From Accumulibacter sp. (GTDB lineage Bacteria > Pseudomonadota > Gammaproteobacteria > Burkholderiales > Rhodocyclaceae), in assembly GCF_023806635.1 (NCBI RefSeq), contig NZ_JAMTDQ010000081.1, positions 1 to 64,000 of the forward strand: DNA of 64,000 bases, read 5' to 3'. This document shows, piece by piece, positions 1-64,000 of this stretch. A program made the position numbers and the translations under genes. The notes beneath the pieces were generated by a model, which was not told the origin of the DNA, ran no database searches, and saw only the letters and a list, made by a program, of their open reading frames with translations. Position 1 is the stretch's first letter. Every line of letters begins with the position of its first letter.

Positions 1-34
1 TCACCCCGGAATAGCTCGGGACGGAGAGGCTTGA

Positions 35-298
35 ATAGGGCGGGACGTAACAGGCCTGCACATGGCCTGGAATTTCGTCCAATCGGGCGTGTTTTCCGGT
101 GTCGTCTCCGGCGCCGTCAACCATCCCGGCCTGTTGAAGTCCACCGTGGAAGGGCCCGCCATCCTCACGGGCGGCACCTTCGGCCTCGAAGCTTCCATCG
201 TTGCCGTGCTGGTCTGCATCGCCGCGGGCATCTTGATGCTGGTCCTTGCCATCCGCCGCGGCCACCTCGTGCGGCCATTCTGGCAGCGCAATGGCTGA
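35..298 (+). pseudogene. C-terminal remnant of a CPBP-family intramembrane protease-like protein
   Basis: The reading frame from position 35 encodes a stretch containing GLHMAWNF, which resembles the last conserved His/Asn motif of CPBP (Abi) intramembrane metalloproteases. It is followed by GVFSGVVSG, a hydrophobic segment (SIVAVLVCIAAGILMLVLA) and a basic tail. An in-frame TGA at 32-34 lies directly upstream of the conserved motif, where family members normally continue with several more membrane helices. The first ATG after it is at 62 and would give only 78 residues. I read this as the tail of a broken gene that began left of the window. It could also be a short expressed fragment. Confidence 0.55.
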
Positions 299-332
299 TC
301 TGGCGCTACTCGCTTGCGGCCCGACGGGTCAG

Positions 333-360
333 GATGGATCGTGCGAAGCCACGATCCATC
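333..360. terminator. Perfect 11-bp inverted repeat between convergent genes
   Basis: GATGGATCGTG (333-343) and its exact reverse complement (350-360) flank a 6-nt loop. It sits between the CPBP remnant (+) and the pirin gene (-), where a bidirectional terminator would be expected. There is no T-run, so a terminator role is an inference. Confidence 0.4.
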
Positions 361-488
361 CGTTGTGCGCACAGCATGGGCGCGAGTTGCCACACGCATT
401 CGTCGGGCGCACGAACGCGCCCGCCAGGATCGTTGCCCGCTTCGCACCATTGCCCGTGGCGCCAACCACGAGAACGGGATGGCAAGGC

Positions 489-1190
489 CTACGCAGCCAG
501 GTCGAAGACCAGCACCTCGGCGTGGCGCCCCTCGCTCAGGCGCACTTCGCGCTCGCCGGTCAGGGTCAACGCGTCGCCTGGCTCGAGCGGCTGCCCATTT
601 ACCGTCAAGGCGCCACGCACCAAATGCACATGACACGGGCGTTCCGGGTCGATGCTCTTGTTCACTGACTCGTGCCCATCGAAAAGGCCTGCATACAGCC
701 TGGCGTCCGCGCGAATGCTGACCGAACCCTCCGCCCCGTCGCGCGAGGCCACCAGCGCCAGCTTGCCGCGTTTGAGCGAGGAATCGAAGAACTTCTGCTC
801 ATAGCCCGGTGCCCCGCCCGGTTCATCGGGCAGGATCCATATCTGCAGAAAATGCGTGGTCTGATTGTGCGCATGATTGTGCTCGCTATGGCGCACGCCG
901 GTGCCTGCGCTCATCCGCTGCACCTCGCCGGGCACGATACGCGCCTCGTTGCCCATGCTGTCCCTGTGGAGCAGCGCCCCATCGAGTACGTAGCTGATGA
1001 TCTCCATGTCTCGGTGGCCATGCGTGTCAAAGCCGGTGCCCGGAGCAATGCGGTCCTCGTTGATGACCCGCAGATTGCCCACGCCCATGTGGCGCGGGTC
1101 GTGGTAGTCGGCGAAAGAAAAACTGTGCCAGCTATCCAGCCAGCCGTGGTTGGCGTGGCCGCGATCGCCAGCCTTGCGCAGCGTCATCAT
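489..1190 (-). CDS. Pirin family protein
   Basis: This encodes a 233-residue bicupin of the pirin family, the usual length. The metal-binding set is visible: His57 and His59 in THGHRDMEI, His101 and Glu103 in VRHSEHNH. It also has the typical N-terminal RKAGDRGHANHGWLDSWHSF. Pirins bind iron; some bacterial members are quercetin 2,3-dioxygenases, others are redox-linked regulators, and the substrate cannot be told from sequence. The start at 1190 is preferred because AAGGAG lies 7 nt upstream; an in-frame extension to 1268 has no family similarity. The gene stands alone, with degraded membrane-protein sequence upstream. Confidence 0.93.
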   Translation of the reverse strand: MMTLRKAGDRGHANHGWLDSWHSFSFADYHDPRHMGVGNLRVINEDRIAPGTGFDTHGHRDMEIISYVLDGALLHRDSMGNEARIVPGEVQRMSAGTGVRHSEHNHAHNQTTHFLQIWILPDEPGGAPGYEQKFFDSSLKRGKLALVASRDGAEGSVSIRADARLYAGLFDGHESVNKSIDPERPCHVHLVRGALTVNGQPLEPGDALTLTGEREVRLSEGRHAEVLVFDLAA

Positions 1191-1326
1191 GATGAATCTC
1201 CTTGATTTGGGAATTGGGCATCTGTTCTGAAAGCCCGACGGGCCAGGGAACAAGAGCACACGAAGCACCGTGCCGAGGCCCGGTCAGCGTGGCTCCGTCG
1301 GTCAGAGTTCCTATATTGGCATGGGT

Positions 1327-1547
1327 TCATCCATGCAGCCATCGCGACACCAGTCTGGTGTCGCGCGGCATGATGACGTACACCATGAGTGCCGCGATAA
1401 CGGCCGCGATCATCGCCTTGGTCGCCAGCATGTGCAGGCCACCCAGCAGCGGTGCCAGGGCCCGAAGGCACGATCACGGCCAGCGGAAGGATCGCCAACT
1501 CCAGTCAGCCCCAAGCCAGTGACCACCAAAGCAGCAACCTTCAGCGT
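1327..1547 (-). pseudogene. Degraded C-terminal end of a small membrane protein
   Basis: Two reading frames on the minus strand together look like one protein tail. The first gives LELAILPLAVIVPSG, and about 15 codons later the second gives LLGGLHMLATKAMIAAVIAALMVYVIMPRDTRL, ending in VSRWLHG and a TGA at 1327-1329. The order hydrophobic helix, short loop, hydrophobic helix, MPR-x-TRL, RWL resembles the C-terminal membrane part of a family of small proteobacterial membrane proteins. A frameshift near 1450 and an in-frame TGA before LELAIL mean no intact product is made. I do not recognise the family with certainty. Confidence 0.4.
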
Positions 1548-2651
1548 TCACGAACCACTGGCGACGAAACGGGCGACGATTCCGTCGTACCGTTGCGGCC
1601 AGTCGCGCAGCGCGGCGCCGTCGTCACCGAAGACGCTGCGCAGGAAAGCGAGCGAGAGTTCGCGCGTCGCCGCCTTGACCTGCGCGTTGAGCGCGAGGCC
1701 GCCGGTTGCGGCGCGATCGGTGAACATGCTGTGCGACCCGCCGGCGAACACCGCGAGCACCTTGCGGGCACCGGGCATCGCCTCGAAGACGCTGATGCGA
1801 TCCTCGACTCCCGAATAGTAGCCGGGAATCCGGATGTCGTCTTCGGTGGCCGTGACGTGCAAGGTCGGCACGCGGACGCCGGCGACGATCCTCTGCAGAT
1901 CGCTCTCGCCGTAGAAAGGCGGCGCCGAGATCAGGATCGCCCCCGCGAGGCGTGGATCGGCGAGGTCGACGACTCGCCCGTCGCGCTCGACGCGTGCGCC
2001 GATGGCGAGCAGGATCGTGTTCGCCCCGTACGAGTGCCCGGCGCCGACGATCCGCGTCGCGTCGACCCGTGTCCCGAGTTCCGGGTCGGCGAGCAGGCGG
2101 TCGAGCGCGAAACGCAGGTCGCCGACGCGCGCGACGGCTTCCTCCTCGCTCGCTGCGGCGTGCAGGCGCGAGACGAGGCCAAAGACGTTGCCGACCCACA
2201 GCGCGCGGTCGCTGCCGACGTGCTGCAGGTGCAGACTGGCGTAGCCCTGGCTCGCCCAGTAGGCGCCCAGGTAGCTGTATCCGCGCCGCGAACCGCCCAT
2301 CCCGTGCGAAAAGACGACCAGCGGCAGCGCCCGGTCCTGATCGACCGTGGGCGGCAGATAAAGGCGCACGGGGACGGGGCGCTGGCGCGCTTCGTCGAAC
2401 CAGTCGAAATCGACGGTGCGCAGCTCGGCCGCTGCGCCGGGAGCCACCCCGGCAGCCTGTGGGCTGGCGACCGGGATTCCCGCCGACGGCTCCGCCGATC
2501 GCGGCGCCTCGGCCACCGACGGCCAAGGCGCGAAGAGCAGCGCCAGCGCGGCGACCACGGCTGCGGCATGCGCACGGCAGCGACGGCCGGCTGAACCGAA
2601 GCGACGCTGCGGCGAGGTGAGCACGTCGGGAATGATCTGCGGGAAATGCAT
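1548..2651 (-). CDS. Secreted alpha/beta hydrolase (dienelactone hydrolase / PAF-acetylhydrolase-like)
   Basis: This is a 367-residue protein with a hydrophobic export signal at about residues 29-48 ending in AEA. An alpha/beta-hydrolase fold follows: oxyanion region VVFSHGMGGS (113-121), nucleophile elbow GHSYG with Ser207, an acidic pair at 271-272 in TATEDD, and the catalytic His at 307 in GGSHSMF. The layout resembles bacterial platelet-activating-factor acetylhydrolase-like and dienelactone-hydrolase-like esterases, so it is probably a periplasmic esterase or lipase. The substrate is unknown. No neighbour is in the same orientation within operon distance. Confidence 0.85.
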   Translation of the reverse strand: MHFPQIIPDVLTSPQRRFGSAGRRCRAHAAAVVAALALLFAPWPSVAEAPRSAEPSAGIPVASPQAAGVAPGAAAELRTVDFDWFDEARQRPVPVRLYLPPTVDQDRALPLVVFSHGMGGSRRGYSYLGAYWASQGYASLHLQHVGSDRALWVGNVFGLVSRLHAAASEEEAVARVGDLRFALDRLLADPELGTRVDATRIVGAGHSYGANTILLAIGARVERDGRVVDLADPRLAGAILISAPPFYGESDLQRIVAGVRVPTLHVTATEDDIRIPGYYSGVEDRISVFEAMPGARKVLAVFAGGSHSMFTDRAATGGLALNAQVKAATRELSLAFLRSVFGDDGAALRDWPQRYDGIVARFVASGS

Positions 2652-3266
2652 GTATGTCCCCAGCGGGTTTCAACCAAACCCGGCAAGACCGCATGGGGCG
2701 CGCGAAGTTTCCGGCCTCTTGCGCCAGCCGACGGCACAGATCCGTGCTTCCGGTCGCCAGCCGATCAGGCGACGCAGGTTCCATGCCGCGGACCGAGGGC
2801 TGCCGTCGACGTCGCCACCCGGGCAGGCGCCATTTTCGACGCTGCGCGCGTGCCGGTCCACCCGGTACTCGCTCCGCTCCGGCGACGCTGACGCAGCGCG
2901 ACTGGTCGCGATGGAACGGCACCCACCTCGGCCGCACCGGACACGAGTCGACAGGCGATTCGATCCGCGCGTGCGTCACATGGGAACTGGTCGTAGCAAA
3001 GGCGAAACGGGTGGACCTTCCGTCTCGACCCACGGAACCATTCCGCTCAGCGCCGGCTGACGGCTGGCCGTGCAGGCGCCTTGGACCGCCGGCCGCCGCA
3101 CGGCGCCTCCGATCATCGATGCGGGGCGCACCGCCTGACCCTGTGTCGCCTCATCTGCGCCGATGCCGGCATGTCGGCGGCTCGCAACCAGGATCGGCCC
3201 GAGCGGGCGCCGGCGTCTCCTGCTCGCGGTTTGCCCGACCGCCCGCGGCGTGGATGCCGGCGTTGC
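2652..3266. other. Gene-free stretch, nothing recognised
   Basis: About 615 bases between the hydrolase start and the end of the DUF4124-like gene. Open frames exist on both strands, but none shows a family motif, ribosome-binding site or plausible composition. It may hold eroded coding sequence. Confidence 0.4.
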
Positions 3267-3599
3267 TTACCGGGTATCGGTTCCGCGCAGACTGCTCTTC
3301 GTGGCGTGCGCGCCGTCATTGAAAGCCAGTCGCCCGGGCAGGGCCATCGTGTCGCCCGTACGGGCCTGAACGGTCGCGGGATGGAGCGGGACCCTGCTCG
3401 CTGCCTCGGCAGGTGCGGCGCAGGGCGCGTGTTGCGCAATCCTGCCGGCCCGTTCGGCGCAGACCGGCGGCATGGTCTGACAACGTCGGTCGCTGAACTC
3501 GACCCGGCCGTTGGCCTCGCACTTGAACATCGGTCCGGCGCTGGCCAGCGGGGAAATCTGCAACCCGAGGACAACCACGACGAGGACTCGCACGTTCAT
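3267..3599 (-). CDS. Small secreted DUF4124-like protein
   Basis: This is a 110-residue protein with a clear signal peptide (MNVRVLVVVVLGLQISPLASA). The mature part opens with MFKCEANGRVEFSDRRCQ, matching the DUF4124 pattern K-C-x-x-x-G-x-V-x-(F/Y)-S-D-x-x-C seen in many short betaproteobacterial periplasmic proteins. Two further cysteines follow. GGGAGGG lies a few bases upstream of the ATG at 3599. The function of the family is unknown. The ISAs1 element is inserted about 225 bases upstream of the start, which could affect its promoter. Confidence 0.7.
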   Translation of the reverse strand: MNVRVLVVVVLGLQISPLASAGPMFKCEANGRVEFSDRRCQTMPPVCAERAGRIAQHAPCAAPAEAASRVPLHPATVQARTGDTMALPGRLAFNDGAHATKSSLRGTDTR

Positions 3600-3823
3600 C
3601 GCTCCCTCCCATGTTGGTTCATCGTCTCACTGCGGGTCTGATCTTCACACGCTTCGGCCAGTGGCCAGGTGCACAAAGTCACGGACCGGGGCAGGGACTG
3701 CGGCTGCTGTGCTCGCGTCTCGCGAATCCCGGCCGGCGCGGCAGCGACAGAGCGGTGTCGCTGGCCAGGTCGGCCGGCAGGACTGAAGTCCTGCGTGCTC
3801 ATCGACGGCTGCTGCCGGACGGT

Positions 3824-3833
3824 GCGGGACGGC
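3824..3833. repeat. Left target-site duplication of the ISAs1 element
   Basis: GCGGGACGGC lies immediately left of the IS and is identical to 5106-5115 immediately right of it. Confidence 0.9.
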
Positions 3834-5105
3834 CAGGGCAATCGCATGAATCTTACACGAGACCCAGGAGCTGAGCCCGGAAGCTGTCGGAGGTTGCGGC
3901 GATGAGGCGCTGCACCTGGAGGCCGCCCTTGCGTTTGACCGGGGCGGTGCGTAGGAGGTTGAGGACGAGCTGGCGCAGGACCGTAAGGTTGTGGGCAGCA
4001 TGATCGGTACGCGTGCGCGCCTGATCATCGCGGAAGACGACATCCATTCACCAGTGCAGACTGTTCTCGACACGCCAGTGCTGGCGAACGACGCGGTTCA
4101 TTCGTTCAGCGTCCGGAGCGAGGCTGCTGAGATAATAGCGACGTTCGACGGATGTCTTGCCACCGATCGTCCGCTCGCTGGTGATCATCGCGAAGGATCT
4201 CTGGTCTGGCCAGCGTTCCGGCGCATGCAGGCAGTCGAGCTGGTCGAAGACGTGGCAGCGCCGCACCTCCAGACGGCCATGGTCTTTCTCGACGACTTCG
4301 TGAAACCGGTGCGGGGTCCGCTCCGGCGCGGCGTCAAAGGCGCTGACGAAATCTTCGATGGACTCGGCCAGGGTGGGCTGATTGTCCTTGACCGCCAGCA
4401 CATAGTCGGCTCCGCGATCACGAATGGCCCGTGCGATGTTGGGCTGCGTCCCCATCGCGTCAATCGTGACGATGCAGCCTTCCAGTGCCAGGGTGGTCAG
4501 CAGTTCCGGTATGGCGGTCTTCTCGTTCGATTTCGCAGCCGTCGCACGCTGTCCCAGAACCACGCCGGCTTGGGCGGCGAAAGCGCTCACCAGATGCAAT
4601 GGCGTGGCGCCCGCTTTCCCCGAACGACGACTCGTCTTGCCATCGATCGCGACGACTTCCTCGCGGCGCAACGTCGGCACGACCTGGCCCACCCAGCGCA
4701 GGAAAGCCGCACCGAACTCCTCGGGATCGATCGCCGCGAACACCCGCCCGAACGTGTCATGGCAGGGAATGCCGTGCTCCAGTTTCAGATACTGGCGCAG
4801 CCAGTCGAGCTTCTCCTTCGCCCAGACCTCGATTTCGACGAAGCCATCCGAACCCGAGAGCACCGCGCACACCGCCACCACCAGCATCTCCACCAGGTCG
4901 TGCTCGACCTTCTTCGCCTGCCGTGGATCCCGCACACCAACCCACACGTCCATCAACCGGACCCTGCCTCCTGCCTCCATGGAAAACTCCAAAAAGACAG
5001 AAAACTACACAAATCAGAGAGCTGTGAACAGCCCCTTCGTAAGTCCTTGCGCGTAAACGATTATTTTCGAGGGTTCACGACAATGGCATTCATGCGATCG
5101 CCCTG
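3834..5105 (-). mobile_element. ISAs1-family insertion sequence, 1272 bp, complete
   Basis: The element is bounded by imperfect terminal inverted repeats. The left end is CAGGGCAATCGCATGAATC (3834-3852) and the right end, read inward, is CAGGGCGATCGCATGAATG (5105-5087), 17 of 19 identical. Perfect 10-bp direct repeats flank it, within the 8-10 bp duplication known for ISAs1. It contains one transposase gene on the minus strand. Intact ends and an exact duplication point to a relatively recent insertion into an intergenic region. Confidence 0.93.
3853..4992 (-). pseudogene. ISAs1-family transposase interrupted by one in-frame stop codon
   Basis: This is a DDE transposase of the ISAs1 / H-repeat type. 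The N-terminal part has DLVEMLVVAVCAVLSG and HDTFGRVFAAID, followed by the catalytic Asp in VVAIDGKTSRRS, a second Asp in VTIDAMGTQ and the Glu in HWRVENSLHW. After LHW the frame meets a TGA (4048-4050) and then continues without a shift as MDVVFRDDQARTRTDHAAHNLTVL, the normal C-terminal block, to a stop at 3853. Reading through gives 379 residues, the usual family length. A single nonsense mutation is the simplest explanation. The shortened 314-residue product keeps all three catalytic acids but lacks the last 64 residues. Confidence 0.9.
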
Positions 5106-5115
5106 GCGGGACGGC
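5106..5115. repeat. Right target-site duplication of the ISAs1 element
   Basis: GCGGGACGGC is an exact copy of 3824-3833. Confidence 0.9.
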
Positions 5116-5641
5116 TGCCGCGGTGGGCAAAGGGGGCCCACGCTGGTACAATCCTGCATACTGGTACAAGGGGCTTTGTCTGCGAGGTGGCGATTGCGCA
5201 TTGACCGGTGTCGGCAGCGGGCCGTTCGTCCCGCTCGGCCCGCAGGACACGTCACCATGGTCCTCGGGTGAACCGCAGCGCGTGCCGACGCCGTGGACAC
5301 TGCCGCGGATGGTGATGGAAAGAGTATCGATGGGGCCGCGAGCTCGCGCCGGAGTTGCTCGCAGCGTTGTGCGGGGTCTGTTGGCATGCCCCGGCGTCGG
5401 CGGCTCCGGGCTGGAGGTGGCGTGCTCGCGAGGGCGGTACTGATGAGCCGGGTGGACTGCCAACGCGGTGTGTCCGGGCAGGAGGGCGCGGGCCACCGTG
5501 GCCGGCGCTCGCGACCGCGTGCGGCGACGGTCTTGCGGCCGCAGGCAGGCCTTGGCCGCATGCTCGCGTGGATCGCCGGGGATTCGCCGGACCGTCACCA
5601 CCGCCGCCTTCCGGCTTCGCCGGCCGACGCCTGCTGCCGCC
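5116..5641. other. Gene-free stretch upstream of glgX
   Basis: About 525 bases with no convincing gene. The nonamer CTGGTACAA occurs twice, at 5143-5151 and 5161-5169 (18-bp spacing), and the first copy reads into a TACAAT hexamer that could be a -10 element. The region probably holds the promoter of the glgX-glgB block, but I cannot place it with confidence. Confidence 0.35.
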
Positions 5642-8600
5642 ATGGCTGAGGCGCTGGTGGCCGTCTGGCCTGGCAGACCATATCCCCTGGGCGCCACCTG
5701 GGACGGCGAAGGGGTCAATTTCGCCCTCTTCGCGGAGCACGCCGACAAGGTCGAGCTTTGCCTGTTCGACGAGGGCGGACGAATCGAGCGACAGCGCATC
5801 GAGCTGCCCGAGAAAACCGATCAAATCTGGCACGCTTATCTGCCCGGATTGCGCCCGGGGCAACTGTACGGCTACCGCGTCCATGGTCCCTATCGGCCAG
5901 AGGAGGGGCATCGCTTCAATCCGCACAAGCTGCTGCTCGACCCCTACGCCAAGGCGATCGTCGGCGCCATCGACTGGAGCGATGCCCAGTTCGGTTACCG
6001 CATCGGCAGCCCGCGCGAGGACTTGAGCTTCAGCCGCCGCGACAGCGGGCCCCGGATGTTCAAGTGCCGGGTGATCGATTCCGCCTTCGACTGGCAAGAT
6101 GACCGCCGCCCGAACGTCCCCTGGCATCAGAGCGTCATCTACGAGCTGCACGTCAAGGGCTTTACCCGCCTGCACCCGCTGGTGCCGCCCGGACTGCGCG
6201 GCACCTATGCCGGTCTGGGCACCCCGCCGGTCATCGAGCACTTCAGGCGTCTGGGAATCACAGCGGTGGAGTTCCTGCCGATCCAGACCTTTGTCGACGA
6301 CCGCCACCTGCTGCAACGCGGGCTGAAGAACTACTGGGGCTACAACTCGATCGGCTACTTCGCTCCCGACCCGCGCTACTCCGCCAGCGGGCATGTCGAC
6401 GAGTTCAAGCATCTTGTCAGGACCCTGCACGCCGCCGGCATCGAAGTCATCATGGACGTGGTCTACAACCACACCGCCGAGGGCAACCATCTGGGGCCGA
6501 CGCTGTCCTTTCGCGGCATCGACAACGCCGCCTACTATCGCCTGGTGCCGGGCGCTTCCCGCTACTACATGGATTACACGGGTTGCGGCAATACCCTGAA
6601 CATGATGCATCCACGGGTATTGCAGCTGATCATGGACAGCCTGCGGTACTGGGTCAGCGAAATGCATGTCGATGGCTTTCGCTTCGATCTGGCTGCCGCC
6701 CTGGCCAGGGAACTGCATGAGGTGGATCAGCTCGGCGCCTTCATGGACATCATTCACCAGGACCCGGTCCTGTCGCAGGTCAAGCTGATCGCCGAGCCCT
6801 GGGACCTCGGCGACGGTGGCTACCAGGTCGGCAATTTTCCGGTCGGCTGGACCGAGTGGAATGGCAAGTACCGCGACGTCGTGCGCGATTACTGGCGGGG
6901 TGAGGGGGGACTGATCGGGCAACTCGCCTACCGTCTTACCGGATCGAGCGATCTGTACCAGCACAGTGGCCGCCGGCCCTATGCCAGCATCAACTTCATC
7001 ACGGCGCATGATGGCTTCACGCTGCACGATCTGGTCAGCCACAACGAGAAGCACAACGCGGCCAACGGCGAAGAGAACCGCGACGGCGAGTCACACAACC
7101 GCAGCTGGAACTGCGGCGCCGAAGGCGAGACGGCAGACCCAGACGTGCTCCAGTTGCGGCAGCGGCAGCGACGCAACCTGCTGGCGACGCTGCTGCTCTC
7201 ACAGGGCGTGCCGATGCTGCTCGCGGGTGACGAGATGGGGCGTACCCAGCGCGGCAACAACAACGCCTATTGTCAGGACAATGAGCTGAGCTGGCTCGAC
7301 TGGGATCTCGCCGCGAGCCCCGACAACCGGGAGCTTCTGGGATTTGCCCGTCGCCTGATCGAGCTGCGCCGGCAGCATCCGGCGCTGCGGCGGCGACACT
7401 TCTTCCAGGGGCAGCGCATCCGTGGCGCGGGCGTGCGCGACATCATCTGGCTGCATCCCGACGCGAGCGAGATCGGCGACCAGGACTGGCATCATCATCA
7501 TGCCCGTTGCTTTGGCCTCTACCTGATCGGCGAGGCTCTGGAAGAGCAGGATGAGCGCGGCCAGTGGGTGAAGGACGATGACTTCCTGCTGCTGCTGAAC
7601 GGCCATCATGATGCGATTCACTTCACGCTGCCGTGGAAGGGCAACTGCGAAGTCGTGCTCGATACCGCTCTCGCCGAGTGCGGCGAGCTGCGGCAGCTCA
7701 GCGATCCGTCGTATCGCCTGGCGGGCCGCTCTCAGGTGCTGCTGACGCAGCCGCGCCGGGCGGGCCGAGTGGCGGAGCCAATCCTGCGCCGTCGGTACTT
7801 CATGCCCTTCGGCGCGCAGGTGCTAGAAGGTGGGCGGGTGCGCTTTCGCCTGTGGGCGCCGGCGGCCGAGCGGGTCGAGCTGTTGCTGCAGAAGCCGGGG
7901 GCTGGCGCCATCGCGCGGCAGATGGCATCGAGGGAAGCCGGCTGGTTTGAACTGAGCAGCGACGAGGCGACGGTCGACGATTTCTATCGCTACCGCATCG
8001 ATGGTTCCTGCGAGGTGCCCGATCCGGCTTCCCGCTGCAATCCGGCCGGCGTGCATGGTGCCAGTCAGGTGATCGAGCCGGGGCTGTTCGCCTGGACCGA
8101 CGGCAACTGGCGGGGCCGGCCCTGGGAGGAGGCGATCATCTACCAGTTGCATGTCGGCGCCTTCACTGAGCAGGGCAGCTTCGCGGCAGTCAGGGAACGA
8201 CTGGACCATCTGGTGGAACTGGGCGTCACCGCGATCCAGCTGTTGCCGGTCGGCGCTTTTGCCGGCGCGCATGGCTGGGGCTACGACGGCGTGCTGCCCT
8301 TCGCCCCCGCCGCCAGCTATGGCCATCCGGACGAGCTGAAGGATCTGGTGCAGACCGCCCACCACAAGGGATTGATGGTGTTGCTCGATCTCGCCTGTCA
8401 GCATTTCGGTCCGGAGGGCAATTACCTGTCCGTTTACGCGCCGGCGTTCTTCGCCCCATGTAGCGGCGGTCTCGCCGGCAGGAGCATCGATCCGACGCTG
8501 GCGGTCGCCGGCGAATTCCTCATCCACAATGCCCTGTACTGGCTCGAGGAGTTCCATCTCGACGGCCTGCGACTGAATGCCGCCCTGTTGCAGGAAGGCG

Positions 8601-9571
8601 CGGGCGATTCCGATCTGCTCGCGGCGCTCGCCGACGCTGTCCACGAGGGACCGGGCAAACACCGCCACTGTCACCTGCTGCTCGGCCATGATCAGGGATC
8701 TGCCCGCTACCTTCACTGGCCTGATCACAGCACTCCGCGCCGCTATGCAGCGGTCTGGAACGACGCGGCGCAGCAGGCGATGCAGGACGTGTTGACCGGT
8801 GCATCGGCAGGCGCTGTCGGTACCGCCCGGCCCCTCGACCAGTTGGGCGTCTGCCTGAGCCGGGGATTCGCCGATGCTGGCTTGGATCGTCTGTTGCCGA
8901 CCGCTTTCGTCACCTTCCTGCAGGACCACGCGCGGATCGGCGACCGGGCACTCGGCGAACGTCTGCACCAGTTGACCCCGGCACGGCCGCTGGGGGTGCT
9001 GGTCGCGACCGCGCTCCTGGCACCGATGCCGCCGGCGCTGTTCATGGGCGAAGAGTTTGCCGCCGCACAGCCGTTCCTGTATTTCTGCGACTTCAACCCG
9101 GACCTGGTCCCGGACATTGCACGCAACCGGCGCAAGTCCTTCGCCCATCTGCAGGGTTTCCGCACCGCGAGGACGCGGGCGCGAATTCCGGATCCCACCG
9201 ATCCGGCGACCTTCCAGCGCTGCAAGCTGGACTGGAACAGCATTAGCCAGTCGCCGCATGCCGACTGGCTCGATTTCCACCGCCGCTTGCTGGCCGTTCG
9301 CCGACGGGAAATCTGTCCGCGGCTGGCCGGCATGCACGAAGAGGCCGTTCGCCACAACCTGATCGCCGGGCGTGGCCTGTCGATCCGGTGGACGCTCGGC
9401 GACGATTCGGTCCTGAGCCTGTTGGCAAACTACAGCGGCGTTCAGATCGAGGGACTGCAGCGGCCGGCCGGTTCAGTCCTCTGGGCGGAGCCACGTGAGG
9501 CCGAGCATGCGCTGACGCAGGGGCGGCTGCCGCCATGGTCGCTGCTGTGGGTGCTGCAGGATGCCGCCTGA
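5642..9571 (+). CDS. glgX: Glycogen debranching enzyme GlgX fused to a catalytically degenerate TreZ-like half
   Basis: The protein has 1309 residues, about twice the length of GlgX. Residues 1 to about 700 are a GlgX-type debranching enzyme with an N-terminal CBM48 region and intact GH13 motifs: DVVYNH, nucleophile Asp349 in DGFRFDLA, acid Glu385 in IAEPWD and Asp457 in AHDGF. It should cleave alpha-1,6 branches of limit-dextrin glycogen. From about residue 710 a second GH13 protein begins (FMPFGAQV...[13 protein letters not shown]) that resembles malto-oligosyltrehalose trehalohydrolase (TreZ). There the nucleophile position is Asn979 (DGLRLNA), the acid position is Gly1015 (LLLGHDQ) and the third Asp is Ala1097 ([10 protein letters not shown]), so this half should be inactive. 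The start at 5642 is chosen where GlgX similarity begins; its ribosome-binding site is weak. glgB follows 79 bases later. Confidence 0.88.
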
Positions 9572-9595
9572 TGCCAGTTGCGAGAATCCTTTCCG

Positions 9596-9616
9596 GTGAC
9601 GTCTGATGGACGTCAC
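9596..9616. promoter_or_regulatory. Perfect 8-bp inverted repeat in the glgX-glgB gap
   Basis: GTGACGTC, a 5-nt loop, then GACGTCAC. It lies 25 bases after the glgX stop and 35 bases before the glgB start. It could be an mRNA hairpin or an operator; there is no T-run to make it a terminator. Confidence 0.4.
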
Positions 9617-9650
9617 AACCGATTGACCTTCACCGAGGCAAGACAGAATC

Positions 9651-11822
9651 ATGAGAGACAGCAAGATGAATGACGAGATGATCCGCATCGCCGAAGCACG
9701 CCACCACGATCCGTTTTCGGTGCTGGGAAGGCATCCGTGTCCCGAAGGCGTCGTCGTGCGGGCCTATATCCCGCACGCGATGGAAGTCTCCATCGCCGAA
9801 GGCAATCTGCCTCTGGTACGGGTTCCGGATTCCGACTTCTTCGAGTGGCGGGGTTCCGGCAAGAACCTTCCCGAACACTACCGCCTGATCTGGCGCGACA
9901 CCTGGCACCACGACCATATCGCCCACGATCCCTACAGCTACCTGCCGCAAGTGACGGATTTCGACCTGCACCTGTTCGGTGAGGGCAGGCACTGCCACGC
10001 CTATCGCTTCCTCGGGGCGAACGAGCATGAGATCGATGGCGTCGCCGGCATCCTGTTCGCCGTCTGGGCACCCAACGCCGAGCGGGTGAGCGTGCTGGGC
10101 GATTTCAATCACTGGGACGGTCGTCGTCACCCGATGCGCGTGCGTCCGGGGAGCGGGGTCTGGGAACTGTTCATCCCCGACATCGCCCCGGGCATCTTCT
10201 ATCGCTTCGAGATCAGGAACCGGAACAGCGGTGAGGTACTCACCAAGTCCGATCCCTATGGCCGGCGCTTCGAGATGCGGCCCGGCAATGCGTCGATCGT
10301 CACGCCGCGCTCGAACCATGTCTGGCAGGACAGTACCTGGATCGAGCGACGCGCCACCGCCGACTGGCAGCATGCGCCGATGTCCACCTACGAGGTCCAT
10401 CTCGGCTCCTGGCAGCGCGGGTACGAAGGGGAGTTCCTCAACTACCGCGAGCTGGCGCGACAACTGGTCGAGTACGTGCGCCGCATGGGCTTCACCCACA
10501 TCGAGCTCCTGCCGGTCACCGAGCATCCCTTCGATCAGTCGTGGGGCTACCAGGTCACCGGCTATTTCGCGCCGACGAGCCGCTTCGGGACCCCCGACGA
10601 CTTTCGCCACTTCGTCGATCTCTGCCACCAGAACGACATCGGTGTCATTCTCGACTGGGTTCCCGCCCATTTTCCCAAGGATGCCCATGCGCTGGCGCGT
10701 TTCGACGGCACGGCGCTCTACGAGCACGAGGATCCTCGCAAGGGAGAACATCTCGACTGGTCGACGCTGATCTTCAATTTCGGCCGCAACGAGGTCAGGA
10801 ACTTCCTGATTTCCAGTGCCGTGTACTGGCTCGACGAGTTCCACATCGACGGCTTGCGGGTCGATGCCGTGGCTTCGATGCTCTACCTCGATTATTCGCG
10901 CACCGAATGGGTGCCGAACCAGTACGGCGGCCGGGAGAACATCGAGGCGATCGAGTTCCTGCGCCAGCTCAACGCCACGACGCACAGCGAAGCGCCCGGC
11001 ACGCTGGTGATCGCCGAGGAGTCGACGTCGTGGCCGCAGGTGACGCGCCCGACCTACATCGGCGGCCTGGGTTTCGACATCAAGTGGAACATGGGCTGGA
11101 TGAACGATACCCTGCGCTACATCGGACAGGAACCGATATTCCGCCAGTACCATCATGACCTGCTCACCTTCAGCATGCTCTATGCGTTCTCGGAGAACTT
11201 CATGCTGCCCTTCTCGCATGACGAAGTGGTGCATGGCAAGGGATCGATGCTCAACCGCATGCCCGGCGACGAGTGGCAGCGTTTCGCCAATCTCCGGCTG
11301 CTCTATACCTACATGTTCACGCATCCGGGCAAAAAGCTGCTGTTCATGGGTACCGAGTTCGGCCAGGGTCTGGAGTGGAACAGCGCCGGGGTCCTCGACT
11401 GGTATGTGCTCGAGTATCGCTTTCATGCCGGCATGCAGACCCTGGTGAAGGATCTCAATCACCTGTATCGCGGCTCGCCCGCCCTGTACGGCAACGAGTT
11501 CGAGTGGCAGGGTTTCGAGTGGATTGATTGCCACGATTCGCAGCAGTCGATCCTCAGTTTCGTCCGCAAGGCTGGCGACGAGTTCGTCGTCGTGATCGTC
11601 AACTTCACGCCGGTCCCGCGGACGGACTACCGGATTGGCGTGCCGCAGGCGGGCACCTATCGCGAGGTCCTGAACTCGGATTCGCATTTCTACGGCGGTG
11701 GCGACATGGGCAACAGCGATCGGCAGCTCGTCGCCGAGGAGATGCCGTGGATGAACCGTCCGTACTCATTGACCATCACCGTGCCGCCGCTTGCCGGCGT
11801 GGTCCTCGCGCCGGGTGCGTAA
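9651..11822 (+). CDS. glgB: 1,4-alpha-glucan branching enzyme
   Basis: This is a 723-residue GH13 branching enzyme of normal length. The N-terminal CBM48-type domains ([34 protein letters not shown]) precede the barrel. Catalytic residues are Asp405 in [11 protein letters not shown], Glu456 in [10 protein letters not shown] and Asp524 in [13 protein letters not shown]. It forms alpha-1,6 branches in glycogen, opposite in action to the GlgX half encoded just upstream. An alternative start, MNDEM at 9666, is close and equally plausible. glgX-glgB probably form one transcript. Confidence 0.97.
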
Positions 11823-12207
11823 CGCCGTGCAGGGGCTGCCGCAAACGCCATCGCGGATCGGCAGCCTGTCGGACCTGGCGAGGGGAGATTCGCCGGATTT
11901 CACCATGCTGAACGAGCAGGTGGCGGCATCCTGCAAAGCCGCAGCTGCTCGGTGCCAGGTCGTTGGCAGGACTTCCATCGCGACCAGCGATGCCCCCTTT
12001 GCCCACCATCTTCAGTGGGCGCGGCGAATGCGTGCGGCATGCCTCGCAGACCTGGGCGAGAGCCCAAACCGGACCACCTTGCCGCGAAGATTGCCTGATG
12101 CAGGCCGTTGTTCCTGGCTGCCCCCCCGGGAATGGCGCTCCGGTAGCCGCGCGGTTCGATCGTCTGGACGCCCGCGGTCTCCGCGCGCGGTCGATGCCGA
12201 CAAGCTG
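11823..12207. other. Gene-free stretch between glgB and the convergent kinase gene
   Basis: About 385 bases with no recognisable coding sequence, RNA gene or clear terminator hairpin. Confidence 0.4.
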
Positions 12208-15200
12208 CTACGCCTTGGACCTGCCTGGACGTTCCTGCAGATACGCTTCAAGAGCGCGACACAACTCCTTCAGTTCGGCATCTATCCCGGACAACCTCGC
12301 GTCGATCGTGTCCCTGGACGGCTGCTCTTCGACCAACGCGAGTTGCGTGACGAGGCGTTCGGCGCCGAAATGGGCAACCAGGCCCTTGAGGCTGTGCGCC
12401 AGCCGCCGCAGTTCTGCCCAGTCCGTCCCCATCGCGGCGGCACGCAATGCGGCCATCTCGGTGGGTGCCTGTGCCAGGAATGGGTGGCCGATGATGTCGA
12501 TGACCTCTGCGTCAGCCTGCGCCAGGCCGGCAGCGTAGCTCGTCGTCACCTCGACGTTGTGCGCGCGCCGCAGACCGGACAGGACATCCTGCAACTCCTC
12601 CCTCCTCAGTGGCTTGGTAAGGTAGCCGTCCACCCCGGATGCGAATCCTCTTTCCCGGTCGTCGGGGAGCACGGCAGCGCTGAGCGCATAGACTGGCGTG
12701 CGTCGGTCCGGACTGGCCTGTTCGCGAGCACGGATCTCGCGAGTGGCTGAAAATCCATCCATTTCGGGCATCTGCATGTCCATCAGGACGATATCGAATC
12801 GATCACGGGTCCACAGCTCGATGGCTTCGCGACCGTTGGCGGCAAGCGTCACCAGGTGTCCCCACCTGCCGAGAAGGTCGACCATCAGCTTCTGATTGAT
12901 CGGGTTGTCCTCGGCAACGAGGATTTTCAGTGATGCGGGATTCTCGCGCAGTGAATACCGCGTGATCAATTGTCCGGGAACGAGCGGCGTCTCCGACAAA
13001 CCAAGCAACGCAATGATCGACGCCTTCAGCTCCTCGGGACCGACGGGCTTGGTCAGGTAAGCGCCAATCCCGACCTGACAACAGCGGCTGGCGTCGCCGC
13101 GCGCGCCGCCCGACGACAACATCATCAGCAGAGGGCTCGCATTGGTCTTCGCTTGCGAAAGCAGGTTGGCGACCTCAAACCCGTCCATTCCCGGCATGTG
13201 GCAGTCGAGCAGAACGATGTCGAATGGTCTGCCTTCAGCAACGCTCGCCGCATGGACTGAGAGCGCCGTCTGTCCGTCCGGCGCTTCGACGACGTCCATT
13301 CCCCAGAGCCTCAGATGGCGGGCCAGAATGCGGCGATTCACCCGATTGTCGTCCACGAGCAATGCGCGCTTGCCGAAGGCGTCAACCATTACCCGGGTTG
13401 CCGCGTGGCCTGACGCCATCGCCAATGGAACGACGGCATGGAAGGTGCTGCCTTTCCCCACCTCGCTCTCGACCCAGATGTGGCCGCCCATCAATTCGAC
13501 CAGGCGGCTCGATATGGTCAGGCCAAGTCCGGTGCCACCATAGTTGCGGGTTGTTGAGCTGTCCTGCTGGGTAAATGCCTCGAAGATGGCTTCCTGCTTT
13601 TCCAGTGGGATGCCGATGCCGGAGTCGCGTACGCTGAAGTGGATCCAGGAACGGTCGGCCTCCATACGCTCCACTTCGACCACAAGAACGATCTCGCCCT
13701 TCTCGGTGAATTTCACGGCATTGTTCAGGAGGTTGATCAGCACTTGCCGCAGTCGCCCGGGATCGCCAAGTACATGGCGCGGAACGTCTGGGTCGCAGTC
13801 ACTCAGCAGCTCCAGATGCTTCGCTTCGGCCGCGAGCGAAATCGGCTTCAGCAACTCGCCAATCAACGCGGTCAGATCGAAGGAAATCACTTCGACACTC
13901 AATTTTCCCGCCTCGATCTTGGAGAAGTCCAGGATATCGTTGATGATCGTCAGCAAGCCCGCGGCGGAAGACTTGACGATGTTGAGGTATTCGCGCTGCT
14001 CGTCGGTGAGGTCGGTGTCGAGCGCCAATTCGGTCATGCCGATGACACCGTTCATTGGCGTCCTGATTTCATGACTCATGCTGGCCAGGAAGTCCGACTT
14101 GGCACGATTGGCATCCTCGGCACGGGCCACGCTGAGCCTGAGGTCATCAGCCATCCGCTCCAACTCGCGGCTCTTTTCGCGCAGCTGCTGCTCGCTCAGT
14201 TCGCGGCGTTCGATCTCGTCGGAGAGCGAGGCGTTCAGTTCCTGCAGGGCGGTCCGGCGCAGACCCGATTCAAGCACATCTTCCTGCAGCCTTTCGGCCC
14301 GTTGCCGCATGCGGTCATACATGATCGCACCGAACAGTACGAGCAAAGGAAATGCGCTCGCGAAATAGAGGAAAAGCCGCGAGGTGAGGTGGCCGTACAG
14401 GTTTTCGCCGGAGAAGATGGTCAGCAGTGACAAGGGCATGCCGGCAACCGGGGTCCTGACGGCAAGCAGTTCCTGGTCGTCTGCACCGGAACCGGCCGAT
14501 CCTGTCGCAACGAGGTCGGAAGGGATCCGTGTGATCTGGTTCTCGGGGAACTGGACCAGGTTCCAGGCGACGCTTCTCCCGAGTGTCGCGTGCTGTCCCG
14601 GGAACTTGAGTTCCACAGCGTCGTCGGTGATCAACAGTTCCTGGTATTCCTTGCCTGCAGACAACGAAAGCAGGTAGCGCGAGAGTTGCCCGAGGTCGCC
14701 GATGGTGATCACGGTGCCGGCCACGGCGCCCTTGTAGCGGACTGGTGCAGCAGCGATGATCCGCCGATTGTCGGGATCGATGAACAGCTTCGCGGCGGCA
14801 TGCGCTGCATCCTCCAGGGAGATCGCCGCGCCACCGGGTGTGAGAGCCACGTCGACAAGAATCTCGCCGGCGTCGTCGATGAACAGGACGCGACTGTAGA
14901 TCGGCTCACCTCGAAGCCTCTTTTCCATCTGCCGCCGGAAACGAACCTCGATCGCGTCCAGGTTGGCGCTGAGCCCGTACTTCAGCGACATCCCGAGCGC
15001 CCTGTTTGCCAGGAAATTATGGACTTCGGGGACGTCGGCAAGCTCGGCGGCGCCGCTCAGCCGGTCGGCGGCAAAGTCGGCAAGCGCCGCGGCTCGCCGA
15101 TTGCTGTCGGCGACGATGCGCACATCGGCCGCCGTCCGCAGTTGGTCCTGCGAACTGAACGCCTCCCACACGAGCAACCAGGAATAGCCGCAGAAGACGA

Positions 15201-15243
15201 CTGCAACCAGCAGTGGCCAGCGCGCGCGCAGTCGCTGAAGCAC
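12208..15243 (-). CDS. Hybrid sensor histidine kinase with two receiver domains and an HPt domain
   Basis: The protein has 1011 residues. A membrane helix at about 9-29 and a second near 290-310 ([21 protein letters not shown]) flank a periplasmic sensor region. A coiled coil follows, then a HisKA domain with His391 ([12 protein letters not shown]) and an HATPase with GIGIPLEKQ and [12 protein letters not shown]. The first receiver has Asp680 ([11 protein letters not shown]), the second Asp822 ([11 protein letters not shown]), and a C-terminal HPt domain carries His950 (LAHSLKGL). This is a BarA/EvgS-like His-Asp-His phosphorelay in a single chain. The gene lies 18 bases after a secreted solute-binding protein and near an HD-GYP response regulator, a probable output partner. 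Confidence 0.93.
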
Positions 15244-15261
15244 GATTCGTTACCGGAACCC

Positions 15262-16155
15262 TCAACCCTTCCTGGCGAAGAAGTCCGGGAAATATCTTCG
15301 AATCCCCGGGTAATACTTGTTGACCAACTGGTCGTACGTGCCGTCAGCCCTGATCTTCCTGAGATATTCGTTGAAAGCGGCGCGCAGTTCTGGCGCCGAC
15401 TTGGGGAAGGCGGCTGCCAAGTCCTGTTCCTCCGATATCGGCCCGAGAACCTTGATCTTTCCGGCCCACTTCTGCAGGTCCAGGATGGCGTCCGGTACGT
15501 CCAGCAGGGTCAATTCCGCATCCCTGTTCAGCAACGCCGGGACCATTTCATTGAGATTGGTGCTCTTGGTGTAGGTCCGCAAGTCGAGGCCCACCCCCTT
15601 GAGTCCATAGTTTGCCGGATCGAGACAGGTCCGCTCCATGACCAGCAGACTCTTCTTGCCGATCATCGCCTTGGTCTCCTGGATGTCCCTGGCGAGACTG
15701 CTGCTCCCCTTGATCGGCGACTGGGGGGAGTCGGCGCGTGCAACGAGCAGGACCTGCGACGGGAAAGTCGGTTCGGAATAGAGAAGAACCCTTTCACGCC
15801 ACGGCAGCACGGTGAATCCGGTGGCGATGATGTCTCCCCTGACCGGGAAGTCGCCCTCCAGTGTCACTTCGTCGCCCTTGCGCACGACATTCTTGCCCAG
15901 CAGGTCGCGAATGACGTTGTAGAAGTCGGTGTAAACGAGTTGATAGCGGACGCCGATATGCTTGGCAAAACCCCTCACCAGATCCACGTCGAAGCCATCA
16001 CCATCACCGGTGACGAAATTGGCGTAGCGGATGCCGAGATGACGAAGCTCTCCGCGTGCCTGGATCTCCTTGAGGTCGGCCGCTGCGGCAGGTCCGACGA
16101 AAAGGGAGGTGACGAAAATCAGGAGGATACTGAACAACATCCTGGGAATGGTCAT
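15262..16155 (-). CDS. Periplasmic solute-binding protein, family 3 (amino-acid type)
   Basis: A 297-residue protein with an export signal (MTIPRMLFSILLIFVTSLFV...AAA) and the SBP_bac_3 fold: LGIRYANFVTGDGDGFDVDLVRGFAKHIG near the N-terminus, then a hinge and a C-terminal lobe ending YDQLVNKYYPGIRRYFPDFF. The start at 16155 follows CGGAG and begins the signal peptide; a longer in-frame extension is hydrophilic and unlikely. No permease or ATPase gene is nearby. Instead the gene sits directly before a hybrid kinase, so it may act as a ligand receptor for signalling rather than in transport; this is inferred from context. Confidence 0.85.
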   Translation of the reverse strand: MTIPRMLFSILLIFVTSLFVGPAAAADLKEIQARGELRHLGIRYANFVTGDGDGFDVDLVRGFAKHIGVRYQLVYTDFYNVIRDLLGKNVVRKGDEVTLEGDFPVRGDIIATGFTVLPWRERVLLYSEPTFPSQVLLVARADSPQSPIKGSSSLARDIQETKAMIGKKSLLVMERTCLDPANYGLKGVGLDLRTYTKSTNLNEMVPALLNRDAELTLLDVPDAILDLQKWAGKIKVLGPISEEQDLAAAFPKSAPELRAAFNEYLRKIRADGTYDQLVNKYYPGIRRYFPDFFARKG

Positions 16156-16201
16156 GGTCGAATCTCCGGTAGGCGAAGCAGGTGAAGTCAGGCAAGGCTT
16201 G

Positions 16202-17260
16202 TCATTGCTGCTGGGCGTCATCCGTGTCGCCATAACGCTCGCGGATGTCGAGGACTTCCTTCCAGGCATCAAGAAACACCGCCACGCATGCCGGGTCGAA
16301 ATGGGAACCCGAATTTTCTCGAAGATAATTGGCAGCGCGGTCGACTTGCCAGGCTTTCTTGTACGGGCGACTCGACGTCAGGGCGTCAAAAACATCCGCC
16401 ACCGCGACGATTCGCCCGTACAGTGGAATTTCCTCACCAGCCAGGCCGTTCGGATAACCGCTGCCGTCGTATTTTTCGTGGTGGGTGCCGGCAATTATCG
16501 CAGCCGTCCGCAGTATCGGCGAGCTGCTGTCGCCGAGGATGTCGTGGCCGATGCTCGCATGCTGCTGCATGATGGCGAACTCGTCGGCAGTCAAGAGACC
16601 CGGCTTCAGCAGGATTTCGTCGCGCGTCCCGACCTTCCCAACGTCATGCATCGGGGCGGCTTCAAAGATCAACCGCTGCTCTTCATCAGGCAAGCGCAGC
16701 CCCGCCGCAATCAGGCGTGAATAATGGGCCATGCGCATGATGTGTCCCCCGGTTTCCGGATCGCGGTATTCTGCCGCCCTGGCAAGACAGAAGATCGTTT
16801 CGCGTTCGCGCTCGGCGATTGTTCTGGTGGCCGCCGCCACTTCCACGGCCAGCAGTGCCGCACGATCCGCAAGCAGCTTCTGGCCGCGCCGCAAGGCAGC
16901 CATGTTCTTCATTCGCGCGGTGAACTCGTGCTTGTCAACCGGTTTCGTCAGGAAGTCGGTTGCACCGGCCAACAACGCATTGTAGCGAGTCTCGACGAGA
17001 TTGTTGGCAGTCACCATGACCACCGGGACTTCGCCCATTCCCGGAATCTCGCGAAAGCGACGTATGAACTCGATGCCGTCAGGAGCAGGCATCATGTAGT
17101 CGACGACGACAATGTCGGCTCCGTGTGTTTGGCACCATTCAAGGCCGGCCGATGAGGCACTGAAACAGCGGGGCTCGATGTCCTCGTTGCGCATCACGAG
17201 ATGCTTGAAGAGCAGCAGGTTGATGTCGGAATCGTCAATGATCACGGCAGTGAGTTTCAC
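16202..17260 (-). CDS. Response regulator with an HD-GYP output domain
   Basis: A 352-residue protein: an N-terminal receiver with acidic pair 9-10, phospho-acceptor Asp54 (VVDYMMPAPDG) and the conserved Lys in FLTKPVD, then an HD-GYP domain with His205-Asp206 (MHDVGKVG) and HHEKYDGSGYP at 260-270. HD-GYP domains are usually cyclic-di-GMP phosphodiesterases, and the signature residues are intact. A GTG start at 17260 is preferred because AAGGA lies 8 nt upstream and the receiver begins there. It is followed after 46 bases by the solute-binding protein and then the hybrid kinase, so the three probably form one signalling operon linked to c-di-GMP turnover. Confidence 0.92.
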   Translation of the reverse strand: MKLTAVIIDDSDINLLLFKHLVMRNEDIEPRCFSASSAGLEWCQTHGADIVVVDYMMPAPDGIEFIRRFREIPGMGEVPVVMVTANNLVETRYNALLAGATDFLTKPVDKHEFTARMKNMAALRRGQKLLADRAALLAVEVAAATRTIAERERETIFCLARAAEYRDPETGGHIMRMAHYSRLIAAGLRLPDEEQRLIFEAAPMHDVGKVGTRDEILLKPGLLTADEFAIMQQHASIGHDILGDSSSPILRTAAIIAGTHHEKYDGSGYPNGLAGEEIPLYGRIVAVADVFDALTSSRPYKKAWQVDRAANYLRENSGSHFDPACVAVFLDAWKEVLDIRERYGDTDDAQQQ

Positions 17261-17660
17261 GGCTGGGGTCCTTGCTGGTGAGGATGACGACGCTTCAAGG
17301 CGGGATGGCACGTCCCACAGGGACGTGCCCGGGCCCTCCTCTGGTTCACCGACATGCGTGCGGGCTGGATCGATTGGAAAGTCCGATCAGAGACAGTGGG
17401 TCGACAAAGGTCAGCAGCCTCGGCGACGACGCATCGAGTATAGGATCCGCCTCAACCGCGGTCAATCAGAGGGTTGCACGGGAATGGACGCTCCCCCTTC
17501 CCTTCGGCTGTGTCGCACCGCTTCATCGCCACACGGCCCGCTTTCACACGAGCCGATTCATTCGTGGTGGCCATGATTGCCCCGTGCGGCGTCGCCAGGT
17601 CCGGATGACCGGTCGGCATGTGGTCGCGGCGCTGGTGGCCGAACGACATTCGTCGCGGGC
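17261..17660. other. Gene-free stretch, nothing recognised
   Basis: About 400 bases upstream of the HD-GYP gene and downstream of the cytochrome gene. No frame shows coding character. It presumably contains the promoter of the signalling operon. Confidence 0.4.
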
Positions 17661-18395
17661 CTACTTTTTGCGGCTCGGCCGCTTGGCGGCGCACGCCTTT
17701 CCGGGTAGCTCCAGGCTCGACTGGTAGGCAGCGACCGCGAGCAGTTCATCGTCACTGTAGCTGCCGATGATCCCGACCATCTCGCGGTTGACGCCGGAAC
17801 GTCTGCCGTCGCGGATTTCCGTCATCTGGCGCAGGAGGTACCTGTGGTGCTGCCCGGCAAGCATCGGATAGCCTTTGTGGCGTGAACCTTCTCCGCTCGG
17901 CCCGTGGCATGCGCTGCATGTCCTGTCGTAGAGTGCCCTGCCGGCTGTCACCTGCTGCTCGGCATCCGCAGCGTCGTAGCGGCCGTTGCCGGCCTGGATG
18001 CACAGCCCTTCGAGGTAGGCGGCAAGATCGGCCAGATCCTGCGGATCGGCCAGTACTGCGGCAAAGGGGTACATCGTCGAGTTGTGCCGCACACCGCTGC
18101 GGATGTCGGCCATCTGCTTGATCAGCACGCTGCGGTGCTGGCCCGCGAGTCGCGGAATGTCGCCGTCGGGACTCCCTCCCGCCGATGCCATGTGGCAACT
18201 GCGGCACAGCGCATAGAGCCGCTCGCCGCGCTTGCGGTCGCCCTTTCGTTCCAGCGCTTCGTTCGTCTCGCCCGGCAGGGCCTGCCATGGGTAATCCTTG
18301 ACCGGGACACCCTCAGGCCTGACTGGCGACGGATCTGCATGCACCAGCGCCGTGGCCTGCAGCGCCAGAGACAACGCCAGAACCAGCTTCTTCAT
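17661..18395 (-). CDS. Secreted dihaem cytochrome c
   Basis: A 244-residue protein with a signal peptide (MKKLVLALSLALQATALVHA). It has two c-type haem sites, CRSCH at 64-68 and CSACH at 160-164, each in its own small cytochrome-c domain with RLAGQH or MLAGQH and YLLRQM-type sequences. This is the arrangement of periplasmic cytochrome c4/c553-like electron carriers. The C-terminus is very basic. The start at 18395 follows a G-rich ribosome-binding site; an upstream in-frame extension lacks any signal-peptide character. The electron donor and acceptor cannot be named, as no oxidase or reductase gene is adjacent. Confidence 0.9.
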   Translation of the reverse strand: MKKLVLALSLALQATALVHADPSPVRPEGVPVKDYPWQALPGETNEALERKGDRKRGERLYALCRSCHMASAGGSPDGDIPRLAGQHRSVLIKQMADIRSGVRHNSTMYPFAAVLADPQDLADLAAYLEGLCIQAGNGRYDAADAEQQVTAGRALYDRTCSACHGPSGEGSRHKGYPMLAGQHHRYLLRQMTEIRDGRRSGVNREMVGIIGSYSDDELLAVAAYQSSLELPGKACAAKRPSRKK

Positions 18396-18608
18396 TGCCC
18401 ACCCCCAAGCTCTTCGAGACTTGCCGCTTGCCATCCGGCAGGCAGCACACCGGTTGGTCGCTGCCGGGAACCGCGGCAGCGGTTTGTCCCTTTCCCGCCG
18501 TATGGCCGCAGCCCACGCCATGTTGCCACAGCGCGGTTGTTCATGCACTTGATGAGGGAGCCCGCAAGCCGCACTCAGTGCAGTGGGGTGCGACAAACGC
18601 ATCGACAT

Positions 18609-19304
18609 TCATGCGGCAACGAAACGGTAACCCACGCCCGCCTCCGTGATGATGTGTCTTGGCTGCGACGGGTCATCCTCGATCTTCTTGCGCAGCAGCC
18701 CCATATAGACCCGGATGTAATGGCTGTCTTCGGCATGCGATGGCCCCCACACCGCCTTGAGCAGTTGGCGATGGGTCAGGACACTGTCCGGATGGGTGAC
18801 CAGGAAGGCGAGAAGCCGGTACTCGATGGGTGTCAGGTGCACGGGCTCTCCTGCCCGCTCGACCAGCCGTTTGCCGAGATCGACACGCATCCTGCCGAAT
18901 TCGACGACCGTGGATCCGCTGCCGGTAGCGCTGGAACGGCGTCGCAGCTGGGCACGAACACGAGCCAGCAGCTCCGCTGCCCCGAAAGGTTTCGTCAGGT
19001 AGTCGTCGGCACCCGAGTCCAGAGCTCCGACCTTGTCCGCCTCCGTTGTCCGTGCCGACAGCACGATGATGGGAATATCCGACCAGGCGCGCAGGTCGCG
19101 GATGAAATCCACGCCGTCACCGTCAGGCAGGCCAAGGTCGAGCACGACCATTTCCGGTCGGCGGGTGCCGGCGGCGATCAGGCCACGCTGCATGGAGTCG
19201 GCCTCGTAGACCTGGCAGCCTTCTGCTTCCAGCGACATCCTGATGAAGCGCCTGATGTTCGGCTCGTCCTCGACGACGAGAACCACGGGCAGCGAGTCGC
19301 TCAC
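18609..19304 (-). CDS. kdpE: Response regulator KdpE
   Basis: A 231-residue OmpR/PhoB-type regulator: a receiver domain (VLVVEDEPNIRRF; MVVLDLGLPDGDG; TKPFG) and a winged-helix DNA-binding domain ending YIRVYMGLLRKKIEDDPSQPRHI. This C-terminal pattern and the position directly after kdpD identify KdpE, the activator of the high-affinity potassium pump operon. Its start overlaps the kdpD stop by 4 bases (ATGA type), so translation is probably coupled. Confidence 0.96.
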   Translation of the reverse strand: MSDSLPVVLVVEDEPNIRRFIRMSLEAEGCQVYEADSMQRGLIAAGTRRPEMVVLDLGLPDGDGVDFIRDLRAWSDIPIIVLSARTTEADKVGALDSGADDYLTKPFGAAELLARVRAQLRRRSSATGSGSTVVEFGRMRVDLGKRLVERAGEPVHLTPIEYRLLAFLVTHPDSVLTHRQLLKAVWGPSHAEDSHYIRVYMGLLRKKIEDDPSQPRHIITEAGVGYRFVAA

Positions 19305-22012
19305 GTCAGGCTTTCCTCCTCGGCGCCATCCAGTGAAGGTGGAGTCCCACGCGGCAAGGAGAACACGAAGCGTGCGCCACCACCACGGCGGTTCCCTGCC
19401 CGAATGGTGCCACCATGCGCAGCGACAATGGCGCGGCAGATCGCCAGCCCGAGACCGACTCCTGAGGTTGCACTTTCCTTCTGGCCGCGCTCGAACTTGC
19501 TGAAGATCAGTTCCTCCTTGCCAGCCGGCAGCCCGGGTCCGTCATCCTCGACCCAGATCTCCACCTGATCGTGGGAGCCCGGCGCGGCGCCGATCTCGAT
19601 CATGGTTCCGGCGGGTGTGTATGTGACGGCGTTCTCTAGGAGGTTGCACAGCACACGTTCGACCAGTACGGCGTCGAATTCCAGCAAAGGTAGTTCGTCC
19701 GGCAGGTTGACGTCAACCCGATGGCCAGCCATCGTCGATCGCATCGCCTTGATGGCGCTGCCGACCACTTCCTCCAGTGGTTGCCACTGTCGATTGAGCT
19801 TGACGGCACCGGCCTGCAGGCGAGCCATGTCGAGCAGGTTGTTGAACAGGGAACTCATGCGCAACGCCTCTTCGCGCATCGATGCGGCGATGTCGCATTG
19901 CTCTCCCGTTGGCGGCGGCTGTGTCATGGACATCGAGTCGGCCAGAGCGACCAGCGCCGCGAGCGGCGTGCGCAGATCATGCGAGATCGCCGACAGCAGG
20001 GAATTGCGCAGGCGCTCAGACTCCATCTGCACCGTGGTCGCCCGCGCCACATCGACGTAATGGACACGTTCGAGGGAAATGGCGACCAGCCGGGCGAAGG
20101 TGTCGAGTAGGCGACGCTGCTCGGGGGCCATCAGCCGCCGTGGGTGGCCCGGCTCCAGAACCAGCACGCCGCGCGTGCGCATCGGCGCCTTGAGGGGAAT
20201 GTACAGGAGGGGACTGCCGGCGAGGGTGTCGGTGCCGCAACCGGCCTCGGCACAGTGGTCGAAGGCCCATTGGCTGATGCCCACGTCTACCGCTGGGCCA
20301 CCGCCGGGCACCTGAATCGGTTCGTGCAACCGGTCTCGCTCGTCGGCGAGCATGATGGCGGCACGGGCGCCGAATCCGGTCGCAGCGAAACGCTGGCTGA
20401 TTTCGGCGATCTGCTCCGGCATCAGCGCACCAGACAGATCTCGCGACATCTCGTAGAGTGCCCGGACCCGCTGTTCGCGGCGACTGGCGACGCGGGCCTG
20501 GAACTTGAGGTCCGCCGTCAGCTTGGCGGTGACCAGGCCGACGGCCAGCATGACGGCGAAGGTCATCAGGTATTGGACGTCGCCGACGGCGAACGAAAAC
20601 CGCGGCGGCACGAAGAAGAAGTCGAAGGCCGCCACGTTGAGGAAGGCTGCCGCGACCGCCGGGCCGAGACCGTGGCGAACTGCAGAAAGAACCACCGCCA
20701 TCAGGAAGAGCATGGCGATGTTGGCACGGTCGAACACCGTGTGCAGCGGCATGGCAATGAGCGTCACCAGCGCACAGAAGACCGAGCTCATCGCGAAAGA
20801 CTGCCAGGGGGCGCGCAGCCGGTCGAGCAGCGACTCGCCGGTCGATTCCGCCTCGTGCCGCCTGTCGGCCGGCGTTTCCCCGCGCGCGACCTGGATGATG
20901 TCGAGATCGGGTGCAAGCTTGCCGACACGGTCAGCGAATGAGCGCTTCCAGGGTCGCCAGGCCTGCGCATGGTCGCGGCCGACAATGACCTTCGACAGGT
21001 TGTGGTCGCGCGCATAGTCGATGATGGTCGCGATCGCGTCGCTGCCGGAGAGGCTGGCTGTTTCTGACCCCATCTCCTGTGCCAGCTGGAGACTCTTGAG
21101 GATCTGCAAGCGCCGCTTTTCCGAGAGATGTCGCAGTTCCGGCGTCTCGACGTAGACCACGTGCCACGGCACGTCGAGCCTGGCGGCAATGCGGGCGGCG
21201 CTGCGGATGATGCGGTCGCTGCCATCTCCCGGGCCGATGCAGGCGAGAAGCGACTCACTCGTCTGCCAGGCGCGCGTGACCGACTTGTCGCGCCGATACT
21301 GGATCATTTCGCTGTCAACGCGGTCGGCAGTGCGGCGCAGTGCGAGTTCGCGCAGCGCGATCAGGTTGCCCTTGCGAAAGAAATTCTGGATCGCGCGCTC
21401 GGCCTGCTGCGGCAGATAGACCTTGCCTTCCTTGAGTCGCTGCAGCAGTTCGTCAGGCGTCAGGTCGACGAGAACGACTTCATCCGCGGCATCGAAGACG
21501 TGGTCAGGAACGGTCTCCCACACCCGGATGCCGGTAATGCCACCGACGACGTCGTTGAGGGTCTCCAGGTGCTGCACGTTGACGGTCGAATAGACGTCGA
21601 TACCGGACGACTGCAGTTCCTCGACATCCTGCCAGCGCTTGGCGTGGCGCGAACCCGGCACGTTGGAATGGGCGAGTTCGTCGACCAGGAGGAGGGCAGG
21701 CTTGCGCGCCAGGGCCCCGTCGATGTCGAACTCCTGCAACACCCTGTCACGGTAGGCCACCGCCTTCAGGGGCAGACGTTCCAGTCCCGTCAGCAGGGCT
21801 TCCGTCTCCTTGCGGCCGTGGGTTTCGACGACACCGATGACGACGTCCGTACCCTGCTCGTTCTGCTGGCGCGCGGCCGACAGCATGGCGTAGGTCTTGC
21901 CGACACCGGCCGAAGCGCCGAAGAAGATCTTCAGCTTGCCGCGGGCGGCACGAACCTCCTCTTCCTTGATCCTGTCGAGGATTCGATCGGGATCGGGGCG
22001 GCTGTCCTTCAT
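19301..22012 (-). CDS. kdpD: Sensor histidine kinase KdpD
   Basis: A 903-residue protein of the usual KdpD size. The N-terminal KdpD domain has the ATP loop GASAGVGKT (32-40) and a VETHGR motif. A universal-stress-protein-like domain follows, then four closely spaced membrane helices near the middle, a GAF-like region, and the kinase core with SAISHDLRTPLAAL and a GLPAGKEELIFSKFERG / GVGLGLAICR ATPase. KdpD senses potassium limitation and osmotic conditions and phosphorylates KdpE. The gene lies 83 bases after kdpC. Confidence 0.97.
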   Translation of the reverse strand: MKDSRPDPDRILDRIKEEEVRAARGKLKIFFGASAGVGKTYAMLSAARQQNEQGTDVVIGVVETHGRKETEALLTGLERLPLKAVAYRDRVLQEFDIDGALARKPALLLVDELAHSNVPGSRHAKRWQDVEELQSSGIDVYSTVNVQHLETLNDVVGGITGIRVWETVPDHVFDAADEVVLVDLTPDELLQRLKEGKVYLPQQAERAIQNFFRKGNLIALRELALRRTADRVDSEMIQYRRDKSVTRAWQTSESLLACIGPGDGSDRIIRSAARIAARLDVPWHVVYVETPELRHLSEKRRLQILKSLQLAQEMGSETASLSGSDAIATIIDYARDHNLSKVIVGRDHAQAWRPWKRSFADRVGKLAPDLDIIQVARGETPADRRHEAESTGESLLDRLRAPWQSFAMSSVFCALVTLIAMPLHTVFDRANIAMLFLMAVVLSAVRHGLGPAVAAAFLNVAAFDFFFVPPRFSFAVGDVQYLMTFAVMLAVGLVTAKLTADLKFQARVASRREQRVRALYEMSRDLSGALMPEQIAEISQRFAATGFGARAAIMLADERDRLHEPIQVPGGGPAVDVGISQWAFDHCAEAGCGTDTLAGSPLLYIPLKAPMRTRGVLVLEPGHPRRLMAPEQRRLLDTFARLVAISLERVHYVDVARATTVQMESERLRNSLLSAISHDLRTPLAALVALADSMSMTQPPPTGEQCDIAASMREEALRMSSLFNNLLDMARLQAGAVKLNRQWQPLEEVVGSAIKAMRSTMAGHRVDVNLPDELPLLEFDAVLVERVLCNLLENAVTYTPAGTMIEIGAAPGSHDQVEIWVEDDGPGLPAGKEELIFSKFERGQKESATSGVGLGLAICRAIVAAHGGTIRAGNRRGGGARFVFSLPRGTPPSLDGAEEESLT

Positions 22013-22095
22013 CTTCTTCTTGCTGCTCCTCGAGGCGAGAGCCAGGTTGCTGGCGTCAGAGGGCGCGACCGCACGTGCGGCCGCGCCGCGCCCGT

Positions 22096-22671
22096 TCAGC
22101 GCGCGTGTGCATCGAGGGCGAGGTTGAGGTTGAGGACATGGACGCGCGGTTCCCCGAAGACGCCGAGGTCGCGACCCTCGGTATTCTCGGCGACGAGTTG
22201 CCGCACTGCCTTCACTTCAAGGTGGCGGGTGCGGGCGACTCGCTCCAACTGGTAGTCGGCAGCGGCCGGGCTGATGTGCGGGTCGAGGCCGCTTGCCGAA
22301 GCGGTGACCAGGTCGATCGGTACCGGCCGCTGGTTGCCCGGATCGGCGGCGCGCAGCGCCGCAACCCGAGCCTTGACGGCATCGGCGAGGGCCGGGTTCA
22401 GGGGCCCCTGGTTCGAGCCCGCTGATGCGGCGGCATTGTAGGGCTGGGGCGCTGTTGCCGACGGGCGGCCCCAGAAGTACTTCGGATCGCTGAAGTTCTG
22501 GCCGATCAGCGCCGAGCCGATCGGCTTCCCATCCCGCATGATCAGGCTGCCGGCGGCGGCATCGGGAAAGGCGATCCGCGCCACGCCGGTCACCAGCATC
22601 GGATACACGAGACCGGTCACGACCGACAACAACACGAACAGGGAGAGGGCAGGGCGCAGCAACGCTTTCAT
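22096..22671 (-). CDS. kdpC: Potassium-transporting ATPase subunit KdpC
   Basis: A 191-residue membrane-anchored subunit: an N-terminal helix ([22 protein letters not shown]), the YFWGRPSAT and [13 protein letters not shown] blocks, and the C-terminal [17 protein letters not shown] motif. KdpC stabilises the KdpFABC complex and helps ATP binding by KdpB. The start at 22671 is preceded by GAGGAGG; an upstream in-frame ATG at 22689 would overlap kdpB and is less likely. The kdpB stop lies 10 bases upstream. Confidence 0.96.
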
Positions 22672-22681
22672 TGGTGCCTCC

Positions 22682-24748
22682 TCAGGCAAGACCGGCGGCG
22701 GCCAGCGCCATGTCGATCAGCTTGATGCCGATAAAGGGGGCGACCAAACCACCGAGGCCGTAGATCGCCAGATTGCGACGCAGCAGGGTGGCGGCGCCGA
22801 CGGCGTGATAGCGGATACCCTTGAGGGCCAGCGGAATCAGCGCGATGATGATCAGGGCGTTGAAGATGACCGCCGAGAGGATCGCCGAGGCCGGGCTGGC
22901 CAGACCCATCACGTTGAGTGCCGCAAGCGCCGGATAGGTGCTGACGAAGGCGGCCGGAACGATTGCGAAATACTTGGCGACATCGTTGGCGACGCTGAAG
23001 GTGGTCAGCGCGCCGCGCGTCATCAACATCTGCTTGCCGGTCTCGACGACTTCGATCAGCTTGGTCGGATTCGAGTCGAGGTCGACCATGTTGCCGGCTT
23101 CCTTCGCGGCCTGCGTGCCGGTATTCATCGCCACGGCGACGTCGGCCTGGGCCAGGGCCGGTGCGTCATTGGTGCCGTCGCCGGTCATCGCCACCAGGCG
23201 CCCTTCGCCCTGGTACTGGCGGATCAGCGCCAGCTTGGCTTCCGGGGTCGCTTCGGAAAGAAAATCATCGACGCCGGCCTCGGCGGCGATTGCAGCTGCC
23301 GTCAGGCGGTTGTCGCCAGTGATCATCACCGTCTTGATCCCCATCTGCCGCAGTTCGGCGAAGCGTTCCTTGATGCCGCCCTTGACGACGTCCTTCAGTT
23401 CGACGACACCGAGCACGCGTGTGTCATCGGCCACCACCAGCGGCGTGCTGCCGCGGCGTGCCGCCGCGTCCACGGCCGTCAGCACGGACTGTGGCATGGC
23501 GCCACCGAGGGCTTCGACATGCTGGCGGATGGCATCGGTGGCCCCCTTGCGGATCTGCCGGCCGGGCACATCGACGCCGCTCATCCGCGTTTGCGCCGAG
23601 AAATGCACGAACTGCGCTTCGAGCGCATGCACATCGCGCTCGCGCAGATTGAAGCGCTGCTTGGCGAGAACGACGATGCTGCGCCCCTCGGGCGTTTCGT
23701 CGGCGAGCGACGCCAGTTGCGCTGCGTCGGCGAGTTCGGCCTCGCTGACCCCGTCGGCGGGCAGGAAGGCCGCGGCCTGGCGATTGCCCAGCGTGATCGT
23801 GCCGGTCTTGTCGAGCAGCAGCACGTCGACGTCGCCGGCGGCTTCGACCGCGCGGCCGGATGTGGCGATGACGTTGGCCTGCATCATGCGGCTCATGCCG
23901 GCGACACCGACGGCGGAAAGCAGGCCAGCGATGGTGGTCGGAATCAGGCACACCAGCAGCGCGATGAGGACGGTGATACTGACCGGCGAACCCGATCCGG
24001 CCACCGCCACACTGAATTGGGAGAACGGCAGCAGGGTCGCGGTGACGCCGAGGAAAACGATGGTCAAGGCCGCCAGCAGGATCGCCAGCGCGATTTCGTT
24101 CGGCGTCTTTTGCCGCTTCGCCGTCTCGACCATGGCGATCATCCGATCGACGAAGGTCTCGCCGGGATTGACGGTGACGCGCACGACGAGCCAGTCGGAG
24201 AGCACGCGCGTGCCGCCGGTGACCGCCGAGAAATCTCCGCCTGATTCGCGGATGACCGGCGCCGATTCGCCGGTGATTGCCGATTCATCGACCGACGCGA
24301 CGCCTTCGATCACCTCGCCGTCGGCGGGAATCGTTTCGCCGGTGGTGACCAGGACGACGTTGCCGACGCGCAGGTCGTCCGCGGGAACCGTGTGCCACTC
24401 GGCGTCCGCGCGCGGGGCGCTCAACCGCTTCGCCCAGGTTTCCTTCTTCAGGCCGCGCAGTGACGCCGCCTGCGCCTTGCTGCGCCCTTCGGCCAGCGCT
24501 TCCGCGAAGTTGGCGAAGAGCACGGTAAACCACAGCCAGATCGCGACGCCGAGGATGAACGCCGTCGACTCCTGGCCCGGACCGCCGAGTGCCGGGACCG
24601 CTGCCAGCGTGGTCAGGATCGAACCGATGAAGACGACGAACATCACCGGATTGCGCCACTGCACGCGTGGATCCAGCTTGCGGAACGAGTCGATGATGGC
24701 CGGCGTGACGAGCGCCGGGTCGAACAGGGAAAAGGTCTTGCGTGTCAT
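22682..24748 (-). CDS. kdpB: Potassium-transporting ATPase ATP-binding subunit KdpB
   Basis: A 688-residue P-type ATPase. The phosphorylation site is Asp313 in DKTGTITLG. The TGES actuator loop (AITGES), the [17 protein letters not shown] hinge and several membrane helices are present. KdpB hydrolyses ATP and, with KdpA, moves potassium into the cell. The start at 24748 follows AGGAG. kdpA ends 16 bases upstream and kdpC begins 10 bases downstream. Confidence 0.98.
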
Positions 24749-24764
24749 CAAATTCTCCTGCGAA

Positions 24765-26576
24765 TCATCGTGTCGACCACAGCACCAGATGCTCGACCAC
24801 CGGTCCGAGCGCCAACGCGGGGACATAGTTGAGCAGACCGACCAGCAGCACGACACCGACCAGCAGCGCGACGAACAGCGGGCCGTGCGTCGGCAGGGTC
24901 CCGGCGCTCACCGGGATCCGCTTCTTGGCGGCCAGCGAACCGGCCATCGCCAGTACCGGTACGATCACGGCAAAACGGCCGAACCACATCGCCAGCGCCA
25001 GCAGCACGTTGTAGAAAGGTGTGTTGGCCGAGAATCCGGCGAAGGCGCTGCCGTTGTTGTTGGCTGCCGACGAGAAGGCGTAGAGGATTTCGGCAAAGCC
25101 GTGCGCGCCCGGGTTGGCGATACCGGCCCGGCCAGCCTCGGTCATCACGGCAGCGGCGGTGCCGACGAGGACCAGCAGCGGCGTCGCGAGGATGGCGATC
25201 GACGTCATCTTCATCTCGTGCGCCTCGATCTTCTTGCCCAGGTATTCCGGCGTCCGTCCGATCATCAGTCCGGCGATGAATACCGCCAACACGGCAAAGA
25301 TCAGCATGCCGTAGAGGCCGGAGCCGACACCGCCGAAGACGACTTCACCAAGTTGCATCATCACCAGCGGCACGGCACCGCCGAGCGGCGTGAACGAGTC
25401 GTGCATCGCATTGACCGCCCCGCAGGACGCGGCCGTGGTGACCGTGGCAAAGAGGGCCGAATCGGCGATACCGAAGCGCGCTTCCTTGCCCTCCATGTTG
25501 CCGTCGCTCAGGGCGGTGGTGCGCACGCTCGTCGCCTCGGTTTCGCCGACCTGCGCCAGCAGCGGATTGCCTTGCTGCTCGAAGCCGATCGCGCCGATGG
25601 CAAAGCTGACGAAGAGCAGCGCCATCGCGGCAAACACCGTCCAGCCCTGGCGCTCGTCGCCGACGATGCAGCCGAAGGCAATGCACAGCGCGCCGGGAAT
25701 CAGGAAGATCGACAGCATCTGCAGGAAGTTCACCAATGGCGTCGGGTTCTCGAAGGGGTGAGCCGAGTTGGCGTTGAAGAAGCCGCCGCCGTTGGTGCCG
25801 AGCATCTTGATTGCCTCCTGCGAAGCAACCGGACCCATGGCCAGGGTCTGGGTCGCAGTGGAGGCACGTTCCATCACCGGGTTGCCCTGCTCGTCCTGCA
25901 GCGGTTGGCCATCGGCGTCAAGCCTTGGAGCCTCGTATCTGGTCACGTCGAGCGTGGTCACCTCCTGGTAGGCGGCGAAGTTCTGGATCACACCCTGACT
26001 GCTCAGGAACAGCGCGAAAAGCAGCGACAGCGGCAGCAGAATCCAGGTGGTGGCACGAAAGATGTCTGCCCACGCATTGCCGATGCCTGTCGCCGAATGC
26101 CGTGCAAAGCCGCGGACGAGCGCGATGGCGACGGCGATGCCGGTGGCCGCGGAAACGAAGTTCTGCACCGTCAGGCCGAGCATCTGGATCAGGTAGCCCA
26201 TCGTCGATTCGCCGCCATAGCCCTGCCAGTTGGTGTTGGTGACGAAGCTCACCGCCGTGTTGAAGGCCGAATCGGGGCTGACATTGGCCATCGCCTGCGG
26301 ATTCAATGGCAACCACGGTTGCAGGCGCTGCAGGGCATAGACGGCGAGCAGGCCGAGTGCGTTGAACAGCACGACCGCCAGTGCATACTGCAGCCAGCCC
26401 ATCTCTTCGTCGCGCTGGATACCGCAGGCCCGGAACACCGCCTTCTCGACGCCGCTGACCCAGCTCTCGTGATTCCCCATGGTCATCACCCTGGAGATGT
26501 AGATGCCCATTGGTCGGGCCAGGAGCAGCAACATCGCCATGAAGAGACCGAGCAGGATCCATGCATGGTCGTTCAT
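24765..26576 (-). CDS. kdpA: Potassium-transporting ATPase channel subunit KdpA
   Basis: A 603-residue polytopic membrane protein related to potassium channels. The four selectivity-filter segments are visible: [49 protein letters not shown] and [11 protein letters not shown]. The length and ten or more membrane helices fit KdpA. Its ATG overlaps the kdpF stop (ATGA), showing translational coupling. Confidence 0.98.
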
Positions 26577-26665
26577 GAGAAATCCTCCGGAAAGAGCAGC
26601 GCCGCGATCAGATAGACCAACAGGCCGCCGGCGGCGAGGCCGGCGAGGATGGTCAGCAGGCTCAT
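26573..26665 (-). CDS. kdpF: KdpF, tiny stabilising subunit of the Kdp pump
   Basis: A 30-residue single-helix peptide, [20 protein letters not shown] then [10 protein letters not shown]. It matches the known KdpF pattern of a short N-terminus, one glycine/leucine-rich helix with VYL, and a polar tail ending in a PE-rich motif. GGAGG lies just upstream of the ATG. The stop overlaps the kdpA start. Its small size makes it easy to miss. Confidence 0.9.
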
Positions 26666-26757
26666 GCGCGGCCTCCGGTCAGGCGGGCGCAGCCATGGGC
26701 GAAAGCCACGACAAGGCCGAACAGCACGGCCAGAGCGGCCAGATAGACGACATCCAT
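26662..26757 (-). CDS. 31-residue membrane peptide at the head of the kdp operon
   Basis: ATG at 26757, preceded by GGAGG, opens a 31-codon frame: [19 protein letters not shown], then [12 protein letters not shown]. It is one hydrophobic helix with a short basic tail. Its TGA overlaps the kdpF ATG (ATGA), the same coupling used between kdpF and kdpA. Similar short open frames precede kdpF in other proteobacterial kdp operons, but I know of no assigned function. It is probably a real gene given the ribosome-binding site and overlap. Confidence 0.7.
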
Positions 26758-26837
26758 TGCATTCCTCCAGTCAGGGTGTTGACAAGGGGAATGCTAGTCC
26801 GGTGGCCCTCAAGATGGTCGAAAAGGAGACAAGCCGC

Positions 26838-26858
26838 GTGTAAAGACCTGATAAAGAT
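26838..26858 (-). promoter_or_regulatory. Probable KdpE operator
   Basis: On the minus strand the sequence reads CTTTATCAGGTCTTTACAC. Two CTTTA half-sites are 11 bp apart, as expected for OmpR-family regulators. The TTTAT-n6-TTTACAC spacing matches the E. coli kdp operator as I remember it. It lies about 80 bases upstream of the first kdp start codon. Confidence 0.55.
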
Positions 26859-27050
26859 CACGCGTCCACGACAGTCCCTGTGGCTGCCGCGGCAGAATCG
26901 CAACGGGCTCCCGGCTGATCGGGTTGGCCCGCATCGCGTGGCTGCAGCCGAGACGCTCCGCATGCCGGGCGGAACGGCTCGTGCCGAGGCAGGCAATGGA
27001 CGCCGACCTGCGTCGCCGGCGTCCGGCAATGGCGCCATCAAGACATCTGA

Positions 27051-28097
27051 TCAAAGGCTCGCCATGTCGATCACGAAGCGGTACTTGACGTCGCCTTTCA
27101 GCATCCGCTCGTAGGCCGAATTGATGTAGGCGATCGGGATCGTTTCGATGTCGGAAAGGATGCCATGGTCGGCGCAGAAATCGAGCATTTCCTGCGTCTC
27201 CCGTATGCCACCGATCAGCGAACCGGCGATGCGGCGGCGCTTGAAGATCAGGTTGAAGACATTCGACGGCGGGTGTGGCTCCGCCGGGGCGCCAACCAGG
27301 GCCATCGTGCCGTCGCGCTTGAGGAGTCGCAGGTAGGCGTCGAGGTCGTGTGGCGCCGCCACCGTGTTCAGGATGAAATCGAGTTGGTTGGCGTGCGCCG
27401 CCATCTGCTGCGGACTGGTCGAAATGCACACCGAGTCGGCACCAAGCCGCTCGCCATCGGCGATCTTGCCGGGCGAGGTGGTGAACAGGACGACGTGCGC
27501 GCCCAGTGCGTGCGCGATCTTGACCCCCATGTGGCCGAGTCCACCGAGACCGACGATGCCGACCGTCCTGCCGGGTCCGGCGCCCCAGTGGCGCAGCGGC
27601 GAGTAGGTCGTGATGCCGGCGCAGAGCAGGGGGGCGACACGCGCCAGGTCCTTCTCGTCGTGCCGGATGTGCAGGACAAAGGACTCCTTGACGACGATCG
27701 TCCGCGAATAGCCGCCGAAGGTATTCTCGCCGCCGAACACCGGGCCGTTGTAGGTACCCGTGAAACCGTTCTCGCAGTACTGTTCCTCTCCCTCATGGCA
27801 GGAATCGCAATGCCCGCAACTGTCGATCATGCAGCCCACGCCCGCCAGATCGCCCGGCTTGAAGCGGCGAACGCCGTTGCCGACGGCCACCACGCGGCCG
27901 ACGATCTCGTGCCCGGGAACGCAGGGGTAGATGGTGTTCTGCCACTCGCCACGGGCCGTGTGCAGGTCCGAATGACAGACGCCGCAATGGAGAATCTCGA
28001 TCTGCACATCCTCTGCGCCGGGATCGCGGCGCTCCAGTTCGAAAGGTGCAAGCGCACTGGTGCTGCTCCGCGCTGCATATGCCCTGGTCTTGATCAT
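27051..28097 (-). CDS. Zinc-dependent NAD(P) alcohol dehydrogenase (cinnamyl-alcohol-dehydrogenase group)
   Basis: A 348-residue medium-chain dehydrogenase. Catalytic zinc ligands lie in GVCHSD (Cys41) and PGHE (His63-Glu64). The structural zinc cluster is Cys94, 97, 100 and 108 (CGHCDSCHEGEEQYC). The Rossmann motif is GLGGLGHMGVKIA. The pattern is that of the YahK/AdhC group, which reduces a broad range of aldehydes, usually with NADPH. The start at 28097 is preceded by GAGGAGGA; a long in-frame extension upstream has no similarity. It is monocistronic, with its end facing the kdp promoter region. Confidence 0.94.
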   Translation of the reverse strand: MIKTRAYAARSSTSALAPFELERRDPGAEDVQIEILHCGVCHSDLHTARGEWQNTIYPCVPGHEIVGRVVAVGNGVRRFKPGDLAGVGCMIDSCGHCDSCHEGEEQYCENGFTGTYNGPVFGGENTFGGYSRTIVVKESFVLHIRHDEKDLARVAPLLCAGITTYSPLRHWGAGPGRTVGIVGLGGLGHMGVKIAHALGAHVVLFTTSPGKIADGERLGADSVCISTSPQQMAAHANQLDFILNTVAAPHDLDAYLRLLKRDGTMALVGAPAEPHPPSNVFNLIFKRRRIAGSLIGGIRETQEMLDFCADHGILSDIETIPIAYINSAYERMLKGDVKYRFVIDMASL

Positions 28098-28407
28098 GGC
28101 CGAGTTCCTCCTCTTGCCGATGGGGTCAATGGGTGTTTGAGCGCCGGGTCCGAACCGGCCTTGCCGTGGCCCGGCAGCGTCAATGGTACGCCAAAGCCTG
28201 ACCGTTGTTGCCCATATGGCGACGCCGTACGGCCACCTCGAACCGCTCTTCGCCAGGGCCTCCTGCCGGACTCCCGCGCGCGGGGTCGTGGACGTGGAAT
28301 CCTCGCTGATCGTCCGGGGCGGCAGGCAGCGTTCCTTCGTCGCCGGGCGGTTCGGCGCCGGCTGTCGTCCGGTGGCGGTCGCTGCCTGCTGGCTGCCGTC
28401 GCGCGAC
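28098..28407. other. Gene-free stretch between the dehydrogenase and the ABC permease
   Basis: About 310 bases in which I see no gene, RNA or clear hairpin. It should contain the promoter of the dehydrogenase gene. Confidence 0.4.
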
Positions 28408-29666
28408 TTACAAGCGGGGCGTGAGGCCGTCGGCGAGCGACAGGCGATAAGCCGAATAGCCGGGCACGAGACTGGCCAGCAGGCCGGCGGCGACGACTGC
28501 CGCCAGCAGCCGCAGTTCATCGCTGCTGACCCAGCGCACGCTCAGCGAGAGGCCGAAGTGGGCCTGCACGAGCGGCGCCAGAACGGCGCTGAGCAGCGCC
28601 AGCAGCGCGACGCCGAGGAGCGCGCCGAGGAGGGTGATGAAAAGCGCCTCGGCGCTCAGGAGGAGGAACAAATCGCGTGGGCGCGCACCCACCGAGCGCA
28701 GGATCGCCAGCTCGCGGCGCCGTTCGCCGAGGCTGGCGAGGATCACCGCGACGAGGCCCGCGAGACCGACGGCGAGAACCATCGCCGACACGGCCAGCAG
28801 CGTCCGCTCGGCAAGGCCCACCATTTCCCAGAGTTGATCGAGGGCGACTCCGGGCAGCACCGCCAGGAGCGCCTCGCCGGGGTGCTGGTTGATCTGCCGC
28901 TGCAGGCGGAAGACGGCGGCGCGGTTTTTCAGGCCGATCAGCGCGGCAGTGATCTCCTTCGGCTGCAGGTCGAACTTGCGCACGTGCTCGGCGGGAATCG
29001 ACAGGCCTGGCAGCGGCGCACCGCCTGCCCAGTCGAGATGGATCGCCTCGATCGCCTGCAGACTGACGTGCAGCGTGCGGTCGACCGGCGTGCCGGTCGG
29101 CGCGAGAATGCCGACGACCGTGAACGGCTTGTCGTCATGTTCGGCGAGGCCGACGTCGCCCATGCCGTGGCTGATGATGATCTGGTCGCCGATCCGGTAC
29201 GCAAGCCGCTTCGCCACCTCGGCCCCGAGAACGGTCTCGAAGATGCCGTCGAACGGCCGGCCGGCGGCAAACTGCAGCGCTTGCCCGTCGCCGTAGCGGA
29301 AGTGCTCGAAATAGGCGCCGGTCGTCCCGAGTACCGGCAGGCCGTGGTGCGAGTCGCCGAGCGACAGTGGAATGGCCCAGGCCACCGCCGGATCGCCGGC
29401 GATCGCCTGATAGCTCTGCCAGCGGATGTTGTTGCTCGCTTCGCCGAGACGGAAGACCGCGTAGAGCATCAGCTGCACGGCGCTGGTGCGCGCCCCGACG
29501 ACGAGATCGGTTCCCGACACCGACAGCGCGAAGCTGTTGCGCGCCTCGTGACGGACGCGCTCGACGCCGAGGAGCAGGGTCACGCTGAGGGCGACGGCGA
29601 CCAGCGTCATGCCGAGTGTCAGGCGCCGGTTCCAGGCGCTGCGCACGGCCAGCGTCAGCAGCCACT

Positions 29667-29670
<4 letters not shown>
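28408..29670 (-). CDS. ABC transporter permease of the MacB/FtsX type
   Basis: A 420-residue permease: one N-terminal membrane helix (LTLGMTLVAVALSVTLLLGV), a large periplasmic domain, then three C-terminal helices (VSAMVLAVGLAGLVAVILASL; LLSAEALFITLLGALLGVALLALL; LLAAVVAAGLLASLVPGYSAYR). The ERRRELAILRSVGARPRDL stretch between the first two is the FtsX-domain coupling segment. Such proteins work by mechanotransmission rather than classic import. Its start overlaps the stop of the ATPase gene by 4 bases. Together with the DUF2796 gene it forms a three-gene operon that may handle metals. Confidence 0.9.
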
Positions 29671-30380
<710 letters not shown>

Positions 30381-30384
30381 CTCA

Positions 30385-30909
30385 CTACCAGGAGACCCGC
30401 CGCTGTTGCGGCGACAGCCGGGCGGCCGACTGGCCGCGTGGCCCGGCGACCTGCACGTCGAGGCGACGCAGCTTCGGGAAGCTGGCAAAGAGGCCGACCT
30501 CCAGGTCGCGCAGGGCTGCCGCATCCGCGCAGCGGAAGACGAAACTGCCGTCGAGATCGGCATGGTCGCCGCCGCCCACCGGCGGTGACGGCTGCAGCAG
30601 CGGCGACTCGAGCTCGACCGAGACCACCGTGCAGCGGGCCGCCGGCGTCGGGGTGAAGATCTCGCCGGCCTGGCGCAGGCGATCGGCCATGGTCTGCAGC
30701 GCCTGCTTCTGCTGCGCCGTTCGCGGCGCGTGCTCGAATCCGACGAGATTGGCGAGCGGCGTCTCCAGCTGCAGGCTGAGCGTGTTGCCGTCGACGGCGA
30801 CCTGCAGGCGTGCCGACCCGTGGACGTGTGCTCCGGGAGGTCCGGCGAGTGCCGCCACAGGGAGCAGGCAGGCCATCACAAGCAGGCAGGACAAGGGTGA
30901 TCTTTTCAT
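30385..30909 (-). CDS. Periplasmic DUF2796 (ZrgA-like) protein
   Basis: A 174-residue protein with a signal peptide (MKRSPLSCLLVMACLLPVAALA) followed by GAHVHGSARLQVAVDGNTLSLQLETPLANLVGFEHAP, the hallmark opening of DUF2796. The Vibrio member ZrgA takes part in zinc uptake. The central histidine-rich tract known from ZrgA is short here (GGGDHADLDG). Linked to an ATPase and an FtsX-type permease, it may be a metal-binding or assembly factor. The specific metal is not shown by the sequence. Confidence 0.8.
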   Translation of the reverse strand: MKRSPLSCLLVMACLLPVAALAGPPGAHVHGSARLQVAVDGNTLSLQLETPLANLVGFEHAPRTAQQKQALQTMADRLRQAGEIFTPTPAARCTVVSVELESPLLQPSPPVGGGDHADLDGSFVFRCADAAALRDLEVGLFASFPKLRRLDVQVAGPRGQSAARLSPQQRRVSW

Positions 30910-31261
30910 TGGCGGTCTCCATTTGACGCCCTGATTGAAGCACAAGGACCCTGTAAATGCAACAGGATTGCGTCTGGGGGTGCCGCTGGCTTTCTCCACC
31001 GCGGCGAGGTGGCCGGGAGGCAGCAGCGCGCTGGCGAATTCGGCGATAATCGGCGGCGCCCCGTCGCTCGGCCAGCCGTCCGACGGTGTGCAACGTCGCT
31101 CGACGAGAGATGAAAGACATGCTGCTGAACCTTCCTTGCCGTTGCCGCCGCCGCTCGGTCGACCTGTGCCGGCAGCCGCCACGCGCCCCGGCCGGCAGCC
31201 ACTGGCGATCGCCGCTTCGCCAGGCGCTTGCCGTCTTGGGCGTGGCTGCCCGCGCAGTGCA
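30910..31261. other. Divergent promoter region between the DUF2796 operon and the jet operon
   Basis: About 350 bases containing the palindrome at 30950-30966. A 51-codon frame at 31110-31265 (+) has a TGA that overlaps the jetA ATG. Its composition is arginine-rich and no good ribosome-binding site precedes it, so I do not call it a gene. Confidence 0.4.
30950..30966. promoter_or_regulatory. Palindromic candidate operator upstream of the DUF2796-ABC operon
   Basis: CCTGTAAATGCAACAGG: arms CCTGT and ACAGG around a 7-nt AT-rich centre, 41-57 bases upstream of the DUF2796 start. Its position suits a repressor such as a Fur-family regulator (Zur), but it does not clearly match the Zur consensus I know. 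Confidence 0.35.
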
Positions 31262-32566
31262 ATGAGCCAGCAGCCGGCCCGCTCGCCGGGCGTGCCACTC
31301 GGCGATTTCCTCGCCGCAGGCGTCGTCGCCGAGGATGTCCCGTCGCTCTTCCCGCTGCTTTCGGCACGGCCCTTGCTGGCTGCTTTCGTCGCGCTGTTTC
31401 GCGGCGGCGACGACGAGGTGCTGATCCGCCTGGCAGTGCTCAAGGGCATCGGTACGCGCGCCGAGTCACCCTTCTGGTCGCCACGCGAACTCGAGGAACA
31501 GTTCGTCTGGCTCGATCCGGTCAAGCTCGACACGGTGCTCAAACGGTTGCGCGAGCACGAACTGCTGATCTGGGACGGCGAGCAGCGGTTGTATCATCTG
31601 GCGCCCACCGGTCGCATGGCGCTGGCGGCGATCGACCTGATGCTGCAGTTCGCCGCCGAGGAGGACGCCGAACTCGGCTTCCTCGCGTCGCAGGTCGCTG
31701 CCGGCGGTGCCGTCGGTCGTCTGTCGACGGATACGCTGCGCCACCTGCTCGCGCGCCTTGCCGAGCTGGAAGCGCAGTTCGCAGCCGCCGTCGCTTCCGG
31801 TTCCGAGTTCCGCCTGGTCGCCGCGCAGACGCGACTGCAATCGGTCTGGCAGTGGATGGAGAAGGGCACCGCCATCCTCGCCAGCCTCTCGGAGGAAGGC
31901 TTTGACGATGCCACCTGGCGGCTGGCACAGGAGATCGGCGCGCGCCAGTCGCGCATCATGCGCATGACTTCGGTCTTCCAGCGCGAGCTGGCGGCGATCG
32001 CGCGCCAGCGCGTTCATCTCTCGCAGGGGGGCCTGTCGTCGTCGGAAGTCGCCGCCTGGCTGAAGGGGCTCGACGTCGAGCGGATTGCGGCGCTGGCCGA
32101 CGGCGCCCTGAGCATCGTCGTGGAGCCCGTCTTTGCGCTGCAGGACGTCATGCTCGACATCGCCGAGGCCGAGCTGATCGACCGCCAGCACCCGGACCGC
32201 CGCCGTTCGAGCCTGCCGCCGCCGGCAGCGGTGGCGACGACGCTCGAGCTGCCGGTCGAGCCGCCGCCCGAGCTGGCAGCGCTGCTGCAGGTTCTGCAGC
32301 ATGTCGACGGCCCGATGCCGGTCGCCGATGTGGTCGTCGGCGGCGGCTTCCGCGCGGCGTCGTACCGCCTCTCGCTGCTGCCTCTCCTCGGTGAGGACAA
32401 GGCGTCGTCCGAACTGGCGCCGCTGGCTGCGCTGCCGGTGCGACTGCTGTGGTCGGCCGAGGCCGCGGCGGGGGCGCTGACGGCCGTCGATCGCGCGGAA
32501 GTGGCGGCGCTCACGCCCGGAGTCGTCGCGCCGCTGCCGGCGCGGCCCGGAAACCTGCCTGGATGA
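31262..32566 (+). CDS. jetA: JetA-like (MukF/MksF-type kleisin) subunit of a Wadjet system
   Basis: A 434-residue protein. Residues about 10-125 form a winged-helix-like region with LLSARPLLAAFVALFRGGDDE and LDTVLKRLREHELLIWD, followed by a helical middle, in the manner of MukF/MksF kleisins. A linker rich in Pro and Ala (SSLPPPAAVATTLELPVEPPPE) leads to a small C-terminal domain. The call rests mainly on position: it is first in a four-gene set followed by a MukE-like protein, an SMC ATPase and a Toprim protein. In Wadjet, JetABC form a condensin that extrudes plasmid DNA. I do not see the DUF3375 pattern of type I JetA, so the subtype is open. The start at 31262 is the one that begins family-like sequence; its ribosome-binding site is weak. 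Confidence 0.78.
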   Translation: MSQQPARSPGVPLGDFLAAGVVAEDVPSLFPLLSARPLLAAFVALFRGGDDEVLIRLAVLKGIGTRAESPFWSPRELEEQFVWLDPVKLDTVLKRLREHELLIWDGEQRLYHLAPTGRMALAAIDLMLQFAAEEDAELGFLASQVAAGGAVGRLSTDTLRHLLARLAELEAQFAAAVASGSEFRLVAAQTRLQSVWQWMEKGTAILASLSEEGFDDATWRLAQEIGARQSRIMRMTSVFQRELAAIARQRVHLSQGGLSSSEVAAWLKGLDVERIAALADGALSIVVEPVFALQDVMLDIAEAELIDRQHPDRRRSSLPPPAAVATTLELPVEPPPELAALLQVLQHVDGPMPVADVVVGGGFRAASYRLSLLPLLGEDKASSELAPLAALPVRLLWSAEAAAGALTAVDRAEVAALTPGVVAPLPARPGNLPG

Positions 32567-32573
32567 TCCGCCG

Positions 32574-33215
32574 ATGGACGCTGCACCGCTGATTGCCCGC
32601 CTGCTTGCCCGTCGCAGCCTGCCGCGCAGCGATCCGGGCGTTTCCCGCCTGCTCGTCGATGCCGGGCTGCGCGGCGAGGTCGAGGCGCGGCTGGCCGCCT
32701 GCGGACTGCGCCTCCTCGACCATCCCTATGCGGCGAACGTCGCGATCGGCGTCGACCGCACTGCCGAGAGCGCCGTCTTCGAGACCGAGAAGGACTGGCA
32801 GGCGAGCAACGTCGGCCTGTCGCGGGATGTCGTGGCGCTTCTGGTCCTGCTCTGGGCGCTGATCATTCTGCCGAAGCGGGAACGCCAGATCAGCCGCGAC
32901 AGTCTCGAGAGCCAGGGCCAGAGCGAGCTCTTCGGGAGCTCGCGGCCGGTCGATCGCGACCCTGCGGCGGTCTCCGGCGTCGTCGCCGAGAGCGCGCTGC
33001 TCGACGACTACGGCAAGCTTCTCGGCGGCAAGGCGCGCGTCCGCCAGTTCATGCTGCCGACGCTCGGCCGGCTCGGCTTCATCGAGCGCCGGCTGGGGAT
33101 GATCCATGAGGGCCCGCTGCTCGACCTGGCGCTCGACTATGCGGAACTGGCGCCGCGCATCCTGCAGGGCGCGCTCGGCGACCTGCTGCGCCAGCGCAGC
33201 GCGGGGGCAGGCTGA
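32574..33215 (+). CDS. jetB: JetB-like (MukE/MksE-type) subunit
   Basis: A 213-residue, mostly helical protein, the size of MukE/MksE/JetB subunits. SRDVVALLVLLWALIILPKRERQ and LLDDYGKLLGGKARVRQFMLPTLGRLGFIERR look like the two winged-helix elements by which these proteins dock on kleisin and DNA. It starts 7 bases after the jetA stop, and its own stop overlaps the jetC ATG (TGATG). It is assigned by context and fold-like pattern rather than by a diagnostic motif. Confidence 0.75.
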   Translation: MDAAPLIARLLARRSLPRSDPGVSRLLVDAGLRGEVEARLAACGLRLLDHPYAANVAIGVDRTAESAVFETEKDWQASNVGLSRDVVALLVLLWALIILPKRERQISRDSLESQGQSELFGSSRPVDRDPAAVSGVVAESALLDDYGKLLGGKARVRQFMLPTLGRLGFIERRLGMIHEGPLLDLALDYAELAPRILQGALGDLLRQRSAGAG

Positions 33216-36022
33216 TGTTCCGCTTCGAGACGCTCGAACTCGTCCACTGGGACTACTGGCAGCGGCTCGAAGTCCCGCTCGCGGCGCCCATCGTCACCAT
33301 CGTCGGCGCCAACGGCTCGGGCAAGACGACGCTGCTCGACGCCCTGCGCACGCTGCTGGCGCTCGAGTGCTCGGGGCACGGCAGCCGCAAGCGCGACTAC
33401 AAGCGCTACGTGCGGCGCAATGGCGAGGACTTCGCGTGGCTGCGCGCGGTCGTCGACAACCGCCGGCTGCCCAACCAGCGGCGTCCGTTCTGGCCACCGC
33501 ACCAGGAGGAACAGGTGACGCTGGCCTGCCGCATCGAGCGCAAGGGCGGCGACTGGACGCGGGTCTACTTCCTCGCGCCGGGAGACGTGGCGATCGAACG
33601 CATCGAGGCCGAGGGGACCGAGTACGGCGTCCGCGACTGGCGGCAGCTGCTGCACCAGGCGGGGCTGACGCCGGCGCTGGCGCGCGTGCTGTCGCTCGAG
33701 CAGGGGCAGACCGACAAGCTGTGCGAACTGTCGGGCAGGGAACTGCTCGATCTGGTCTTCCAGGTCTTTGGTGACAAGGAGACGCTCGACCGCTATGCCG
33801 AGGCACGCGCGCACCAGGAACTGGTGACTGCCGAGCTGAAGGCGATGCAGGGCGAGGAGTCGCGGCTCGCCAACGAGCTCGAACGCTTCGAGCAGAAGGT
33901 GAACCGTCACCTCGAGTGGCAGGCGCTGGCGAGCGAGCGGCAGGAACTGGTCGCCGAGACGCGGCCCCGGCTCGAATTCCATGCCCTCAACGAATCGATC
34001 CGCGGTGCGCGCCGCCAGCTGGCGGCAACGCGCCGCGACTGGCGGCGGCTGCGCGCCGAGCTGCAGGCGTGCAGCGACGGGCAGCCGTCGCGACGGCGCG
34101 CCGTACAGCAAGCGGCCGACGCGCGGGGCGCCGCCGAGACCGCCGAGCAGGCGGCGAACGCGGTGCTCAACCAGGCGAATGCCGAGCGCACCCGCTGGCT
34201 GACCCGGCTCGAGGAGCGCCAGCGCCTGCTCGCTGCGGCCCGCGTCGAGGGTGGCGATCCGCTGGCCGACCAGGAGGCCCTGGAAGCGGCCGAAGCCGAA
34301 CGCGATGCCCTGCGCCTGCAACTGGCCGCCGCTGACGCGGAACTGAAGCGGGTCGGCGAACTGCTGCACGAACTCGCCGCCGGCCGGCGCGCCGATCCGC
34401 AGGATGTCTGCCGGTTTCGTGCGGCGCTCGATGGCGCCGGCATCGGCCACACGCTGCTCGCCGAGCGGCTGGAAATCGCCGACGAAGGCTGGGCGAGTGC
34501 CGTCGAGGCGGTCCTCGCCCCGTTTGCCGACATCGTCCTCCTGAACGACGCACGCCAGGCGGAGGAGGCCTTCGTCCTCGGCGAGCGGCTGCGTTACCGG
34601 CACTACCTCGTGCCCGAGAGCGTCGCGGTTCCGCCGGCCGGCGCCGGCTCGCTGCTCGAGGTGCTGCGTTTGCGCGGTCCGGTTCCCGAGTGGCTGATCG
34701 GCCTCCTGCAGCGCACGCAACGCGTCGCGGACGCCGCCGCCGGCGCCCGCCTGCCACGCGGCCAGGACTGGGTGACCCGCCAGGGCTACCTGCGCGAGCG
34801 GCGTGGCGGCCGCCATGCCGCACCCGACCTGCCGCGCTTCGGCGAGGCCAGGCTGGCCGCACTGCGCGAGCGCGCGGAGCAACTGACGAACGAGGCGAAT
34901 CCTTTGCGTGCACGCCTGCGCGTCGTCGACGCCCGCCTCGCCGCGCTGCGCCAGCGCGTCCTGGGCAGCGACGCGCGCCGCGACCTGGCGGCGCGGGCCG
35001 GCGAGTTCGCCGCGGCGGAGGACCACCTGCAGCGCGCCGACGAGGCGCATCAGGACGCCGCCCGCGCCGCCCTCGGCACGCGCCAGGAACGCCAGCGCTG
35101 CGAAGAGGGGCTGCGCAGCGCGCAGCTTGCCGAGACGGCGCTGGCCAGCCAGATCGCCGGCCTGCGCAGCGCGTTGCCCGGGCTCGAGAACCTCGCCGGG
35201 CGGCGCGAGCAGGCAGAGCGCTTGCGTCGGCTGCGCCGGCAGCGCCGCGAGCTGCCGTCGGCTTGGCAGGAGGCGGCCGGCAACCAGGCGCTGGCCGAGC
35301 AATGGGGCGACGCGCGCGCGATCGATCGCCGGATTGCCGAGATCGAGCGCCGCTTCGCGCAGGAATCCTGGGAGACCGACGGTACCGTCGTCGCCCTGCG
35401 CGACAATCTGCGCGACAGCCTGCAACGCCAGCAGCGCGAGGTTGGCGACCGCCGCCGCGACAACGACATGGCGCGCGCGCAGACCGACGCCGCGCGCAGC
35501 GAGTACGTCAAGGTGTTGCGCCACACCGCCAGCCGCTACGCCAGGAACCTGCGCCTGCTCGGCGAGATGGCCGGCGTTCGCGTCGAAGTCGAACTGCCGC
35601 CGCTGGCGGCCGAAGAGGGCGCTCTGGCGCAGGCGGCGCTGGTCGTCCGCTTCGAATTCGATGCCAAGGGCCTGATGGGAATGAACGACTCGGATGCCTC
35701 CGGCGGCCAGCAGGTCGTCAAGTCGCTGATCCTGCTCGTCGGGCTGATGATGGAGGAAGCGCATCCGGGCGGCTTCGTCTTCATCGACGAGCCCTTTGCC
35801 CACCTCGACATCATGAACATCGAGCGCGTCAGTGCATTCCTCAGGGCGACCCGCGCGCAGTACCTGCTGACCACGCCGGTGACCCACAACATCGGGGTTT
35901 ACGATCCGGCGTCGATCACCCTGGTGACCGCCAAGAAGCGTCCCGACGAGCGCTGGGCGAGCCGCGTCGGCGTCCTGGTACGGGCACCCGCTGCCGCCAC
36001 GGCGATTGCCGGCGATGCCTGA
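33215..36022 (+). CDS. jetC: JetC-like SMC/MukB-type condensin ATPase
   Basis: A 935-residue SMC-like ATPase. The N-terminal head has Walker A GANGSGKTT (31-39), and about residues 200-780 are long Arg/Glu/Ala-rich coiled coil with a central globular break. The C-terminal head has the ABC signature SGGQQ (829-833) and Walker B FVFIDEPFAHLD with Asp858-Glu859. The compact coiled coil and position between MukE-like and Toprim genes identify the JetC/MksB motor, which loads on DNA as a dimer with JetA and JetB. It is shorter than the roughly 1100 residues usual for JetC. It overlaps jetB by one base and jetD by eight. Confidence 0.88.
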   Translation: MFRFETLELVHWDYWQRLEVPLAAPIVTIVGANGSGKTTLLDALRTLLALECSGHGSRKRDYKRYVRRNGEDFAWLRAVVDNRRLPNQRRPFWPPHQEEQVTLACRIERKGGDWTRVYFLAPGDVAIERIEAEGTEYGVRDWRQLLHQAGLTPALARVLSLEQGQTDKLCELSGRELLDLVFQVFGDKETLDRYAEARAHQELVTAELKAMQGEESRLANELERFEQKVNRHLEWQALASERQELVAETRPRLEFHALNESIRGARRQLAATRRDWRRLRAELQACSDGQPSRRRAVQQAADARGAAETAEQAANAVLNQANAERTRWLTRLEERQRLLAAARVEGGDPLADQEALEAAEAERDALRLQLAAADAELKRVGELLHELAAGRRADPQDVCRFRAALDGAGIGHTLLAERLEIADEGWASAVEAVLAPFADIVLLNDARQAEEAFVLGERLRYRHYLVPESVAVPPAGAGSLLEVLRLRGPVPEWLIGLLQRTQRVADAAAGARLPRGQDWVTRQGYLRERRGGRHAAPDLPRFGEARLAALRERAEQLTNEANPLRARLRVVDARLAALRQRVLGSDARRDLAARAGEFAAAEDHLQRADEAHQDAARAALGTRQERQRCEEGLRSAQLAETALASQIAGLRSALPGLENLAGRREQAERLRRLRRQRRELPSAWQEAAGNQALAEQWGDARAIDRRIAEIERRFAQESWETDGTVVALRDNLRDSLQRQQREVGDRRRDNDMARAQTDAARSEYVKVLRHTASRYARNLRLLGEMAGVRVEVELPPLAAEEGALAQAALVVRFEFDAKGLMGMNDSDASGGQQVVKSLILLVGLMMEEAHPGGFVFIDEPFAHLDIMNIERVSAFLRATRAQYLLTTPVTHNIGVYDPASITLVTAKKRPDERWASRVGVLVRAPAAATAIAGDA

Positions 36023-37193
36023 ACAAATCGAGTGGCTTGGCGCCGGCCCGCCGTGGCGGCGGCGCCGGCGCCGCTTCGACGGGCCGCGCGGGGCCGCCGA
36101 CACCCTGCCGGCCGAGCGCCGCGCACTGCTCGCGCGCTGGCTGCGCCGTGGCGGCAGGAGCTACTGGGAGACCCTGGCGGGCGATGCCGGCAAGGCCTAT
36201 CCGCTGGCGCAGGCGCTTCTCGAATGGCTCGTGCAGGGCGGCTGGGCGGTGCTCGACGAAGAACTGCGCGGGCAGGGCTGGTGGCCGCGCCAGGTCGAAA
36301 TCGTCGATCCCGGGGCGTTGCGGACGGCGCTTGGTCTGCCCGATCCGCAGGCCGCGCGGCAGGCCTGGGAGAGCGCCGAACGCACGCACTTCGTGCATCC
36401 CGAACTGCTCGCCGCGGCCGAAGCACTGGCCGCGCTGCCGCCGGCGCGGGCGCTGCGCCGCCTGGCGCTCCTCGAACGCCTCGATTCCTGGCAGGGCGAA
36501 GAACGCAGCGGCACGCGCCGCGATTTCGCCTGGTTCGCCCGCGGCGATACGAAGAGCATCAGCGAGGCCGAGTGGAACTGGCTGGCCGAGCACTGCGACC
36601 TCGCCGGCTTCGGCATCAGCGGCCATACGCCGCAGCTCCTGATCGCCGCACCCGTGCTGCTGCATGTACAGTTGCCGGGACGCCGCATCGCCAGCATCGC
36701 GCTCGATGCCGCGGCCGACTGGATCGGCCTCACCCCGGCGACGGTTGCCGCCATCGTCGGTGCCGATGCCTGTCTGCGCTGCTGGCGGCTGGTCGAGAAC
36801 CGCAGCAGTTTCGAGCGCCTCGCCCGGCAGCGTCCGTTCGGCGACGGCGTCGTCTGGCTGCCCGGCTTTCCGCCGGGCTGGTGGCGGACGGCGATGGCGC
36901 GCCTGCTTGCCTGCGCACCGGCAGCGGCCGACATCGCCTGCGACCCCGACCCGGCCGGCATCGCCATCGCGCTCGAGGCCGGACATATCTGGGAAGCCGC
37001 CGGTCTCGCCTGGCAGGCGCCGGAAATGGCTGCCGCGCGCCTGCACGGCCTGCCGCAACGCAAGCCGCTGACCGAGGCCGATCGCCGGCAGCTCGCACGG
37101 CTGCGCGCCGCCGGACTGCCGGCGACGTTCGCCGGGCTCGCCGCGGCGCTCGACGAGCTGGGCGAGAAGGGCGAGCAGGAGGGCTATCTGTGA
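36015..37193 (+). CDS. jetD: JetD-like Toprim nuclease subunit
   Basis: A 392-residue protein. The C-terminal half has a Toprim core: Glu261 in LVENRSSFERLA and the Asp310-x-Asp312 pair in ACDPDPAGIAIA. Upstream, RDFAWFARGDTKSISEAEWNWL resembles the R-D-F...GD-(S/T)-K block of the DUF2220 region of JetD/MksG. The N-terminal half, with a basic start (WRRRRRRFDGPRG), would be the arm domain. JetD is the subunit that cleaves DNA held by the JetABC motor. An upstream TTG at 36006 is possible, but the ATG at 36015 is more likely. It overlaps jetC, and its stop overlaps the next gene. Confidence 0.8.
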   Translation: MPEQIEWLGAGPPWRRRRRRFDGPRGAADTLPAERRALLARWLRRGGRSYWETLAGDAGKAYPLAQALLEWLVQGGWAVLDEELRGQGWWPRQVEIVDPGALRTALGLPDPQAARQAWESAERTHFVHPELLAAAEALAALPPARALRRLALLERLDSWQGEERSGTRRDFAWFARGDTKSISEAEWNWLAEHCDLAGFGISGHTPQLLIAAPVLLHVQLPGRRIASIALDAAADWIGLTPATVAAIVGADACLRCWRLVENRSSFERLARQRPFGDGVVWLPGFPPGWWRTAMARLLACAPAAADIACDPDPAGIAIALEAGHIWEAAGLAWQAPEMAAARLHGLPQRKPLTEADRRQLARLRAAGLPATFAGLAAALDELGEKGEQEGYL

Positions 37194-37621
37194 TGGCGTC
37201 GCCGCCGGACGCGACGGCGGGCAAGCTCTTCGCCGGTCTGCCGCCGATCGGCGAGGCTGGCGAGCAGTTCGTGCAGCTCGTTCAGCGAAGCGGTCTGCTA
37301 ATCGAGCGCATCGTCTCGAGCGGCCAGGCGAGTCCGCCCGGTTTCTGGTACGACCAGCCAGAGGCGGAATGGGTGCTGCTGCTGCAGGGCGAGGCGCTGC
37401 TGCGCTTCGCCGACGAAGACGAGGCGCGCCGCCTGCAGGCCGGTGACTGGCTGGACATCGCCGCACACCGTCGCCACCGCGTCGAGTGGACGGCGCCCGA
37501 TCGCCTGACGATCTGGCTGGCGGTGTTCTACGGCGACGAAGGCAGGCATCCGGCCGAGGCCGGACGACAGCGGTGTGAAGCCAGCACCGAATGCCTCCGT
37601 CCAAGCGGTGAAGTGGTCTAA
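37193..37621 (+). CDS. Cupin-domain protein coupled to jetD, C-terminus altered by an IS
   Basis: The ATG at 37193 overlaps the jetD stop (TGATG). The 142-residue product has a single cupin barrel: GFWYDQPEAEWVLLLQGEALLRFADE, GDWLDIAAHRRHRVEWT and LTIWLAVFYGD. Cupin sequence ends near residue 115. The last 27 residues (GRHPAEAGRQRCEASTECLR onward) look foreign, and the terminal GTG-GTC-TAA comes from the left end of the IS3-family element. The native end was probably lost. Overlap with jetD suggests co-expression, but whether it belongs to the defence system is not known. Similar stand-alone cupins are common. Confidence 0.7.
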   Translation: MASPPDATAGKLFAGLPPIGEAGEQFVQLVQRSGLLIERIVSSGQASPPGFWYDQPEAEWVLLLQGEALLRFADEDEARRLQAGDWLDIAAHRRHRVEWTAPDRLTIWLAVFYGDEGRHPAEAGRQRCEASTECLRPSGEVV

Positions 37622-37642
37622 TTTCGCTGGACACCCCGATAG

Positions 37643-38856
<1,214 letters not shown>

Positions 38857-38868
38857 CCACTAAACTGT

Positions 38869-38988
38869 GTGGCGGAGCGGCTGAAGAAGAAGGACTACCG
38901 GCCGGAAGCGATCAAGCGGGTCTGGATACCGAAGCCGAACGGCAAGCTGCGCCCCCTGGGGATACCGACGATCACTGACCGGGCTCTG
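38869..38988 (+). pseudogene. Fragment of a group II intron reverse transcriptase
   Basis: Forty codons encode AERLKKKDYRPEAIKRVWIP followed by KPNGKLRPLGIPTITDRAL. This is the conserved block (Y-x-P...R-x-x-IPK-x-NGK-x-RPLGIPT-x-x-DR) near the start of group II intron reverse transcriptases and maturases. Nothing before or after it belongs to that family: the IS3 element ends 6 bases upstream and the frame runs on into a YyaL-type tail. It is a dead fragment trapped at a junction. Confidence 0.8.
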
Positions 38989-39339
38989 TCTGCCCACTCG
39001 GCTGTGCTCGCGGCGCAGCCGTTCAGCATGAGCGAGGCGCTGCTCGCCGTCGAGTTCCACGCTGGCACGGTGCTCGAGGTCGTGGTCGTCTGGCCTGATG
39101 GTGCCGCCGCCGCTGCGGCGCCCTTGCTCGATGTCGTGCGCCGGAGCTTCCCGCCGGCGCACGTGCTTGCCGGTGGCGCCGAGTCGGTGATCGATTCGCT
39201 CGCCAGCAGTGTTCCTTTCGTTCGCGGCAAGCGCGCTCAGGCGGGTCTGCCGACCGCGTACGTCTGCCAGCAAGGCCGCTGCGATCTGCCACTCACCGAT
39301 GCCGCGGCGCTGGCCGCGCTGCTCGGACGGATTGCCTGA
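38989..39339 (+). pseudogene. C-terminal fragment of a YyaL/DUF255 thioredoxin-domain protein
   Basis: About 116 residues, in frame with the preceding reverse-transcriptase fragment: FSMSEALLAVEFHAGTVLEV, then VPFVRGKRAQAGLPTAYVCQ and GRCDLPLTDAAALAALL. This resembles the extreme C-terminus of YyaL (spermatogenesis-associated-protein-20 type) proteins, normally about 650-700 residues. The thioredoxin and glycosidase-like parts are missing from the window. The end and stop look native. Confidence 0.65.
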
Positions 39340-39346
39340 GCGGGCC

Positions 39347-40024
39347 ATGTCGGCGGTGACACCGGATCGGCCGTCGGCGACCGCGGCAGGAGCCTCGGGA
39401 GAGCAACCGGTACGATGCTTCTGGTGCCAGCAATCGACGCTTCTGATCGACTACCACGACCACGAATGGGGTCGGCCGGTGACCGACGACTGCCGGTTGT
39501 TCGAGAAGATCTGCCTCGATGGCTTCCAGTCCGGCCTGAGCTGGTTGACCATACTCAGGAAGCGCGACTCCTTTCGCCGGGCCTTTGCCGGCTTCGACCC
39601 GCGGCCTGTGGCGGCTTTCGGCGAGCCCGAGGTGCAGCGACTGCTGCTCGACAATACGATCGTTCGCCATCGCGGCAAGATTCTGGCGGCGATCAACAAT
39701 GCCAGGCGGGCGCTGGCGCTGCAGGAGCAGTTTGGCAGCCTCTCGGCGTACTTCTGGCGCTTCGAGGTCGACGTCGCCGGCAGGCCGCAGGTGCCGACCC
39801 CGGAACACCTGCAGACGCTCAGTCAGTGCCCCGAGTCGGTGGCGCTTGCCAGAGATCTGCGGCAGAAGGGCTGGACCTTCGTTGGACCGACCACTGTGTA
39901 CGCCTTCATGCAGGCGATGGGTCTGGTGAATGATCACCAGCACGATTGTCGTGTCGGCCAGGCGCTGCGCGTCGCGTGCGGCGGGGCAGCCGCCGTGCGC
40001 GGGGCCCTGAGCGAGGAAAGCTAA
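39347..40024 (+). CDS. tag: DNA-3-methyladenine glycosylase I
   Basis: A 225-residue protein with a 20-residue extra N-terminus before RCFWCQ. Zinc ligands are Cys24, His37 in YHDHEWG, and the His and Cys in VNDHQHDC. The base-recognition helix reads LDGFQSGLSWLTILRKR, with Asp58 where E. coli Tag has Glu; this conservative change occurs in relatives. Tag removes 3-methyladenine from alkylated DNA. It begins 8 bases after the YyaL fragment, so the two were probably neighbours before the rearrangement. Confidence 0.95.
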   Translation: MSAVTPDRPSATAAGASGEQPVRCFWCQQSTLLIDYHDHEWGRPVTDDCRLFEKICLDGFQSGLSWLTILRKRDSFRRAFAGFDPRPVAAFGEPEVQRLLLDNTIVRHRGKILAAINNARRALALQEQFGSLSAYFWRFEVDVAGRPQVPTPEHLQTLSQCPESVALARDLRQKGWTFVGPTTVYAFMQAMGLVNDHQHDCRVGQALRVACGGAAAVRGALSEES

Positions 40025-40099
40025 GCCGCCTGCTCCGCACCGGCCTCGACTGCGCCAGATGTGACTGCACAGAGGCCGCACGCGAGGACCAGTAAGCAA

Positions 40100-40128
40100 A
40101 ACCCGGATCGTTTGACCAGACCCGAGTT
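40100..40128 (-). terminator. Weak hairpin downstream of the tRNA
   Basis: On the minus strand AACTCGG pairs with CCGGGTT (one G-T) across a 15-nt loop and runs into TT, about 12 bases past the tRNA 3' end. It may end the tRNA transcript. Confidence 0.35.
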
Positions 40129-40139
40129 CCTGCGTTACT

Positions 40140-40215
40140 TGGTGGAGACAGGCGGGATCGAACCGCCGACCTTCTGATTGCGAACCAGACGCTCTCCCAG
40201 CTGAGCTATGCCCCC
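40140..40215 (-). tRNA. tRNA-Ala (anticodon CGC)
   Basis: A 76-nt cloverleaf on the minus strand: acceptor GGGGGCA pairing with TGTCTCC (with G-U pairs), D arm GCTC-AGCTGGGA-GAGC, anticodon loop TTCGCAA with CGC at 34-36, T arm GGCGG-TTCGATC-CCGCC, and an encoded 3' CCA. The GGGGGC start is typical of bacterial alanine tRNAs, and anticodon CGC reads GCG. Confidence 0.95.
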
Positions 40216-40295
40216 GAAACCGCACGCATTCTATGCGTCGCGCCAGGCAGCGTCAACGCTGCCGACGGTCCGAGCCGCCGCGCGCGTCGCGGCCG

Positions 40296-40910
40296 TCACT
40301 TCCGCGCCTTCGCTCCTGCCGGCACGACCGAGACGGCCATCGCCTCGGAGAACACGCCCTCGACCTGGTCGCCCTTGCTGATCATCTTGAGCTGCTTTGG
40401 ATCCTTGATCTTCAGAGTGACGGTCCGCAGCGCTCCGCGCAGCGTGACGGTGCCCTTCTTGCGGTCGACCTGTTGTACGTCGGCGATGAACGCCACTTCC
40501 TTCGATTCAAAGGCGCCCGGCATCTGGCCCGGCGCGGCTGTGCCCTGTTGTCCGCTGTCGATGCGCTCACGCAACTGGCCACCACCCTTCCTGAGGGTCA
40601 TCAGCAGTTCCTGGGAATAGCTGATCACGACCAGGTCGCCGACCTTGATCTGGGCGAAGTTCTTGACCTGGTCTCCGACGACGAACTTCGATTGTTCACC
40701 CTTGGTGTCCCTGAGGACGATGGTACGTCCGGCCTGGTCGATCGCCTCGACGGCGAGGGTGACTCTGGCCTCGACGATGCCGGCAAACTGGCCGGGAGCG
40801 ACGGCGACCAGACCCTGGGCGACGGCTGGCTGGGCGGCTGGCTGTTGTGCCGCGACGGTGAACGGGGAGAACAGAAATGCAACGGTGGCGACGATGGTGC
40901 GGATGGGCAT
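40296..40910 (-). CDS. Secreted protein of unknown function
   Basis: A 204-residue protein with a signal peptide (MPIRTIVATVAFLFSPFTVAAQ) and a beta-rich mature part. VEARVTLAVEAIDQAGRTIVLRD...FVVGDQVKNFAQIKVGDLVVISY and VAFIADVQQVDRKKGTVTLRG...KMISKGDQVEGVFSEAMAVSV look like two copies of an OB-like barrel with alternating strands and a central K-V-G-D/K-G-D turn. I do not recognise a named family; similar short periplasmic proteins occur in Betaproteobacteria. GGAG precedes the ATG at 40910. Confidence 0.75.
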   Translation of the reverse strand: MPIRTIVATVAFLFSPFTVAAQQPAAQPAVAQGLVAVAPGQFAGIVEARVTLAVEAIDQAGRTIVLRDTKGEQSKFVVGDQVKNFAQIKVGDLVVISYSQELLMTLRKGGGQLRERIDSGQQGTAAPGQMPGAFESKEVAFIADVQQVDRKKGTVTLRGALRTVTLKIKDPKQLKMISKGDQVEGVFSEAMAVSVVPAGAKARK

Positions 40911-41021
40911 GCGATACTCCGGAAACTGGGGAATCGGTCGATGGGGGATGACGGCTGCGGGCTTTGTCACTGCAAGGTCCGGGCGGTGCCGCAGATCGTG
41001 CGGTTCAGGCTCCAAGAGTCC

Positions 41022-41306
41022 TCACTCGCCGCGACTGGCGACGCGTGCCTTGAATCCGGCACCGGCAGCGAATTTCGGGACGGTGGTCTGCGGGATGACG
41101 ATCTTCGCGCCGGATTTCGGGTTCTTTCCTTCACGGGCAGCGCGCTCGCTGGCCTTGAAGGAACCGAAACCGACCAGCGTGACCGTGTCCCCCCGGGCAA
41201 CGGCGTCGATGATGGTCTCGAGGACGGCGTCGAGGGCCTTCGCCGATGCAGCCTTGGAGAGTTCGCTGCGGGCGGCGATGGCGTCGATCATTTCGGACTT
41301 GTTCAT
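41022..41306 (-). CDS. hupB: HU-family DNA-binding protein
   Basis: A 94-residue HU/IHF-fold protein: MNKSEMIDAIAARSELSKAA at the N-terminus, the VTLVGFGSF turn, and the arm GKNPKSGAKIVIPQTTVPKF with its DNA-bending Pro. It forms dimers that compact the nucleoid. GAGGAG lies upstream of the ATG. The name hupB is by family resemblance; another HU paralogue elsewhere in the genome is likely. Confidence 0.93.
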   Translation of the reverse strand: MNKSEMIDAIAARSELSKAASAKALDAVLETIIDAVARGDTVTLVGFGSFKASERAAREGKNPKSGAKIVIPQTTVPKFAAGAGFKARVASRGE

Positions 41307-41408
41307 ATTGGGCTCCTCGGATGGTTGAAAGGTCCTTCTCAGGCAGGCATGCTGTCGTCCACCACGGCTACGCCAGGTGATCCTGTCAGCAATTCAAAGG
41401 CAACAATT

Positions 41409-41446
41409 CTTGCATGGATCAGCTTCGTGCAAGCAAAAATTTTTGC
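41409..41446. promoter_or_regulatory. Nested palindromes between uvrA and hupB
   Basis: CTTGCA (41409-41414) is matched by TGCAAG (41428-41433), and directly next to it lies the perfect 14-bp palindrome GCAAAAATTTTTGC (41433-41446). It is strikingly AT-rich for this genome. Located 100-140 bases upstream of hupB and downstream of uvrA, it could be a promoter-linked binding site, a curved element or a terminator. Confidence 0.4.
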
Positions 41447-41543
41447 CCCCGGAAGGTCGCTTGTTGCTTGCCGGCAGCGTTCTGGCGGTCGCCTGGCTCA
41501 GCCCCCCCATCAGCGGGCCAGGGGCCGCTGCGCCAGTCCAGGT

Positions 41544-44447
41544 CTAGCCGGCACATGCGGCCGGTGTTGCCGGGCCGCCATCCGAGGCGCGATGGTGCCG
41601 GACCAGCAGGGCGCGCAGAAACCGTCCGCTGTGGCTGGCGGTAACGTCGGCAAGCTGTTCCGGCGTGCCCGTGCCGATGATCGTGCCGCCGCCGGCACCG
41701 CCTTCGGGGCCGAGATCGATCAGCCAGTCGGCTGTCTTGATCACGTCGAGATTGTGCTCGATCACCACCACCGTGTTGCCGTCGTCGGCGAGTCGGTGCA
41801 GCACGCCGAGGAGCAGTTCGATGTCGTGGAAGTGCAGGCCAGTGGTTGGCTCGTCGAGAATGTAGAGGGTGCGGCCGGTGTCGCGTTTCGACAGTTCGAG
41901 GGCCAGCTTGACCCGCTGCGCCTCGCCTCCGGACAGGGTGGTTGCCGACTGGCCGAGGGTGATGTAGCTCAGACCGACATCGACCAGGGTTTGCAGCTTG
42001 CGTGCGACGACCGGCACCGGGTCGAAGAACTCCCGTGCCATCTCGACGGTCATCTGCAGGACTTCGTGGATGTTCCGGCCCTTGTACAGCACCTCCAGCG
42101 TCTCGCGGTTGTAGCGCTTGCCGCGGCAGACGTCGCAGGTCACGTAAACGTCGGGCAGGAAATGCATCTCGACCTTGATGACGCCGTCACCCTGACAGGC
42201 TTCGCAGCGTCCGCCCTTGACGTTGAACGAGAACCGGCCGGGTCCATAGCCGCGCGAGCGCGCCTCCGGGACGCCGGCAAACAGTTCCCGGATCGGTGTC
42301 AGAAGACCGGTGTAGGTTGCCGGATTGGAACGTGGGGTACGACCGATCGGGCTCTGGTCGACGTTGATCACCTTGTCGAAGTGGTCAAGGCCGACGATCA
42401 GGTCATGCTCGGCGGGCTCCGCGGTCGAGCCGTAGATCTGCCTGGCTGCCGCCAGGTAGAGCGTGTCGTTGATCAGGGTCGATTTGCCCGAGCCGGAGAC
42501 GCCGGTGATGCAGGTGAACAGGCCGACCGGGATTTCGGCCGTGAGGTTGCGCAGGTTGTTGCCGCGGGCGCCGCTGATGCGCAGCATGCGCCCCGGATCG
42601 GACTGTCGGCGAACGGCGTGCAGGCCGATACCGCGGCGTCCGGCAAGATAGTCGCCGGTGAGCGAGTCCGGGTTGTCGGCGATCGTTGCCGGCGAGCCCT
42701 CGGCAACCACATGGCCGCCATGGATGCCGGCGCCGGGGCCGAGGTCAACGACGTGATCGGCGCTGCGGATGGCTTCCTCGTCATGCTCGACGACGATCAC
42801 CGTATTGCCGATGTCGCGCAGTTGTCGCAGCGTCTGTAACAGGCGCTCGTTGTCGCGCTGATGCAGGCCGATCGACGGCTCGTCGAGGACGTACATGACG
42901 CCGGTCAAACCGGAGCCGATCTGTGAAGCGAGGCGGATGCGCTGCGCCTCGCCACCGGAAAGGGTCTCCGCCGAACGCTCGAGCGACAGGTAGTCGAGGC
43001 CGACGTTGATCAGGAACTGCAGGCGACTGACGATCTCCTTGAGCACCTTTTCCGCCACCTGCGCCCTGTTGCCGGGAAGCTGCAACGAAACGAAGTAGTC
43101 TCGCGCCGTGGCGAGGGGCAGGCGATTGATCTCGTGCAGGGTGCGCGCGCTGTCCTGGCTGCCGATGCGCACGTTGCGCGCTTCCTCACGCAGTCGGCTG
43201 CCCTGGCAGGCGGGGCAGGTGCGGTGGCTGATCAGGCGTGCCAGTTCCTCGCGCACGGCCAGCGAGTCCGTCTCCCTGTAGCGTCTTTCGAGATTGACGA
43301 TGATGCCTTCGAACGGGTGCTGGCGGATGGTCGTTCGCCCGCGCTCGTTGAGGTAGCCGAAGGGCACCGCTTCGCGACCGGAGCCGTAGAGGATGATCTG
43401 CCGCAGGTCGTCCGGCAGATCCCGGAACGGGGTGTCGAGCTGGAAGCCGTAGTGTGCGGCGAGCGAGCTGAGCATCTGGTGGTAGAAGGGGTTGCGCTTG
43501 TCCCAGCCGCGGATGGCGCCGGCAGCGAGCGACAGATCGGGACGGGCGACGATGCGCTGCGGATCGAAGAACTGGATGACGCCGAGCCCGTCGCACTTCG
43601 GGCAGGCGCCCATCGGGCTGTTGAAGGAGAAGATCCGTGGCTCGAGTTCCTGGATCGAGTACGAGCAGACCGGGCAGGCGAACCGGGCCGAGAAGAAATG
43701 CTCGCGCCCGTTGTCCATCTCGCAGGCGATGGCGCGGCCATCGGCGCAGCGCAGCGCCGTTTCGAAGGATTCGGCCAGGCGCTGGCGGATATCCTCGCGC
43801 ACCTTCAACCGGTCGACCACGACATCGATCGAATGCTTGTGCGTCCGGGCGAGCCGGGGGAGTGCGTCGATCTCGTGAATCTGTCCGTCCACGCGCAGCT
43901 TGGCAAAGCCCTGCGCGCGCAATTCGGCAAAGAGCTCGGCTTGCTCGCCCTTGCGGTTGGCGACCACCGGCGCAAGGATCATCAGCCGGCTGCCTTCCGG
44001 CAGTGCCAGCACGTGGTCGACCATCTGCGACACTGTCTGCGCGTCGAGCGGCAACTGGTGCTCGGCGCAGTACGGCGTGCCGGCGCGGGCGAAGAGCAGG
44101 CGCAGGTAGTCGTGAATCTCGGTGACCGTGCCGACAGTCGAGCGCGGATTGTGGCTGGTCGCCTTCTGTTCGATCGAAATCGCCGGCGAAAGTCCCTCGA
44201 TGAGGTCGACGTCGGGCTTTTCCATGCGCTGCAAGAACTGCCTGGCATAGGCGGACAAGGACTCGACGTAGCGCCGCTGCCCCTCGGCGTAGAGGGTGTC
44301 GAAGGCGAGTGACGATTTGCCGGATCCCGACAGGCCGGTGATGACGATCAGGCGGTTGCGCGGCAGGTCGAGGCTGATGTTCTTCAGGTTGTGCGTGCGC
44401 GCACCACGAATTCGGAGCTGGCTGTGGTTGTGGCTGGTATCGTCCAT
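41544..44447 (-). CDS. uvrA: Excinuclease ABC subunit UvrA
   Basis: A 967-residue protein, normal size. Two ABC ATPase halves: Walker [11 protein letters not shown] near residue 35 and [10 protein letters not shown] in the second half, with LSGGEAQR signatures. Zinc fingers are visible as CPVCSYS...CPKCDGLG and CEACQGDG...CDVCRGKRY. It recognises bulky DNA lesions and loads UvrB. The start at 44447 gives the standard N-terminus ([20 protein letters not shown]). It is divergent from the MFS gene, 72 bases away, so both promoters share that gap. Confidence 0.97.
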
Positions 44448-44519
44448 CGGGGAGCTGGCCTCGGGCGCCGGGGGCAAACCTGCTAATATACGCAATTTCG
44501 CAGTTTGGCAGCAAACCAC

Positions 44520-45725
44520 ATGTCCGTCTTGAGCAACGATCGCATGAGCAGTGAAGAAAGGCTCGCCGGCATCAGCCTGGCGGCGGTCTTCGCGTTGCGC
44601 ATGCTCGGCCTGTTCCTGATCCTGCCGGTCTTTGCGCTCTACGCCAGCGAACTGCCGTCGGGCAGGGACATTGTGCTCGTCGGGGTGGCGCTCGGCGCCT
44701 ACGGCCTGACGCAGGCCTGCCTGCAGATTGCCTACGGCGCGGCTTCCGACCATTTCGGCCGCAAGCCGGTGATCGTCTTCGGCTTGCTCCTGTTCGGCAT
44801 TGGCAGCTTCGTCGCTGCCCTCGCCGACGACATCTATCTCGTCATCGTTGGCCGCGTGCTGCAGGGTGCGGGCGCGATCTCGGCGGCGGTCACGGCGCTT
44901 GCCGCCGACCTGACGCGCGAGCAGCACCTGACCAAGGTGATGGCGATGATCGGTTCGTCGATCGGGCTGATGTTTGCCGTGTCGATGGTCGGTGCGCCGT
45001 TGCTCTATGCGGCGATCGGCATGCCGGGCATCTTCGCGCTGACCGGCGGGCTGGCTCTGCTGGCGATCTTCGTCGTCCTGCGGGTCGTGCCGACGGCGCC
45101 GATGATGCCGCGGCAGCCGGCCTGGCAGAGCTTCGTCGAAGTGCTGTCGCACCAGCAGCTGCTGCGTCTCAATTTTGGCGTCTTCGCGCTCCACCTGATG
45201 CTGACCGCGATGTGGGTCCTGTTGCCCACCGAACTGGTGAAGACGGGCGGTCTGCCTGTCGCCGAGCACTGGAAGGTCTACCTGCCGGCGCTGCTCGTCT
45301 CCTTCGTCATCATGGTGCCGGCGATCATCGCCGCCGAACGCTTCGCGCGCTTGAAGCTGATCTTCAACGCCGCGATCGTGCTGTTGCTCTGCGTGCAGGC
45401 GGGCTTCGGGCTGTTTGCCGGCGGCCTTTACGGACTGGCTTTCTGGCTGATGCTGTTCTTCGTCTCCTTCAACATCCTCGAAGCGACGCAGCCGTCGCTG
45501 ATTTCGCGCATCGCGCCGCCACACGCCAAAGGAGCGGCGCTCGGGGTTTACAATACGACGCAGGCGCTCGGGTTGTTCCTGGGCGGCGTGCTGGGTGGTG
45601 TCCTCGCCAAGTACGCCGGTCCCGGGGCCGTCTGGGCGGGTGGTGTGCTGCTGACACTGGTGTGGCTGATGCTCGGCCTGACGATGGTCATGCCGGCAGT
45701 GCGCCAGCGGCCGGCGGCAGCCTGA
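44520..45725 (+). CDS. Major facilitator superfamily transporter
   Basis: A 401-residue protein with about 12 membrane helices. The MFS loop motif between helices 2 and 3 reads [13 protein letters not shown], and motif C-like sequence is present in helix 5 ([19 protein letters not shown]). It resembles the YajR/DHA1 drug-efflux group without the extra C-terminal domain. The substrate is unknown. In related genomes this gene commonly lies between uvrA and ssb, as here. An alternative start at 44505 adds five residues. Confidence 0.9.
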
Positions 45726-45774
45726 GAGTTCTCATCATCGTTGCGATTTTTCCAATACCGTTCAGGGAGGCGAT

Positions 45775-46239
45775 ATGGCTTCGGTAAATAAGGTAATTCT
45801 CGTCGGTAATCTCGGGCGCGATCCCGAATCCCGCTATGCACCGGATGGTAGCGCGGTTGTGAGCGTATCGCTGGCCACAACAGACACATGGAAAGACAAG
45901 GTGACGGGAGAAAAGAGAGAGGCCACCGAGTGGCACCGTTTGGTTTTTTTCGGCCGGCAAGCTGAGATCGCCGCCCAGTACCTAAAGAAGGGTTCGCAGG
46001 TTTACATTGAAGGACGACTCCGTACACGCAAGTGGCAAGATAAGGAAGGGCACGAGAGGAACACTACCGAGATCCACGTTGACCAGATGCAGATGCTGGG
46101 GTCACGGCAGGGGTTGGGCGAACCATCTTACGCAAGTGCTGGAAGTGTTGAAGGCACTGCGTCCTTCGGCGGCGCCAAGCCGAGCCCAAGCAAGAAGACG
46201 CCCGGCTTCGAGGACATGGATGACGACATCCCGTTCTGA
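45775..46239 (+). CDS. ssb: Single-stranded DNA-binding protein
   Basis: A 154-residue protein with the OB fold at residues 1-110 ([49 protein letters not shown]), a flexible Gly/Ser/Pro linker and the acidic tip DMDDDIPF that recruits repair and replication partners. A strong GGGAGG ribosome-binding site precedes it. Its codon use is noticeably less GC-rich than that of its neighbours, common for highly expressed ssb. Confidence 0.97.
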
Positions 46240-46385
46240 TTGACCGGCCGGGCAGCGTCTCGGCCTGCTTCAGCGCTGCACGCCGGCCGCCCCGCGAAAA
46301 CCGTGACCGATTCGTGCCGCGAGGCGGGATGGTGGCCTGTGGCTCGTCGCCATGAGGGGGCAGGCGGGGCGTGCAACTGCCGGAA

Positions 46386-46420
46386 AGGAAATGGGATCCG
46401 CATTGCGGATCCCATTTCCT
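46386..46420. terminator. Long perfect palindrome between convergent ssb and sodB
   Basis: AGGAAATGGGATCCGCA is followed after one base by its exact reverse complement, giving arms of 17 bp. It lies about 150 bases after ssb and 40 bases after the sodB stop (minus strand). It is probably a bidirectional terminator, although the run of T is short. Confidence 0.65.
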
Positions 46421-46458
46421 GCCGCCGATGCGGGGCGCCGAACGACGCCCTGCTGCGT

Positions 46459-47046
46459 TCAGGAGGCGAAGTTCTGCTCGGCGAAGCTCCAGTTGACGAG
46501 GCTGCCGAGGAACGTCTCGACGAACTTCGGTCGCAGGTTGCGGTAATCGATGTAGTAGGCATGCTCCCAGACGTCGATGCACAGCAGCGCCTTGTCGGCG
46601 GTCGTCAGCGGCGTACCGGCGGCACCCGTGTTGACGATATCGACCGTGCCGTCCGGCTTGCGCACCAGCCAGGTCCATGCCGACCCGAAGTTGCCCACTG
46701 CCGATGTCTGGAAGGCCTTGACGAACTCCGCGAAGGATCCCCAGCGGGCGTCGATCGCCGCTGCCAGCGCGCCGCCCGGAGCACCGCCCCCGTCGGCCCG
46801 CAGGCAGTTCCAGAAAAAAGTGTGGTTCCAGACCTGCGCCGAGTTGTTGTAGATGCCGCCCGCCGGGGCCTTGCGGACGATCGCCTCGAGGCCCAGTTCC
46901 TCGTACTCCGTTCCCTTGATCAGGTTGTTGAGGTTGGTGACATAGGCCTGGTGGTGCTTGCCGTAGTGATACTCCAGGGTTTCCTGCGACATGTGCGGTG
47001 CCAGTGCGTCCATGGCGAAAGGCAGTGGCGGCAGCTTGTGTTCCAT
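46459..47046 (-). CDS. sodB: Superoxide dismutase, iron type
   Basis: A 195-residue Fe/Mn-family superoxide dismutase. Metal ligands are His27 (EYHYGKHH), His75 (NHTFFW), and the Asp and His of DVWEHAYYIDYRN. AGGIYNNSAQVWNH and AVGNFGSAWTWL are more typical of the iron enzymes. It detoxifies superoxide in the cytoplasm. GGAG precedes the ATG. Confidence 0.95.
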   Translation of the reverse strand: MEHKLPPLPFAMDALAPHMSQETLEYHYGKHHQAYVTNLNNLIKGTEYEELGLEAIVRKAPAGGIYNNSAQVWNHTFFWNCLRADGGGAPGGALAAAIDARWGSFAEFVKAFQTSAVGNFGSAWTWLVRKPDGTVDIVNTGAAGTPLTTADKALLCIDVWEHAYYIDYRNLRPKFVETFLGSLVNWSFAEQNFAS

Positions 47047-47293
47047 CCGTGTTCTCCGAAAGTATTGTCTGTAGCAAAAGGTGTAGCGGGCAGGACCCCT
47101 GTTCCGTGCTCGGCCGGGATTCTATGCCGGCACTGCGTTGCTGGCAAATGAAGCTGCCGGCGCATGGTCGCACGACGCGGCGCACGGAGACGCGCGCCGC
47201 ATGCCCCCTGATCCGGGGCGGATCGCTGGCGAGCGGTTGAGGCTGACGGACGTTGTCGGACCGGCCGGATGCCAGGTGCCGAGTGCCGAGCGT

Positions 47294-48664
47294 TTACGGT
47301 CGGCCATCATCGCCAGAAACCGCCAGCACCATCGCGTCCGCTCGTCCATCGTGCAAAAAGACAGCGATCTCCTCGCCAGGTTCCAGCATCGCGCTGGAAT
47401 GGACGATCTGCTGCTGCCCGTTGGTGACGATGCTGTAGCCGCGAGCCAGAACCGCCCGCGGGTCGAGCTGCGACAGGCCGGCCTGCAGGCGGCCCAGTTC
47501 GGCCGCTCTGCCGTCGAGGGTCTGCCGCCCCGCCCGTTCGAGGTGCGAAGCGAGCGACTGCAGTCGCAGCGTCTGCTGCGCCACAGTGGGGCGGTGCTGG
47601 TGCAGGCGATGCTCGAGGTTGGCCAGCGTTCCGCGTGCCCGCGTGCTGCACGACAGGAGGCCGGCGGCGAGGCGGCGCCGCAGGTTGCGCAGCGCTTCCC
47701 GCTGGCGCGCGAGGGCTTGCCCCGGGTGCTGCAGGCGGCGGGCCAGCCAGTCGAGCTGCTGGGCGCGCTGGTTGAACGCCTGTGTGGTCTGGCGACGGAG
47801 CGCGAGATGATCTGCGAGCAGCCGCGCGAGCAATGCGCTGCGTTCCGGGGCGGCCATTTCGGCTGCCGCAGTCGGCGTCGCCGCGCGCCGATCGGCGGCA
47901 AAGTCGGCAATCGTGAAGTCGGTCTCGTGGCCGACGCCGCTGACCACGGGTAACGGACAGGCGCGAATGGCGCGGGCGACAGTCTCCTCGTTGAACGCCT
48001 GGAGATCTTCCAGGCTGCCGCCACCGCGGCAGAGGATCAGCAGGTCGCACTCGTCGCGTTCGCCGGCACGGCGAATGGCTTCCGCAATCAGCGCGGCGGC
48101 GCCGTCACCCTGGACGGGCGTCGGATAGACGACGATCGCCACCTGGCCGGCCCGCCGGCCGAGCGTGCTGAGGACGTCGCGCAGGGCTGCGGCCTGTGGC
48201 GAGGTGACGATGCCGATGCGCTGGGGAAAGGCCGGCAGGGAGCGCTTGAGCGCGCTGTCGAAAAGGCCCTCGCGGGCGAGTCTTTCCTTCAGGCGCAGAA
48301 AGCTCTCGTAGAGGTTGCCCTGGCCGGCGCGGCGCGCGGCCTCGATGTTGAGCTGGAAATCGCCGCGCGCCTCGTAGAGGGTGACCAGCGCCCGTGCCTC
48401 GATGTGCTGGCCGTTTTCGAGGCGCCAGCCGAGCAGTTGCACCCGGTTGCGGAACATCACGCAGCGGACCTGCGCCGCGCTGTCCTTGAGCGAGAAATAG
48501 ACGTGTCCGGAAGCGGCGCAACTCAGGTTCGACACCTCGCCGGCAACCCAGCACAGCGGGAAGGCGGCTTCGAGACGCTCGCGCGCCAGCCGGTTGAGTA
48601 TGGACACCGGGATGACCGCCGCTGGCGCGTCGCAGGTGGCTCGGCCTGACGGGAAATCTTCCAT
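47294..48664 (-). CDS. xseA: Exodeoxyribonuclease VII large subunit
   Basis: A 456-residue protein with the N-terminal OB fold (CWVAGEVSNLSCAASGHVYFSLKD), the nuclease core (RIGIVTSPQAAALRDVL; LLILCRGGGSLEDLQAFNEE; VVSGVGHETDFTIADFAADRRA) and a long C-terminal coiled coil. It degrades single-stranded DNA together with the small subunit XseB, which is not in the window. It is divergent from the exbB gene. Confidence 0.96.
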   Translation of the reverse strand: MEDFPSGRATCDAPAAVIPVSILNRLARERLEAAFPLCWVAGEVSNLSCAASGHVYFSLKDSAAQVRCVMFRNRVQLLGWRLENGQHIEARALVTLYEARGDFQLNIEAARRAGQGNLYESFLRLKERLAREGLFDSALKRSLPAFPQRIGIVTSPQAAALRDVLSTLGRRAGQVAIVVYPTPVQGDGAAALIAEAIRRAGERDECDLLILCRGGGSLEDLQAFNEETVARAIRACPLPVVSGVGHETDFTIADFAADRRAATPTAAAEMAAPERSALLARLLADHLALRRQTTQAFNQRAQQLDWLARRLQHPGQALARQREALRNLRRRLAAGLLSCSTRARGTLANLEHRLHQHRPTVAQQTLRLQSLASHLERAGRQTLDGRAAELGRLQAGLSQLDPRAVLARGYSIVTNGQQQIVHSSAMLEPGEEIAVFLHDGRADAMVLAVSGDDGRP

Positions 48665-48957
48665 GGCCGGATTCTACATCGCCGCACGCCGCTCGCGCCC
48701 GCCAGCGCCGCCCGGCAGAGATCCCGGCAGCGGCCGCAGCGATGCGCCTGCCCGCTTCTCCGGCGGACGGCAACCATCTTCCCCGGTCGGCTCGGGTTTC
48801 CCTCGCCAACAGGCTCCCGGATGATCTGACCACTGATGATGGGGAACATCTGCGGTGCCGCGAGGCGGCGTCGTTGCCTGCTGCCGCGGACGGGACTTGC
48901 CGCAGGCTTCGTCGCAGGCTAAAGTGCCCGCCTGTCCCCATCTTGCGGAGCGAACGG

Positions 48958-49566
48958 GTGTTTTCCATCATTCAGGCTGCTGGCTGGCCGATCTGGCCCT
49001 TGCTGCTGGCGTCAATCATTGCCGTGGCGTTGATCATCGAGCGCCTGGTGGCGCTGCGGCGCAGCAAGGTCATCCCCGCCGGACTGCTGCAGCGGGTCGT
49101 CGCCGAGTACCGGCAGAACGGCGCCAGCGCGGCACTGGTCGGCAACCTCGAGACGCACTCCCCGCTCGGTCGCATCCTCGCCGCCGGCCTGCGCAACGTC
49201 GGCAGTTCGCGCGAGGTGATGCGGGAAACGATCGAGGAGACCGGTGCGGTCGTCCTGCACGAGCTGGAGCGCTACCTGACGACGCTCGGCACGATTGCCT
49301 CGATCAGCCCGTTGATGGGCCTCTTCGGGACCGTCGTCGGCATGATCGAGATCTTCGGCTCGCAGGCACCCGGCGGCAGCAACCCCATCCAGCTGGCCCA
49401 CGGGATCTCGATCGCGCTCTACAACACCGGTTTCGGGCTGCTGATCGCCATTCCCGGGATGATCTTCTGGCGCCATTTCAGGGCGCTGGTGGACGGCTAT
49501 GTCGTCGAGATGCAGCAGCAGGCGGTCCGCCTGGTCGAGGTTCTGCACGGTGAACGCAGGGCGTGA
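48958..49566 (+). CDS. exbB: MotA/TolQ/ExbB-type proton-channel protein
   Basis: A 202-residue protein with three membrane helices: one at the N-terminus (AAGWPIWPLLLASIIAVALIIERL) and two after the cytoplasmic loop (LTTLGTIASISPLMGLFGTVVGMIEIF; ISIALYNTGFGLLIAIPGMIFW). A GTG start at 48958 is preferred: GGAG lies 8 nt upstream and the first helix begins directly after. Paired with the ExbD-like gene 15 bases downstream, it forms a proton-driven motor for TonB- or Tol-type energy transfer. Which of the two is served is not shown, since neither tonB nor tolA is adjacent. Confidence 0.9.
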   Translation: MFSIIQAAGWPIWPLLLASIIAVALIIERLVALRRSKVIPAGLLQRVVAEYRQNGASAALVGNLETHSPLGRILAAGLRNVGSSREVMRETIEETGAVVLHELERYLTTLGTIASISPLMGLFGTVVGMIEIFGSQAPGGSNPIQLAHGISIALYNTGFGLLIAIPGMIFWRHFRALVDGYVVEMQQQAVRLVEVLHGERRA

Positions 49567-49581
49567 CGGAAGGGGCTGGCG

Positions 49582-49998
49582 ATGAACTTCCGACGCGGCC
49601 GGACCAGCGACGTTCCCGAGATCAATCTGATTCCGTTGATCGACGTGCTGCTGGTGATCATCATCTTCCTCATGTTGACCACCACCTACTCCAAGTTCTC
49701 CGGGCTCGAGATCAACCTGCCGACGGCAGAAGCGAGCAAGCCGGACGAGCCGCCGAAGGAGATCAACGTGACCCTGACCGCCGCTGGCCAGGTGCTGGTC
49801 AACAAGGCACCGCTGGCGTCGGCCAGCGTGCAATCGATCAGTGAGGCGCTGCGGCGCGCTGCCGGCGACCTCAAGGAACCGGTGGTCGTGATCAACGCCG
49901 ACGCCAAGGCCAACTACCAGAGCGTCATCGACATCATGCAGGCGGCGCAGGCGGCGGGCTATCCGCGCATATCGTTCGCCACCCAGTCGCCGCACTGA
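49582..49998 (+). CDS. exbD: ExbD/TolR-type energy-transducing protein
   Basis: A 138-residue protein with one N-terminal membrane helix (INLIPLIDVLLVIIIFLMLTTTY) carrying the proton-coupling Asp in LIDVLLV, then a periplasmic domain ending SVIDIMQAAQAAGYPRISFAT. It partners the ExbB-like protein. Its stop overlaps the lpxK start by one base (TGATG). Confidence 0.93.
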   Translation: MNFRRGRTSDVPEINLIPLIDVLLVIIIFLMLTTTYSKFSGLEINLPTAEASKPDEPPKEINVTLTAAGQVLVNKAPLASASVQSISEALRRAAGDLKEPVVVINADAKANYQSVIDIMQAAQAAGYPRISFATQSPH

Positions 49999-51044
49999 TG
50001 GCCGCCGCGGGCCTGCTGCGGCGGCTGCCCGGGTGGTGGTACGAGCGCCGTCTGGTGCCAGCCCTGTGGCCGATGTTGCCGCTTTCCTGGCTGTTCGCGG
50101 GGCTGGTGGCGCTGCGGCGGCGGCTCTATCGCTGCGGTCTGCTGACTGCCTCCTGGCTGCCGGTGCCCGTGATCGTCGTCGGCAACCTGACCGTCGGAGG
50201 CAGCGGCAAGACCCCGCTGGTCCTCTGGATCGTGCGGCAGCTGCGGGTGGCCGGTTGGCGGCCGGGAATCATCAGCCGGGGGCACGGGGGCTCGGCGCGC
50301 ACTGTGCTCCCGGTTGCCGGCGATTCGCCGCCGTCGGTGGTCGGCGATGAGCCACTTCTTCTGGCGCGGCGCAGCGCTGTGCCGGTGTTCATCGGCGCCG
50401 ACCGGCTTGCTGCGGGGCGTGCTTTGCTGGCAGCCCACCCCGACTGCGACGTGATCGTCTCCGACGACGGACTGCAGCACTATCGCCTGCAGCGCTCGAT
50501 GGAAGTGGTCGTCTTCGATGGGCGCGGCGCGGGCAACGGACGACTGCTGCCGGCCGGTCCCCTGCGCGAGCCCCTGCGACGTCTGCGTGCGGCGGACGCG
50601 GTCGTCTGGCATGGCGACCGGGAACAGCGCATCGAGCAGTTCGCAGCGACCCTGCCGCAGGCGGTGATGCACCTCGCCGGCGAGCGTTTCGTCGCCGCCG
50701 CTGGTTCGGCGCGCAGTTGCAGCGCGGCTTCACTGCGCGGACGACGGTTGCATGCGATCGCCGGTATCGGCGATCCGCGGCGCTTCTTTGCGCAGCTCAG
50801 GGCTCTCGATCTCGACTTCGAGGAGCATCCGTTCCCGGACCACCATTCCTACTGCGCGGCGGACCTCTCCTTCGCCGCCGATGACGTGCTGCTGATGACC
50901 GAGAAAGATGCGGTAAAATGCGCCGGGCTGGCGCCGGGGGAGGCCTGGTTCCTGCCGGTCGAAGCCGTGCTCGGCGCTCGCCCGGGTCGTCTTGGTCTGC
51001 TCGAGGCAATTCTGGAGAAACTCAATGGACGCGCGCCTGCTTGA
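49998..51044 (+). CDS. lpxK: Tetraacyldisaccharide 4'-kinase
   Basis: A 348-residue inner-membrane-associated kinase: an N-terminal hydrophobic segment ([19 protein letters not shown]), the P-loop [16 protein letters not shown], the ISRGHGG motif, [11 protein letters not shown] and [16 protein letters not shown]. It phosphorylates the lipid A precursor at the 4' position. Co-transcribed with exbBD and the following trm112-like and kdsB genes, a conserved betaproteobacterial order. Confidence 0.96.
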
Positions 51045-51201
51045 CATTCTCGTCTGCCCCGTCTGCAAGGCCAATCTCGAGTATCGCAAGGCCGACGCGG
51101 AACTCCTCTGCAAGCCCTGTCGGCTGGCTTTCCCGGTGCGGGACGGCATTCCGATCATGCTCGCCGACGAAGCGCGGCCGCTGCGCAGCGACGAGGTCTG
51201 A
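51025..51201 (+). CDS. Trm112-family (YcaR-like) small zinc-ribbon protein
   Basis: A 58-residue protein, [20 protein letters not shown] followed by a second Cys pair ([20 protein letters not shown]). The four Cys and the [11 protein letters not shown] ending define the UPF0434/Trm112 group. Eukaryotic relatives activate methyltransferases; the bacterial role is unclear. It overlaps the lpxK end by 20 bases and lies 23 bases before kdsB, the usual place of ycaR. Confidence 0.93.
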
Positions 51202-51224
51202 CGGCGCGGCCGGGCGAGATCGCG

Positions 51225-51989
51225 ATGCGCTTCAAGGTCGTCATTCCCGCCCGCCATGCGTCCACCCGCCTGCCCGGCAAGCCGCTGCTCGATCTCGGCG
51301 GCAAGCCGATGGTCGTGCGTGTCGCCGAACGGGCGTCGCTCGCGGGCGCCGACGAGGTGGTGGTCGCCACCGACCACCCGCTGGTGCTCGAGGTCGTCGG
51401 GCGGCACGGCGTGCGCGCGCTGCTGACCAGTCCCGCTCACGCCAGCGGAACGGATCGCCTGGCGGAAGTGGTCGAACTGTCCGGCTGGAGTGAAGACGAG
51501 CTCGTCGTCAATGTCCAGGGCGACGAGCCGCTGATCGACCCGGAACTGATCGTCCGCACGGCATCCTGCCTCGCCGGCAGCGGTGCCGACATCGCCACCG
51601 TCGCGCATCCGGTGACTGACGCAGCCGATTTCTTCAATCCCAACATCGTCAAGGTCGTCGTCTCGGCGCGCGGCGATGCCCTGTATTTCTCGCGCGCGCC
51701 GATTCCCTACGCCAGGGACCACTTCGCCCGTGAGGCAGGTGGCGAGACCCTGCCTCCCGCCATGCTCGCCCACCGTCACGTCGGCATCTACGCGTACCGC
51801 GCGCACTTCCTGCGGACCTACAACCAACTGGCGCCGTCACCGCTGGAGGGCATCGAAGCACTCGAGCAGTTGCGTGCCCTCTGGCATGGCTTTCGCATCA
51901 GCGTGGCGATCGTCGACCACCTGCCGGCGGCCGGCGTCGATACGCCGGAGGACGCTCGCCGCATGCAGGAATGGTTCAAAAAGGTTTGA
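51225..51989 (+). CDS. kdsB: 3-deoxy-manno-octulosonate cytidylyltransferase
   Basis: A 254-residue nucleotidyltransferase: [25 protein letters not shown] at the N-terminus, [10 protein letters not shown] with metal-binding acids, and HVGIYAYR...[11 protein letters not shown] near the C-terminus. It activates KDO with CTP for lipopolysaccharide core assembly. It follows lpxK functionally and genetically. Confidence 0.97.
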
Positions 51990-52075
51990 CCGTGCGCCCG
52001 TTTGCGGGTAAGTTTCCGCCTGTCGATCACGACAACGTGTTGCAGTGGCCCGCTTGTCATGGTGCAAGTGATTGA

Positions 52076-52774
<699 letters not shown>

Positions 52775-53037
52775 GCGTCGGGCGATGATCGACAAGCGAC
52801 GGCTGCATTCGCAAGCACGTCCAGCGGGCGTGCCTGCAGCGACCACGTCAGACACGGCGGCTGCTGGCGGTGGCGCCCGCAACTGGCCCGTGCCGGTGGC
52901 CGCCTGCGCTCCGGTATCGCGTTGCTGGCTCGAATGCACGTGAGCCGGCACGAGGCACGCGTATTTCCTGGGTGTGGGGAAGTTGGATCCGCGGGGACCG
53001 TCCTGCGGGCAGGGTAATCTAGAGAGGGAGGTGGTTT

Positions 53038-55458
53038 ATGTCGACAGGGTTGATGTTCGCGCTCATCTGCGCGGTCCTTGCGGTGCTCTACGGCGCGGCA
53101 ATGACGAAATGGATTCTCTCGTTGCCGGCTGGCAACCCGCGTATGCAGGAGATCGCCAAGGCCGTGCAGGAAGGGGCTTCCGCGTATCTTGCCAAGCAGT
53201 ACACGACTATTGCGCTGGTGGGCGCAGTGCTCTTCGTGCTGATCTGGCTGGCGCTCGGCAAGGCGATGGCGATCGGCTTCCTGATCGGCGCGGTTCTTTC
53301 GGGCGCGACCGGCTTCATCGGCATGAACGTGTCGGTGCGTGCCAACGTGCGGACCGCCGAGGCGGCGCGCAACGGCATCGCTGCGGCACTCGACGTCGCC
53401 TTCAAGGGCGGCGCGATCACCGGCATGCTGGTGGTGGGGCTCGGCCTGCTCGGTGTTGCCGGCTACTACGCGATTCTCCGCGGCACCGGCGCAGATCTCG
53501 AGCATGCCGTGCACCCGCTGGTCGGGCTCGCCTTCGGGGGGTCGCTGATTTCGATCTTCGCCCGTCTCGGTGGTGGCATCTTCACCAAGGGCGCGGACGT
53601 CGGCGCCGACCTCGTCGGCAAGGTCGAGGCCGGCATTCCGGAGGATGACCCGCGCAACCCGGCGGTCATCGCCGACAACGTCGGCGACAACGTCGGTGAC
53701 TGTGCCGGCATGGCTGCCGACCTGTTCGAGACCTACGCCGTGACCGTGGTGGCGACGATGGTCCTCAGTGCGATGATGCTCAAGGGTGTCGTCGGTGCCA
53801 GCGATGGGCTCGTGGTCTATCCGCTGGTCCTCGGCGGCGTGTCGATCATCGCGTCGATCATCGGCTGCTTCTTCGTCAAGTCGAACGACGGCGGCAAGAT
53901 CATGAACGCCCTCTATCGCGGGCTCGCGGTGGCGGGCATTCTTGCCCTCGTTGCCTACTATCCGATCACCACGACGATGCTTGGCGCGGGTGTCACGCTG
54001 GCTGACGGCACGATGGTGACCTCGATGAACATCTTCTGGTGTGCCGCGATCGGCCTCATCCTGACCGGTGTCCTGGTCTGGATCACCGAATACTACACCG
54101 GCACCGACTTCCAGCCGGTCAAGCGGGTTGCCGAAGCATCGACCACCGGCCATGGAACCAACATCATCGCCGGCCTGGCGGTGTCGATGAAAGCCTGCGC
54201 CCTGCCGGTACTCGCAGTCTGCGCATCGATCTACCTCACCTATGCGCTGGCGGGTCTCTACGGAATCGCCATCGCCGCCACTTCGATGCTGTCGATGACC
54301 GGCATCATCGTTGCCCTCGACGCCTACGGGCCGATCACCGACAACGCCGGCGGAATCGCCGAGATGTCCGGTCTGCCGAAGTCCGTGCGCGATGTCACCG
54401 ATCCGCTCGACGCCGTCGGCAACACGACCAAGGCGGTCACCAAGGGCTACGCGATCGGTTCCGCCGGTCTGGCGGCACTCGTGCTCTTCGCCGACTACAC
54501 ACATGCCCTGGAAGTCAACTTCGGCGGCAGCCTGCGCTTCGACCTGTCGGACCACATGGTGATCATCGGCCTCTTCCTCGGCGGCCTGATTCCCTACCTC
54601 TTCGCCGCCATGGCGATGGAGGCGGTCGGCCGCGCGGCCGGCGCGGTGGTCATCGAGGTGCGCCGGCAGTTCAAGGAGATCAGGGGCATCATGGAGGGCA
54701 AGGCGAAGCCCGACTACTCGCGCGCCGTCGGCATGCTGACCGCAGCGGCGATCAAGGAGATGATCGTACCGTCGCTGTTGCCGGTCCTGGTGCCGGTTCT
54801 CGTCGGCCTGTTGCTCGGTCCGAAGGCGCTCGGCGGCCTGCTGATGGGTACCATCATCACCGGCCTGTTCGTTGCGATCTCGATGACCACTGGTGGTGGT
54901 GCCTGGGACAATGCCAAGAAGTACATCGAGGATGGGCATTTCGGAGGCAAGGGTTCGGATGCGCACAAGTCGGCCGTCACCGGTGACACCGTTGGCGACC
55001 CCTACAAGGACACGGCGGGCCCGGCGGTAAACCCGCTGATCAAGATCATCAACATCGTCGCCCTGATGATCGTCCCGCTGATGGCGCCAGTCCCGGCTGC
55101 CAAGCCGGCCGCCGCTGCGCCCGGACCGGTCGTTGCCGTGGTTGCGGTGCCGGTCGCCAAGGTGTTCTTCGCGGTCAATTCGGCCGAGGTGCCGGCGGAT
55201 CTGGCACAGACGCTGGCGGCGATCGTCACTCACGCCAAGGCCAATCCGGGTGCGCGCATCGCCATCTCGGGTTACCACGATCCGAGCGGCAACCAGGCTG
55301 CCAATGAGGAAGTCGCGAAGAATCGCGCAGTCGCCGTACGTGAGGCGCTGAAGAACGTCGGCGTCGACGAGCAGCGCATCGAGATGCGCAAGCCGGTCGT
55401 CACCACCGGCAGCGGTGACCCGGCCGAGGCGCGCCGGGTCGAGGTCAGCGTGCAGTAG
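53038..55458 (+). CDS. hppA: Proton-pumping membrane pyrophosphatase with a C-terminal OmpA-like domain
   Basis: The protein has 806 residues. Residues 1 to about 685 are a complete membrane pyrophosphatase with about 16 helices, the substrate motif [21 protein letters not shown] and the [19 protein letters not shown] block. Lys465 in [10 protein letters not shown] marks the potassium-independent proton-pumping class. After an Ala/Pro linker ([11 protein letters not shown]), residues 706-806 form an OmpA-like domain: [28 protein letters not shown] and [12 protein letters not shown], keeping the Asp and Arg that bind peptidoglycan. Both termini of these pumps face outward, so the tail would sit in the periplasm. 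GGGAGG precedes the ATG. Confidence 0.95.
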
Positions 55459-55516
55459 GCGGCTGACGCAGGAGAAGCAAGCGGGCGGCTCTCGAAACGG
55501 GGAGCTGCCCGGCAGG

Positions 55517-55552
55517 AATGGCAAGGCCGCCCGGGGGCGGCCTTGCCATTTT
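55517..55552 (+). terminator. Strong intrinsic terminator after hppA
   Basis: AATGGCAAGGCCGCC and its reverse complement GGCGGCCTTGCCATT enclose a 4-6 nt G/C loop and run into TT. It lies 59 bases after the hppA stop and just before the end of the convergent PEBP gene, so it may serve both. Confidence 0.85.
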
Positions 55553-55576
55553 CTGGTGACGCGTCAGGGCGCAACC

Positions 55577-56206
55577 TCAGGCGCTGACCGCCGGATTCAG
55601 CGAGTACGTTCCGCTGAGCCGTGCTTCGGCCAGCACGTGCCCCTGCAGCGCGGCGCGTATCTGCGGCCCGCCGAGCCTGCCGTCCACGTCGAGGCGCTCG
55701 ACATCGAGGGCAAAGAGCGTGAACACGTAGCGATGCACGATCTCGTCGTTCCAGGGCGGGCAGGGTCCGTCATAGCCGTAGTAGTCGCCGCGCATGTCAT
55801 TGTCGCCGGCGAACCATGCCGTGTAGTCGTTGATCCCTTGGCGCGCGCCATGCGCCGCATGCGGGCCGGCCTTGCCGCGAGGGGTCACGTCATCGGAGAA
55901 CTCGCCCTCGCCGATCTGCCGCAGGTCCGCTGGCAGGTCGATCAGCAGCCAGTGGAAGAAGTCCACCCGCGGCAGTGAGGCCGGGACCGTGCGCCCCTCC
56001 TGATTGACGTCGTCACCCTTGCTCGGGACGTCCGGGTCGTGGCAGATGAGGGCGAAGGAGCGAGTGCCTGGCGGCACGTCCCGCCACGCGAGTTGCGGAT
56101 TGCGGTTGCTGCCGAGGCACACATGATGTGCCGGGTCGGGGATGCAGAAGGCGAAATCGCCCGGGATCCGTTCGCCATCCCGGAAACTGCTGCTGGTCAA
56201 TTGCAT
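55577..56206 (-). CDS. YbhB/YbcL family (PEBP-like) protein
   Basis: A 209-residue phosphatidylethanolamine-binding-protein-like protein with the anion-pocket motifs LICHDPDVPSKGDDVNQEGR, DFFHWLLIDLP and GDYYGYDGPCPPWND, followed by RYVFTLFALD. Bacterial members are of unknown role; some may bind small phosphates or influence kinases. It has no signal peptide. GGAGG lies 10 nt upstream of the ATG at 56206. It lies 22 bases downstream of murJ on the same strand. Confidence 0.93.
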   Translation of the reverse strand: MQLTSSSFRDGERIPGDFAFCIPDPAHHVCLGSNRNPQLAWRDVPPGTRSFALICHDPDVPSKGDDVNQEGRTVPASLPRVDFFHWLLIDLPADLRQIGEGEFSDDVTPRGKAGPHAAHGARQGINDYTAWFAGDNDMRGDYYGYDGPCPPWNDEIVHRYVFTLFALDVERLDVDGRLGGPQIRAALQGHVLAEARLSGTYSLNPAVSA

Positions 56207-56228
56207 GATGTCTGTTCCTCCGAAAGGG

Positions 56229-57767
56229 TTATTCTGCCGCGCTGCGTTTGAAGTCACGAAGGCGAAAGCCGGCAATCCATAGTGTAGCGAAATAGACGCC
56301 AGCGCCGAAGCCGACGACGAGAGAAAGGCGCCACAGGCGCTCGCCGAGGTTCCAGCCGAGCCAGTCGCCGGCGTCGCCGGCAGCGAACCAGAGTGCGCTG
56401 CCCATCGTTGCCAGAGCACAGGCGAGCCGGGTGTAGAAGATTGGCCAGCCGGGCTGCGGCGCATACACACCCTGTCGTCGCAACCCGCGGTAGAGCAGGC
56501 CGGCATTCAGGCTGGCGGCGAGACCGATCGCCAGTGCCAGCCCGGCATGGGCGAGCCAGCCGACGAGTGCCAGATTGAGCAACTGGGTCACGCACAGGGT
56601 GAGGATGGCGATGCGGACCGGCGTGCGAACATTCTGCCGGGCGTAGAAGCCGGGCGCCAGGATCTTGACCAGGATCAGCGCCAGCAGCCCGAGGCTGTAC
56701 GCGACGAGTGCGTCACGCGTCTGCAGGACATCGTTGCCGGTGAAGGCGCCGTAGTGGAAAAGGCTGCTGATCAGCGGTACGGCCAGGATGGCGAGGGCGA
56801 GCGCCGCCGGAGCAGCGAGCAGGAAGGCCAGGCGCAGTCCCCAGTCGAGCAGTCGCGAGTATTCGTCCGTCTGGCCCGCCGCATGGCAGCGCGCCAGTGA
56901 CGGCAGGAGGATGGTGCCGAGCGCGGCGCCGAGCAGGCCGGCCGGGAACTCCATCAGGCGATCGGCGTAGTAGAGCCACGAGACGCTGCCGGTGGCGAGG
57001 AAGGAGGCGAAGATGTTGTTCAGCAGCAGACTCACCTGCGCCACCGAGACACCGAGGATCGCCGGTGCCATCAGGCGGAAGATGCGCCGCACGCCTTCGT
57101 CGCGCAGCGACAGGGAAAAGCGCGGCAGCATGCCGATGCGCTTGAGGAAGGGAAGCTGCAGGGCGAGTTGCAGCGCGCCGCCGATGAACACCGCCCAGGC
57201 CAGCGCCGTTACCGGCGGGGTGAAGTGGGGGGCGGCGAAGAGTGCCATGAGGATGAACGAGACATTCAGCAGCACCGGCGTGAAGGCCGGGATCGCGAAG
57301 CGGCTCCAAGTGTTGAGGATGCCGCCGGCGAGTGCGACCAGCGACATGAAGAGGATGTACGGGAAGGTGATCCGTGTCAGGTCGACGGTCAACGCGAACT
57401 TCTCCGGAGTGTCCGTGAAGCCCGGTGCCGACAGGTAGACGAGCAGCGGCGCCGCGGCCATGCCGAGCACGGTGACCAGCAGCACGATCAGGAGGAGCAG
57501 CGTGGCGACGCGGTCGACGAGTTGCCGGGTTGCCTCATTGCCGCGCTTGCTTCGGTATTCGCCGAGGATCGGCACGAAGGCCTGCGAAAACGCTCCTTCG
57601 GCGAATAGCCGGCGCAACAGGTTGGGCAGCTTGAAAGCGACGAAGAAAGCGTCGGTCAGCATGCCGGCACCAAAGGTGCGTGCCACCACGAAGTCACGGA
57701 CGAAGCCGAGAATCCTTGACAGCATGGTCATGCTGCTGACGGCGGCGAGAGTCTTCAGAAGATTCAT
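56229..57767 (-). CDS. murJ: Lipid II flippase MurJ
   Basis: A 512-residue MVF-type flippase with about 14 membrane helices. The N-terminal signature [50 protein letters not shown] is nearly canonical. It moves lipid II across the inner membrane for peptidoglycan synthesis. The PEBP gene follows closely and may be co-transcribed. Confidence 0.97.
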
Positions 57768-57894
57768 GGTCGCTTTGCGAGGGATCCGGCCGACGACGCG
57801 CGCGCTGGCGTCGACCGGATCGGGGCTGGGCCCTCAGTCCGATGATCGGCCAGACGCTCGGGTGGCCGTCGCCGGCAGGGCCAGGCGGCCGTGC

Positions 57895-58218
57895 CTACTG
57901 CTGCGGCTTCTGCGCTTCAGGATTGATCGTGATGCCGCGCTGCTGCAGGGCGCTGACCACTGCCTGAGCGTTCCGGTTGCCGGCAGTGGCGAGCTTTTGC
58001 GTGCCGCTCGCGAGGGCCTCGAGCTGCGCGCGCATCTTCTCGGCGTTGCGGAACGTCGTTTCCTGACTGCTGCGCAGGTTGGCCAGGCTGCCCCGCTCCT
58101 GGTAGAGCTGGCTCGCCTGGAAACCTGACCAGACGACCATCGCCACCGCCAGCAGGCAGATCGGCACGAAGATGTTTCCCGACTGCTGCTCGTTGTTCAT
58201 CTCGTCCATCCCGCTCAC
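57895..58218 (-). CDS. Small single-span membrane protein, second of a coupled pair
   Basis: A 107-residue protein with a short N-terminal tail, one helix (IFVPICLLAVAMVVWSGFQ) and an outward helical region with coiled-coil character (LYQERGSLANLRSSQETTFRNAEKMRAQLEALASG). A GTG start at 58218 overlaps the TGA of the upstream gene (GTGA); an ATG at 58209 is the alternative. No known family is recognised. Similarity in layout to the gene before it suggests the two products interact. Confidence 0.65.
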   Translation of the reverse strand: MSGMDEMNNEQQSGNIFVPICLLAVAMVVWSGFQASQLYQERGSLANLRSSQETTFRNAEKMRAQLEALASGTQKLATAGNRNAQAVVSALQQRGITINPEAQKPQQ

Positions 58219-58499
58219 CGGGACGGAGTGGCCGGCGGCGCGGCACTGAAGCTGATTCCCTGGGTTGCCAGCAGCTCACCCAATTGCGTGTCACCGTCCC
58301 TCGCTGCCAGGTCTGCCAGCGACTTGACCAGGGACTGGTACAGGGGCTCCAGCTGCAGGCTCTGCTGGATGTACTGGGCGCGTCCGCTCACTTCGTTCTG
58401 GGCTTGCCGGTTGCTGCTGAACATCAGCGCGTTGACCACTGACAGCAGCAGGGCCACTATGCCGAGCAGCATCAGGATGCGATATTGTAGCGTGTTCAA
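58215..58499 (-). CDS. Small single-span membrane protein, first of a coupled pair
   Basis: A 94-residue protein: MNTLQYRI, one helix (LMLLGIVALLLSVVNALMFS), then an outward helical segment (NEVSGRAQYIQQSLQLEPLYQSLVKSLADLAA) and a short C-terminus. I know of no named family. The stop overlaps the start of the partner gene. It follows the PEP-CTERM repeat protein gene by 68 bases on the same strand, so the three may be co-expressed. Confidence 0.65.
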   Translation of the reverse strand: MNTLQYRILMLLGIVALLLSVVNALMFSSNRQAQNEVSGRAQYIQQSLQLEPLYQSLVKSLADLAARDGDTQLGELLATQGISFSAAPPATPSR

Positions 58500-58567
58500 A
58501 CGTATGCTCTCCTGCGAAGGGGGCCGGTCGAGCGGGTGGCCTCCCTTCGCAGCGACCTCCCTGGCGA

Positions 58568-61500
58568 TCAGTGTACCATGCCGCGCCGACGCTGCAGAAG
58601 CAGCGTGGCGAGCGCGATGGTCAGCAACATCATCGTCGCCGGCTCGGGAACCGTACCGCCGCCACCCTGCTGGTCGATGACGTTGGCGACGATGCGCAGC
58701 GTCCGCTGCTGTCCGAGGTCGGGACCGGAGCCGTTCTGGCTGAGCGCATCGAGACGGATCAGGTCGTCGAGCACACCGAGGGTCGTCGCGTCGAAGACGT
58801 AGTCGAGGCCACCGATGCTCTGGCCGGCCGCCAGGTTCGTGAAGGGGTTCCAGCCAGTGAAGCTGAAGCCGTCGGCGTCGCCCGTTCCGCTGAGGTCGAA
58901 CGCCCCGCTCAGGACGTCGGCCGGTCCGCTGGTCGCGTTCGCCACCTGCAGCGAGCCACTGATGCCCAGCGTGCCAAGAACGACATTGCCGAGGTCGAGC
59001 GTGTAGTCGTCGCCTATGACGCTCAGCGTACCAAGGCCGGACAACTTGGCGAGGGCCGCGTTGGCGACGTTGTTGACCTGTGCCTTGAGGAGGACCGGCG
59101 CATCGGCGCCGGCGCTGATGTCGGCCATGTCGGGGTTCTGGCTGAGGAAGGCGACGCTTGCGTTCTGGCTGAAAACACCAGCCGCTGCCGTCGCCAGCCC
59201 GACGGCGATCTGTCCGTTGCCCTGAGCGACGATGCCATTGGCGGCACTGCCGGCGGAGAACGGCCCGCTGGCGCCGTTCAGGCTGGCCTGCAGGGTATCG
59301 TTCAGGCCGCTGACGACGGCAGTGTTCTGGACGTTGACGTTCCTGCCGGCGACGCTGTCGCCGACGCGGACGATGCCGAAGTCGACCACCGGCGTCGTCG
59401 ACTGCCCGACGGCCGCGGTGTATACCTTGCCGGAAACGCTGACCGTCTGCGGCGCCAGGTTGAGCTGGCAGTTCGGCGCGCAGTTGCCGACGTTGCTCGC
59501 GTCCGAGATCAACGTGACCGTCGCGCTGCCAGCGTTGGCTCCCGTGTAGTTGCCGGCGACGGAGGTGTTCAGGCCGACCTGTAGCGTGGTACTCGTCGCA
59601 CCCGGGTCGAGCAGGTTGACAGTGCCGCTGGCGGTGACCGGCGCACCGCCGCTGCTGATGCTGGCGTTGAGCGCCGCCTGCGGTGCCACCGTCGCCTGGT
59701 TGGTGATGCTGACCAGCGCCGTCGGCGCAGCATCGCCGACCCGCACGGCGCCCAGGTTGATGTTCGGGTTGTTGATCAGCGGGCTGGCCTGGTTGATGAC
59801 GCTGGCCTGGGCATCGATGGTGCCGCTGACGCCGAAGGGCTCGCTGCCGACACCGATCGTACCCAGCCCGTTGCTGATGCCGGCAACGGCGCCAGCGCTG
59901 CTGTAGTTGATGGCGATGCTGCCGTTGATCGTGCCGGCTGCGGTCGTATTGACGTTCACGCGCATGTTGCCGTTGGCGGCGCTGCTGGTGGCACCGGCAA
60001 CGATCCCGGTGAGCCCTCCGACGCCGTCGAAGAGGGCGCTGCCGCTACCGCTCTTGGCGCCGAAGGTGGCGTTCAGATCCTCGACGAAGCCCGCCGGTCC
60101 GCTGGCGGTGTTGCGCACCACGATGTCGCGGAACACCGCTTGCCCCACCTGGACGGTGCCGAAATCGAGCGGGGCGCTCAACAGTTGCCCGCTGGCAGCC
60201 TGATAAACGTTGCCCTGTACCGTCACTGCCTGGCTGCCGGCGCTGGCGGTGCCGAGACCGTTGCTGACCCCGTTCACCGCCCCGGCGGTCTGGAAAGCGA
60301 TGTTGGCGGTACCGGTCTTGAAGCCGGCGGAGCCGGTGGCGATGCCGACGCTGATCGCGCCGCTGCCGGTGTTGCTGGTACCGGCAACGCGGCCGGAAAC
60401 CGACCCGCTGGCGACCACCGGCCCGTTGACCGACGCTACGCTGGCGTTGAGATCCTCGCTGAAGGCTCCCGGTGCTGCCGTGTTGCTGATGCTCAGCGCG
60501 GCGGTGTTGCTGCCATTCACACGCTGGTTGGCGATGGTGACCGGCGATGCCACGCTGCCGGTGGCGGCATTGTAGGCCGCTGCACCGCCGGCGAGGACGA
60601 TGTTCAGTTTCTGGTCGGCGATGTTCTCGAAGTTGCTGCGGAGGTTCAGGACCTGCCCGGCGAGCGGTGCCAGCGCGCCGGCGCTGGCGGCATTGAAGAC
60701 CACCGCGAGATCGCCGCTGTTGGCTCCCGGGCCGCCCGCGTTGTAGTTGCTGGCAGTGACGCCGCTGCCCGACAGCCGTGCATCGCTGATGTTGCCGCCG
60801 TTGGCGGCGGTCTGGATGGCGCCGCGCAGCGTCGGCCCGGTCGTGCCGGAATTGCCGATCTGGTAGTTGAAGGTGTTGGTGCCGACGCGCACATTGCCGA
60901 TCGTCAGGGTCGCGTTCGGCGTGTTGCCGTCGGTGACGCCGCTGCCGCTGATCACCTGCGCCACGTCGCCGCCGGCCCGGACCTGTCCGGTGCCGGTGAC
61001 GCCGGCGCGCCGGTCGAAGCTGTTGCCGCTGCCGGCGCCGGCATTGGTGTAGTCGTTGTTGATGGTGAGGTGGCCGGTGCCGATGTTGATGGCCGAGCCG
61101 CTCGCGCCCATGAGCAGACGGCCCTGCGTGTTGCCGCCGTTGGCGAGGTTCATCACGCCCGCAGCATCGACTTGCAGCGTGCCGGTCCCGGCGAGGTTGT
61201 CCTGAACCAGCAGCGTACCGTTCTGTGCGCGCAGCGTGCCGTTGTTGGTCAACGAGCCGTTGACGTTGATCGTGATCGTGCCGCCGGCATCGGCGTTGAT
61301 CGTGCCGTTGTTGGTGAGGTTCGCGGCGCCGCCCACAAAGGCCTGCTGGCCAATGATGCCGGTCTGGCCGCGCACGGTGACGCCACTGTCGATCACCAGA
61401 TTGCCCGCTTCGACGTTCAAGCGGTTGCTGCCACTGGCGTCGGCAAAGACGATTTGGCCGCTGCCCGAGATGGTCTGGTTGCCCTGCGGCGCAAGAACGC

Positions 61501-64000
61501 TGTTGCTGCCGATGTTGATCGTGCCGTTCAGCACCATGCCACCGTTGCTGATGCGCGCGACACCTTGCGCGGTGGCCATGTCGAGCACGCCGTTCAACGT
61601 GACGCCCTGCAGGAAGTTCCCAGTGCTGGTGTTGGCGACGATCTTGCCCGTACCGTTGGAATTCAATTGGCCGCCGGTGATCGTGGCGCCATTCATCGAC
61701 ACCGTGCTGCCGGTATCGGCCAGGATGATGCCGGCAGTGTTGTCGTAGCCACCGCCGGTGTTGAGTTGCAGTGTGCCGCCGTTCTGCGACCGCATCGTCC
61801 CCTCATTGGTCACCGTGCCATTGACCTGCATGCTGATGCTGCGACCGGCGACGTCCGCCGAGATCAGGCCCTGATTGGTCAGCGTCGCCGCGCCGCCGAC
61901 GAAAGCTTGCTGCCCGATGATGCCATTGCCGCCACGCACGGTAATCCCCGAAGCCAGAGTCAGATTGCCCGCCTCGACATTGAGTCGGTTGCTGCCACTG
62001 GCATCGACGAAGTTGATGGTGCCGGTGCCGCCGATGGTTTGGTTGCCTTGAGGAGCCAGGACGCTGTTGCTGCCGATGTCGATGGTGGCACCATTGAGCG
62101 TGAGGCCGCCGGCAATGCGCTCCACTCCCTGGGCCGATGCCAGGTCGAGCGTGCCCGACAACGTCACACCGCTGAGGAAATTGTTGCTGCTGGCATTGGG
62201 GCGGAAAGATCCCGCACCGGTCAGGTTCATGTCGCCGCTGATCGTGACCCCATTCTGGTTCACCACGCTGCCGCTGCCCGCCAGAATCTGGCTGCCGCTG
62301 TTGCCCTGCACGGCGCTGTTCAGGTTCAGCGTGCCGCCATTGAGCGCCGCCAGGGTGCCGTTGTTGGTCGTCAGACCGTTGACCGCCAGGCTGACCGTGC
62401 CACCCGCGACATCAGCCTGAATCGTACCGTTGTTGGTCAGCGTGGCCGCACCACCGACGAAAGCCTGCTGTCCAATGACGCCGGTCTCGCCGCGGACGGT
62501 GATGCCACCGCCGATGGTCAGGTTGCCCGCCTCGACGTTCAGCCGGTTGCTGCCGCTGCCATCGGTGAACACGATCGTGCCGCTGCCGGAAATCGTCTGG
62601 TTACCCTGCGGCGCCAGTACGCTGTTGGCGCCGATGTTGATGGTGCCGTTGTTCAGCGTCAGGCCGTTGGCCAGACGCTCCACGCCTTGCGCAGCGGCAA
62701 GATCCAGTGTGCCGCTGAACGTTACCGCGTCAAGGAAGTTCAAGCCGCTGGCGTTGGCGCGGAACGAGCCACTGCCCGTGGTGTTGACGATGCCGCTGAT
62801 GGTGACGCCATTTTGATTCACCACGCTGCCGGCGCCGGCAAGGATCTGGCTGCCGGTGTTGCCGACGACGCTGGAATCGAGATTGAGTGTGCCGCCGTTC
62901 AACGCAGCCAGTGTGCCGTTGTTGGTGGTTGAGCCGTTCACTGCAAGGGTGATCGCTCCGCCCAGGACGTCGGCTTGAATCGTGCCGTTGTTGGTCAACG
63001 TGGCTGCGCCGCCGACGAAAGCCTGTTGTCCAATGATGCCTTTCTCGCCGCGCACGGTGACACCGCCATCGATCACCAGGTTGCCCGCCTCGACATTGAG
63101 CCGGTTGCTGCCGTTACCATCGGCGAAGACGATCGTGCCGTTGCCGGAGATCGTCTGGTTGCCCTGTGGCGCGAGAACGCTGTTGGCGCCGATGTTGATG
63201 GTGCCGTTGAGCACCATGCCACCGCTGCTGACGCGCGCGACACCTTGCGCGGTGGCCATGTCGAGCACACCGTTCAGCGTGACACCCTGCAGGAAATTCG
63301 CACCGCTGGCGTTGGCGACGATCCTGCCCGTGCCATTGGAGTTCAGTTGGCCGCCGGTGATCGTGGCGCCGTTCATCGACACCGTGCTGCCGGTATCGGC
63401 CAGGATGACGCCCGCGCTGTTGTCGTAACCGCCGCCGGTATTGAGCTGCAGCGCGCCGCCATTCTGCGCCCGCAGCGTGCCCTGGTTGGTGACCAGGCCG
63501 TTGACACCCATGCTGATGGTGCGCGCGTTCACATCGGCGGAAATGGTCCCCTGATTGGTCAGTGTCGCCGCACCGCCCACCAAGGCCTGCTGCCCGATGG
63601 ATCCGTTGCCTCCGCGCACCGTGATCCCAGAGGCCAACGTCAGATTGCCTGCCTCGACATTGAACCGGTTGTTGCCGCTGGCATCGAGAAAATTGATCGT
63701 GCCCGTGCCGCCGATGGTCTGATTGCCTTGCGGGGCGAAGATGCTGTTGTTGCCGATGTTGATGGTGCCGTTCAGGGTGAGGCCGTTGACCACGCTCTCG
63801 ACGCCGGTGCCGGAGGCGAGATCGAGCGTGCCGTTGAGCGTGACGCCCGAGAGGACGTTGCTGCCGCTGTTGAACGCGACCAGCTTGCCGCTACCGGTCG
63901 TGTTGATCGTACCGCCGGTGATCGTGCTGCCGAACTGGTTGATCACGCTGTCGGCGCTGACGTTGATCACGCCGCCGGTGTTGTTGATGTTGTGCCCGCC
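58568..64000 (-). CDS. Giant repeat-containing PEP-CTERM surface protein (5' end beyond the window)
   Basis: The frame is open through the right edge; 1810 residues are visible and the N-terminus is missing. The C-terminus carries the exosortase signal VPEPATMMLLTIALATLLLQ followed by RRRGMVH, so the protein is exported and processed by a PEP-CTERM/exosortase system. The amino-terminal half visible here is five tandem repeats of 186-188 residues centred on SVLAPQGNQTI, SNRLNVEAGNL and IGQQAFVGGAATLTN, a pattern suggesting a beta-helix as in autotransporters and adhesins. The carboxy-terminal half has about four related beta-sandwich units starting DFGTVQVGQAVFRDIVVRNTA, NLGAVRVGDAAP, VDFGIVRVGDS and LDLGNVVLG, like choice-of-anchor D domains. 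It is probably an exopolysaccharide-associated or adhesive floc protein. Confidence 0.85.
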   Translation of the reverse strand, partial: GGHNINNTGGVINVSADSVINQFGSTITGGTINTTGSGKLVAFNSGSNVLSGVTLNGTLDLASGTGVESVVNGLTLNGTINIGNNSIFAPQGNQTIGGTGTINFLDASGNNRFNVEAGNLTLASGITVRGGNGSIGQQALVGGAATLTNQGTISADVNARTISMGVNGLVTNQGTLRAQNGGALQLNTGGGYDNSAGVILADTGSTVSMNGATITGGQLNSNGTGRIVANASGANFLQGVTLNGVLDMATAQGVARVSSGGMVLNGTINIGANSVLAPQGNQTISGNGTIVFADGNGSNRLNVEAGNLVIDGGVTVRGEKGIIGQQAFVGGAATLTNNGTIQADVLGGAITLAVNGSTTNNGTLAALNGGTLNLDSSVVGNTGSQILAGAGSVVNQNGVTISGIVNTTGSGSFRANASGLNFLDAVTFSGTLDLAAAQGVERLANGLTLNNGTINIGANSVLAPQGNQTISGSGTIVFTDGSGSNRLNVEAGNLTIGGGITVRGETGVIGQQAFVGGAATLTNNGTIQADVAGGTVSLAVNGLTTNNGTLAALNGGTLNLNSAVQGNSGSQILAGSGSVVNQNGVTISGDMNLTGAGSFRPNASSNNFLSGVTLSGTLDLASAQGVERIAGGLTLNGATIDIGSNSVLAPQGNQTIGGTGTINFVDASGSNRLNVEAGNLTLASGITVRGGNGIIGQQAFVGGAATLTNQGLISADVAGRSISMQVNGTVTNEGTMRSQNGGTLQLNTGGGYDNTAGIILADTGSTVSMNGATITGGQLNSNGTGKIVANTSTGNFLQGVTLNGVLDMATAQGVARISNGGMVLNGTINIGSNSVLAPQGNQTISGSGQIVFADASGSNRLNVEAGNLVIDSGVTVRGQTGIIGQQAFVGGAANLTNNGTINADAGGTITINVNGSLTNNGTLRAQNGTLLVQDNLAGTGTLQVDAAGVMNLANGGNTQGRLLMGASGSAINIGTGHLTINNDYTNAGAGSGNSFDRRAGVTGTGQVRAGGDVAQVISGSGVTDGNTPNATLTIGNVRVGTNTFNYQIGNSGTTGPTLRGAIQTAANGGNISDARLSGSGVTASNYNAGGPGANSGDLAVVFNAASAGALAPLAGQVLNLRSNFENIADQKLNIVLAGGAAAYNAATGSVASPVTIANQRVNGSNTAALSISNTAAPGAFSEDLNASVASVNGPVVASGSVSGRVAGTSNTGSGAISVGIATGSAGFKTGTANIAFQTAGAVNGVSNGLGTASAGSQAVTVQGNVYQAASGQLLSAPLDFGTVQVGQAVFRDIVVRNTASGPAGFVEDLNATFGAKSGSGSALFDGVGGLTGIVAGATSSAANGNMRVNVNTTAAGTINGSIAINYSSAGAVAGISNGLGTIGVGSEPFGVSGTIDAQASVINQASPLINNPNINLGAVRVGDAAPTALVSITNQATVAPQAALNASISSGGAPVTASGTVNLLDPGATSTTLQVGLNTSVAGNYTGANAGSATVTLISDASNVGNCAPNCQLNLAPQTVSVSGKVYTAAVGQSTTPVVDFGIVRVGDSVAGRNVNVQNTAVVSGLNDTLQASLNGASGPFSAGSAANGIVAQGNGQIAVGLATAAAGVFSQNASVAFLSQNPDMADISAGADAPVLLKAQVNNVANAALAKLSGLGTLSVIGDDYTLDLGNVVLGTLGISGSLQVANATSGPADVLSGAFDLSGTGDADGFSFTGWNPFTNLAAGQSIGGLDYVFDATTLGVLDDLIRLDALSQNGSGPDLGQQRTLRIVANVIDQQGGGGTVPEPATMMLLTIALATLLLQRRRGMVH
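61301..64000 (-). repeat. Tandem 558/564-bp coding repeats inside the PEP-CTERM gene
   Basis: The codons for the QGNQTI motif recur with the same neighbours at about 61481, 62045, 62603, 63161 and 63725, spacings of 564, 558, 558 and 564 bp. Units share long near-identical DNA tracts. Two linker types occur: one with GGYDN...ILADTGSTVSMNGATITGG, the other with GSQILAGSGSVVNQNGVTISG. The array continues to the window edge. Confidence 0.9.

Follow-up and report, generated by a model that had tools for sequence, protein, structure and literature searches.

The operon at positions 31262 to 37193 of the window (the whole 64,000-nucleotide Accumulibacter stretch analysed here) is probably a divergent Wadjet-like plasmid-restriction operon, a function that we infer, belonging to a family in which the JetABC motor can persist without its nuclease and jetD has repeatedly been lost in place. 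While the single operon is moderately interesting, a family that loses its nuclease repeatedly at a fixed locus would be the better finding.

The operon comprises four open frames, all on the + strand. The first (31262..32566, 434 aa) encodes a jetA-like predicted kleisin in the MukF/JetA role, followed after a 7-bp gap by a jetB-like gene for a predicted MukE/KITE protein (32574..33215, 213 aa). A 1-bp overlap leads into the jetC-like gene for an SMC ATPase (33215..36022, 935 aa), and an 8-bp overlap into the jetD-like gene for a predicted Toprim endonuclease (36015..37193, 392 aa). When open frames and positions were rechecked, the genes, junctions and motifs described in an earlier note on this DNA were all present, and the order jetA-jetB-jetC-jetD on one strand is the arrangement by which a Wadjet operon is recognised. 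The order of the first three genes, traced by tblastn, was kept in 37/37 fetched JetA-positive genomes of the same family, each with the JetA homologue directly 5’ of jetB; this count leaves out five of the 42 JetA-positive genomes, the window’s own included, and within it jetC is cut by a contig end in G009, G036 and G103 and split in two in G045. The closest JetC proteins, at 87-91% identity, belong to A. iunctus, A. conexus and A. adjunctus, and come with collinear flanks.

JetC is firmly Wadjet-like, with a sequence that predicts an SMC ATPase related to known JetC proteins. It carries a Walker A motif (GANGSGKTT, residues 31-39), an SGGQ signature (829-832) and a Walker B motif (D858-E859), and in a 30-row alignment the residues of Walker A, SGGQQ and DEPFAHLD are invariant except at position 32. 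The protein scores 53 bits against Pfam SMC_N (cut-off 40) and matches the SMC hinge weakly (E 0.039). Among PADLOC models it matches JetC1 at 1.6e-17, with mad3 slightly better as the best model (1e-19). A profile of 30 JetC relatives compared by hhalign with type I JetC gave 99.3% over 878 columns (E 1.2e-20, score 180; reversed control 32.6). The same profile aligned with MksB-like SMCs over 377 columns in the first part of the protein (score 94, E 2.2e-10; reversed control 36) and with type III JetC over 73 columns (score 47, E 1.6e-4; reversed control 25).

JetD is equally firmly Wadjet-like, a predicted Toprim nuclease with acidic metal-binding residues. PADLOC model JetD1 (PDLC00528) matches the window’s protein at 8.6e-8. 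Across nine JetD members, JetD1 models match 9/9, JetD2 7/9 (best 4.8e-5) and the Pfam family DUF2399 6/9; the window’s own protein matches JetD1 only. With residues numbered from the ATG at 36015, E261, N262, D310, G315, K385 and E387-Q388-E389 (the C-terminal KGEQE) are invariant in 42 aligned JetD sequences, and D312 is nearly so, occupying one column that holds D or H. Seven type I JetD proteins show invariant E271-N272, D313, D315, G318 and E385-Q386-E387, in the same order as in the window’s family. Profile-profile comparison of JetD with type I and type III was not significant (E 0.15 and 0.18). PF11795 gave two matches in the window’s genome (4.47 Mb in 119 contigs), L001 and L002, with open frames read for L001. 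This match was considered as a canonical JetD elsewhere in the genome and dismissed as chance, since it overlaps a longer frame whose look we take to be that of a sensor histidine kinase.

The earlier note had described a divergent Wadjet- or Mks-like SMC operon with a JetD-type nuclease, and in JetC and JetD that description is borne out. The same note had named, as the finding that would count against it, an SbcC- or RecN-like SMC protein with no JetD match beside it. Within a comparison whose SMC profiles were Jet and MksB-like, we found instead the 878-column alignment to type I JetC and JetD1 matches in every JetD member.

JetA and JetB are predicted subunits whose roles were assigned by position, size and weak matches. 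The window’s JetA matches no Pfam, NCBIfam or PADLOC family apart from one NCBIfam model at E 0.1, and its JetB matches none in the same three collections. Among relatives, the JetA1 model matches one of 56 JetA members (E 0.0082), the other 55 match no JetA model, and a few give weak winged-helix matches. DUF4194, a JetB/MukE-like family, is found in 13 of 58 JetB relatives (best E 1.8e-4), alongside weak matches to JetB1 and JetB3. A wider JetB3 family search matched nothing at all, an uninformative result. Profile-profile comparison of JetA and JetB with type I and MksBEF-like subunits was not significant (E 0.046-0.1). Neither PF11855 (DUF3375) nor PF09660 (DUF2397) matches the JetA protein or anything in the window’s genome, in agreement with the earlier remark that this JetA lacks the DUF3375 look. 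PF21980 (MksE) likewise has no match in that genome and is absent from the Pfam families listed for the 58 JetB proteins; at E 0.1, no Muk Pfam family is listed for JetA or JetB members. PF21980 does match type I JetB loci.

We consider it improbable that the operon is a standard Wadjet of type I, II or III that merely escapes the profiles. The JetD1 matches, the JetD2 matches in most JetD members and the proximity of JetC to type I all point in that direction, but the absence of a JetA model in all but one member and the silence of PF11855 and PF09660 across the genome argue against it. So too does the length of JetC, which at 935 aa is short, as had been noted, beside the 1107-1180 aa of type I operons (a difference of about 200 aa), and some 440 aa below type III. 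The window’s lineage stands apart from the operons fetched for comparison, whether Wadjet of type I or III or MksBEF-like, and is a divergent variant. It may be a Wadjet subtype, as the earlier note suggested, though its JetA and JetB show no significant profile homology to Wadjet subunits.

JetA was detected in 42 of 150 same-family genomes and 20 of 68 genera (one genome, G059, weakly at 4.2e-4), and in none of three other sampled genomes of the window’s own genus. JetD matched in 11 of these 150 genomes, but the match in one of the 11, G044, is a 48-aa fragment and is not counted. In a class-wide sample JetA matches occurred in 4/369 genomes, one of them weak; type I Wadjet, traced by PF11855, occurred in 11/114 class genomes (10 above cut-off) and type III, traced by PF09660, in 3/321 genomes (2 above cut-off). 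A scan of genome_contigs yielded 553 candidate stretches with 521 JetC relatives, and the 80 best relatives were retained. A viral origin was set aside after one scan with JetC as the only query, which gave zero matching viral_contigs stretches. Among 72,556 plasmid records, JetC occurred in two, JetD in three and JetB in one, a rarity that led us to reject a plasmid-borne family. Within the open-licence literature, we found no paper joining Wadjet with Accumulibacter, or condensin with prfB and lysS.

Much of the family occupies one chromosomal site. Neighbouring genes were named from sequence, and we take them to be prfB, lysS, recJ and mnmC. Either prfB or lysS lies within the fetched stretch of 67 of the 100 jetC loci at which jetD could be scored, comprising 31/49 loci with an adjacent jetD (D+) and 36/51 without one (D-), while some of the remaining 33 stretches are too short (e.g. 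L063, L082, L108). At 36 loci (17 D+, 19 D-) the operon has prfB on its upstream side as well as lysS on its downstream side. Records with a prfB/lysS-flanked operon include Sideroxydans, Thiobacillus, Methylotenera, Sulfuricella, Thauera and Niveibacterium, with Gallionella at prfB and/or lysS; Accumulibacter, Chromobacterium, Luteibacter, Solimonas and loci L119-L121 are clearly elsewhere. Across 65 loci, distances between JetC proteins track those between the PrfB proteins linked to them (r = 0.78, 0/999 permutations as high), and the operon is therefore largely inherited with the chromosome.

Between about 23.4 and 37.5 kb the window and three other Accumulibacter are collinear, apart from a gap in A. 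adjunctus, and this collinearity stops at the start of a downstream IS element. The element is real; its first ORF runs from 37673 and presumably represents an IS3-family orfA. It alters only the C-terminal tail of the next gene, a small ORF (37193..37621, +) that overlaps the jetD stop by 1 nt and that we take, from its resemblance, to encode a cupin. This ORF is conserved at 129-131 aa in the three other Accumulibacter, and a search of all 110 loci of the JetC tree matched only the four Accumulibacter (E 1e-4); it probably does not belong to the system. Of the earlier suggestion that IS elements and junk downstream mark a mobile defence region, only the IS survives. The junk is not supported, and the prfB-lysS site in relatives, the collinear flanks in four Accumulibacter and the landing of the IS within the neighbouring gene’s tail speak against the mobile region itself. 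In the Accumulibacter group the operon is not a recent mobile insertion.

The presence of jetD varies across the family. A tree of 110 distinct JetC proteins contains 49 D+ loci, 51 D- loci and 10 that a contig end makes unscorable. The tree was built quickly under LG+G4, drew long-branch warnings and has a midpoint root, and it omits JetC proteins below 800 aa from fetched genomes or below 780 aa from named loci, as well as five duplicate rows. D+ and D- loci are interleaved on it and often share one chromosomal site. About half of the related operons thus lack jetD, a point the earlier note missed, and to read the family purely as defence is incomplete. On this tree the trait must change 13 times or more, with 10 changes forced by starred branches, against a mean of 33.6 for shuffled labels. 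Six changes are needed on a PrfB tree of 26 D+ and 33 D- loci.

Where jetD is present, its history resembles that of jetC. For 46 loci (Mantel test, L134 left out), the patristic distances of JetC and JetD show a correlation of r = 0.86, with 0/999 permutations as high. A tree of 50 JetD sequences is similar to that of JetC, and seven JetD proteins from scattered D+ genomes of the Zoogloeaceae-like clade group together with 98 support and branch in much the same order as their JetC partners. This pattern fits co-inheritance and is best read as repeated loss of jetD in place, which would supply natural stages of the proposed Wadjet-to-condensin conversion; the direction of change would then be from presence to absence. 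Presence/absence labels alone favour loss over gain mildly. With the midpoint root, the log-likelihood is -49.4 for a loss-only model and -52.8 for a gain-only model, a difference of 3.3 log units, while a two-way model beats both at -42.6.

The opposite direction, in which an ancestral chromosomal condensin JetABC acquired a nuclease in place many times and so became a defence system, is unlikely. It draws on the deep D- lineages, Geomesophilobacter, Luteibacter and Solimonas among them, and on the small difference in the fewest events required (19 gains versus 17 losses) under a root placed by midpoint. Unrelated donors, however, would not give the JetD-JetC correlation or the JetC-like ordering within the Zoogloeaceae-like clade, and gain-only is the worst of the three models. 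Furthermore, the jetD of L037 has an in-frame stop at codon 48, and its near-identical sister L041 has no jetD; we read the L037 gene as one caught while decaying.

Decayed or relocated copies of jetD are scarce. A search for remnants downstream of jetC at the 51 D- loci (1.7-12 kb each, 50 JetD queries) gave a single weak match, at L067 (E 0.005), which lies in the opposite orientation and was taken as chance. Across the 150 family genomes, a single-sequence search, which a diverged copy could escape, recovered only the in-operon copies and the G044 fragment.

Operons without the nuclease remain under selection. SGGQ and Walker B are present in 51/51 D- JetC proteins and Walker A in 49/51, both misses being cut by contig ends. 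The dN/dS values, taken from 20 close pairs picked by hand, are 0.041-0.158 for JetC, 0.030-0.316 for JetA and 0.009-0.241 for JetB in nine D- pairs, and resemble those of D+ pairs, in which JetC ranges from 0.065 to 0.202. The mixed pair L049 (D+) and L059 (D-) has higher values (0.25-0.35), which may reflect relaxation after loss of jetD. No JetA, JetB or JetC column separates D+ from D- within the interleaved clade, a weak comparison of few sequences (7 D+ versus 14 D-; 5 versus 14 for JetC). ScpA was found in 22/22 genomes tested, so JetABC would be a second condensin in these cells. By analogy with MksBEF, the D- JetABC may act as an organiser of the chromosome or of another replicon.

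It is also conceivable, if quite unlikely, that the entire family is a chromosome-maintenance SMC whose JetD performs housekeeping such as decatenation or repair and has no anti-plasmid role. The fixed prfB/lysS site, inheritance with the chromosome and the near-absence of JetC from plasmid records all fit such a role. A nuclease that is dispensable about half the time does not, and JetD (dN/dS 0.145-0.268 in eight D+ pairs) exceeds JetC in seven of those eight, as a conflict gene might. In addition, known relatives of JetD restrict plasmids, according to a 2023 review (PMC10586767).

That review describes Wadjet JetABC as extruding DNA loops, with small circles that have been fully extruded allowing JetD to cut (PMC10586767). 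Under the plasmid-restriction reading that we prefer, the JetA kleisin together with dimers of the JetB KITE protein would close the JetC dimers, and by homology to type I Wadjet these would use ATP to extrude loops in the same way. On a small circle extrusion would run to completion, and the stalled complex would license cleavage by JetD, a putative Toprim nuclease of the Top6A/Spo11-like kind with E261, D310 and D312 as candidate metal ligands. In the wider betaproteobacterial family, JetABC is mostly found at prfB-lysS and passes down with the chromosome; after each in-place loss of jetD, selection would retain it as a second condensin, similar to MksBEF, in addition to Smc-ScpAB.

A more ambitious generalisation is offered tentatively, with slightly more doubt than belief: that one vertically inherited betaproteobacterial SMC machine at prfB-lysS toggles between plasmid-cutting defence and nuclease-free organiser of a chromosome or replicon. 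The switch would need no more than the loss (or renewed gain) of jetD, a detachable module, while JetABC shows no compensating change that we could detect, and conversion from Wadjet to condensin would recur in living lineages. If this is true, defence annotation overlooks the family; the window’s JetA and JetB match no PADLOC model.

Among known systems, type I Wadjet (JetABCD; DUF3375, DUF4194, JetC, DUF3322/DUF2220) shares with the operon its gene order, an SMC protein and nuclease, similarity along the full JetC profile and the JetD motif order EN...DxDxxG...EQE. Unlike type I, the operon has no DUF3375 match, its JetA and JetB give no significant alignment, its JetC is shorter, and its family sits mostly at prfB/lysS with an optional nuclease. 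Type III Wadjet (DUF2397, DUF2398, DUF2399) is echoed by DUF2399, the best Pfam family for six of nine JetD proteins, but the type III operons examined encode a 409-aa JetB and a 1377-1380-aa JetC that aligns over only 73 columns. In Cupriavidus, deletion of a type III-like Wadjet gave no plasmid phenotype (PMC12645576), and even bona fide systems can therefore be silent. For type II, assessed through PADLOC models and one near-empty genome search, the JetD2 matches stand alone, with none for JetA or JetB among the families listed, and some link to type II may exist. MukBEF shares the SMC-kleisin-KITE logic, but MukB, with 1259 aa in L212 (which we take to be a MukBEF locus), greatly exceeds JetC in length and Muk families are missing from the JetA and JetB matches. 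MksBEF, reportedly defined by Petrushenko in 2011, and MksBEFG resemble the window’s operon in having a short SMC, of 917-943 aa in the four loci L204-L207 that we label MksBEF-like from PF21980 and SMC length; these four, however, have no BLAST match to the window’s proteins, and their JetC profile match covers the first part only. The same 2023 review proposes that MksBEF condensins arose from Wadjet through loss of JetD (PMC10586767), and the close D+ and D- relatives described here, which share a locus and extend to sister genomes, make the proposal directly testable.

The predicted SMC ATPase gene is split in one related operon, that of a genome from the same family (G045; fetched stretch L052), where jetC is present as two pieces (L052:2123-3098) from which most of the coiled coil and the hinge, corresponding to query residues of about 117-721, are absent, and jetA, jetB and jetD all stand intact beside it. 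This split gene may represent a motor that has decayed next to a nuclease that has not, or it may be an artefact of assembly. A very diverged JetD, placed on a long branch in the tree, is encoded in Aquitalea pelogenes (L134:12967-14121). It belongs to a group whose members mostly have no jetD, and keeps the predicted metal-binding residues E261, D310 and D312 (window numbering), with the motifs around them lost.

Across the 72,556 plasmid records scanned, JetC-like matches were confined to two, both from Variovorax (NZ_LR594690.1 and NZ_LR594663.1), and were in incomplete pieces; both plasmids likewise carry JetD-like matches.

In the window, the jetD stop is overlapped by 1 nt by the start of a further ORF, presumably cupin-like (region 37193-37680). 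Compared with its counterparts in three other Accumulibacter, the C-terminal tail of this ORF has been changed by a downstream element that we take to be of the IS3 family. Several relatives have small toxin-antitoxin-like genes within the operon itself, at the jetB/jetC or jetC/jetD interval (L037:7846-8519 and 11573-12210; L054:835-1523, in coordinates of the oriented locus; L043:4039-4422; L067:7863-8450), which we assume to resemble a nucleotidyltransferase/HEPN pair, a PIN-type protein with its antitoxin, and HigBA-like modules.
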